From an uncultured Lachnospiraceae bacterium (GTDB lineage: Bacteria > Bacillota > Clostridia > Lachnospirales > Lachnospiraceae), in NCBI GenBank assembly GCA_902796425.1, contig CADBPC010000030.1, forward strand, positions 1-36,009: 36,009 bases of DNA, written 5' to 3'. Both the position numbers and the translations under genes were made by a program. The first letter of the stretch is position 1, and the number at the start of each line of letters is the position of its first letter. This document shows positions 1 through 36,009 of the stretch, piece after piece. A model generated the notes under the pieces. It was not told the origin of the DNA. It saw nothing but the letters and a program-made list of their open reading frames with translations, and ran no database searches.

Positions 1-2256
1 AACAAGGCGGCGGGCGAGATGAGGGAGCGCGTCGACAAACTGATCGGCTTCGGCTCCGAGAGCATCTGGATTTCGACCTTTCACTCCATGTGCGTCCGTA
101 TCCTGAGAAGGCACATCGACCTGATCGGTTATGACAGCCACTTTACGATTTACGATACGGATGACCAGAGAGCGCTGATGAAGCAGGTCTGCGCAAAACT
201 CGGCATCGATACCAAGGTGGTGAGGGAGAGGGCGATCCTTGCGGCAATTTCCGCTGCAAAAAACGAGCTGATAACGCCCGACAACTATAAGGACACTCAT
301 AAGTCGGATTATATCAGCATCCTGACGGGAAACGCCTATGAGGAGTATCAGAGAGAACTCGCGGCTGCGAACGCGCTTGATTTTGATGATCTCCTGGTAA
401 AGACCGTGGAGCTTTTCAGCGCGCGGGAGGATGTCCTTGAAAACTATCAGGAGCGCTTCCGCTACATCATGGTGGACGAGTACCAGGATACGAATACCGC
501 GCAGTTCGAGATCATCCGGAGACTGGCGGCAAAATACAGGAACCTCTGCGTCGTAGGTGACGACGATCAGTCAATTTATAAGTTCCGCGGCGCCAATATC
601 CGCAATATCCTGGATTTCGAGAAGGTTTTCCCGGATGCGTTCGTTGTGCGCCTGGAGCAGAATTACCGCTCCTGCGGGAATGTCCTGAAGGCCGCGAACG
701 CGGTTATCGCCAATAACGCGCGCAGGAAGGACAAAAAGCTCTGGACCGACCGGGACGACGGAAAGAAAATCCATTTCCGCCAGTTTGCGAGCGGGCAGAA
801 TGAGGCAGATTTCATTGCCACTGACATTGACCGGCAGCTTCGAGGCGACCATCGTCTTACCTACAATGATTTTGCGGTTCTTTACAGGACGAACGCACAG
901 GCAAGACTGATCGAGGAGCGTATGGTAATGCATTCGGTTCCGTACACGATTGTCGGAGGCCACAATTTCTACGACAGAATGGAAATCCGCGACATCCTGA
1001 GCTATCTGAGGACGATCGACAACGCCAGGGACGATATCAGCACGAGGCGCATTATCAACGTCCCGAAAAGAGGAATCGGAAAGACAACGATCGACCGGGT
1101 GACGGACTTTGCGGATGCCGCCGGGATCAGCTTTTTCGCCGCCATGGAGCGGATAACCGAAGAGGAGAAGGACGGCGCTTTGGCAAAGGACGAAATACCG
1201 GTTCCCTCCGAGCTGAAAAAAGCCGCGTCCAAGCTCCGCCCGTTCACGGATCTGATCCACAGGCTCCGCGAAACTGCGGCGTCGGGAACCCTTGAGAAGA
1301 CCATTTCAGCGATTATCAGCGAGACGGAGTACGAGGCCTATCTGCAGGATTACGACGATGAGAGCGTCCGCGACAGGATGCAGAACCTGGACGAGCTGAT
1401 TTCCAAGGCAGCGGCCTATGAGGAGTCCGTGCTGGAAGACAACATGTCCGAGTCGCCCCTTCTTTCGGGCTTTCTTGAGGAGGTATCCCTGGTTGCGGAT
1501 ATCGACCAGGTGGACGGCGACAGGGAGAAGGTCCTTCTGATGACACTGCACAGCGCGAAGGGACTGGAATTTTCCCGCGTGTACCTGGCAGGCATGGAGG
1601 AGGGACTGTTCCCGGGCAGCATGTCCGCGCAGGCGGATGATCCCGATGAGATGGAGGAGGAGCGCCGACTTGCCTATGTCGGCATAACCCGCGCAAAGGA
1701 TGAACTGACGCTCACCTGCGCTCAGGCCAGGATGCTGAGGGGCGAGTGGCAGCACAACGCCGTGAGCCGCTTTGTCCTTGAGATACCGCAGGAGCTTCTT
1801 GACGAAAAGCCGGGAAGGTTCTATTCCGGCATCGATGAAGATGAGGATGAGGACGGCCTGATGCCGTGGGAGACCGGGCCCCGCGCAGGTTCTGTTTTCG
1901 GGACGTCCGGCTTATCCGGCGCGCGCAGGCAGAGTGCCCCCGCCTATTCGGATTCCGCGGTTTACGGAAAAAGGGACACCAGGCCGAAGGCGGTCTATGT
2001 AAAGCCGCACACGGATGACAGGAAAAAGCCTTATATCGCGAAGGCGTCTGCAGGGCTTTCCGGGCTCACAAAGGGAGCTCCCGCGGGAGGCAAACCGGAC
2101 TATGAGGTCGGCGACACCGTAAGGCATATCAAGTACGGAATCGGCAGGGTGGAGTCAATCGAACAGGGCCCGAAGGATTATAAAGTAAAGGTCAGCTTTG
2201 AGGATGCGGGACAAAAGATCATGTACGCCGCATTCGCAAAGCTTGAAAAAATATAA
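1..2256 (+). CDS. pcrA: ATP-dependent DNA helicase PcrA/UvrD (5' end outside window)
   Basis: This is a superfamily 1A 3'-5' DNA helicase of repair, replication restart and transcription-coupled processes. The reading frame is open from base 1, which reads NKAAGEMRERV, the motif Ia region. The start and the Walker A loop therefore lie upstream of the window. Visible in order are VDEYQDTN (motif II, Walker B), VVGDDDQSIYKFRGAN (motif III), RLEQNYRS (motif IV), TLHSAKGLEF (motif V) and RRLAYVGITRAKDEL (motif VI). The last ~50 residues (VGDTVRHIKYGIGRVE and onward) form the Tudor-like C-terminal domain that in B. subtilis PcrA binds RNA polymerase. That domain, and the Gram-positive setting, favour PcrA over Rep or UvrD. 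A low-complexity Gly/Ala/Arg linker separates core and tail. It probably heads an operon with the next two genes, the first of which begins 42 bases after its stop. Confidence 0.95.
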   Translation, partial: NKAAGEMRERVDKLIGFGSESIWISTFHSMCVRILRRHIDLIGYDSHFTIYDTDDQRALMKQVCAKLGIDTKVVRERAILAAISAAKNELITPDNYKDTHKSDYISILTGNAYEEYQRELAAANALDFDDLLVKTVELFSAREDVLENYQERFRYIMVDEYQDTNTAQFEIIRRLAAKYRNLCVVGDDDQSIYKFRGANIRNILDFEKVFPDAFVVRLEQNYRSCGNVLKAANAVIANNARRKDKKLWTDRDDGKKIHFRQFASGQNEADFIATDIDRQLRGDHRLTYNDFAVLYRTNAQARLIEERMVMHSVPYTIVGGHNFYDRMEIRDILSYLRTIDNARDDISTRRIINVPKRGIGKTTIDRVTDFADAAGISFFAAMERITEEEKDGALAKDEIPVPSELKKAASKLRPFTDLIHRLRETAASGTLEKTISAIISETEYEAYLQDYDDESVRDRMQNLDELISKAAAYEESVLEDNMSESPLLSGFLEEVSLVADIDQVDGDREKVLLMTLHSAKGLEFSRVYLAGMEEGLFPGSMSAQADDPDEMEEERRLAYVGITRAKDELTLTCAQARMLRGEWQHNAVSRFVLEIPQELLDEKPGRFYSGIDEDEDEDGLMPWETGPRAGSVFGTSGLSGARRQSAPAYSDSAVYGKRDTRPKAVYVKPHTDDRKKPYIAKASAGLSGLTKGAPAGGKPDYEVGDTVRHIKYGIGRVESIEQGPKDYKVKVSFEDAGQKIMYAAFAKLEKI

Positions 2257-2298
2257 AAACGCGTTAGCTGCAGGGTGAGCTGCGGCAAGGAGGAAATT

Positions 2299-2595
2299 AT
2301 GGAAAGGGAACAGTTGATCAGCATTCTGGATGGACTAAAAAAATTGGGCAGCACTGCTTCTAAGATCGACCGGGCACAGGAAAAGGGACGTACCGGGCTT
2401 AAGGTGTTGAAGACTGTCCTGATCATAATCGGCGTTGTCGTCGTGATTGCCGCGATTGCCTATGCCCTGTACCGGTTTTTCCAGCCGGATTATTATGAGG
2501 GCTATGACGATGATGTCTATGACGACGACTACGAAGAGGAAGAGGCCGCGGAAGCAGAAGACGAAGACACGGAAGAAGACAGTAAGGCCGAATGA
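2299..2595 (+). CDS. Small single-pass membrane protein with acidic tail, unknown function
   Basis: This 98-residue protein belongs to no family I can name. The ATG at 2299 is preceded by AAGGAGG at 2288-2294, so it is preferred over an in-frame upstream start at 2275. Residues 1-34 are a short amphipathic, Lys-containing helix region. Residues ~38-58 are one hydrophobic helix rich in Val/Ile/Ala. The remaining ~35 residues are almost all Asp, Glu and Tyr. Orientation cannot be read with certainty. The Lys/Arg residues before the helix suggest that the N-terminus is cytoplasmic and the acidic tail outside. Its stop overlaps the ATG of the methyltransferase gene by four bases (ATGA), so the two are translationally coupled. 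It may be a lineage-specific envelope protein carried in a housekeeping operon. Confidence 0.8.
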   Translation: MEREQLISILDGLKKLGSTASKIDRAQEKGRTGLKVLKTVLIIIGVVVVIAAIAYALYRFFQPDYYEGYDDDVYDDDYEEEEAAEAEDEDTEEDSKAE

Positions 2596-4079
2596 AGAAG
2601 GGTGAGATCGCCGAGGGAACCGTAAGAGAAATCCGGTTTCCGAACAAGGGAATAGTTGAATTCATGTCGCCGGAAGGGGAGGCTCTTGAGTGCGAGGTTA
2701 AAAACGCCATCCCGGGACAGAAAGTGCGGTTTCGCATTGCCAAAAAGCGAGGCAGCAGGCTTCAGGGGGCGCTTCTTGAGGTGACAAAACCGGGGCCCTT
2801 TGAGACAACGCCGGAGTGTCCTTCCTACGGAAAGTGCGGAGGATGTCTTTACCTTCCCCTGCCCGCCGGGGAGGAACTCGGGATTAAGGAGGAGCAGGTC
2901 CGAAGGCTTCTTTCGGATGCCGTAAATTCCGCACAGGATGAGGACTTGCAGGGCTTAGCGGATACACTCGAATGGTTTGAGGGAGCCTTGCCTTCCCCGG
3001 TGCTGTACGGCTACCGCAACAAGATGGAGTTCAGCTTCGGGGACGAGGTAAAGGACGGCCCCCTGACGCTCGGGATGCATAAACGGGGCAGCTTTTACGA
3101 TGTCACGGATGCGGGAGGGTGCGAGATCGCGGATGAAGACTACCGCGGGATCGTCAGCGCCGCAAGAGATTTCTTTGCACAAAGGCAGGTGCCTTATTAC
3201 CACCGGATGCGGAAGGAAGGATACTTAAGACACCTTCTGGTCCGCAAGGCGTCACACACAGGCCAGATCCTCATTGACCTCGTCACTGCGCAGTGGACCG
3301 GCGCGGCCGGGCCTGAAGGCGCCGCGGATCCGGCAGAGGAAGAGCTGCTGAAGGGGTTTGCGGACGCTATGCTGTCTTTGGAGCTTTCCGGCGAAATCTC
3401 GGGGATCCTGCACACCAGGAACCTTTCGCAGGCAGATATCGTACGGGATGACGGGACGGAAGTCTTATACGGACGAAAATGGTTTGAAGAGACACTTCTG
3501 GGCCTTCGCTTTATTGTCACTCCGTTTTCCTTCTTTCAGCCCAACAGCAGCGGCGCGGAGCTTTTGTACAGCAAGGCCAGACAGTTCATCCTGGAGGCGC
3601 TCACGTACTCCCGGGACCAGGACAGTGAAGGCAGAAAGCCGGTTATTTTTGATCTTTACTGCGGAACGGGAACCATCGCGCAGCTGATGTCGCCGGTCGC
3701 GGATAAGGTGATCGGTGTTGAAATCGTGCCGGAGGCGGTGGAAGCCGCAAAGGAAAATGCCCTCCGCAACGGTATCGGCAATTGTGAGTTCATTGCAGGC
3801 GATGTGCTTGCGGTCCTGGATGAAATTGAAACAAGGCCGGATCTGATTATTCTGGATCCTCCCCGCGACGGGATTCATCCGAAGGCGCTTCCGAAGATCC
3901 TTGCCTACGGAGTGAGGAACATCCTTTATATCTCCTGCAAGCCGACGAGCCTTGCAAGGGACCTGCCTTATTTCATAAAGGCGGGGTATCGCCCCGTGCG
4001 CGGCGTATGCGTGGACCAGTTTGTATGGACGACGGGTATAGAAACCATTGTTTTGCTCGAAAAATCCGATGAATCCTGA
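2592..4079 (+). CDS. rlmCD: 23S rRNA (uracil-5-)-methyltransferase, RlmCD/RumA family
   Basis: It transfers a methyl group from S-adenosylmethionine to C5 of uridines in 23S rRNA (U747 and/or U1939 numbering in relatives). Order of parts: an N-terminal TRAM RNA-binding domain (residues ~1-60); a 4Fe-4S binding set C76, C82, C85 (CPSYGKCGGC) with C177 as the fourth ligand; an RNA-contact region; then the Rossmann methyltransferase fold with LYCGTGTIAQL, a VIGVEIV SAM acidic motif, LDPPRDGIHPK, and the catalytic nucleophile C449 in YISCKPTSLARDL. FSFFQPNS is the usual family signature. At 495 residues it is slightly longer than B. subtilis YefA, with a small acidic insertion around residues 240-255. 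TrmA/RlmC/RlmD specificity cannot be settled from motifs. RlmCD is the usual assignment for a single copy in Gram-positives. The start overlaps the preceding gene's stop. Confidence 0.92.
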   Translation: MKKGEIAEGTVREIRFPNKGIVEFMSPEGEALECEVKNAIPGQKVRFRIAKKRGSRLQGALLEVTKPGPFETTPECPSYGKCGGCLYLPLPAGEELGIKEEQVRRLLSDAVNSAQDEDLQGLADTLEWFEGALPSPVLYGYRNKMEFSFGDEVKDGPLTLGMHKRGSFYDVTDAGGCEIADEDYRGIVSAARDFFAQRQVPYYHRMRKEGYLRHLLVRKASHTGQILIDLVTAQWTGAAGPEGAADPAEEELLKGFADAMLSLELSGEISGILHTRNLSQADIVRDDGTEVLYGRKWFEETLLGLRFIVTPFSFFQPNSSGAELLYSKARQFILEALTYSRDQDSEGRKPVIFDLYCGTGTIAQLMSPVADKVIGVEIVPEAVEAAKENALRNGIGNCEFIAGDVLAVLDEIETRPDLIILDPPRDGIHPKALPKILAYGVRNILYISCKPTSLARDLPYFIKAGYRPVRGVCVDQFVWTTGIETIVLLEKSDES

Positions 4080-4088
4080 TGGATAGCA

Positions 4089-4117
4089 TGGTACGCAGCG
4101 CATCAGTATGCTATACT
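4089..4117 (+). promoter_or_regulatory. Extended -10 promoter for hup
   Basis: TATACT at 4112-4117 is preceded by TG at 4109-4110, giving an extended -10. A poor -35 (TGGTAC, 4089-4094) sits 17 bases upstream. The 6-bp arms TAGCAT (4084-4089) and ATGCTA (4108-4113) flank and overlap it. The 65-base leader ends in a consensus Shine-Dalgarno site. Confidence 0.55.
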
Positions 4118-4181
4118 CAATGGTATCAAATACAAGACGCACTGACTGTGCGGGTTTCAATTGTTTAAAGGAGGTTATTCC

Positions 4182-4481
4182 ATGAACAAGAAAGAACTGA
4201 TTGCTGCGATTGCGGACAGCGCCGAGATCACAAAGAAGGATGCAGAGGCTGCCCTGAATGCTTTCGTAAAGACCGTTGAGGAGGAGCTCGCAAAGGGCGA
4301 GAATGTCCAGCTGATCGGTTTCGGTACCTTTGATGTCACACAGCGTGAAGCAAGGACAGGCATCAACCCGAGAACCGGCAAGAAGATTAAGATCAAGGCT
4401 TCCAAGGCTCCCCGCTTCCGCGCAGGCGCTGCCCTGAAGAAGGAAGTTAACGTAAAGAAGACATCCAGAAAGAAAAAATAA
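4182..4481 (+). CDS. hup: DNA-binding protein HU
   Basis: HU is a histone-like nucleoid protein that binds and bends DNA as a dimer. The 99-residue product has the complete fold: an N-terminal two-helix dimerisation part (MNKKELIAAIADSAEITKKD), GFGTFDV, and the DNA-binding arm with TGINPRTGKKI and the intercalating Pro of that loop. A short Lys-rich tail (KKTSRKKK) extends the usual ~90 residues. The ATG at 4182 follows AAAGGAGG (4167-4174) by seven bases. The in-frame TTG at 4161 lies before that site and is rejected. It is a single-gene unit with its own promoter and terminator, as expected of a highly expressed nucleoid protein. HU is preferred over IHF because there is one copy in a Gram-positive setting. 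Confidence 0.96.
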   Translation: MNKKELIAAIADSAEITKKDAEAALNAFVKTVEEELAKGENVQLIGFGTFDVTQREARTGINPRTGKKIKIKASKAPRFRAGAALKKEVNVKKTSRKKK

Positions 4482-4497
4482 GGTTAATATATAAAGA

Positions 4498-4527
4498 AAC
4501 CGGACGGCGGCTGCCGTCCGGTTTTTT
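4498..4527. terminator. Bidirectional intrinsic terminator between hup and the beta-helix gene
   Basis: A perfect 10-bp stem (4499-4508 with 4513-4522, loop GGCT) is followed on the plus strand by six T (4522-4527). The minus strand reads the same hairpin followed by a TTTCTTT tract. The two genes converge here, so it can serve both. Confidence 0.9.
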
Positions 4528-4557
4528 GATCTGTTGGTCTGCAATCCGTTCCCGGTA

Positions 4558-5889
4558 TTACTTCTCCGGGAAATCGTCGATTACAGTGATGTTCTCACCG
4601 TATTCTTCGTTTTCTTCAAGGGAACGCCTTGCCGCCCTGTCGAAATCACACATCATGATGAAGACGTCACTGCTTCCGGCCGAGAAGAGATCGCCGTCAA
4701 GCTTTTTGAAGGAGCAGCCCACAAAATTGATTTCCGTGCAGTCGTTGAAGGAGAACATTGTGAACTCTCTGCAGTTATGGAAGTCGCATCTTGAGAAGGT
4801 CAGAAGATCCGTATAATAGATATCCGCGCAGCCATAGGTGCAGTCATGAATGTCGCAGTCCTCGACGTTGACGTTATAGCAGGAGTCCATGGTCAGTGCG
4901 TATGCCCCGCATCCGTAGAGCTCACAGCCGCGGATGTTGACGTGATAACAGAAGTTGAGATCGATGACATTGCCGGTGCAGCTTCCCTCGTCGGGAGTAT
5001 GTCCGAGAACAACACTGTCGATCACGAGATCGTCGCAGTCCCTGAAGGCAAATACATTTGCGTAGCGGGGTTCAATTACGATTTCCGCGGGGTTGTTCTT
5101 GTCCATGGAGGTGATGGTCAGACCGTCGATATCGAAGAGAACGGCCTGGTCGCCGTCAAAGACCTCCTCCTTATAGATACCCTCGGAAAGGGATTCAATC
5201 TTGTCCTCGTTCCAGGAAGGAAGCTTTTTCTGGGAATCCAGCCACTCGGTGATATTGTAGGTTCCGGGCATCAGGTAGACCGTCGTGTTGTCCACCAGGG
5301 AGGTCATGAGGGCCTCTACAGTGCTGACAGCAACGATATCGCGGGGCTCATAATCGTCCTCTTCGCCGTCCCCTTCCAGGACGTCCTCACCAAGGTAGCC
5401 GCCGAACATCTCAAGTACATCATCCTCGGAAATCTCGCCGCTCTCCAGGCGCTCATCGAGCGTCTTCATTGCGGCAACCTCTTTCCTTGTGGGAGCCGTT
5501 TCTGTGGATTTAACGAACTCCATGACGATGTCGCTGTCGGACTCCTCCAGGTGAAGGGTGCCATTCTTCACAGTGTATTCCGTATCCTCGCCGTCCATGG
5601 TGATCAAGCCGTCATACCAGGTGAGTTCCTCGATTTCGTTTGTGTAATAGATAAAGCCGGTTCCGTCCTTATCCAGAACAAGGCCGATTTCTACGCCGAG
5701 CATGGCCAGGAAGGAGATGTCAATTTCCTCTCCGTCCTCCTCAAAATAGCTCAGGGTATAATAGCCTGCATCCTTATAGGTATTTGCGGCACTGACTTTG
5801 AGCCGTCCCGCGCCGAGCGGCATGATCATGGCCAGAGCCAGGATAAATGCAAGACAAAGAGCTGCTGCTTTTTTTGCTGCCTGCTTCAT
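4558..5889 (-). CDS. Secreted, cysteine-rich right-handed beta-helix protein
   Basis: This 443-residue exported protein has no function I can name. The start at 5889 is chosen because AGGAGGG (5903-5897) lies seven bases upstream. The ATG at 5895 is too close to that site. Residues 1-33 form a signal peptide (Lys-rich start, hydrophobic core, KVSA-AN cleavage site). Residues ~35-115 are a small beta domain of the kind seen at the N-terminus of many Lachnospiraceae envelope proteins. Next comes an acidic stretch. From ~residue 190 the pattern becomes a parallel beta-helix: VYLMPGTYNIT entry strand, then coils of about 23 residues with recurring CxxVNVxxCxIxxC. Fourteen cysteines lie in this part, unusual for an exported bacterial protein. 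No catalytic motif of pectate lyase type is obvious. The gene stands alone, convergent with hup and divergent from murE. Confidence 0.85.
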   Translation of the reverse strand: MKQAAKKAAALCLAFILALAMIMPLGAGRLKVSAANTYKDAGYYTLSYFEEDGEEIDISFLAMLGVEIGLVLDKDGTGFIYYTNEIEELTWYDGLITMDGEDTEYTVKNGTLHLEESDSDIVMEFVKSTETAPTRKEVAAMKTLDERLESGEISEDDVLEMFGGYLGEDVLEGDGEEDDYEPRDIVAVSTVEALMTSLVDNTTVYLMPGTYNITEWLDSQKKLPSWNEDKIESLSEGIYKEEVFDGDQAVLFDIDGLTITSMDKNNPAEIVIEPRYANVFAFRDCDDLVIDSVVLGHTPDEGSCTGNVIDLNFCYHVNIRGCELYGCGAYALTMDSCYNVNVEDCDIHDCTYGCADIYYTDLLTFSRCDFHNCREFTMFSFNDCTEINFVGCSFKKLDGDLFSAGSSDVFIMMCDFDRAARRSLEENEEYGENITVIDDFPEK

Positions 5890-5936
5890 TTTCATTCCCT
5901 CCTGAAGAATTGTCCGTAACAATAGGTTTCCGTGGC

Positions 5937-5963
5937 CTGCAGGGGCCCCTTGAATCTATTCTA
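5937..5963 (-). promoter_or_regulatory. Candidate promoter and start-site element of the beta-helix gene
   Basis: On the minus strand TAGAAT (5963-5958) directly follows TG and is a likely -10. No good -35 is seen. Eight bases further on lies GGGGCCCCTGCAG (5949-5937), which contains a 10-bp perfect palindrome (5941-5950) and falls about where transcription would begin. A near-identical element sits at the same place in the ftsZ leader. Confidence 0.4.
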
Positions 5964-5972
5964 CATGATAAT

Positions 5973-6014
5973 AAGAAATGAAAAAAGCACCTTCCGGTGC
6001 TTTCTTCATTTCTT
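5973..6014. repeat. 42-base near-perfect inverted repeat
   Basis: Arms 5973-5991 and 5996-6014 pair at 18 of 19 positions around a TTCC loop. The core AAAGCACC/GGTGCTTT is followed by TTTCTTC, like an intrinsic terminator. There is no gene immediately upstream in either direction, because it lies between divergent genes. It may insulate the two promoters, terminate short transcripts, or be an operator. Confidence 0.6.
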
Positions 6015-6026
6015 ATGAGGGGGGAG

Positions 6027-6054
6027 ATAGTGAGTAATAATCAATACTTACTAT
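6027..6054. repeat. 28-base inverted repeat, possible operator
   Basis: Arms ATAGTGAGTA (6027-6036) and TACTTACTAT (6045-6054) match at nine of ten positions with an 8-base A/T-rich spacer. The size and symmetry fit a dimeric regulator site between divergent promoters. There is no T-tract to suggest a terminator. Confidence 0.35.
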
Positions 6055-6178
6055 GGCTTTAATCATACAGGGGACTTGTGTTCAAAATGTGTACATCCTC
6101 AAAAGAATCGATAAAAAATATAATCATTTTATAAACTTCGAATATGAGGAATGCTCCCGTTATGGAGCGGCTGCAGTG

Positions 6179-6187
6179 TGATACAAT
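6179..6187 (+). promoter_or_regulatory. Candidate extended -10 for the murE operon
   Basis: TG-A-TACAAT at 6179-6187 is an extended -10, 53 bases before the murE ATG. The -35 region is poor. It would drive the long murE-to-permease run. Confidence 0.4.
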
Positions 6188-6239
6188 AGTCCACATCGGA
6201 AGGCGCATGAACCCCTTCCGTCGGCAGGGAGGATTAACA

Positions 6240-7730
6240 ATGAAATTAAAGGATCTGACAGAAGGATTGGAATTCAGGCTTCTTGACGCGGGCGGCAGTC
6301 CCGTCAGCCCGCAGCGGGAAGAAGAAGCCCTTATGACGGAGATATCGGATGTCGTCAATGACTCCAGGAAGGCATGCCCCGGGTGCCTGTTTTTCTGCAT
6401 TGCAGGAGCAAAGAGCGACGGGCACAGGTTTGCGCCTGACGTGGTTTCAAAGGGGGCGGCTGCCCTTCTTGTTGAAAGACCGCTTTCTCTTGAGGGAGAC
6501 GTGATCCAGGTTCTCGTTCCGGACACCAGACACGGGATGGCCCTTGTCTCGTCCGCATTTTACGGCCATCCCTCGAGAAGGCTGACAATGATCGGAATCA
6601 CCGGCACAAAGGGAAAGACAACCACAACCTACCTGGTGAGATCGATCCTTCAAAAGGCGGGGATCGACGTCGGACTGATCGGTACGATAGAGCACACCTG
6701 GCATGATGTCCACGTGCATGCGAACAATACGACGCCCGAGTCACTCGAGCTCCAGAAAATCCTTAAGGATATGGCGGATGACGGCGTGCAGGCAGTGGTG
6801 ATGGAGGTTTCCTCCCAGGCGCTGAAGCTGGATCGCTGCGCCGGGATTGTTTATGACATCGGAGTGTTCACAAATCTCTCGCCCGACCATATCGGGCCGG
6901 ACGAGCACGCCTCCTTCGAAGAATATCTTGAGTGTAAGAGCAGGCTGTTCAGGCAGTGCAGGAAGGCTGTCATGAACGGGGATGATCCCCACCTGGAGGA
7001 AGTCCTTAAGGGACACACCTGCGCGGTGGAAACCTACGGACTTGGCAGCGGTAACGATCTTCGCGCCAATGACCTGCAGCTGGTAAGGAAACCGGGAGAA
7101 CTCGGGATATCTTTTGATACGGAAGGGACCGTATGCCTTCACGCCGAGGTTCCCGCACCCGGAAGATTTTCCGTTTATAACGCTCTTGCCGCCATCGCCA
7201 TCTGCAGACACTTCGGCGTTTCCGAAGAGAAGATAAAGACCGCACTTCTTTCGGCGCATACGAAGGGCAGAATTGAACTGGTGAAGGTAAGTGACGACTT
7301 TACGCTGATGATCGATTACGCGCATAACGCCGTGGCGCTCGAGAGCCTTCTGACAACGCTCCGGGAGTATCAGCCCCACAGGCTTGTGACTCTGTTCGGA
7401 TGCGGGGGGAACCGCTCGAGAAGCAGGCGCTTCGAGATGGGAGAGGTGTCCGGCAGACTCTCGGACCTTACGATTATTACCTCCGACAACCCCCGCTTTG
7501 AGGAGCCGATGGATATCATCGCCGATATCGAGACCGGCATCCGTAAGACAGACGGAAAATATGTAAAGATCCCCGACAGGAAAGATGCCATCCGCTACGT
7601 GATCGAAAACGGCGAGCCGGGGGATATCATTGTCCTTGCGGGAAAGGGACATGAGGATTATCAGGAAATCAAAGGCGTGAAGTATCCGATGGATGAAAGA
7701 GACATCATCGCCGGGATACTTGCGCAGTGA
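6240..7730 (+). CDS. murE: UDP-MurNAc-L-Ala-D-Glu:meso-diaminopimelate ligase
   Basis: It adds the third residue of the peptidoglycan stem peptide in the cytoplasm, using ATP. The ATG at 6240 follows AGGGAGG (6226-6232) by seven bases, which rejects the longer frame from 6144. The 496 residues match the family length. Seen: the P-loop G122-TKGKTT, NTTPES substrate loop, MEVSSQAL, a Lys in YLECKSRLF (K233, the position usually carbamylated), NALAAIA, DYAHNAV (a clostridial variant of DYAHTPD), GCGGNR, and D416-N-P-R419. The DNPR motif selects meso-diaminopimelate rather than lysine, so an A1-gamma type wall is predicted. It is placed at the head of the priA operon rather than inside the dcw cluster that lies ~20 kb downstream. 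Confidence 0.94.
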   Translation: MKLKDLTEGLEFRLLDAGGSPVSPQREEEALMTEISDVVNDSRKACPGCLFFCIAGAKSDGHRFAPDVVSKGAAALLVERPLSLEGDVIQVLVPDTRHGMALVSSAFYGHPSRRLTMIGITGTKGKTTTTYLVRSILQKAGIDVGLIGTIEHTWHDVHVHANNTTPESLELQKILKDMADDGVQAVVMEVSSQALKLDRCAGIVYDIGVFTNLSPDHIGPDEHASFEEYLECKSRLFRQCRKAVMNGDDPHLEEVLKGHTCAVETYGLGSGNDLRANDLQLVRKPGELGISFDTEGTVCLHAEVPAPGRFSVYNALAAIAICRHFGVSEEKIKTALLSAHTKGRIELVKVSDDFTLMIDYAHNAVALESLLTTLREYQPHRLVTLFGCGGNRSRSRRFEMGEVSGRLSDLTIITSDNPRFEEPMDIIADIETGIRKTDGKYVKIPDRKDAIRYVIENGEPGDIIVLAGKGHEDYQEIKGVKYPMDERDIIAGILAQ

Positions 7731-7744
7731 AGGAATCGCCTTTC

Positions 7745-10003
7745 ATGCCGAAGTACGCAAACGTAATTATTGACATATCCGCCGGAAAGCTTGACCGGCC
7801 GTTTACCTACAGAATCCCGGAGTATCTGAAGGGGAGCCTTCACACGGGGAGCCTCGTGGAGGTACCCTTCGGAGCGGGCGGGAAGACGCGCGCCGGCTAT
7901 ATTGTCGGCTTCAGTGACCATGCGGATTATCCGGATGAGAAAATCAAGGACATCCTGGATATCCGGACAAAAGGAAGTGATTCCACCGGGGATAAATCCG
8001 TCCGGCTCGCTGCCTGGATGAAGGAGAGGTACGGATCCACGATGACCTCCGCCCTGAAGGCAGTGATCACCTCGCGCGGACAGGTAAAGCCGGTCACCAC
8101 AAAGGAAGTGCGGCTCCTTATTGACGCAGAGAGCGCAGGGGAAAAGCTCGCCGTCTATAACAGAAAACACCAGGTTGCCAGGGCAAGACTCCTGGAAAGC
8201 CTCATGGAGGTGCCGGTACAGCCCTACAGCCTGATCTGTGAAAAACTCCATATCAGCGCCCCGGTCCTGAGGGCAATGAAGGAGGCGGGGGTCATCGGAA
8301 TTGAGACGACCTCGTCTCTCAGGAACCCGGTAACCGTCGAGGACGCGGGGAGCGACAGCAATGTGCTGAGCCCGCAGCAGAGGAAAATTGTGGACGGCGT
8401 GATCGCGGACCTTACCGGAAATTCGGATGTGCGGGTCAGCCTGATCCACGGGATTACGGGAAGCGGCAAGACACAGGTTTATATTTCCATCATCGAAGAG
8501 GCGGTCCGGCTCGGGAAACAGGCAATCATGCTGATCCCGGAGATTGCCCTGACCTATCAGACACTGCTGCGCTTTTACCGGCATTTCGGGGAGCGCGTCT
8601 CGGTTATGAACTCCTCCCTCTCGGAGGGAGAAAAGAGCGATCAGTGGGAGAGGGCAAGGCGCGGCGAAATCGATGTGATCATAGGGCCGAGGTCCGCGCT
8701 GTTTACGCCGTTTAACAACATCGGCGTCATCGTGATCGATGAGGAGCACGAGAGCAGCTACAAGAACGAATCCATGCCGAAATACCACGCGCGGGATATT
8801 GCGGTTAAGATTGCGGAAATGCACGGGGGCGTCGTCGTCCTCGGATCCGCGACGCCGTCCATGGAGTCCTATTACAGGGCACTTCACGGACAGTACAGGC
8901 TGTATGAGCTCACAGAGCGGCTGACCGGCGGGACGCTTCCGAAGGTGTGCATTGCGGACATGAAAGCGGAGCTCCGGAACGGCAACCGCACGATTTTTTC
9001 CAAAAAGCTTCAGGAAATGATAGAAGACAGGCTTGAGAAGAAGGAGCAGGTGATGCTCTTTCTGAACAGGCGCGGATACTCGGGATTTGTATCCTGCAGG
9101 AGCTGCGGACATGTCATAAAGTGCCCGCACTGTGACATTTCTCTGTCCCTTCACACGGGTTCCCGCCTTGTGTGCCATTACTGCGGCTATGAGCAGAGGA
9201 TGGTAAGCCTTTGTCCGGAATGCGGATCCCGCTATATTTCCGGATTCAGGGCAGGGACAGAGCAGATCGAGCAGTCGCTTGCCGCGATATACCCAAAGGC
9301 AGCGATCCTGCGGATGGACGCGGACACGACAAGGAAGAAAGGGAGCTATGAGAAAATTCTCTCCTCCTTTGCAAACGAAGAGGCGGACATCCTCCTCGGG
9401 ACACAGATGATCGTAAAGGGACATGATTTTCCGAAGGTCACGCTTGTCGGGATCCTCCTGGCGGACATGTCGCTTCATGCAGGCGATTACAGGGCCGCGG
9501 AGCGGACCTTCGCACTCCTGACGCAGGCGGCGGGACGGGCCGGCAGGGCAATGCTGCCCGGGGATGTGGTGATCCAGACCTATGAACCTGAGAACTATGC
9601 GATAAGACATGCCGCCGCACAGGACTACAGGGGCTTTTACGAGGAGGAGATTGTCTACCGGAATCTCCTTCGCTATCCTCCCGCATATCACCTGCTGGCG
9701 GTCCAGGTCACCTCACAGAACGAGGAGCACGCACAGCTTGCGGCGGGAAGGATCCGCGAACTTGCGGACGCAAGAATCCGGGGAATCGTACCCGCGCCCT
9801 TTATCGCGATCGGCCCCGCAAAGGCGGGAATCGCAAAGCTTCGCGATGACTACCGGTATGTTGTTTACATTAAATCGGATAAATATGATACACTGATAGG
9901 CTGTAAAGACGATGTGGAATCGTACGCTGCACAGCTTCAGGATACGCCCTCCGGGGGCGACGTCCGGGTCCAGTTCGACTTCGATCCGATGAGCGGCTGG
10001 TAA
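7745..10003 (+). CDS. priA: Primosomal replication-restart helicase PriA
   Basis: PriA recognises stalled forks and D-loops and reloads the replicative helicase. The ATG at 7745 is preferred because AAGGA lies about ten bases before it and the protein then begins with the typical MPKYANVIID. A GTG at 7727 overlapping the murE stop is the alternative. The 752 residues comprise an N-terminal 3'-DNA-binding domain with a winged-helix, a helicase core with GITGSGKTQ (K242), DEEHESSYK (Walker B), GSATPSMES, a zinc-binding insertion with eight cysteines in CxxC pairs (CRSCG, CPHC, CHYCG, CPECG), GTQMIVKGHDFP, and QAAGRAGR (motif VI). All catalytic elements are intact. It is followed closely by def and fmt, the conserved Bacillota order. 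Confidence 0.96.
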   Translation: MPKYANVIIDISAGKLDRPFTYRIPEYLKGSLHTGSLVEVPFGAGGKTRAGYIVGFSDHADYPDEKIKDILDIRTKGSDSTGDKSVRLAAWMKERYGSTMTSALKAVITSRGQVKPVTTKEVRLLIDAESAGEKLAVYNRKHQVARARLLESLMEVPVQPYSLICEKLHISAPVLRAMKEAGVIGIETTSSLRNPVTVEDAGSDSNVLSPQQRKIVDGVIADLTGNSDVRVSLIHGITGSGKTQVYISIIEEAVRLGKQAIMLIPEIALTYQTLLRFYRHFGERVSVMNSSLSEGEKSDQWERARRGEIDVIIGPRSALFTPFNNIGVIVIDEEHESSYKNESMPKYHARDIAVKIAEMHGGVVVLGSATPSMESYYRALHGQYRLYELTERLTGGTLPKVCIADMKAELRNGNRTIFSKKLQEMIEDRLEKKEQVMLFLNRRGYSGFVSCRSCGHVIKCPHCDISLSLHTGSRLVCHYCGYEQRMVSLCPECGSRYISGFRAGTEQIEQSLAAIYPKAAILRMDADTTRKKGSYEKILSSFANEEADILLGTQMIVKGHDFPKVTLVGILLADMSLHAGDYRAAERTFALLTQAAGRAGRAMLPGDVVIQTYEPENYAIRHAAAQDYRGFYEEEIVYRNLLRYPPAYHLLAVQVTSQNEEHAQLAAGRIRELADARIRGIVPAPFIAIGPAKAGIAKLRDDYRYVVYIKSDKYDTLIGCKDDVESYAAQLQDTPSGGDVRVQFDFDPMSGW

Positions 10004-10022
10004 TAAATTAAGTACAGAAAGA

Positions 10023-10044
10023 CTGCAGCCACAGACTGCTGCAG
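10023..10044 (+). repeat. Small hairpin in the priA-def gap
   Basis: CTGCAGC (10023-10029) pairs with GCTGCAG (10038-10044) around an 8-base loop. There is no T-tract, so it is not a terminator. It may stabilise or process the mRNA just before the def ribosome binding site. Confidence 0.3.
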
Positions 10045-10062
10045 ACAGGAATGGTGATCAGT

Positions 10063-10560
10063 ATGGCACTCAGAACAATCAGACAGATCGGGGATCCGAT
10101 CCTCGAAAAGAAGGCTAAGGATGTGACTCAGATGACGGACAAGATCCGCAATCTGATTGAAGATATGCTGGATACGATGTATGAGGCAAACGGCGTGGGA
10201 CTTGCGGCGCCGCAGGTCGGCATGCTCAAGAGAATCTGCGTTATCGATATCAGCGAAGAGAGGAACGAGCCTCACGTATTCATCAACCCGCGCATAGTGG
10301 AAAAGACCGGAGAGCAGACGGGCATGGAAGGATGCCTTTCGGTTCCGGGCAAGCAGGGACAGGTGACAAGGCCCCAGTATGTCAAGGTCATGGCATACGA
10401 CGAAGAATTAAAGCCCTTTGAGTTTGAGGGAACGGATTTAATGGCAAGGGCAATCTGCCACGAGTTCGATCATCTGGACGGGCATCTTTATGTAGAGCTC
10501 GCAGAGGACGGCCTTGTGGACGTTGAGCCCTATGACGGCGAAGAGGACGAAGAGGATTGA
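10063..10560 (+). CDS. def: Peptide deformylase
   Basis: It removes the formyl group from the initiator methionine of new proteins, using a metal (Fe2+ in vivo in most relatives). The 165-residue enzyme has the three family motifs: GVGLAAPQVG (from residue 44), EGCLSVPG with metal ligand C91, and H133-E-F-D-H137 with catalytic E134. The start at 10063 is decided by an unusual ribosome binding site, GGTGATC at 10053-10059, which matches the 3' half of the anti-Shine-Dalgarno complement. An ATG at 10051 lies directly on AGGA and is unlikely. The Asp/Glu-rich C-terminus (EEDEED) is lineage-typical. Its stop overlaps the fmt start. Confidence 0.96.
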   Translation: MALRTIRQIGDPILEKKAKDVTQMTDKIRNLIEDMLDTMYEANGVGLAAPQVGMLKRICVIDISEERNEPHVFINPRIVEKTGEQTGMEGCLSVPGKQGQVTRPQYVKVMAYDEELKPFEFEGTDLMARAICHEFDHLDGHLYVELAEDGLVDVEPYDGEEDEED

Positions 10561-11531
10561 GAATCATATTTATGGGAACGCCGGATTTTGCTGTTCCGGC
10601 ATTAAAGGCGCTGACGGGGAGCCGTCACGAGGTGGTTCTTGTCATCTCGCAGCCTGACAGAAGTAAGGGGAGAAGTGCAAAGCCGGTGCCCACACCGGTG
10701 AAGGCGTGCGCCCTGGAGGCCGGGATTCCGGTGCTGCAGCCCGAGAAGGTCAGAAACCCCGAGGTTCTTGAGCAGATAAGGGAACGAAAGCCGGATGTCA
10801 TTGTGGTTGCGGCCTATGGGCAGATCCTGCCGCAGGCGCTTCTGGATATTCCCCGCATCATGTGCGTGAATATTCACGGGTCGCTCCTTCCCAAATACCG
10901 CGGCGCGGCGCCCATCCAGTGGGCAGTGATCAACGGTGAAAAGACAAGCGGCATCACGATTATGAAAATGGAGGCGGGACTCGATACCGGGGATATCCTG
11001 GTGCAGAAGGAGGTCCCCCTGGATCCGAAGGAGACGTCGGGGTCACTGTTTGACAGGCTCTCTTTGATGGGAGGAGAGGTCCTTCTGGATGCGCTTGATA
11101 AGATTGAGCAGGGTCTTATCACCCCCGTAAAGCAGGACGATGCGCTTGCCACCTGGTCTCCGATGTTAAAGCGCGAAGACGGAAGGATCGACTGGAGCAT
11201 GGACGCCGCGGCGATCGAGTGCAGAGTCCGCGGCATGGATCCCTGGCCGAGCGCTTATACCTTCCTTGACGGAAAGATGCTGAAAATCTGGTCCGCCGAC
11301 GTATCGGAAGATGAGCCGGAGAACAGCCCGGGCGCGGAAAGCGCCGGCTTTTCACGGGACGTCGTACCCGGCAGCGTCGTTTCTGTCGGAAAGGACAGGT
11401 TTCTTGTGGCGGCGGGGAAAGGGACTCTGGCCGTCCGCGAGGTTCAGCTGGAAGGCAAAAAGCGCATGAGCGTCCAGGCATTTCTCCTTGGTTATAAGCT
11501 CCGGGAGGGAACGCTCCTTGGCGCTGATTAA
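10557..11531 (+). CDS. fmt: Methionyl-tRNA formyltransferase
   Basis: It formylates Met-tRNAfMet with 10-formyl-tetrahydrofolate, the partner reaction to peptide deformylase next door. It starts with TTG at 10557, overlapping the def stop as TTGA. The product then begins with the family-typical (M)RIIFMGTPDFAVP; the ATG at 10572 would remove the first beta strand. Catalytic residues are N105 and H107 in NIHGSLLPKYRGAAP and D143 in GLDTGDIL. The C-terminal OB-like domain (~residues 205-315) is complete, with a Ser/Pro/Glu-rich insertion near 245-265. At 324 residues it matches the family. The purine-rich end of def (GAAGAGGA) serves as the ribosome binding site. Confidence 0.95.
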   Translation: MRIIFMGTPDFAVPALKALTGSRHEVVLVISQPDRSKGRSAKPVPTPVKACALEAGIPVLQPEKVRNPEVLEQIRERKPDVIVVAAYGQILPQALLDIPRIMCVNIHGSLLPKYRGAAPIQWAVINGEKTSGITIMKMEAGLDTGDILVQKEVPLDPKETSGSLFDRLSLMGGEVLLDALDKIEQGLITPVKQDDALATWSPMLKREDGRIDWSMDAAAIECRVRGMDPWPSAYTFLDGKMLKIWSADVSEDEPENSPGAESAGFSRDVVPGSVVSVGKDRFLVAAGKGTLAVREVQLEGKKRMSVQAFLLGYKLREGTLLGAD

Positions 11532-11611
11532 TCTTATGGAGCGGGGCATCCCGGCCCGCAGCCGGGGGATTGCCTGCCGGTAAATGTTCCGGTCACGGAA
11601 GGAGGATTGGT

Positions 11612-12319
11612 ATGTATCGTTATGGTTATTATGGCATGGACCCGACATATATCCTGGTCCTGGCCGGCGCTCTTATCTGCCTTCTTGCGAGCGCCCGTGT
11701 AAAAAGTGTTTATAAGCGCTATTCCGCGCAGCGCAGCATGTCCGGCATGACCGGGGCACAGACGGCGCAGCGCATACTGCAGATGAACGGCATTACGGAT
11801 GTCACGGTGCAGCATATCGCGGGATCCCTTACGGATCATTACGATCCTGCCAAAAAGGTCGTGAGCCTCTCGGATGCGGTATACGGATCCTCGTCCGTCG
11901 CCGCGGTCGGCGTTGCGGCGCATGAATGCGGGCACGTCCTGCAGCACCATGAAGGGTACCTTCCGCTGCAGATCCGCACGGCGCTGGTTCCGGCCGCCAA
12001 TATCGGTTCACAGCTGGGACTCCCAGTCGTTATACTGAGCCTTCTGCTGGGTCTGTCGCAGACCTTTACGAACATCGGCGTCGCGCTGTTTTCCCTGGGC
12101 GTACTGTTCCAGATCATAACGCTGCCGGTCGAGTTCAATGCATCCTCCAGGGCCCTGAAGATGCTGGAGGGATATGGAATCCTCGGCGCCGAAGAGACAA
12201 GCGGCAGCAGGGCAGTTTTAAACGCGGCAGCGCTCACCTACGTAGCCAGCGCCGCGTCCATGATCCTGCAGCTTCTGCGTATCCTGGCTCTTTCAAACGG
12301 CCGCCGCAGGCGCAGATAA
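11612..12319 (+). CDS. yugP: Membrane zinc metallopeptidase, YugP family
   Basis: This 235-residue integral membrane protein belongs to the neutral zinc metallopeptidase family of B. subtilis YugP. Its substrate is unknown. The ATG at 11612 follows GGAAGGAGG (11596-11604). An N-terminal membrane helix (residues ~10-25) is followed by a cytoplasmic or membrane-face catalytic part with H104-E-C-G-H108 (HExxH). Two or three further hydrophobic helices (around 130-170 and 205-225) follow, and then a basic end (NGRRRRR). Placement between fmt and rsmB is common in Clostridia. A Gly/Cys-rich 80-base gap before it holds a weak CCCGGC/GCCGGG hairpin (11550-11566) without a T-tract. Confidence 0.88.
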   Translation: MYRYGYYGMDPTYILVLAGALICLLASARVKSVYKRYSAQRSMSGMTGAQTAQRILQMNGITDVTVQHIAGSLTDHYDPAKKVVSLSDAVYGSSSVAAVGVAAHECGHVLQHHEGYLPLQIRTALVPAANIGSQLGLPVVILSLLLGLSQTFTNIGVALFSLGVLFQIITLPVEFNASSRALKMLEGYGILGAEETSGSRAVLNAAALTYVASAASMILQLLRILALSNGRRRRR

Positions 12320-12371
12320 CAGGCGAAAGGAAGGGGTTCCCAAGCGCTTACAAAGGGTTAGTACGAATAAT

Positions 12372-13730
12372 ATGACGGAAAGAGAAATTGTGCTGGATGT
12401 CCTTACGGAGCGCGAGCGCACGGGGGCGTACAGCAATATCCTTATCAAAAAGGCACTGGACCGCGGAGAGGAACTGACACCTCATCAGCGGTCCTTTATT
12501 AAACGGCTCGCGGAGGGCACCATCGAGAGGCAGATGGAGCTGGATTCGGTGATCGGACGATGCCTGAAAAGCCCGGACCAGAAGATGAAGCCGGCGGTGC
12601 GCTGCCTTCTTCGCATGAGTATTTACCAGATCTATTATATGGACTCTGTGCCGGATCACGCCGCCTGCAACGAGGCGGTCAGGATCCTCAAAAAGCGGCA
12701 CATAGACCATGCCGCGGGGTTTGTCAACGCAGTGCTCAGAAGGGTCTGCAGGGAAAAGGAGGCTTCAAAGGAGGCTTCAAATGATATTTCTGCCGAAGAC
12801 CGCTACTCCATGCCGGAATTCATCGTCCGGATGTGGGAGGAGGCCTATGGCAGTAAGGAGACGGAAGACCTTCTTGCCGCCCTTTTGGAGCCGCGCCCGG
12901 TCTGCATCCGGCTGGATGAGAGGTACCCGCGGGAGCTTCAGGAAAAGACCGTTGCCGGGCTGAGGGACCTCGGAGTGGAGGTGGAACCCGGCAGGTGGCT
13001 TGCCTGCTGCAGGAGGCTTAAGAAGATCGGAATGCCGGTTGCCAAGCTCCCCGGATTTGCACAGGGGCTTTATACTGTGCAGGATGAGAGCTCCATGCTT
13101 GCGGTGGAGGCGCTTGGGATCGCGCCATCGTCTTCCGGTGCGGGGACTGTGATCTATGATCTTTGCGCATCCCCCGGGGGGAAATCGATGCACATCGCAT
13201 CGAAGGCCCCAAAGGCCCGGGTTTTTGCCTATGATCTTACAAGGGCAAGGACGGATCTTATCCGCAGGAACGCCCGGAGAATGAAGTGCGATAATCTTAC
13301 GGTTAAAGAGTGGGACGCCGAAACCTTCGATCCCTCACGTTTTGAGAGCGCGGACTATGTGCTGTGCGACCTGCCGTGCTCCGGCCTTGGCGTGACCGGA
13401 AGGAAGCAGGATATCAAATACAACGTGACGGAGGCGAAGATCGCCTCCCTTGTCAGCCTGCAGAAGCGGATCCTCAAAACAGCGGTGCGCTACGTAAAGC
13501 CCGGCGGAGTCCTTGTCTATTCCACCTGCACGATCGACCGTGCGGAGAACGAGAAGATGGCGGATTATATTGAGCAGAAGCTGGGTATGAAGAAATCCCC
13601 GCTCGCGCCCTACCTGCCGGAGGGGCTTCTTGAGGGTCAGGAAAAGGATGCGGCAAGGCTTCAGCTCCTTCCGAACAGGCATGATACAGACGGCTTCTTT
13701 ATGGCGAGATTTACAAAACCCGCGCCGTAA
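12372..13730 (+). CDS. rsmB: 16S rRNA (cytosine(967)-C5)-methyltransferase
   Basis: It methylates C967 of 16S rRNA. Residues ~1-130 form the NusB-like RNA-binding domain. A short linker made of a tandem repeat follows (EASKEASN, residues ~129-137). The methyltransferase domain then carries YDLCASPGGK (SAM loop), CDLPCSGLG with C336 (product release), RKQDIKYN, and VYSTCT with the nucleophile C386. Length (452) is normal. The ribosome binding site is weak: AAAGGG lies about 17 bases before the ATG, so translation may depend on coupling. It lies in the conserved order fmt-yugP-rsmB-rlmN. Confidence 0.95.
   Translation: MTEREIVLDVLTERERTGAYSNILIKKALDRGEELTPHQRSFIKRLAEGTIERQMELDSVIGRCLKSPDQKMKPAVRCLLRMSIYQIYYMDSVPDHAACNEAVRILKKRHIDHAAGFVNAVLRRVCREKEASKEASNDISAEDRYSMPEFIVRMWEEAYGSKETEDLLAALLEPRPVCIRLDERYPRELQEKTVAGLRDLGVEVEPGRWLACCRRLKKIGMPVAKLPGFAQGLYTVQDESSMLAVEALGIAPSSSGAGTVIYDLCASPGGKSMHIASKAPKARVFAYDLTRARTDLIRRNARRMKCDNLTVKEWDAETFDPSRFESADYVLCDLPCSGLGVTGRKQDIKYNVTEAKIASLVSLQKRILKTAVRYVKPGGVLVYSTCTIDRAENEKMADYIEQKLGMKKSPLAPYLPEGLLEGQEKDAARLQLLPNRHDTDGFFMARFTKPAP
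12755..12778 (+). repeat. Tandem 12-bp duplication inside rsmB
   Basis: AAAGGAGGCTTC occurs twice in a row (12755-12766, 12767-12778) and encodes the inter-domain linker KEASKEAS. The unit keeps frame, so copy number could vary without breaking the gene. Confidence 0.85.
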
Positions 13731-13756
13731 CAGAACCGGACAGATATGGAAAAAGT

Positions 13757-14842
13757 ATGGAAAACGAAAAGAAGACCGATCTGAAATCGCTCCCTCTTGA
13801 GGAACTCTCAGAAAAACTGAAGGAAGCGGGGTATCCCGCCTTCAGGGCAAAGCAGCTCTATCACTGGCTTCATGCGGCGAGGGTCAGGGACCTTGATGAG
13901 ATGACGAACATCCCCGCTGCGATGAAAAAGGAACTGTCCGAAAAATATGAGATCACGCGGATACACACGATTGACCGCCAGATCTCGCAGCTCGACGGGA
14001 CGCAGAAGTTTCTCTTTGCAATGCCGGACGACTGCCTTGTCGAGAGCGTCTTTATGAAATACAGCTACGGCAACAGTATCTGCATCTCCTCGCAGGTCGG
14101 CTGCAGGATGGGCTGCAGGTTCTGCGCGTCTACGCTGGACGGTCTTATCAGGAACCTGACGCCTGCGGAAATGCTGGAACAGATTTATGAGGCGATGCGG
14201 CAGACCGGGGAGAAGATATCCCATGTCGTTGTCATGGGGACGGGAGAGCCATTCGACAATTATGACAATCTTCTTGTTTTCCTGAAGATGCTCACGGATG
14301 AAAACGGCATGAACCTCAGCAGGCGCAATGTTACGGTTTCGACCTGCGGCATCGTTCCCCGCATGCTTGACTTTGCGAAGGAGAATACGGGAGTAACGCT
14401 CGCGCTCTCACTCCACGCGACGACAGATGCCCGGCGCCGCGAGATCATGCCGGTTGCAGACAGGTACAGCATCCGTGAACTGATGGACGCGTGTGAGAAT
14501 TATTTCCGGGTGAGCGGAAGACGGATCACCTTTGAGTACAGCCTGATTGCAGGTGTCAATGATTCTGAGGAGCAGGCGGCGCAGCTGGGGGCTCTTGCCC
14601 GCAAAGCGCATGCCCATGTCAACCTTATTCCGGTCAATCCGGTGAAGGAAACAGGGTACCGCCAGCCTGAACGCAATGCGGTTATTGCGTTCAAAAATAA
14701 ACTTGAAAAACATGGAATTAATGTTAGTATTAGGAGAGTATTAGGCAGAGATATTGACGGTGCGTGCGGCCAATTGCGGCACAGGCACCTTTTGTCGTGC
14801 CGACAGAACAATCAGGCGGAAACTACTTCGGAGCAGCGATGA
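13757..14842 (+). CDS. rlmN: 23S rRNA/tRNA (adenine-C2)-methyltransferase, radical SAM
   Basis: It methylates C2 of A2503 in 23S rRNA and A37 in some tRNAs by a radical mechanism. The 361-residue protein has an N-terminal helical accessory domain, the radical SAM cluster C116-x3-C120-x2-C123 (CRMGCRFC), GTGEPFDNYDN, and both catalytic cysteines: C109 (SICISSQVG) and the methyl-carrying C337 (DGACGQLR). About 17 extra residues follow the usual end and arise because the frame runs into the next gene's start. Assignment to RlmN rather than Cfr rests on genomic context and the DIDGACGQLR ending. The stop overlaps the phosphatase ATG by four bases (ATGA). Confidence 0.95.
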   Translation: MENEKKTDLKSLPLEELSEKLKEAGYPAFRAKQLYHWLHAARVRDLDEMTNIPAAMKKELSEKYEITRIHTIDRQISQLDGTQKFLFAMPDDCLVESVFMKYSYGNSICISSQVGCRMGCRFCASTLDGLIRNLTPAEMLEQIYEAMRQTGEKISHVVVMGTGEPFDNYDNLLVFLKMLTDENGMNLSRRNVTVSTCGIVPRMLDFAKENTGVTLALSLHATTDARRREIMPVADRYSIRELMDACENYFRVSGRRITFEYSLIAGVNDSEEQAAQLGALARKAHAHVNLIPVNPVKETGYRQPERNAVIAFKNKLEKHGINVSIRRVLGRDIDGACGQLRHRHLLSCRQNNQAETTSEQR

Positions 14843-15570
14843 CCAATTCTTTTTCCATTACGGATATTGGAAAAAAGCGGACAATGAACCAGGATTATGT
14901 CTATTCTTCCGACAGTCCGGTCGGAAACCTGCCCAATCTTTATATCGTCGCGGACGGTATGGGGGGACACAGGGCAGGAGATTTTGCATCCCGCTTTGCA
15001 GTGCAGGAAACGGTACTGCAGATCGAGGATTCAGAAAGATATTCCATGAGGGAGATCATTGATCTTGCGCTTCATAATGTCAATGCCGCTCTGCACAGGC
15101 GCAGCCGGATGGTTGCGGAATACCGCGGGTGCGGAACGACGATCGTCGTCGCCTGCGTAAGAGGCAACATGCTGCAGGTCGCGAATGTGGGCGACAGCAG
15201 GCTGTACATCGCAGGGGACAAGATCCGCCAGGTGACAGTGGATCATTCCCTCGTCGAGGAAATGGTGCTGGCCGGCTCGCTGGATGCGAACAAGGCGAGA
15301 GTACATCCGGACAAGAATGTGATCACAAGGGCCGTCGGCGCGGAGAGCTACATCGATGTGGACTTTTTTGCCTGCGAGCTGCATTCCGGCGAGATCATCC
15401 TGATGTGTACGGACGGGCTCACGAATATGCTCGAGGATGAAGAAATCCTGCGGATTATCAAGGATACGCAGGGCACCTTAAAAGATAAGGGAGAGGCGCT
15501 GATTGCCGCGGCGAATGAAAAAGGCGGCACAGACAACATTACGGTGACACTGGTGGACCCCGGAATCTGA
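14839..15570 (+). CDS. stp: PP2C-type Ser/Thr protein phosphatase (Stp/PrpC)
   Basis: This soluble metal-dependent phosphatase reverses phosphorylation by the PASTA kinase encoded next. The ATG at 14839 overlaps the rlmN stop, and the product then begins MTNSFSITDIGKKRTMNQD, as in the family. An earlier ATG at 14764 would add 25 unrelated residues. Bacterial PP2C motifs are intact: NQD near residue 20, VADGMGGHRAGDFAS (metal-binding DG), GCGTTIV, NVGDSRLY, ITRAVG, LMCTDGLTNM (second metal Asp) and GGTDNITV. The 243-residue length matches PrpC. Pairing with prkC and rsgA is conserved in Bacillota. Confidence 0.95.
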   Translation: MTNSFSITDIGKKRTMNQDYVYSSDSPVGNLPNLYIVADGMGGHRAGDFASRFAVQETVLQIEDSERYSMREIIDLALHNVNAALHRRSRMVAEYRGCGTTIVVACVRGNMLQVANVGDSRLYIAGDKIRQVTVDHSLVEEMVLAGSLDANKARVHPDKNVITRAVGAESYIDVDFFACELHSGEIILMCTDGLTNMLEDEEILRIIKDTQGTLKDKGEALIAAANEKGGTDNITVTLVDPGI

Positions 15571-15628
15571 CCGGGACAGTGCAGGAGATGTCTGCAGGCG
15601 TTATAAAGACTGATACAGGGAGTTTTGA

Positions 15629-17950
15629 ATGGTCAGGATCGGTATGTTGGTGGCGGACCGCTACGAGGTGCTCGAGAAGATCGGCACCGGCGGAATGTCC
15701 GTTGTTTACAGGGCAAAAGATCATAAACTGAACAGACTGGTAGCTATTAAGTTTCTTAAGCAGGAATTTTCCGACAATGCGAATTTTGTCTCCAAATTCC
15801 GCGTCGAGGCGCAGGCTGCGGCAGGACTGATGCATCCCAATATCGTCAACGTCTATGACGTGGGCGATGAGAAGGGCATGCATTATATTGTCATGGAGCT
15901 TGTCGACGGCATCACGCTGAAAAAATATATCGAGAAGAAGGCAAGACTCTCCGTCAAGGAAGCCATCAGCATCGCGATCCAGGTTTCCATGGGACTGGAG
16001 GCCGCGCACCAGAATCATATTATTCACAGGGATATCAAGCCGCAGAATATCATCATTTCCAGGGACGGAAAGGTGAAGGTGACGGATTTCGGCATCGCCA
16101 AGGCGGCTACGAGCAATACGATTACGTCCAATGTCATGGGCTCCGTCCATTACACGTCCCCGGAACAGGCAAGAGGCGGCTATTCGGACGAGAGGAGCGA
16201 CATCTATTCCCTCGGCATCAGCATTTTCGAGATGCTGACCGGGCGCGTGCCGTTTAACGGTGAGACGACGGTTGCGATTGCCATCAAGCATATTCAGTCC
16301 CAGATGCCCTCTCCCAGGGAATTTGTGCCCGACATTCCCAGGAGTGTCGAGCAGATTGTCATGAAATGCTGCGAGAAGAGCCCGGACCGCAGATACCAGA
16401 ACATGGCGGAGCTGATCGCGGACCTGAAGCAGTCTCTCCTTCATCCCGACGACGATTTTGTCCGTGTCATTCACCCGGATGAGGACGGCGCCACCAGGAT
16501 TTCAGACAGCAGGGAACAGGGAGAAATCCGCCGGTATTACCGCGACCGGGACGAGTATGACGAGTATGACGGCGAAGAGGAGGAAGACTCCTATGATTCT
16601 TCCTTCCGGCAGGAAAGTCAGTACGATCATTATGTCGAGGACGATTATCCGGAGGAGGACGAGGATCCGTACGATACGCACGGCTTAAACGACATGCGTT
16701 CCGCGTCCGATGCAGGCCGCGGAGGATACACGGACCAGAATATCTACCGGCAGGAAAGAGATTCTTATTCCGCAAGGGAGAGCCGCCGTGAAAAGCGCCG
16801 CTACGAGGATGATTACGACGACTATGATGACGGAGAGTATAATCCGCACAAGTACAGGCTCGCCACCATACTTGCGGTTATCGCCGCGATCCTGATCGGC
16901 GCGGCCGTCATCACCTATGCCGCGGACAGACTGGGGCTGATGAACCTGGGACTGTTCGGCGAGAGCAGCACTTCCGAAGAGACAGATGAGACCGTGGAAC
17001 AGCTCGTGCAGATGCCCGCGGTTGTAGGACAGGAGGGCGAGTCGGTAAGGAACCTCCTGCAGTCCATGGGACTGACAGCGGAGATCACCTATGCGGAATC
17101 CTCGGAGTACGCCGCGGGAATTGTGGCGGCGTCGAGTATCAGCGAAGGCACGCCGGTGCCCGAGGGCACGACGGTCATGCTCACCGTCAGCGCGGGCGAA
17201 AACGGTATTAAGATACCGGATGTAACAGGAAAGCCGCTCGCGGAAGCGATCGCGCTTCTCCATGAGAAGGGATTTTCCGTAAGCCGTGAGGAGAGACCGG
17301 ACGACGGCACCGCCAAGGGCAGCATTGTCTCACAGAGTCCGGAGGCCGGACAGGCAGCTCCTTCAGGCTCAACGATTTCTATTATCATCAGCTCCGGCCC
17401 CGCGACAGAGGGCAGGGTGAAGGTGCCGACACTGACAGGACTTCCGGAAGAGGATGCCACTGCGGTGCTTATCGAGAACAAGCTTTCTGTCGGAGAGGTC
17501 AAGCAGGTCGAGGTTACGGATCCGAACCTGAAGGGCCTTGTCAGCAGTCAGAGCGTCGCCGCGGACACCTATGTTGAAGAGGGCACGGCGGTAAACCTTG
17601 AGATCGGCAAAATGTCGGATCAGGAACAGGCACAGCCCGAAGTTTCCAGCTACAGCTATACCGAGGCGATCGGCGCTCCTACAGCATCCGAGGCTCCGGA
17701 CTATGTTCCCGGGACGCAGGTTTATGTCGTCCTGATTTCGGCCGACGGGCAGAAGCTCCTGGACACGGTTACGACGGGCTTCCCCATCCAGACCGGATTC
17801 ACGGGGATTGCGGCTCCGACCGGGACCCTGCAGATGAGCTATACGTCGACCGTCGTTACGACGGATCCCAATACCGGGGCGCAGGTAACCGCTCCGGGAG
17901 AACAGAAGGTCGTCCGCAGGAGCATCGCCTTTACTCCTGAACAGAATTGA
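15629..17950 (+). CDS. prkC: PASTA-domain Ser/Thr protein kinase PrkC
   Basis: This membrane kinase senses muropeptides or lipid II outside the cell and phosphorylates cytoplasmic proteins of division, wall synthesis and translation. CAGGGAG lies six bases before the ATG. The kinase domain (residues ~10-275) has GTGGMSVVY, K41, HRDIKPQN (catalytic D135), DFGIAKA (D153) and SPEQARGG. Residues ~280-405 are a highly charged Asp/Glu/Tyr/Arg juxtamembrane linker, longer than in B. subtilis. One membrane helix lies at ~411-431. Three PASTA repeats follow (~462-526, 527-594, 596-660), each opening with a P-x-V/L-x-G pattern. A C-terminal beta domain of ~110 residues (from ~665) has no PASTA signature. 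It is encoded between the phosphatase and RsgA, the usual order. Confidence 0.95.
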   Translation: MVRIGMLVADRYEVLEKIGTGGMSVVYRAKDHKLNRLVAIKFLKQEFSDNANFVSKFRVEAQAAAGLMHPNIVNVYDVGDEKGMHYIVMELVDGITLKKYIEKKARLSVKEAISIAIQVSMGLEAAHQNHIIHRDIKPQNIIISRDGKVKVTDFGIAKAATSNTITSNVMGSVHYTSPEQARGGYSDERSDIYSLGISIFEMLTGRVPFNGETTVAIAIKHIQSQMPSPREFVPDIPRSVEQIVMKCCEKSPDRRYQNMAELIADLKQSLLHPDDDFVRVIHPDEDGATRISDSREQGEIRRYYRDRDEYDEYDGEEEEDSYDSSFRQESQYDHYVEDDYPEEDEDPYDTHGLNDMRSASDAGRGGYTDQNIYRQERDSYSARESRREKRRYEDDYDDYDDGEYNPHKYRLATILAVIAAILIGAAVITYAADRLGLMNLGLFGESSTSEETDETVEQLVQMPAVVGQEGESVRNLLQSMGLTAEITYAESSEYAAGIVAASSISEGTPVPEGTTVMLTVSAGENGIKIPDVTGKPLAEAIALLHEKGFSVSREERPDDGTAKGSIVSQSPEAGQAAPSGSTISIIISSGPATEGRVKVPTLTGLPEEDATAVLIENKLSVGEVKQVEVTDPNLKGLVSSQSVAADTYVEEGTAVNLEIGKMSDQEQAQPEVSSYSYTEAIGAPTASEAPDYVPGTQVYVVLISADGQKLLDTVTTGFPIQTGFTGIAAPTGTLQMSYTSTVVTTDPNTGAQVTAPGEQKVVRRSIAFTPEQN

Positions 17951-17955
17951 GCGGC

Positions 17956-18903
17956 ATGAGCACAGGCGGTTCGCAGGGCAGAGTCAGAGGGAAAATCATC
18001 AAGTCTCTTGCAGGCTTCTATGAGGTCCACACGGGCCCGGAAATTTACCGGTGCCGCGCAAGGGGCGTATTCCGTGCGCTGCACGCAAAGCCGCTCGTCG
18101 GCGATGATGTCGAGATCGAAATCACGGACGTCGTATCAATGCCGAAGGAGGGGAATGTCACAGCGCTCCTTCCGAGAAAAAACGACCTGATCAGGCCGAA
18201 CGTTGCCAATGTGGACCAGGCCCTTCTTTTATTTGCCATAACCCGTCCGCAGCCCAGTTTCCAGACACTGGACCGGCTTCTGATAACCATCCGGCAAAAA
18301 GATCTGCCTGCCGTCATATGCTTCAGCAAAAAGGATCTTGCAACACAAAAGCAGCAGGAAGAGCTCCGGCGAACCTATGAGAACTGCGGCTGCACTGTTT
18401 TGTTTATCAGTGCGCTGGAAGCCGGAGAAAACGGACCAGAGCAGGGCTCCGGAGAGGATCCCCTCGGCGGACTCAGGGCAGTGCTCCGGGGGAAGACTAC
18501 GGTGCTGACCGGGCCTTCCGGGGCGGGAAAGTCCACACTGATTAATCTTTTGTGCCCGCAGGCGAACATGGAGACGGGAGGCCTGTCGGAAAAGATAGGA
18601 CGAGGCAGGAATACCACGAGACATGTGGAGCTTCTTGCGGCGGACGAGAACACGTATGTGGTGGATACGCCGGGATTTACCTCTCTTGAACTCCGTGACA
18701 TTGAAGCGGAGGATGTGAGGGAATATTACCCGGAATTTGCGCCGTTTTCGGGGTCCTGCCGTTTTGCGGGCTGCAATCACATGGCAGAACCGGGCTGCGC
18801 GGTAAAGGAAGCCGTCAGAAACGGCAGCATCAGCAGAATCCGGTATCAGAACTACACGCAGATCTTTACACTTTTGCGAGACAGAAAACCAGTGTATCAT
18901 TGA
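17956..18903 (+). CDS. rsgA: Ribosome small-subunit GTPase RsgA
   Basis: This circularly permuted GTPase checks late 30S maturation. It has an N-terminal OB domain (~residues 1-65), then the G4 motif as FSKKD instead of the standard NKxD, then G1 GPSGAGKST (K192), a switch region with RNTTRH, and DTPGFTSLE (G3). A C-terminal zinc site follows: C268, C273, H275, C281. I chose the ATG at 17956. A TTG at 17947 overlapping the prkC stop would add three residues and cannot be excluded, since neither has a strong ribosome binding site. In B. subtilis rpe and thiN follow. Here the permease-GGDEF gene follows after 20 bases. Confidence 0.94.
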   Translation: MSTGGSQGRVRGKIIKSLAGFYEVHTGPEIYRCRARGVFRALHAKPLVGDDVEIEITDVVSMPKEGNVTALLPRKNDLIRPNVANVDQALLLFAITRPQPSFQTLDRLLITIRQKDLPAVICFSKKDLATQKQQEELRRTYENCGCTVLFISALEAGENGPEQGSGEDPLGGLRAVLRGKTTVLTGPSGAGKSTLINLLCPQANMETGGLSEKIGRGRNTTRHVELLAADENTYVVDTPGFTSLELRDIEAEDVREYYPEFAPFSGSCRFAGCNHMAEPGCAVKEAVRNGSISRIRYQNYTQIFTLLRDRKPVYH

Positions 18904-18923
18904 AGGCTTTCGGCAGGTGAAGC

Positions 18924-21134
18924 ATGAATCCTGAAGGTGGAAAAAAGCTGCAGCCGTATCTTTCTCCCGCGGGGGCGTGGGCGCTTTCACTCGGGACCGG
19001 AATCGGATGGGGATCGCTCGTCATCACGGGCAGCACCTATCTTCTTAAGGCCGGACCTGCGGGGACGGTTGCCGGACTGATCGCCGGCGCCCTGATCATG
19101 CTGGTTATCGCCCGCTGCTATCACTATATGATGGGCTGCTATCCGGAGGCGGGCGGCGCATATTCCTTCGCAAAGTATGTGTTCGGCTATGACTTCGGAT
19201 TTCTTGCCGCCTGGTTCATGCTCCTGACCTATCTTTCCATGCTGTGGGCAAACGCCACGGCGCTGCCTCTTTTTGCAAGATACTTTCTCGGCCAGATTTT
19301 CCATTTCGGACGGCTCTACACAGTTTTCGGATATGATGTATATTTCGGCGAGGTGCTGCTGACCGATGCGGCTATCCTTCTCGCCGGGCTTTTGTGTGCG
19401 GGCAGCAAAAAGACGGCGGCACGGCTCCTGACCGGAATGGCGGTTTTTCTTACCGCCGGCATCCTGGTCTGCTCGGTCTTCAGTCTGGTAAATCTTGATA
19501 TTTCGATTGAGCCGCATTTTATACCCGGCAGCTCTGCTGTCTGGCAGGCGGCGAAAATTGCCTTTGTATCGCCATGGGCCTTCGTCGGTTTTGAAAACAT
19601 CTCTCATGCGACAGAGGAGTTCTCTTTTCCGAGAAGCAGGGCGTTCCGCATCCTTCTTGTGTCCGTTATTTCATCCACGGCGCTCTACATTCTTGTGTCG
19701 CTCCTGTCGGTGACCGCATACCCTCCAGAATATGATTCCTGGGTATCCTATATCCGTGAATCGGGGAGCCTAAACGGCATTAAGGGAATTCCGGCTTTTT
19801 ACGCGGCGGATTATTATATGGGCAGCACGGGCGTCCTTATCATGATGATAACGCTTCTGTGCCTTATCGGAACGAGTCTTATCGGCAATATCCTTGCGCT
19901 CAGCAGGCTTTTGTACGCGATGGCAGAGGACAGGATCATCCCTGACCGGTTTGCCGCGCTGAATGCGGATCATACTCCCGCAAACGCGATATACCTGATT
20001 GTCGCCGGATCTATGCTGATTCCTTTTATCGGCAGGACGGCGGTCGGCTGGATTGTTGATGTGACGACGATCGGCGCGACAATTCTGTATGCGACGGTTT
20101 CCGCGTCTGCGGCAAAGCTCGCCGCCGGAAGGAAGGACATCCGGGACCGGAATTTCGGCATTGCAGGCCTTGTGATCATGCTTGTCTTCGGCGTATATCT
20201 GCTGCTGCCGAACCTGTTCACGACCTCCTCCATGGCGACGGAGTCTTATTTCCTGTTTGTTGTCTGGGCAATCCTCGGGTTTGCTTTTTTCCGCTATGTC
20301 CTTAAAAATGACTCAGACAAGCGCTTCGGCCAGTCGATCGTCGTCTGGATCGCGCTCCTTTCGCTTGTCCTTTTTGTCTCTCTGGTATGGATGAACCAGT
20401 CCATGATGAATGCGACCGTCAGGGCAATGGATCATATCCTGCAGTATTACAGCGAAGCGGGAATCGATATTGCGCAGTCTGCGCTCATTGCAGATGAAAT
20501 TGCAGCCATACGAATGACCAACGCCCGCAGTATTATCGTCGTGGTTATCCTGATCGGCATATCGCTGGCAGTGCTTTTAAACAACTACTCGGTTATGAGA
20601 AAGCGCGCGCAGGAGAGTGAATCACAGCTCGACAGGATATGGACAATGGCCAATACCGACCCGCTCACCGGAGTCCGCAGCAAACATGCCTTCGCTGAGA
20701 AGGAAAAGAAGGTGGATGCCCAGATAGCGGACAATACGCCTGAAGAATTCGCTGTGGCTGTCTGTGACGTGAACAATCTCAAAAAGGTCAACGACACATA
20801 TGGCCATAATGCGGGAGACGCATATATCAAGGCGGCCAGTGCGATTATCTGCGAGGTATTCCGCCACAGTCCCGTATACCGCACGGGAGGCGACGAATTT
20901 GTCGTCTATCTGGTCGGGCGTGATTATGAGGCAAGGCAGAATCTTCTGAGGGAGATGCATGATAAGTCCGTCGCCAATATCGGAAGCGGCAGCCCTGTCA
21001 TCTCGGTCGGAATGAGCGATTTCCGTAAGGACAGCGACGGGAGGCTTCGCGCCGTACTCGAGCGCGCCGACGCGGGAATGTACGAGGAGAAAAAGAGCCT
21101 GAAAAGCATGGAGGCTAAGGAAGGTCCTAAGTAA
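18924..21134 (+). CDS. Amino-acid/polyamine permease fused to a GGDEF diguanylate cyclase domain
   Basis: This 736-residue fusion has a good start: AGGTGA at 18915-18920, then ATG at 18924. Residues ~10-470 are an APC-superfamily permease (LSLGTGIGWGSLVITG in helix 1, PWAFVGFENISHATEEF in helix 6, about twelve helices). Two more helices (~475-497 and ~535-557) enclose an outward loop of about 40 residues. A short polar helix (KRAQESESQLDRIW) then leads to a GGDEF domain (~570-730) with DPLTGVRS, NNLKKVNDTYGH and intact G655-GDEF. The inhibitory RxxD site is absent: the relevant positions are Phe and Ser. It is probably a membrane sensor or transceptor that makes cyclic di-GMP in response to a ligand; whether it still transports is unknown. 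It is the last gene of the run. Its end overlaps the convergent TRIC gene by eight bases. Confidence 0.9.
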   Translation: MNPEGGKKLQPYLSPAGAWALSLGTGIGWGSLVITGSTYLLKAGPAGTVAGLIAGALIMLVIARCYHYMMGCYPEAGGAYSFAKYVFGYDFGFLAAWFMLLTYLSMLWANATALPLFARYFLGQIFHFGRLYTVFGYDVYFGEVLLTDAAILLAGLLCAGSKKTAARLLTGMAVFLTAGILVCSVFSLVNLDISIEPHFIPGSSAVWQAAKIAFVSPWAFVGFENISHATEEFSFPRSRAFRILLVSVISSTALYILVSLLSVTAYPPEYDSWVSYIRESGSLNGIKGIPAFYAADYYMGSTGVLIMMITLLCLIGTSLIGNILALSRLLYAMAEDRIIPDRFAALNADHTPANAIYLIVAGSMLIPFIGRTAVGWIVDVTTIGATILYATVSASAAKLAAGRKDIRDRNFGIAGLVIMLVFGVYLLLPNLFTTSSMATESYFLFVVWAILGFAFFRYVLKNDSDKRFGQSIVVWIALLSLVLFVSLVWMNQSMMNATVRAMDHILQYYSEAGIDIAQSALIADEIAAIRMTNARSIIVVVILIGISLAVLLNNYSVMRKRAQESESQLDRIWTMANTDPLTGVRSKHAFAEKEKKVDAQIADNTPEEFAVAVCDVNNLKKVNDTYGHNAGDAYIKAASAIICEVFRHSPVYRTGGDEFVVYLVGRDYEARQNLLREMHDKSVANIGSGSPVISVGMSDFRKDSDGRLRAVLERADAGMYEEKKSLKSMEAKEGPK

Positions 21135-21753
21135 CCTTCGGGAGATTCCAGGCGTAATGCCTTGCAAGGCAGCGGATGACAATGACCAGCACAAAGCCTG
21201 CAATCATGGAAAGACGCCACGGAAACAGTGTCCTGTGCAGGAGCACCGCAAGGAGAGCCCCGGAGATCGAGGCAACCGCATAAATGTGCTTTTTAAAGAT
21301 GTCCGGCATCTGATCTGCCAGGACATCCCTGAAGGCCCCTCCCCCTACGCCGGTTACGAACCCGAGGAAGGTGAGAAGGAATGCGTTGCCGGCGTAGCCG
21401 GCATTGATTCCGATCATGACGCCGTCCACGGTAAACGCGGCAAGGCCAAGGGTATCGAACCAGAAAAGCAGAGTATCATAAACGCCGGCAAAAGATGCCG
21501 GCATCCTTTTGTGGCGGTACATGATCAGGAACACAGACAGTCCTGTAGCTGCCGCAATACAGACAAAGACCGGTTCCACAAACATTGCAGGCGGGTTTAC
21601 GCCGATGATCAGATCCCGGATCAGTCCTCCGCCGCATGCCGTCGTGACAGCGAGCATGAGGACTCCGAAAATATCCATTTTCTTGTGAATTCCTACAAAA
21701 GCCCCCGAAATCGCGAAGGCAATCGTTCCTGTAATATCAAATACTGTCAGCAT
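21127..21753 (-). CDS. TRIC/YicG-type (UPF0126) membrane protein
   Basis: This 208-residue protein with about seven membrane helices belongs to the family of E. coli YicG, bacterial relatives of trimeric intracellular cation channels. Some members have instead been linked to glycine transport. The ATG at 21753 follows AGAGGGA by seven bases on the minus strand; the longer frame from 21921 adds sequence unlike the family. The internal duplication is clear: both halves carry a GGG-x-x-RD motif (ACGGGLIRDLI near residue 45; GVGGGAFRDVL near residue 130). KMDIFGV before the first is also typical. Its stop lies inside the end of the convergent permease-GGDEF gene. No terminator hairpin was found between the two. 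Confidence 0.9.
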   Translation of the reverse strand: MLTVFDITGTIAFAISGAFVGIHKKMDIFGVLMLAVTTACGGGLIRDLIIGVNPPAMFVEPVFVCIAAATGLSVFLIMYRHKRMPASFAGVYDTLLFWFDTLGLAAFTVDGVMIGINAGYAGNAFLLTFLGFVTGVGGGAFRDVLADQMPDIFKKHIYAVASISGALLAVLLHRTLFPWRLSMIAGFVLVIVIRCLARHYAWNLPKVT

Positions 21754-21778
21754 AAAAGGTTCCCTCTGTACGAGACTG

Positions 21779-21784
21779 ATTATA
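21779..21784 (-). promoter_or_regulatory. Candidate -10 of the TRIC gene
   Basis: On the minus strand TATAAT is read at 21784-21779, preceded by TG, 26 bases before the ATG. No convincing -35 is seen, so the placement is tentative. Confidence 0.4.
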
Positions 21785-21828
21785 CACGAAAAAGAAACAT
21801 GCGGAATGATCGGAGGGGGGCTTTTCTT

Positions 21829-21858
21829 TAGACAGCATATTGCGGCAGATGCTATAAT
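21829..21858 (+). promoter_or_regulatory. Promoter of the lipoprotein gene
   Basis: TAGACA (21829-21834, five of six to the -35 consensus) and a perfect TATAAT (21853-21858) are separated by 18 bases. TG at 21850-21851 makes it an extended -10. The leader is ~70 bases and ends in AAAGGAGG. Confidence 0.7.
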
Positions 21859-21933
21859 TTGTTCTGTTCCTTCTCTTCGTGACTTTACGGGATAATTTAT
21901 GGATTTACGGGAGAAGAACAAAGGAGGATTCGG

Positions 21934-23811
21934 ATGAAGAAAAAAATCACGGGGATTTTAAAGATATGGACCGCATACGTGATATGCGCATTACTTGCTG
22001 CGGGACTCAGTGCCTGCGCTGCCATGCCGGCGGCGCCTGCGGGAACTTCTGTAACAGCGCCTGCAGAAGCTTCGGAAGAGGAGACCGCTGAAGAGGAACC
22101 TGCCAAAGAGGAGACTCCGGAGGGCTGGAGCCTGGACGGGCTTTTCCAGGACGAAGACGGGCATATCTTAAGCATTGTCTATATGGAAGAGGGCGATGCG
22201 GCCGATCCCGGCTGGTATGTCGGCTGCGTGCTGGGCGAGGATTTCACGGAGGATTCCTGGGGCGGAACACTCCCTGAGGAGGGAGATGCCCTGAAGGGAA
22301 CACTTATAGCTTCCGGCAGTCAGGAGGACATCACCGTCACCGTCTCCGAAGAAGGAGAGAACGGCGTTGCGCTTGCCGTAGAAGACGGACAGACCTACCA
22401 TTTTGCGCTTGTCGAGCTTCCGGAGGCGAAAATCTTTGTCACGGTCAACACGGAAGGCATGGGCTATATCAATTACGCCGAGGGGACGGATTCTCCGGAA
22501 ATCGATGACGAATTTCATGCCCAGTCCGCGGTGATCAATCTTGCGGAGCCTGCCGAGCACACATTTATTGCATTGCCGGATGCCGGGAATCTCTTTGTCA
22601 AGTGGACAAAGAACGGAGAAGATTTTTCCGAAGAGCCTCAGGTCACGGTTCTTCTCGATGAGAGCGCCGATTATGTCGCAGTATTTGAAGAGGATCCGGA
22701 CTGGCAGAACCCTGTCATGAACTTTGTCGGCAATTATCAGAGCGGAAGGGCAGGTGCCACGGTCGAATGCTTTGGAAACGAGGACGCGTGGATTACCATC
22801 GACTGGGGAAACAGTGCGTCGGAGCTGACCCGCTGGGATATCATCGGTACGCTGGATACGGAAACACTTACGATTGAATATTCGGGATGCCCGAAGTCAG
22901 TCCTGACCTTTAACAGCGACGGCGAAGAGGTGGACCGGAAGCCGGTCTATGAGGATGGCTCCGGAACCGTCACATTTAATGAGGACGGGACTTTCACCTG
23001 GCATGAGGATCAGTCCGAGTCCGGCGAAGATATGGTATTTGAGTGGATCAGCGCGCCGGAGGAAGACGAAGAGGCAGGCGATCCGGCATCGGAAGGTGAC
23101 TTTGAGACCTACACGAGCGAGGACGGGTGGAGCGTATCCTACCGTCCGGACATCATCGAAGCCGCGCAGACGGATGAACACAGCGCGCAGTTTGTTTACC
23201 TCGGGGAGTGCGCCGGGACCTGCATGCTGACGATCAGCTATGTGGAGGGAAAACAGCCTCAGGAGCTCCTCTATGAGGTGACAGAGCCCTGGGGCAGCCA
23301 GGACGATATCCGCCGCCTGGAAGGATATTTTCCCGGAACGGAGGACAAGTGGGGCTACTGGAGATCTCTTGGCCCCGATGAAGACGGGTCCGGAATGGAA
23401 CGGTCGGCAATTGCCGGCGAATACAACGGGGGCGTCCTGCTGTTCGACATCCTGACACACCGCGCGGGCGACAGCGCAATGGATGTCCCGATGAGCGATC
23501 ATCTGGCCGAGGTCATCGACAGCATCACCTATGATGAGTTTGAACCGCAGACAGAGTTTTCCTATGTGCCCGGCAGGTACGTCTGTGAGCATACGGAAAA
23601 GGCAGGCGGCAAAAAGGTCACTTCAGAGTACAGTGTGACGCTGAATGAAGATCATACGGGAACCGTTTCCATGCAGGAAGATATCGACATCTGCTGGGGC
23701 TCCATAGAGCTGACAGGCCCGATGGACATCCGCTACGAATACACAATCGAGGGAGACAGCCTGCTTCTGAATGTGGACGGAGAATGGCTTTCCTTTGACA
23801 GAGTGAAATGA
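21934..23811 (+). CDS. Large surface lipoprotein with beta-repeat domains, unknown function
   Basis: This 625-residue protein is not recognised as a whole. AAAGGAGG (21920-21927) precedes the ATG at 21934. Residues 1-27 form a lipoprotein signal peptide with the lipobox LSAC (Cys at ~28), so Lgt and signal peptidase II should process it. A Glu/Ala-rich tether (~40-60) follows. Then come a beta domain; a stretch around 165-245 that resembles InlB-type or bacterial beta-repeats (FVKWTKNGEDFSEEPQVTV, then YVAVFEED); a WDIIGTLDTETLTIEYSG module that recurs in Clostridia; a second acidic linker near 375-390; a 130-residue globular part; and a final beta domain (~540-625). The protein is very acidic overall. 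It is monocistronic, with its own promoter. A binding or adhesion role at the surface is possible but unproven. Confidence 0.8.
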   Translation: MKKKITGILKIWTAYVICALLAAGLSACAAMPAAPAGTSVTAPAEASEEETAEEEPAKEETPEGWSLDGLFQDEDGHILSIVYMEEGDAADPGWYVGCVLGEDFTEDSWGGTLPEEGDALKGTLIASGSQEDITVTVSEEGENGVALAVEDGQTYHFALVELPEAKIFVTVNTEGMGYINYAEGTDSPEIDDEFHAQSAVINLAEPAEHTFIALPDAGNLFVKWTKNGEDFSEEPQVTVLLDESADYVAVFEEDPDWQNPVMNFVGNYQSGRAGATVECFGNEDAWITIDWGNSASELTRWDIIGTLDTETLTIEYSGCPKSVLTFNSDGEEVDRKPVYEDGSGTVTFNEDGTFTWHEDQSESGEDMVFEWISAPEEDEEAGDPASEGDFETYTSEDGWSVSYRPDIIEAAQTDEHSAQFVYLGECAGTCMLTISYVEGKQPQELLYEVTEPWGSQDDIRRLEGYFPGTEDKWGYWRSLGPDEDGSGMERSAIAGEYNGGVLLFDILTHRAGDSAMDVPMSDHLAEVIDSITYDEFEPQTEFSYVPGRYVCEHTEKAGGKKVTSEYSVTLNEDHTGTVSMQEDIDICWGSIELTGPMDIRYEYTIEGDSLLLNVDGEWLSFDRVK

Positions 23812-23839
23812 CCTTCGGGACGGCAAGGCCGAAAAGGGG

Positions 23840-23868
23840 TGGAGAAATCGCACCGTATGTGCTAGAAT
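23840..23868 (+). promoter_or_regulatory. Promoter of ychF-lgt
   Basis: TGGAGA (23840-23845) and TAGAAT (23863-23868) are 17 bases apart, with TG at 23860-23861 giving an extended -10. In the leader a small hairpin (GGATC 23885-23889, GATCC 23894-23898) precedes the ribosome binding site GAGGATGTGG. Confidence 0.6.
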
Positions 23869-23918
23869 CCTACCCGTTAAATCAGGATCTTCTGATCCTT
23901 GAGAGGATGTGGAAATAA

Positions 23919-25016
23919 ATGAAATTAGGTATCGTAGGTTTGCCGAATGTAGGCAAGAGCACACTGTTTAACTCAATCACAAAGGCGGGCGCGGAAGTCC
24001 AGAATTATCCGTTCTGCACCATCAGCCCCAACGTAGGCGTTGTTGCGGTTCCGGACGAGCGGATCAAGAAGCTCGGCGAGATGTATCATTCAAAGAAGGT
24101 CACGCCGGCGGTTATCGAATTCGTCGATATCGCGGGCCTCGTCAAGGGAGCTTCGAAGGGTGAAGGACTGGGCAACCAGTTCCTTGCCAATATCCGCGAG
24201 GTGGATGCGATCGTCCATGTGGTCAGATGCTTTGAAGACGACAATGTGACGCATGTCGACGGGAGCGTCGACCCCCTGCGCGATATTGAGACCATCAACG
24301 TTGAACTGATCTTTGCGGACCTCGAGGTCCTTGAACGCAGGATCGCCAAGACCGCCCGCGCGGCAAAGACAGACAAGGAAGCGGCAAAGGAACTGGATCT
24401 CCTCTACAGAATTAAGGAGTGCCTCGAGAGCGGCAATATGGCTTCCTCCCTGGAGGACCTGAGTGAGGACGAACAGCAGCTCCTGAAAAGCTATGATCTC
24501 CTGACCGGAAAGCCGGTTATCTTCGCTGCCAACGTCTCTGAAGAGGACGCTGCCGATGACGGCGCGGCCAACCCCCATGTACAGGCCGTGCGCGCCTACG
24601 CAGAAAAGACCGGCAGCCAGGTCTTTGCCCTCTGCGCAAAGATAGAAGCAGAGATTGCAGAGCTCGATGAGGACGACAAGAGAGCCTTCCTCGAGGACCT
24701 TGGCATGACAAAGTCCGGCCTGGACAAGCTGATCAGCGCCAGCTACACAACCCTCGGCCTCATGAGCTTCTTAACCGCGGGAGAGGACGAGACAAGAGCC
24801 TGGACAATCAAGATCGGCACAAAGGCCCCCCAGGCTGCGGGAAAGATCCACTCCGACTTCGAGAGAGGCTTCATCAAGGCAGAAGTCGTCAACTGGGAAG
24901 TCCTCCTTCGCGAAGGGTCGCTTTCCGCCGCCCGTGAAAAAGGCCTCGTGGGAATGGAAGGAAAAGACTACGTCGTCCGCGACGGAGATGTAATATTATT
25001 CAGATTTAACGTCTGA
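23919..25016 (+). CDS. ychF: Redox-regulated ATPase YchF (Obg-like)
   Basis: This universally conserved TRAFAC P-loop protein binds ribosomes and hydrolyses ATP rather than GTP. Its 365 residues include GLPNVGKST (G1, from residue 6), NYPFCTI (switch I), [19 protein letters not shown] (G3 and switch II), and NVSEED at the G4 position. The latter replaces NKxD and explains adenine preference. A coiled-coil insertion lies around residues 130-190, and a C-terminal TGS domain holds [15 protein letters not shown] and [11 protein letters not shown]. Everything expected is present. It is cotranscribed with lgt, which starts 13 bases after the stop. Confidence 0.96.
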
Positions 25017-25029
25017 TCAGGAGCTCATT

Positions 25030-26028
25030 ATGCAGGATATTATGAACGAAATGGACATTGCCTTCCCGCATCTGGGAATCTATCTGCGGAATGTCCCGCA
25101 GAGCTTTTCCATCGGCGGCTTTTCCATCGCCCTGTACGGCGTGATCATCGCGCTGTCCATGATGCTCGGAATCGCAATGGCTGCGCATATCGCAAAGCTC
25201 ACGTTCCAGGACCCGGATATTTACTGGGATATTTCGATCTGGATCATTATTTCAGCGATCGTCGGCGCCCGCATTTACTATGTGGCGTTCTTCTGGGACT
25301 ACTATAAGACGGAGCCGCTCCAGATTTTCAATCTCCGCGGGGGCGGACTTGCGATCTACGGCGGTATCATTCTCTGCATAATCACGATCTATATCTACTG
25401 CAGGATCAAGAAACTGAATCCTGCGGAGCTCCTGGATACGGCCGGGTACGGCCTGGTCCTCGGGCAGATTATCGGCAGATGGGGCAATTTCTTTAACCGC
25501 GAGGTTTTCGGAGAGTATACGGACTCCTTATTCGCAATGCGTCTTCCGGAAGCCATTGTGCGTGACAGGGACATCACCGAGAACATCGCAAAGCACATGG
25601 CGGACGGCACCAATTATATCCAGGTGCATCCCACATTCCTCTATGAAGGACTCTGGAACCTGGGCGTCCTGCTGCTGATGCTCTTTATGAGAAAGAGAAA
25701 GAAATTCCACGGGCAGATCATCCTTCTGTACTTCATCGGCTACGGAATCGGCCGCGCCTGGATCGAATATATCCGGACCGACCAGCTCTACATTAATGGA
25801 ACCCACATACCGGTTTCCATGGTGCTCAGCATTGTCATTGCGATAGCGGCCTTTATTATGACCCTGATCGGACTTGCAAGGTCCGCGGGAAAGCCCCTGC
25901 CCTGGGCTGCGCCGGCCGCGGCTGCGCAAAGTGTCTCGAAGGAGGAAGGCAGTGCTGAAGACAGCGATGCCGCGCAGCAAAGCGATGCCCCGGACGATGC
26001 TCCGGAGAATATTTCGAAGGATTTGTAA
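25030..26028 (+). CDS. lgt: Prolipoprotein diacylglyceryl transferase
   Basis: It attaches diacylglycerol from phosphatidylglycerol to the lipobox cysteine of prolipoproteins at the membrane. AGGAG precedes the ATG at 25030. The seven-helix protein has the Lgt signature GRWGNFFNREVFGEY near residue 148, with the essential Arg and Asn, a Tyr in ALYGVII, and the conserved HPTFLYEGLWN and IGRAWIEYIRTD regions. At 332 residues it is ~50 longer than the norm. The extra part is an Ala/Ser/Asp-rich hydrophilic tail after the last helix that looks disordered. The lipoprotein encoded just upstream is one likely substrate. Confidence 0.95.
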   Translation: MQDIMNEMDIAFPHLGIYLRNVPQSFSIGGFSIALYGVIIALSMMLGIAMAAHIAKLTFQDPDIYWDISIWIIISAIVGARIYYVAFFWDYYKTEPLQIFNLRGGGLAIYGGIILCIITIYIYCRIKKLNPAELLDTAGYGLVLGQIIGRWGNFFNREVFGEYTDSLFAMRLPEAIVRDRDITENIAKHMADGTNYIQVHPTFLYEGLWNLGVLLLMLFMRKRKKFHGQIILLYFIGYGIGRAWIEYIRTDQLYINGTHIPVSMVLSIVIAIAAFIMTLIGLARSAGKPLPWAAPAAAAQSVSKEEGSAEDSDAAQQSDAPDDAPENISKDL

Positions 26029-26031
26029 ATA

Positions 26032-26090
26032 TCCGGTTTTTGCCGGAACCCAACATCTTGTACCATGGGAAATACAGCTGCACAAGATGT
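26032..26090. repeat. Spaced inverted repeats after lgt, unexplained
   Basis: Two structures lie here: TCCGG/CCGGA (26032-26036, 26043-26047) with a T-rich loop, and ACATCTTGT/ACAAGATGT (26053-26061, 26082-26090), a perfect 9-bp pair 20 bases apart. Neither has a T-tract. The 205-base lgt-mraZ gap otherwise holds the terminator, the mraZ promoter and its leader. I see no credible gene in it. Confidence 0.45.
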
Positions 26091-26134
26091 GGAAAAAGCT
26101 CAAAAAACCGCATAAATAAAGGAAAATACGGGAT

Positions 26135-26174
26135 AAACAAGGGATTGAATAATTCAATCCCTTGTTTTATTATT
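26135..26174 (+). terminator. Intrinsic terminator of ychF-lgt
   Basis: A perfect 33-base palindrome (arms 26135-26150 and 26152-26167) is followed by TATTATT. The long A/T-flanked stem and trailing T-rich stretch fit a strong terminator, and it is symmetric enough to act on both strands. It overlaps the probable mraZ promoter. Confidence 0.8.
26145..26173 (+). promoter_or_regulatory. Candidate mraZ (dcw cluster) promoter overlapping the terminator
   Basis: TTGAAT (26145-26150) and TATTAT (26168-26173) are 17 bases apart. The -35 lies in the left arm of the palindrome and the -10 just after the right arm. Confidence 0.5.
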
Positions 26175-26179
26175 AACGT

Positions 26180-26227
26180 AAAGGTGGGGGAAAATCCCAA
26201 AAAATGTCAAAATAGGATGCAAAGTGG
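26180..26227 (+). promoter_or_regulatory. Possible MraZ autoregulatory boxes
   Basis: AAAGGTGG (26180-26187, within a longer G run) and AAAGTGG (26221-26227) lie in the mraZ leader. MraZ proteins are known to bind short repeated TGGG or AAAGTG-type boxes upstream of their own gene. The second box lies just before the ATG, where a weak ribosome binding site would be masked. Confidence 0.4.
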
Positions 26228-26233
26228 CAGAGA

Positions 26234-26689
26234 ATGTTCAAAGGCTACACGGGAGAATTTCATAATTCGCTGGACGCGAAGGGAAGAGTCAGCGTTCCGC
26301 CCGCGTTCCGCGACGTTCTCGGCTCCCATTTCTGGATCGGCTGCGGCCTGGATCCCAAGTGCCTCGTTATCTACAGCGACGAGGAGTGGGCTGCATTCTG
26401 TGAAAGGTTAAAAGCCCTGCCGGGCAACTCCGAAAAGGCGCGTGACATCATCCGCTATTTCGCTTCGGGCACCCGGGAGGTGGAGCTGGACAAGCAGGGA
26501 AGGATTCTTCTTCCGCTGCAGCTGAGGCAGGCAGCGGGAATCAGCAAGGACTGCGTCTTTGCGGGAGCAATCGGCCGCGCCGAGCTCTGGAGTGAGGAAG
26601 CCTACAGCGAGTATCATACGACGAGCCTGACGGCAGACAGAATCAACGCCGCTGCGGAAGAGCTGCGGGATATGGGATTTACTTTCTGA
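26234..26689 (+). CDS. mraZ: Transcriptional regulator MraZ
   Basis: This DNA-binding protein of the SpoVT/AbrB superfold forms ring-shaped oligomers and represses the dcw promoter. The 151 residues hold the two family repeats: [17 protein letters not shown] (~residue 11) and [17 protein letters not shown] (~residue 84), each with D-x-x-GR-x-x-x-P. Length is normal. The ATG at 26234 gives the canonical [11 protein letters not shown]. The ribosome binding site is poor. It is the first gene of the dcw cluster, and rsmH starts one base after its stop. Confidence 0.96.
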
Positions 26690-26690
26690 T

Positions 26691-27626
26691 ATGGAATTCA
26701 GACATACGCCGGTCCTTTTAAACGAGGTTATTGAGAACCTGAATATCAGGCCTGACGGTACATACATAGACGGGACCCTGGGAGGCGCGGGTCACTCTCA
26801 TGAGATCGCGACCCGGCTTACAGCAGGCGGAAGATTGATTGGAATTGATCAGGACAAAGACGCGGTCATGGCAGCAACGAAGCGTCTTTCAGGGCTCGCC
26901 GACAAAGTGACGATTATTCGCAGCAATTACGAGAACATTCCGGAGATCGCAAAAGAACTCGGAATTGAAGGCGTGGACGGGATCCTTCTGGATCTCGGAG
27001 TTTCGTCCTATCAGCTGGACAATCCGGAGAGGGGATTTTCCTACAACACGGACGAGCCGCTGGACATGAGAATGGACCAGGACGCCGCTGTGTCCGCCCG
27101 GACGATCGTCAACACCTACAGCGAGGAGGAGCTGACAAGGATCCTCCGCGACTACGGGGAAGAGAAATTCGCCGCAAGGATTGCCGGGGCAATCGTAAAG
27201 AAAAGGCAGGAAAAGCCGCTTGAGACGACAGGGGAGCTGGTGAAAATCATCAGGGCCTGCGTTCCCATGAAAATGCAGGAGAAATTCGGAAACCCCTGCA
27301 AAAGGACCTTCCAGGCGATAAGAATCGCGTGCAACAGGGAGCTTGAGGTGCTGGAGGACTCCATCGACGGACTGATTGATCTTTTAAATCCGGGCGGGAG
27401 GCTCTGCATCATTACCTTCCATTCGCTAGAGGACAGGATCTGCAAGAACGCCTTCCGCAGGAACGAGAATCCCTGCATCTGCCCGCCGCAGTTTCCGGTA
27501 TGCGTCTGCGGCAGGAAGTCGAAGGGCAGGGTAATCACGAAAAAGGCAATTCTGCCTTCTGAGGAAGAACTTGCCTTCAACAAAAGAAGCGCCAGCGCAA
27601 AGCTGCGCGTGTTTGAAAAAGCATAA
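26691..27626 (+). CDS. rsmH: 16S rRNA (cytosine(1402)-N4)-methyltransferase
   Basis: RsmH (MraW) methylates N4 of C1402 at the ribosomal P site. The 311-residue protein starts in the typical way ([17 protein letters not shown]). It has [10 protein letters not shown] as the SAM loop, [26 protein letters not shown], the [14 protein letters not shown] region and SFHSLEDRI. It ends in a family-typical Cys-rich stretch ([13 protein letters not shown]) that resembles a zinc or cluster site, then [12 protein letters not shown]. Nothing is missing. The ATG follows the mraZ stop by one base, so coupling is likely. Confidence 0.96.
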
Positions 27627-27674
27627 GCAGGAGAAAAACGGCAGGACAGCTGCCTCAAAGGAAGTAATCAGAGA

Positions 27675-28412
27675 ATGGGTCAGAAGAGAGTTTATCGGGA
27701 AGACAGAGGGTATACCCGGAGCAGGACGCCGGTAAGGCGCGCTGCTGCGGGATCTTCTGCGCCCTCCCGGACGCCCGCAAGGCGCACTGCTGCGGGATCT
27801 TCTGCATCTGCCCGGACACCGGTAAGGCGCACCGGCACCGGTTCTTCCGCACCTTACAGGGCCGCGGTATCCGCAAGGAGCGCCGACAGGGGCTACGGAA
27901 GGACGGGATCCTCCGCACGGATGGCGACGCAGCAGGCGTACGTTTACGGAAGCGCCGCACTTGCAGCGCAGCCCCAGGAAGTGCCTGCGGTCCGGCAAAA
28001 GGCTGCCGCGCCGGCTCCGGTCAGACAGACGAGGAGCGAGGCACAGAAAAAGCGCAGCCAGGACGCCGTATTAAGAAACAGGGAAAAAGCCGGCAGGATG
28101 AACGCCGCGCTCATCGTATTCATGACGATGGTCCTTTGCGTTATGGCCTTCGGTCTGGTACACTTTATCAATCTGCGGGCGAGCGTCACCTATTCCGTCA
28201 AGGAAATCTCCAGACTGGAGTCAGAGCTTGCCACACTGCGCGAGAGCAATGCGGAGACGCTTGGCCAGATCAATGCATCCATCAATCTGGAGGAGGTAAA
28301 ATACCGGGCGATCGCGGATCTTGGCATGACCTACGCAGATGAAGGGCAGATCGTTAACTACAGCGCGGGAACAGACGACTATGTTCACCAGTCCAAACAG
28401 CTGGATGATTGA
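27675..28412 (+). CDS. ftsL: FtsL-like septum protein with long basic repetitive N-terminal tail
   Basis: Position between rsmH and the class B PBP, together with topology, identifies a bitopic FtsL/DivIC-type divisome protein. AAAGGAAG lies upstream of the ATG at 27675. Residues 1-140 are a cytoplasmic low-complexity tail rich in Arg, Ala, Ser and Pro, containing three 15-residue repeats (R17-Y61). One membrane helix follows (~142-163, IVFMTMVLCVMAFGLVHFI). A predicted coiled coil comes next (~172-205, ISRLESELATLRESNAETL), then a C-terminal IADLGMTYADEGQIV segment like that of FtsL family members. B. subtilis FtsL has 117 residues, so this one is about twice as long, nearly all of the extra being the tail. 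In relatives FtsL links DivIB, DivIC and the septal synthase. Confidence 0.8.
   Translation: MGQKRVYREDRGYTRSRTPVRRAAAGSSAPSRTPARRTAAGSSASARTPVRRTGTGSSAPYRAAVSARSADRGYGRTGSSARMATQQAYVYGSAALAAQPQEVPAVRQKAAAPAPVRQTRSEAQKKRSQDAVLRNREKAGRMNAALIVFMTMVLCVMAFGLVHFINLRASVTYSVKEISRLESELATLRESNAETLGQINASINLEEVKYRAIADLGMTYADEGQIVNYSAGTDDYVHQSKQLDD
27723..27857 (+). repeat. Three 45-bp tandem repeats in the FtsL-like tail
   Basis: Three consecutive units of 45 bp encode variants of RTPVRRAAAGSSAPS (residues 17-31, 32-46, 47-61). Units one and two share long identical stretches; the third is more diverged. Frame is kept, so the number may vary between strains. Confidence 0.85.
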
Positions 28413-28421
28413 TACGGATAT

Positions 28422-30995
28422 ATGAGTAACGCTACGGGCAAAAACGCCGGAAGAGGAACATCGAAACAGTTTGAGAGAAAGATGCAGGAAAAGCTGGTGG
28501 TACTGTTTATTCTGGTACTGCTGGCTTTTGTATTTCTGATCGGCCGTATTTTCAGCATCAATCGCAACAACGGCGAGGAGTATAAAAAGCAGGTCCTGTC
28601 GCAGCAGTCCTATGACAGCCGCGAGCTTCCCTTCCGCCGCGGGACGATTACGGATTCAAAGGGAACGATTCTTGCCAATTCCGAGCTGGTATATAATGTA
28701 ATTATCGACGCATACCAGATGAACAACGGCCCGAAGAACGATGAGGGAATCAGTATCTATCTGGAACCTTCACTGGATGCCGCTCCCTCGTTGGGACTCG
28801 ACCGTGCTTTCATCGCGGGATATGTGAGGGATAACCCGGACTCCCGCTATTATGTGGCGCGAAAGAACCTTCCCTACAGCGAGAAGGTCGCTTTTGAACA
28901 GTCCATTACGGACGCCGCTGCGAGAGTTTCGAACATCCGCGAATCCATCAGCGAGGAGAAGGAAGGAACAAACGACGAGGCAAGGATCGCACAGCTCGAG
29001 CTCCTTTTAGAGGAAGCGGAGAATGAAAACCGGAGATTCAGCAATATCAAGGGGATCTGGTTCGAGCCGGCCTATATCCGCTCCTACCCTTCCGGGTCGC
29101 TTGCGAGCAACCTGATCGGTTTTGCCAATAACAACAACGAGGGGAGCTTCGGCCTCGAGGGATATTACAACGATACCCTCAACGGCACGGCGGGGCGCGA
29201 GTACGGCTATCTCAACGACGATTCCACACTGGAGAGAACGATTGTAGACGCGATCGACGGCAACAACCTTGTCCTTACGATCGATGCGAATATCCAGAAC
29301 ATCGTTGAAAAATATATCCTGAAATTCAACGAGCAGTTTGCGAACAATCACCATGAGGGGTACGGCGCGCGCAACATCGGCTGTATCATACAGAATGTAA
29401 ACAACGGCGAGATCCTTGCGATGGCTTGCTATCCGAACTACGATCTGTCCGATCCGTACAACACGGATCTGATCGTCGGCATGCCCAAGCTCAACGACAG
29501 GGACCAGCCCACCTATGAGTATATGTCCCAGGAGGATGTGGACGCCCTCGATTCCGAGCAGCAGTCCCGCTACCTGAACGCTCTGTGGAGAAACTACTGC
29601 ATCTCGGAGTATTATGAACCCGGATCGGTCGCGAAGCCCTTCACCATGGCGGCGGGAATCGAATCCGGCCATATGACCGGAAATGAATCCTATCTCTGCG
29701 AGGGCTCCATGAACATCGGCGGATGGGACATCTATTGCCACAACACCCACGGCGACGGGTGGCTCACGGCGTGCGAGGCGATCGAGCGCTCCTGCAACGT
29801 GGCGCTGATGCAGATGGCGCTGGCAACGGGAATCGATGATTTTACCAGGTTCCAGCGGATTTTTAACTTCGGACTGAAGACCAATATCGACCTTGCGGAC
29901 GAGGCGAGGACGGACACGCTGATTTACCAGCCGTCGGCAATGGGCATCACTGACCTTGCGACCAACTCCTTCGGACAGAACTTTGACGTGACCATGATCC
30001 AGATGATCACCGCGTTCTCCTCCCTGGTAAACGGCGGAAATTATTACGAGCCCCATGTGGTCAAAAAGATCACGAGCCCTACCGGAGCGACGGTTCGCAA
30101 TATTGAGCCGAGACTCCTGAAAAAGACGATCTCCGCCGCAACCAGCGAAAAGGTAAAAGAGGGCACTCTTGCCGTTGTCGCGGGCGTTTACGGAACCGGC
30201 CACACGGCAAGGCCCGCGGGCTATATGATCGGCGGAAAAACAGGTACCGCGGAGACCTATCCCCGCGATCACACCAATTATGTCGTCAGCTTCATGGGAT
30301 ACGCGCCGGCGGATGATCCGCAGATTGCGATCTATGTAGTTGTCGACAGGGCGAATACCTGGAGGCAGGACGATGCAAAATACGCCACGGGAATCGTGCG
30401 CGGCGTCCTCACCGAGGTTCTCCCGTATCTGGGAATCTATATGACCGAGCCGCTCACCGAGGCGGAGGAAGCGGAACTTCGCGAAATGAATATCGCCAAT
30501 ACGCTCGCGTACGGCGCAGGATCCATCCGCACCGCTCCCAGGGCGCTGATCCTCAACCTGGATACGGACGGCGACGGAAAATACGATGCAGTTGACGGCA
30601 ACGGGGACGGAGCTGCCGACACGCCGCTCGATTCCAACGGGGACGATATCACGGACTGCGTGGATGTCGACGGCGACGGGAAAGCGGACTTTTACGACAC
30701 GGACAATGACGGAAGAGTCGATTCCGAAAAGCCCGCGGACGGCCAGATGGACCTGACAAGACAGGTGACGGAGAGCGGCGAGAATGCATCCCAGGTGGTG
30801 AACCAGCTGCCGGTCTGGAAGACCTATTCGGTCGATCCGCAGACAGGATACTATGTCAATCCGACGGACGGCACATTGATCGATCCCGAGACGGGGCATT
30901 CCTACGGAATAACGACAATGAGCGGGTTCGAGACAGAGAATTCACAGATCAGCTCCGGACAGACGGCCGACCCGGAACAGACGGCGGGACAGTAA
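28422..30995 (+). CDS. Class B penicillin-binding protein (FtsI/SpoVD type) with C-terminal calcium-binding repeats
   Basis: This is a peptidoglycan D,D-transpeptidase of the septum, paired with the SEDS protein encoded two genes on. A cytoplasmic basic start is followed by a membrane helix (~25-47), then the pedestal domain with RGTITDSKGTILA, the usual R-G-x-I-x-D motif. The transpeptidase domain has S402-VAK405 (nucleophile and base), S457-CN459 and K606-TGTAE, all intact. At 857 residues it is longer than SpoVD (~645) or PBP2B (~715). No PASTA domain is present. Instead, residues ~714-773 hold five DxDxDG-type repeats, followed by a ~80-residue tail with YYVNPTDGTLIDPETGHSY. Lineage-specific naming (ftsI, pbpB or spoVD) cannot be settled from sequence alone. 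Confidence 0.93.
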   Translation: MSNATGKNAGRGTSKQFERKMQEKLVVLFILVLLAFVFLIGRIFSINRNNGEEYKKQVLSQQSYDSRELPFRRGTITDSKGTILANSELVYNVIIDAYQMNNGPKNDEGISIYLEPSLDAAPSLGLDRAFIAGYVRDNPDSRYYVARKNLPYSEKVAFEQSITDAAARVSNIRESISEEKEGTNDEARIAQLELLLEEAENENRRFSNIKGIWFEPAYIRSYPSGSLASNLIGFANNNNEGSFGLEGYYNDTLNGTAGREYGYLNDDSTLERTIVDAIDGNNLVLTIDANIQNIVEKYILKFNEQFANNHHEGYGARNIGCIIQNVNNGEILAMACYPNYDLSDPYNTDLIVGMPKLNDRDQPTYEYMSQEDVDALDSEQQSRYLNALWRNYCISEYYEPGSVAKPFTMAAGIESGHMTGNESYLCEGSMNIGGWDIYCHNTHGDGWLTACEAIERSCNVALMQMALATGIDDFTRFQRIFNFGLKTNIDLADEARTDTLIYQPSAMGITDLATNSFGQNFDVTMIQMITAFSSLVNGGNYYEPHVVKKITSPTGATVRNIEPRLLKKTISAATSEKVKEGTLAVVAGVYGTGHTARPAGYMIGGKTGTAETYPRDHTNYVVSFMGYAPADDPQIAIYVVVDRANTWRQDDAKYATGIVRGVLTEVLPYLGIYMTEPLTEAEEAELREMNIANTLAYGAGSIRTAPRALILNLDTDGDGKYDAVDGNGDGAADTPLDSNGDDITDCVDVDGDGKADFYDTDNDGRVDSEKPADGQMDLTRQVTESGENASQVVNQLPVWKTYSVDPQTGYYVNPTDGTLIDPETGHSYGITTMSGFETENSQISSGQTADPEQTAGQ
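30561..30753 (+). repeat. Five DxDxDG calcium-binding-type repeats at the PBP C-terminus
   Basis: Five motifs of 11-12 residues spacing follow each other: DTDGDGKYD, DGNGDGAAD, DSNGDDITD, DVDGDGKAD, DTDNDGRVD. All fit D-x-[DN]-x-D-[GD]-x-x-D, the loop of thrombospondin type 3 and EF-hand-like calcium sites, here in the extracellular part of the protein. Confidence 0.85.
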
Positions 30996-31017
30996 CGGCG
31001 CAGATTGAGAGGAAGAG

Positions 31018-31986
31018 ATGACAGACCTTCTTAAAGACACAGTTATAGCATTGCTTGTCGCCTTTGCGGTGAGTGCGGTGACAGGAAAGTTCCTGATCCC
31101 CGCCCTGATCAGGCTCAAGGCCCAGCAGACGGAGAGAGATGACGGGCCCAAGAGCCATCTTTCCAAGACAGGCACCCCCAATATGGGCGGCATCATGATT
31201 ATCGCCGGCCTCATGGCAGGCGGCCTGATCTCCAGCCTGCATCACCCGGAGGTTCTCCCGGTGCTTTTCATGACACTGGGATTCGGTATTGTCGGATTTT
31301 CCGATGACTTCATCAAAGTCACAAAGCGCCGCAGCGAGGGACTGACCGTAAAACAGAAGTTCCTGATGCAGATCGTTATCTCTGTGGTATTCGGCCTGAT
31401 CATCCTTTACCTGAACGGGATTCCGCTGGATCTGAAGATTCCTTTTGCCGCGGGGAGCCTCATCAGGCTCGGAGTGATCGGCTTCCCGGCGCTTGTCTTT
31501 ATCAGCGTTGCGACCGTCAACGGAACCAACCTGACGGACGGTGTGGACGGCCTGCTGTCCTGCGTAACCGTTGCCGTGACCCTCTTTTTTACGATAGCGG
31601 CCTACAGCGCGGGTTCCGGCGCTGCCACTGCCGGCGGCGCGATGATAGGGGCGCTTCTGGGCTTCCTTCTTTATAATGCACATCCGGCAAAGGTATTCAT
31701 GGGAGATACCGGTTCTCTTGCGATCGGCGGATTTGTCGTCGGCATGGCGTATGTCCTGCAGCTTGCGCTGTTTATCCCGATTGTCGGGTTTATCTATATG
31801 CTCGAAGTAATCTCTGTCATCATGCAGGTGAGCTACTTCAAGGCGACGCATGGAAAGAGAATCTTCAAAATGGCGCCGATCCACCATCATTTCGAACTCT
31901 CCGGATGGGGTGAGGTCCAGGTAGTTGCATTATTTACGATTATTACGGTTCTGCTCGCAGCGGTATCGCTTCTGGGCCTTTGGTAA
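31018..31986 (+). CDS. mraY: Phospho-N-acetylmuramoyl-pentapeptide transferase
   Basis: It forms lipid I from UDP-MurNAc-pentapeptide and undecaprenyl phosphate at the inner membrane face. GAGAGGAAGAG directly precedes the ATG at 31018. The ten-helix protein of 322 residues has the KSHLSKTGTPNMGG start signature, D96-D97 (FSDDFIKV), NGTNLTDGVDGLL, D230 (FMGDTGSLAIGG) and PIHHHFELSGW. All are catalytic or substrate-binding regions of the family. murF and murD normally flank mraY; neither is present here, and the SEDS gene follows after three bases. Confidence 0.96.
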   Translation: MTDLLKDTVIALLVAFAVSAVTGKFLIPALIRLKAQQTERDDGPKSHLSKTGTPNMGGIMIIAGLMAGGLISSLHHPEVLPVLFMTLGFGIVGFSDDFIKVTKRRSEGLTVKQKFLMQIVISVVFGLIILYLNGIPLDLKIPFAAGSLIRLGVIGFPALVFISVATVNGTNLTDGVDGLLSCVTVAVTLFFTIAAYSAGSGAATAGGAMIGALLGFLLYNAHPAKVFMGDTGSLAIGGFVVGMAYVLQLALFIPIVGFIYMLEVISVIMQVSYFKATHGKRIFKMAPIHHHFELSGWGEVQVVALFTIITVLLAAVSLLGLW

Positions 31987-31989
31987 AGC

Positions 31990-33357
31990 ATGGCGGCACG
32001 CACAGGTAATCAGAATTCCCGAAGGGGAAACAATAACAGGCCGGCATCCGGCGGGCAGCGGCGGAATGCGAATCTCCCGGCGGCGCGGACAGGAAACGTG
32101 CCGGCGCCCGGGCAAAGACGCACTGCTCCCCCGGACGCAAGAAGAAAGCAGGTGCCTTCGGGAGCAGCTCAGTCAAAGGCGGCTCCGGGAAGGCAGCTTT
32201 TCGTGAAGAATGCGGCAAAGCCTGTCGGTGAACCGATCAAAGACTACAGTATGATTTTCATCGTACTGTTTCTTCTTGTATTCGGACTGATCATGCTGTA
32301 TTCGACGAGTTCCTACGAGGCGGCGATCAAATTCGGGGACGGCGCTTACTATCTGAAAAGACAGGCGATTTCAACCGTTGTCGGGATTGCAGGCTTTATT
32401 GCGGCGTCACTTTTCCCGCTGAGTCTCATAAAAAAATATGCATGGGTTGCCTATGCCTTTTCCGCAGTCCTGGTTATTCTGGTCATCCCGCTGGGCAGAG
32501 AGGCCAACGGAGCAAAGCGCTGGATTTATTTCGGACCGGTCTCCGTACAGCCCGCGGAAATATCCAAAATCGCCGTCATTATCGTGACTGCACTCCTTAT
32601 TGAACAGCTCGGCGAGAGAATCAATACAATAAAGGGAATGATCACGGCATTTATGCCCGCAGCGATCCAGGCGGTGATGATTTATGTCATAACCAGGAAC
32701 CTTAGCTCCGCTATCATCATTGCCGCAATTGCGGCCGGGATGCTCTTTGTGGCCTCCGGAGTATACGGGATCTTTGCGGTTCTGGCGGGAGGGGTCGCGG
32801 CAATTGTATTCGGGGTGATTCAATATGCCCAGCGGGGCATGGAAAGCCCCGGAGGACTGGGAGACAGCTTCCGCTTAAGGCGCATCGTCGTATGGCTGGA
32901 TCCCCAGAGATATGCGGACAGCGGCGGTTACCAGACGCTGCAGGCGCTTTACGGAATCGGCTCCGGCGGGATTATCGGAAAAGGTCTCGGACAGAGCATG
33001 CAGAAGCTCGGATATATTCCCGAGGCGCAGAATGATATGATCTTTTCCATCATCTGCGAGGAACTCGGCATGTTCGGGGCTATTTCCATCATCATCATGT
33101 TCCTGATCCTGTGCTGGCGCTTTATGGTTGTGGCGACCAATGCTTCGGATCTGTACAGCGCGCTTCTGGTCGTCGGCGTCATGACCCATATCGCGGTTCA
33201 GGTGGTGCTGAATATAGCTGTTGTCACAAATACGATTCCGAATACGGGCGTTACGCTTCCGTTCTTTTCCTACGGCGGCACCTCTGTCCTGTTCCTCCTG
33301 ACAGAGGTCGGGCTTGTCAGGAATGTGGCGAGGGGAATCCGGCTTCGGGATCTGTAA
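31990..33357 (+). CDS. ftsW: SEDS-family glycosyltransferase FtsW/SpoVE with basic N-terminal tail
   Basis: This polytopic peptidoglycan polymerase uses lipid II and works with the class B PBP of the same operon. About ten membrane helices begin at residue ~83 (MIFIVLFLLVFGLIMLYST). Signatures: GAKRWIYFGPVSVQPAEISK, the LDPQRYADSGGYQTLQA loop, GSGGIIGKGLGQSMQKLGYIP (20-residue part), NDMIFSIICEELG, and TGVTLPFFSYGGTS near the end. Residues 1-78 are an Arg/Asn/Gln/Ala/Pro-rich cytoplasmic extension (PASGGQRRNANLPAARTGN) not present in B. subtilis SpoVE. Cluster position supports a divisional rather than an elongation (RodA) role. FtsW and SpoVE cannot be told apart by sequence. The ribosome binding site is weak, and the start is three bases after mraY. 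Confidence 0.93.
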   Translation: MAARTGNQNSRRGNNNRPASGGQRRNANLPAARTGNVPAPGQRRTAPPDARRKQVPSGAAQSKAAPGRQLFVKNAAKPVGEPIKDYSMIFIVLFLLVFGLIMLYSTSSYEAAIKFGDGAYYLKRQAISTVVGIAGFIAASLFPLSLIKKYAWVAYAFSAVLVILVIPLGREANGAKRWIYFGPVSVQPAEISKIAVIIVTALLIEQLGERINTIKGMITAFMPAAIQAVMIYVITRNLSSAIIIAAIAAGMLFVASGVYGIFAVLAGGVAAIVFGVIQYAQRGMESPGGLGDSFRLRRIVVWLDPQRYADSGGYQTLQALYGIGSGGIIGKGLGQSMQKLGYIPEAQNDMIFSIICEELGMFGAISIIIMFLILCWRFMVVATNASDLYSALLVVGVMTHIAVQVVLNIAVVTNTIPNTGVTLPFFSYGGTSVLFLLTEVGLVRNVARGIRLRDL

Positions 33358-33379
33358 GACGATTTGAGCGCGGCTGTCT

Positions 33380-34153
33380 ATGGTTAGCAGGTACAGTTAC
33401 AACGATTCTTCATCTTATATCAGGGCTAAAATCCGGCGAAGACGAGGCATAATCGCAGCCGTTATCACGGCGGTGTGTCTTGCGGTGCTCGGCACCCTGA
33501 TGTTTGTTTATAACTACTATAAAGTCGTCAACGTATCGGTCGAGGGGAGCACCCGCTACACAGAGCAGGAAATCAGGGAATACGTGATGGGAGGAATTCT
33601 CGGGGACAATTCCATCATCCTGTCCGTCCGGAGCAAAAACGGGAAGATGAAGGAAATTCCGTTTGTCGAGTCCTACAGCGTCGAGGTTATTTCCCACGAC
33701 ACTGTCCGGATCCGGGTCTACGAGAGATCCATTGCGGGGTGTATCGACTATCTCGGAAACTACCTGTATTTCACGAGAAACGGGACGGTCGTGGAGACTT
33801 CAAGAGTAAAGCTTGACGGCATCCCGGAGGTGACGGGCCTGGAATTCGACCACATCGTACTCTATGAGCCCCTGCCGGTGGAGGATCCGCATGTTTTTGC
33901 AAGAATCCTGAATGTGACGCAGCTTCTGCAGAAATATGAGCTTAAGGCGGACAAGCTGTATTTTGACCATCAGGGGAATATGTTCGTCTATTTCGGAGAT
34001 GTCCGTGTCAATATGGGTCCGGAGGATTACTCGGATGAAAAGATTGCCCATCTGAGGAGAATCCTGCCGTCGCTTGCGGGAAAGACCGGCACGCTCGAAA
34101 TGACGAATTTTACACCGGACACGCATTATATTACGTTTACGGAAAGAAAGTAA
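33380..34153 (+). CDS. divIB: Cell division protein DivIB/FtsQ
   Basis: This bitopic division protein regulates the septal synthase complex. The 257-residue product has a basic cytoplasmic start (YIRAKIRRRRG), one membrane helix (~25-46), then a POTRA domain (~48-118; VNVSVEGSTRYTEQEIREYV), a beta domain (~120-230), and a short tail. Length and layout match DivIB. YERSIAGCIDYLGNYLYF is the conserved region after POTRA. There is no good ribosome binding site before the ATG at 33380, and translation may be coupled to ftsW 22 bases upstream. Confidence 0.9.
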   Translation: MVSRYSYNDSSSYIRAKIRRRRGIIAAVITAVCLAVLGTLMFVYNYYKVVNVSVEGSTRYTEQEIREYVMGGILGDNSIILSVRSKNGKMKEIPFVESYSVEVISHDTVRIRVYERSIAGCIDYLGNYLYFTRNGTVVETSRVKLDGIPEVTGLEFDHIVLYEPLPVEDPHVFARILNVTQLLQKYELKADKLYFDHQGNMFVYFGDVRVNMGPEDYSDEKIAHLRRILPSLAGKTGTLEMTNFTPDTHYITFTERK

Positions 34154-34171
34154 TTATTGCATAATCGGGCT

Positions 34172-34221
34172 TTGAATTGTATTATAGATTAGATTTAATA
34201 TTTCATTCGGGCCCCCTGCAG
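34172..34221 (+). promoter_or_regulatory. Candidate ftsZ promoter with start-site G/C element
   Basis: TTGAAT (34172-34177) and TTTAAT (34194-34199) are 16 bases apart. Nine bases on lies GGGCCCCCTGCAG (34209-34221), close to the element at the beta-helix gene start. The leader to the GTG is ~135 bases and holds an 8-bp palindrome TGATATCA (34264-34271) and TTGTTATTGTTATTG direct repeats. No gene fits in the 190-base gap. Confidence 0.5.
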
Positions 34222-34343
34222 CATAGTATTTCACAGACAAATCTGCTGAGTGGTATCAGGGGTTGATATCATGCGGCGTTTTAATTGTTATTGTTATTGC
34301 AAAGCCTGAACGGAAAAAGGATTTAGACGAAGGAGGCACCATC

Positions 34344-35606
34344 GTGCTGGAAATCAGAACTGAAGAGAACGAAACAGCCTGCAAAATCATCGTTGTCGGT
34401 GTCGGAGGAGCGGGTAATAATGCTGTCAACCGGATGGTTGAGGCACAGATTACGGGAGTTGAGTTTATCGGTGTCAACTCGGATGTGCAGGCGCTTCAGC
34501 GCTGCAAGGCTCCCAAGCTTCTGCAGATCGGAAATAAGCTGACAAGAGGTCTTGGCGCGGGCGCCAATCCGGATGTCGGCAAGAAATCCGCAGAAGAGAG
34601 TGCGGAAGAAATCTCGGCAGCCCTCAAGGGTGCGGATATGGTATTCGTTACCTGCGGTATGGGCGGCGGCACCGGAACCGGAGCAGCTCCTGTTATTGCC
34701 AAGCTGGCAAAGGATCAGGGTATCCTTACCGTCGGCGTTGTGACAAAGCCCTTCAGCTTTGAGGCAAAGGCCAGAATGACAAAGGCACTTGAGGGAATTG
34801 AGGCCATCAAGCCGAATGTCGATACACTGATTGTTATTCCGAACGACAAGCTTCTGGACATCATGGACAGGCGGACAAACCTTCCGGATGCGCTCAGAAA
34901 GGCGGATGAAGTCCTGCAGCAGGCAGTTCAGGGCATCACAGATCTGATTAACGTTCCTTCGATTATCAACCTCGATTTCGCAGATGTGCAGACCGTTATG
35001 CGCGAGAAGGGCATGGCCCATGTCGGTATCGGCTTCGGAAAGGGCGACGACAAGGCTACACAGGCAGTCAAGGCAGCCGTGGAGAGCCCGCTCCTTGAGA
35101 CAACGCTTGACGGCGCTACCGATGTCATCCTCAATATTTCCGGTGACATCTCCCTGTTCGACGCGAACGACGCCGCTTCCTTCGTACGTGACATTACCGG
35201 CGATGACATCAATGTTATCTTCGGTGCGAAATATGATGACAGCGACGCGGATTCCTGCATGGTTACCGTTATCGCGACGGGAATCGACCAGAGCCGCAGG
35301 AAGAGAGATTCTTCCAATCCGTTCGACAGAAGATCCTTTGCTTCCGGAATGCAGGGCTACGGCCAGCAGCCTCAGGGCGGACAGAACTATGCGGGCAGGA
35401 CAGGCTACGGCCAGCAGGGTTACGGCCAGCAGATGCCCCAGAATTATCCCCAGCAGGGCTACGGCCAGCAGCCTCAGGGCGGATATACACAGCCGCAGTA
35501 CAACTTCAATCCCGGCAGTATCCACACAGGTATGGATACGTCCAGCATCGTGATTCCTTCCTTCCTCCAGAAGAGAGGGGAGAACGGCGAGAGTACCTTG
35601 GATTGA
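34344..35606 (+). CDS. ftsZ: Cell division GTPase FtsZ with GYGQQ-repeat linker
   Basis: This tubulin homologue forms the Z-ring. I start it at GTG 34344, seven bases after AAGGAGG (34330-34336). The longer ATG frame from 34263 lacks a ribosome binding site and adds a hydrophobic stretch foreign to FtsZ. The 420 residues hold [28 protein letters not shown] (tubulin signature), NDKLLDIMD and the T7 loop [11 protein letters not shown]. The linker (~residues 338-395) is a Gly/Gln/Tyr-rich low-complexity tract with four GYGQQ motifs and eight Tyr. The C-terminal peptide [12 protein letters not shown], which binds FtsA, SepF and other partners, is intact and is followed by ten more residues. A promoter of its own is likely in addition to operon read-through. 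Confidence 0.97.
35351..35483 (+). repeat. Direct repeats in the ftsZ linker
   Basis: A 31-base sequence is repeated exactly (35351-35381 and 35453-35483), with two shorter TACGGCCAGCAG copies between. They encode GYGQQPQGG units. Exact identity at DNA level suggests recent duplication or copy-number change. Confidence 0.85.
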
Positions 35607-35636
35607 AACAAGACGCAGGATCAATACGAATAACAG

Positions 35637-35667
35637 GAAGGCACTGCCGTTGGCAGTGCCTTCGTTC
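35637..35667 (+). terminator. Hairpin after ftsZ, probable terminator
   Basis: A perfect 12-bp stem (35637-35648 with 35652-35663, loop GTT) is followed only by GTTC, so the T-tract is weak. It may terminate part of the dcw transcript and let some continue into the small gene that begins 20 bases later. Confidence 0.65.
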
Positions 35668-35687
35668 ATAGTGAGGGGGACATTACT

Positions 35688-35903
35688 ATGCAGTTTACTG
35701 ATGAACAGCTGCGCTTTCTGGCCGCTGAATTCGGATATTCCAAAGAGACGGCAGCTTCCCTTACCGAGGATGAGCTTCTGGAGCTGTCCGACCGCTGCTT
35801 TGACATTGAGCTTGAAGGAGATCTCAGGGATTCCAAAACGGTTTCCAGGCGGTGCCGGATCGCATCGGAAATCGTTACGATGATAAATGAAGAGTTCGGC
35901 TGA
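35688..35903 (+). CDS. Small acidic helical protein, unknown function
   Basis: This 71-residue soluble protein is not recognised. GAGGGGG (35673-35679) precedes the ATG at 35688 by eight bases. The sequence reads as three or four short helices (FTDEQLRFLAAEFGYSK; TEDELLELSDRCFDIE; VSRRCRIASEIVTMINEEF), with many Glu/Asp and two cysteines. There is no membrane segment or signal peptide. It lies just after the ftsZ hairpin and before a strong promoter, so it may be expressed by read-through from ftsZ. I do not assign a function. Confidence 0.75.
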   Translation: MQFTDEQLRFLAAEFGYSKETAASLTEDELLELSDRCFDIELEGDLRDSKTVSRRCRIASEIVTMINEEFG

Positions 35904-35909
35904 AACCCC

Positions 35910-35937
35910 TTGACAAATATTTGGCGCAGTGTATTAT
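35910..35937 (+). promoter_or_regulatory. Strong sigma-A promoter for the gene beyond the window
   Basis: A perfect TTGACA (35910-35915) and TATTAT (35932-35937) are separated by 16 bases. It is the best match to the vegetative consensus in the window. It is followed at once by two inverted repeats. Confidence 0.8.
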
Positions 35938-35944
35938 AGAGGAA

Positions 35945-35989
35945 GGTTAGGCAAAGCTAACCAAGCGTATGGGTTAGCTTGCGCTAATC
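35945..35989. promoter_or_regulatory. Tandem operators resembling DtxR/IdeR iron boxes
   Basis: Site 1 (35945-35962) is GGTTAG-N6-CTAACC, perfectly symmetric in its outer six bases. Site 2 (35972-35989) is GGTTAGC-N4-GCTAATC, with one mismatch. Centres are 27 bp apart and both lie just downstream of the -10, where a bound repressor would block transcription. The half-site GGTTAG matches the core of the known TTAGGTTAGCCTAACCTAA iron-repressor box. Confidence 0.6.
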
Positions 35990-36003
35990 AAATGTTTCGG
36001 CGG

Positions 36004-36009
36004 AAGGAG
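36004..36009 (+). promoter_or_regulatory. Ribosome binding site at the right edge
   Basis: AAGGAG ends exactly at the last base of the window. A start codon should follow within about ten bases outside it, giving a ~60-base leader from the promoter at 35910-35937. Confidence 0.65.

Follow-up and report, generated by a model that had tools for sequence, protein, structure and literature searches.

A thrombospondin type 3-like, putatively calcium-binding loop array on two class B penicillin-binding proteins of one Lachnospiraceae clade

The window analyzed here, a stretch of 36,009 nucleotides from an uncultured Lachnospiraceae bacterium, encodes a class B penicillin-binding protein (PBP) with an array of calcium-type loops behind its catalytic domain, as had been proposed in an earlier reading made from the sequence alone (the sequence-only reading). 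Class B PBPs are the targets of beta-lactams and the partners of SEDS proteins, and the role of their C-terminal tails is little understood. The PBP gene is flanked by an FtsL-like open reading frame (ORF; 27675-28412) and a MraY-like ORF (31018-31986), and the gene order is mraZ, mraW, ftsL, PBP, mraY, ftsW, divIB, ftsZ, where the neighbors were named from their translations, without a family scan. The protein has the following features.

28422..30995, plus strand: SpoVD/FtsI-like class B PBP of 857 aa (PF00905, E 5.8e-56; PF03717, E 1.4e-11; TIGR02214, E 1.7e-107)
29382..30407, plus strand: Transpeptidase domain (PF00905), aa 321-662
30561..30722, plus strand: five-loop TSP3-like (calcium-type) array, aa 714-767, with five strict motifs
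30561..30587, plus strand: loop 1, DTDGDGKYD
30594..30620, plus strand: loop 2, DGNGDGAAD
30630..30656, plus strand: loop 3, DSNGDDITD, with Asp at position 6, which is Gly in the other loops
30663..30689, plus strand: loop 4, DVDGDGKAD
30696..30722, plus strand: loop 5, DTDNDGRVD
30816..30908, plus strand: OCRE-like module WKTYSVDPQTGYYVNPTDGTLIDPETGHSYG, aa 799-829 (PF17780, E 1.5e-5)
30909..30992, plus strand: polar low-complexity C-terminus, read from the translation and variable among relatives

The presence of both PBP_dimer (PF03717) and Transpeptidase (PF00905) places the protein among the class B PBPs, and the PF00905 match, which runs from position 3 to position 297 of the 299 in the model, indicates that the transpeptidase domain is complete. 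The catalytic motifs SVAK, SCN, and KTGTAE (SxxK, SxN, and KTG) were read by eye in the translation. The best NCBIfam match is to TIGR02214, the SpoVD equivalog, at 360 bits and hence under the 688-bit cut-off of that model, and the closest solved structure by sequence is 7rcz, also SpoVD. Two neighboring genes show features of their own. The FtsL-like ORF (plus strand) has an Arg/Ala/Ser-rich repeat at its N-terminus (TPVRRAAAGSSAPSRTPARR...), which is presumably cytoplasmic, and the FtsZ-like ORF at 34263-35606 (plus strand) has a long C-terminal linker that is Gln/Gly/Tyr-rich, of low complexity, and prion-like in look.

The PBP contains five copies of the strict pattern D.[DN].D[GD]..D, at aa 714, 725, 737, 748, and 759, with spacings of 11, 12, 11, and 11 residues. 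The number of motifs, their spacing of 11 to 12 residues, and their position after a complete transpeptidase domain are all as first described; the span of 30561..30753 given at that time begins at the right position but ends about 10 residues too late, as the residues past 30722 belong to no loop. Five loops in this protein exceed chance: when the whole protein was shuffled 20,000 times, two motifs appeared in one shuffle and more in none, and among 20,000 shuffles of the 64-aa Asp-rich segment, five motifs appeared in a single one. Elsewhere in the window, translated in six frames, the strict pattern has one further occurrence, on the minus strand, antisense to a kinase ORF (15629-17950).

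Thrombospondin type 3 (TSP3) repeats are spaced at 11 to 12 residues, the twelfth residue being the first of the next loop, and dockerin consists of two loop-helix repeats of about 22 residues and has cohesin as its partner. The sequence-only reading had named thrombospondin type 3, dockerin, and EF-hand-like proteins as known bearers of such repeats and had proposed a domain search. Only the first of these likenesses persisted, and it did so by geometry, as the array consists of tandem DxDxDGxxDxxD loops at a spacing of 11 to 12 residues that leaves no room for helices, while the scores for both Pfam TSP_3 and EF-hand were under their cut-offs. Pfam TSP_3 (cut-off, 25 bits) matched 4 of 11 array tails with a best E-value of 0.078, the tail of the window protein not being among them. 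No match to this family over the cut-off was found in the 12 array genomes, where the search at an E-value of up to 1 gave 11 weak matches, 8 of them in the two array PBPs. When the 11 tails were compared with NCBIfam, the lowest E-values were those of MtsD (1.6e-4; 4 of 11 tails) and MtsC (2.7e-4; 6 of 11), which both have thrombospondin type 3 in their short names, followed by BamM (best E-value, 0.0017; 10 of 11) and CglD (0.0022; 6 of 11). BamM thus matches more tails than MtsC or MtsD, which counts against a TSP3 reading, and the window's own tail matched none of these four models and no TSP3 profile of NCBIfam or Pfam. Unlike TSP3 proper (PF02412; NCBIfam MtsC/MtsD), the array scores under the Pfam cut-off and is borne by a penicillin-binding protein, and on its geometry we class it as TSP3-like without filing it as a TSP3 member. 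An EF-hand was rejected because EF-hand_1 scored 9.9 bits on the window tail, against a cut-off of 25.4, and because a period of 11 residues would be too short for the flanking helices. Dockerin was also rejected, as it was absent among the 15 Pfam families matched by the 11 tails at E-values up to 10 and as cohesin was found in 0 of 12 array genomes. A comparison of the array with solved structures, by phmmer and profiles, gave mostly EF-hand proteins, at weak E-values. Judging from the motif, the array likely binds Ca2+; Rigden et al. associate Dx[DN]xDG motifs with Ca2+ binding (PMC3123361).

The dcw PBP was found in 60 of the 62 genomes of the genus. In a tree of 58 genus PBPs, from which the fragments G020 and G033 were dropped and in which G066, with an array cut by the contig end, was labelled by hand, the 12 array carriers form one clade (support, 100/99), and two three-loop proteins join it (support, 95/95). 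Counted with a loose pattern, eleven array tails have four to six loops and the contig-cut tail of G066 has three. Ten PBPs with the module and without an array share their side of the midpoint root with the array clade, and 33 of the 34 tree members labelled "none" lie on the other side. The named carriers are Lachnospiraceae bacterium NK3A20 (L167), which we take to be a rumen isolate, and CAG:791 (L170). In a sample of 392 genomes of the order, 41 tails were read, including the 18, among the matches listed, whose match passes query residue 121; none of them had an array, and no more than one loose motif was seen. With a 111-aa query that includes the array, nothing was matched at an E-value of 0.001 or below in 397 further genomes of the phylum. 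Both searches are samples from which a PBP with a different array would escape, and within them the array is specific to one Lachnospiraceae clade, the group of NK3A20. A class B PBP from another genus of the family (L315, G089:C2) ends in a lone loop-like DEDGDGIPDEWG. A plasmid origin of the tail was rejected, as tblastn of 189 aa against 72,556 plasmid records gave no match. An assembly artefact was rejected as well, given that dcw PBP arrays are present in 12 genomes and that in G072 both PBP genes lie on one 159-kb contig. Our literature search found no paper that joins thrombospondin type 3 with a penicillin-binding protein.

In most of the family, the slot behind the transpeptidase domain holds a Glu-rich linker and an OCRE-like C-terminal module. 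The consensus of this module, WKxFPxDPxTGY, was read in 66 of 79 related PBP loci, which are the readable ones of the best 80 of 499 relatives in named GTDB genomes (L189 was skipped), so that the fraction is not a family frequency. The remaining 13 loci comprise 10 short tails and 3 long tails without the module, namely, a contig-cut array protein (L162), a near miss with DPETGYLIEPETG (L210), and a Thr/Gly/Asp-rich tail (L175). The other Lachnospiraceae class B PBPs are the same enzyme with the same module, but they have a Glu-rich linker in place of the array or no tail at all. In the 10 linkers that carry an array, two of which have three loops, Asp makes up 20.2% and Glu 3.8%, and the median net charge is -20; in the 56 linkers without one, Asp makes up 7.1% and Glu 25.7%, and the median net charge is -18. 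The array and the Glu-rich linker thus share the same slot and a similar charge but differ in chemistry, the array having Asp, in a geometry of the metal-binding kind, at a place where Glu is the rule.

The window module scored 25.3 bits against PF17780 with the tail alone and 21.6 bits with the whole protein, around the cut-off of 24.7. It aligns with the Tyr/Asp/Gly octamer pattern of the OCRE domain of RBM5/RBM10 (PDB 5mf9; E-value, 0.0077), from which it differs in its borderline score and its presumably extracellular location. The OCRE domain binds proline peptides (PMC5127646). OCRE was found over the cut-off in 15 of the 62 genus genomes, in four of these in non-PBP proteins. Three proteins read as LytR-CpsA-Psr wall ligases (L146, L147, and L148, from G005, G078, and G027) carry near the C-terminus a PBP-like module of the DPNTGYLYDPNTGIVYDPNSG type, with OCRE over the Pfam cut-off. 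The PBP of G036 has the array and lacks the OCRE-like module, and no such module was seen in the second PBPs of the array genomes that are described below; because of these cases, the array does more than carry the module. In the genome of G036, a protein read as RnfD-like (L145) has a tail with five DPx[TS]G units.

SpoVD and PBP2x are PASTA-bearing class B PBPs, and like the window protein they have a C-terminal extracellular extension behind the transpeptidase domain. The sequence-only reading had presented the loops as standing in the place of PASTA domains. No PASTA domain was found in the 44 genus PBPs scanned, the window protein included, or in 10 named PBPs, at least three of which are apparently repeats of the 44. 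With no PASTA in any of these 54 scans, the array is not a stand-in for PASTA in these bacteria, and this part of the earlier description had to be given up. In the window itself, PASTA repeats were read by eye on the Ser/Thr kinase ORF at 15629-17950.

The shared slot and the similar net charge raise the question of whether the array is no more than the Glu-rich linker in an Asp-rich form, without a specific metal site and with Asp-Gly repeats that arose by slippage. The profile scores below the TSP_3 cut-off would fit this explanation. Rigden et al. argue that Dx[DN]xDG motifs arise readily in acidic regions, and a slippage-type origin is proposed there for these motifs in general (PMC3123361). 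The conservation of the array points the other way, as register, Asp positions, and length are fixed in 11 relatives although the codons vary. The array is 54 residues long without an indel in all 11 (G066 was left out of this alignment, as the array of its dcw PBP is cut by the contig end). Of the 26 role columns, 19 are invariant, 17 of these with more than one codon, and of the 28 other columns, 4 are invariant. Asp is invariant in 14 of the 15 columns for loop positions 1, 5, and 9, and position 3 is restricted to Asp and Asn. Glu, an equally acidic residue, does not occur at any ligand position in the 11 window-type rows, although it occupies position 9 in some loops of the second PBP in several genomes. 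In the two closest pairs, dN/dS of the array is like that of the catalytic core: the values for core, array, and post-array tail are 0.031, 0.026, and 0.14 for G004-G029 and 0.076, 0.049, and 0.22 for G069-G074. Three further pairs are near saturation, with values of 0.106, 0.111, and 0.278 for G030-G022, 0.157, 0.331, and 0.232 for G072-G014, and 0.142, not computable, and 0.215 for G000-G061; the array value above that of the core in G072-G014 runs counter to constraint, and in G030-G022 the array is not more constrained than the core either. Loops of the same geometry are also present on a second PBP. Taken with these observations, a plain acidic linker is in our opinion a rather unlikely explanation. 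The sequence-only reading had allowed for repeats that are absent from close relatives, as after a recent insertion without selection. Since the array is conserved in a clade of 12 carriers, with core-like dN/dS in the closest pairs, such an insertion is ruled out.

New here is the finding that a second class B PBP ends in a shorter array of such loops throughout the array clade. This PbpA-like protein was found in 61 of the 62 genomes, contains PF21922 and PF00905 in the four that were scanned, and in the genome of the window is encoded behind an ORF read as SEDS-like. Its tail has at least three loops in all 12 array genomes, where the tails have a common opening such as LNMDTNGDGIMDA. None of the 23 second-PBP ends read in non-array genomes carries loops: 21 are bare and stop within 68 residues of KTG, and those of G025 and G027 are other long tails (of the 49 non-array second PBPs, 25 more were judged by frame length only and G075 was left out). 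When the second PBP was used as a query against the 392 genomes of the order, all matches listed except its own ended by query residue 82, and the array starts near residue 113. The array search at an E-value of 1e-3 or below failed to pick up the second-PBP arrays of G004, G029, and G061, and a lack of matches in it is therefore weak evidence of absence. A third PBP is bare in the 10 genomes of 10 in which it was read (G014 and G066 were left out); we call it MrdA-type because it covers TIGR03423 end to end, with a score under the cut-off. In the array clade, loops are therefore found on two of three class B PBPs, and as the carriers are one clade, their co-occurrence on the two is effectively one phylogenetic observation. 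At the seven non-ligand positions, the identity of the two arrays is 0.43 within genomes versus 0.42 between genomes, which gives no sign of gene conversion between them. It had been suggested that the loops tune septal synthesis. With a similar array on a second class B PBP in 12 of 12 genomes, a purely septal role is doubtful, and tuning of septal synthesis is doubtful as the main role; the second PBP suggests this but does not prove it.

The presence of the array on two PBPs of the same genomes would fit an arm that, much as dockerin does with cohesin, docks onto another protein of the wall or surface and so unites the two PBPs in a shared complex. Some residues between the ligands are also conserved, and in six array genomes searched with a 57-aa consensus at E-values up to 10, nothing outside the two array PBPs was better than an E-value of 0.9. 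We consider such an arm unlikely, as no candidate partner was found and the 11-residue period would leave no room for the helices of dockerin. Cohesin in particular is an unlikely partner, being found in none of the 12 array genomes; of the 62 genomes of the genus, only G028 gave a match, and it lacks an array. Another possibility is a switch, in which loading and unloading of the arrays make cross-linking by the two PBPs follow the level of free Ca2+ in the wall or the wall's charge state. That two of three class B PBPs have arrays and the MrdA-type is bare looks like a regulated subset. Many tandem calcium loops, however, serve structure more often than switching, and we regard a switch as highly improbable.

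The explanation that we put first, and hold with about even confidence, is that two transpeptidases carry the array as an extracellular spacer that is ordered by Ca2+ and specific to this clade. The DxDxDGxxD loops would bind Ca2+ on the outer side of the membrane, and the loaded array would form an ordered and probably fairly stiff rod that, in the wall, keeps the C-terminal segment and the active site a fixed distance apart. The alternative form of the linker would be a flexible acidic chain, probably disordered. The array may have replaced the Glu-rich linker in the slot before the OCRE-like module, the linker presumably being first because of its wider distribution, and the replacement would bring some benefit to wall synthesis. 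Conserved calcium-type loops on two cross-linking enzymes raise the possibility that calcium stiffens or anchors the machinery that builds the wall. It is also conceivable, but in our judgment quite improbable, that the divisome-type PBP and the second class B PBP are a Ca2+-responsive pair of synthases, with their arrays acting together as a physical gauge or brake through which extracellular or wall-bound calcium controls how far two of the three class B PBPs reach or how active they are, in a clade that would also preserve the steps from Glu-rich linker to metal array. As two of three such enzymes in one lineage bear this kind of array, which in the closest pairs is conserved as strictly as the active-site domain, it can be tested directly whether extracellular divalent cations are linked to the cross-linking of the wall. 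Moreover, the forms placed on the tree (Glu-rich linker, three loops, and five loops) bear on the origin of Dx[DN]xDG motifs, for which Rigden et al. sought intermediates and reported no decisive case (PMC3123361).

Among the second PBPs, several lie in open frames of 894 to 1109 aa (G070:C57, G350:C5, G130:C4, G192:C1, and G251:C95). In the G070 frame, SEDS-like sequence precedes the PBP, and SEDS-PBP fusions may exist. The second-PBP tail of L097 (G074:C86) continues after its loops in an unrelated Cys/Gly/Arg-rich frame, as if frameshifted. Elsewhere in the window, the ORF at 18924-21134 (plus strand; 736 aa) looks like an amino-acid permease that has a GGDEF-type domain at its C-terminus (RTGGDEFVVYLVG) and thus, going by its translation, like a transporter-cyclase fusion.
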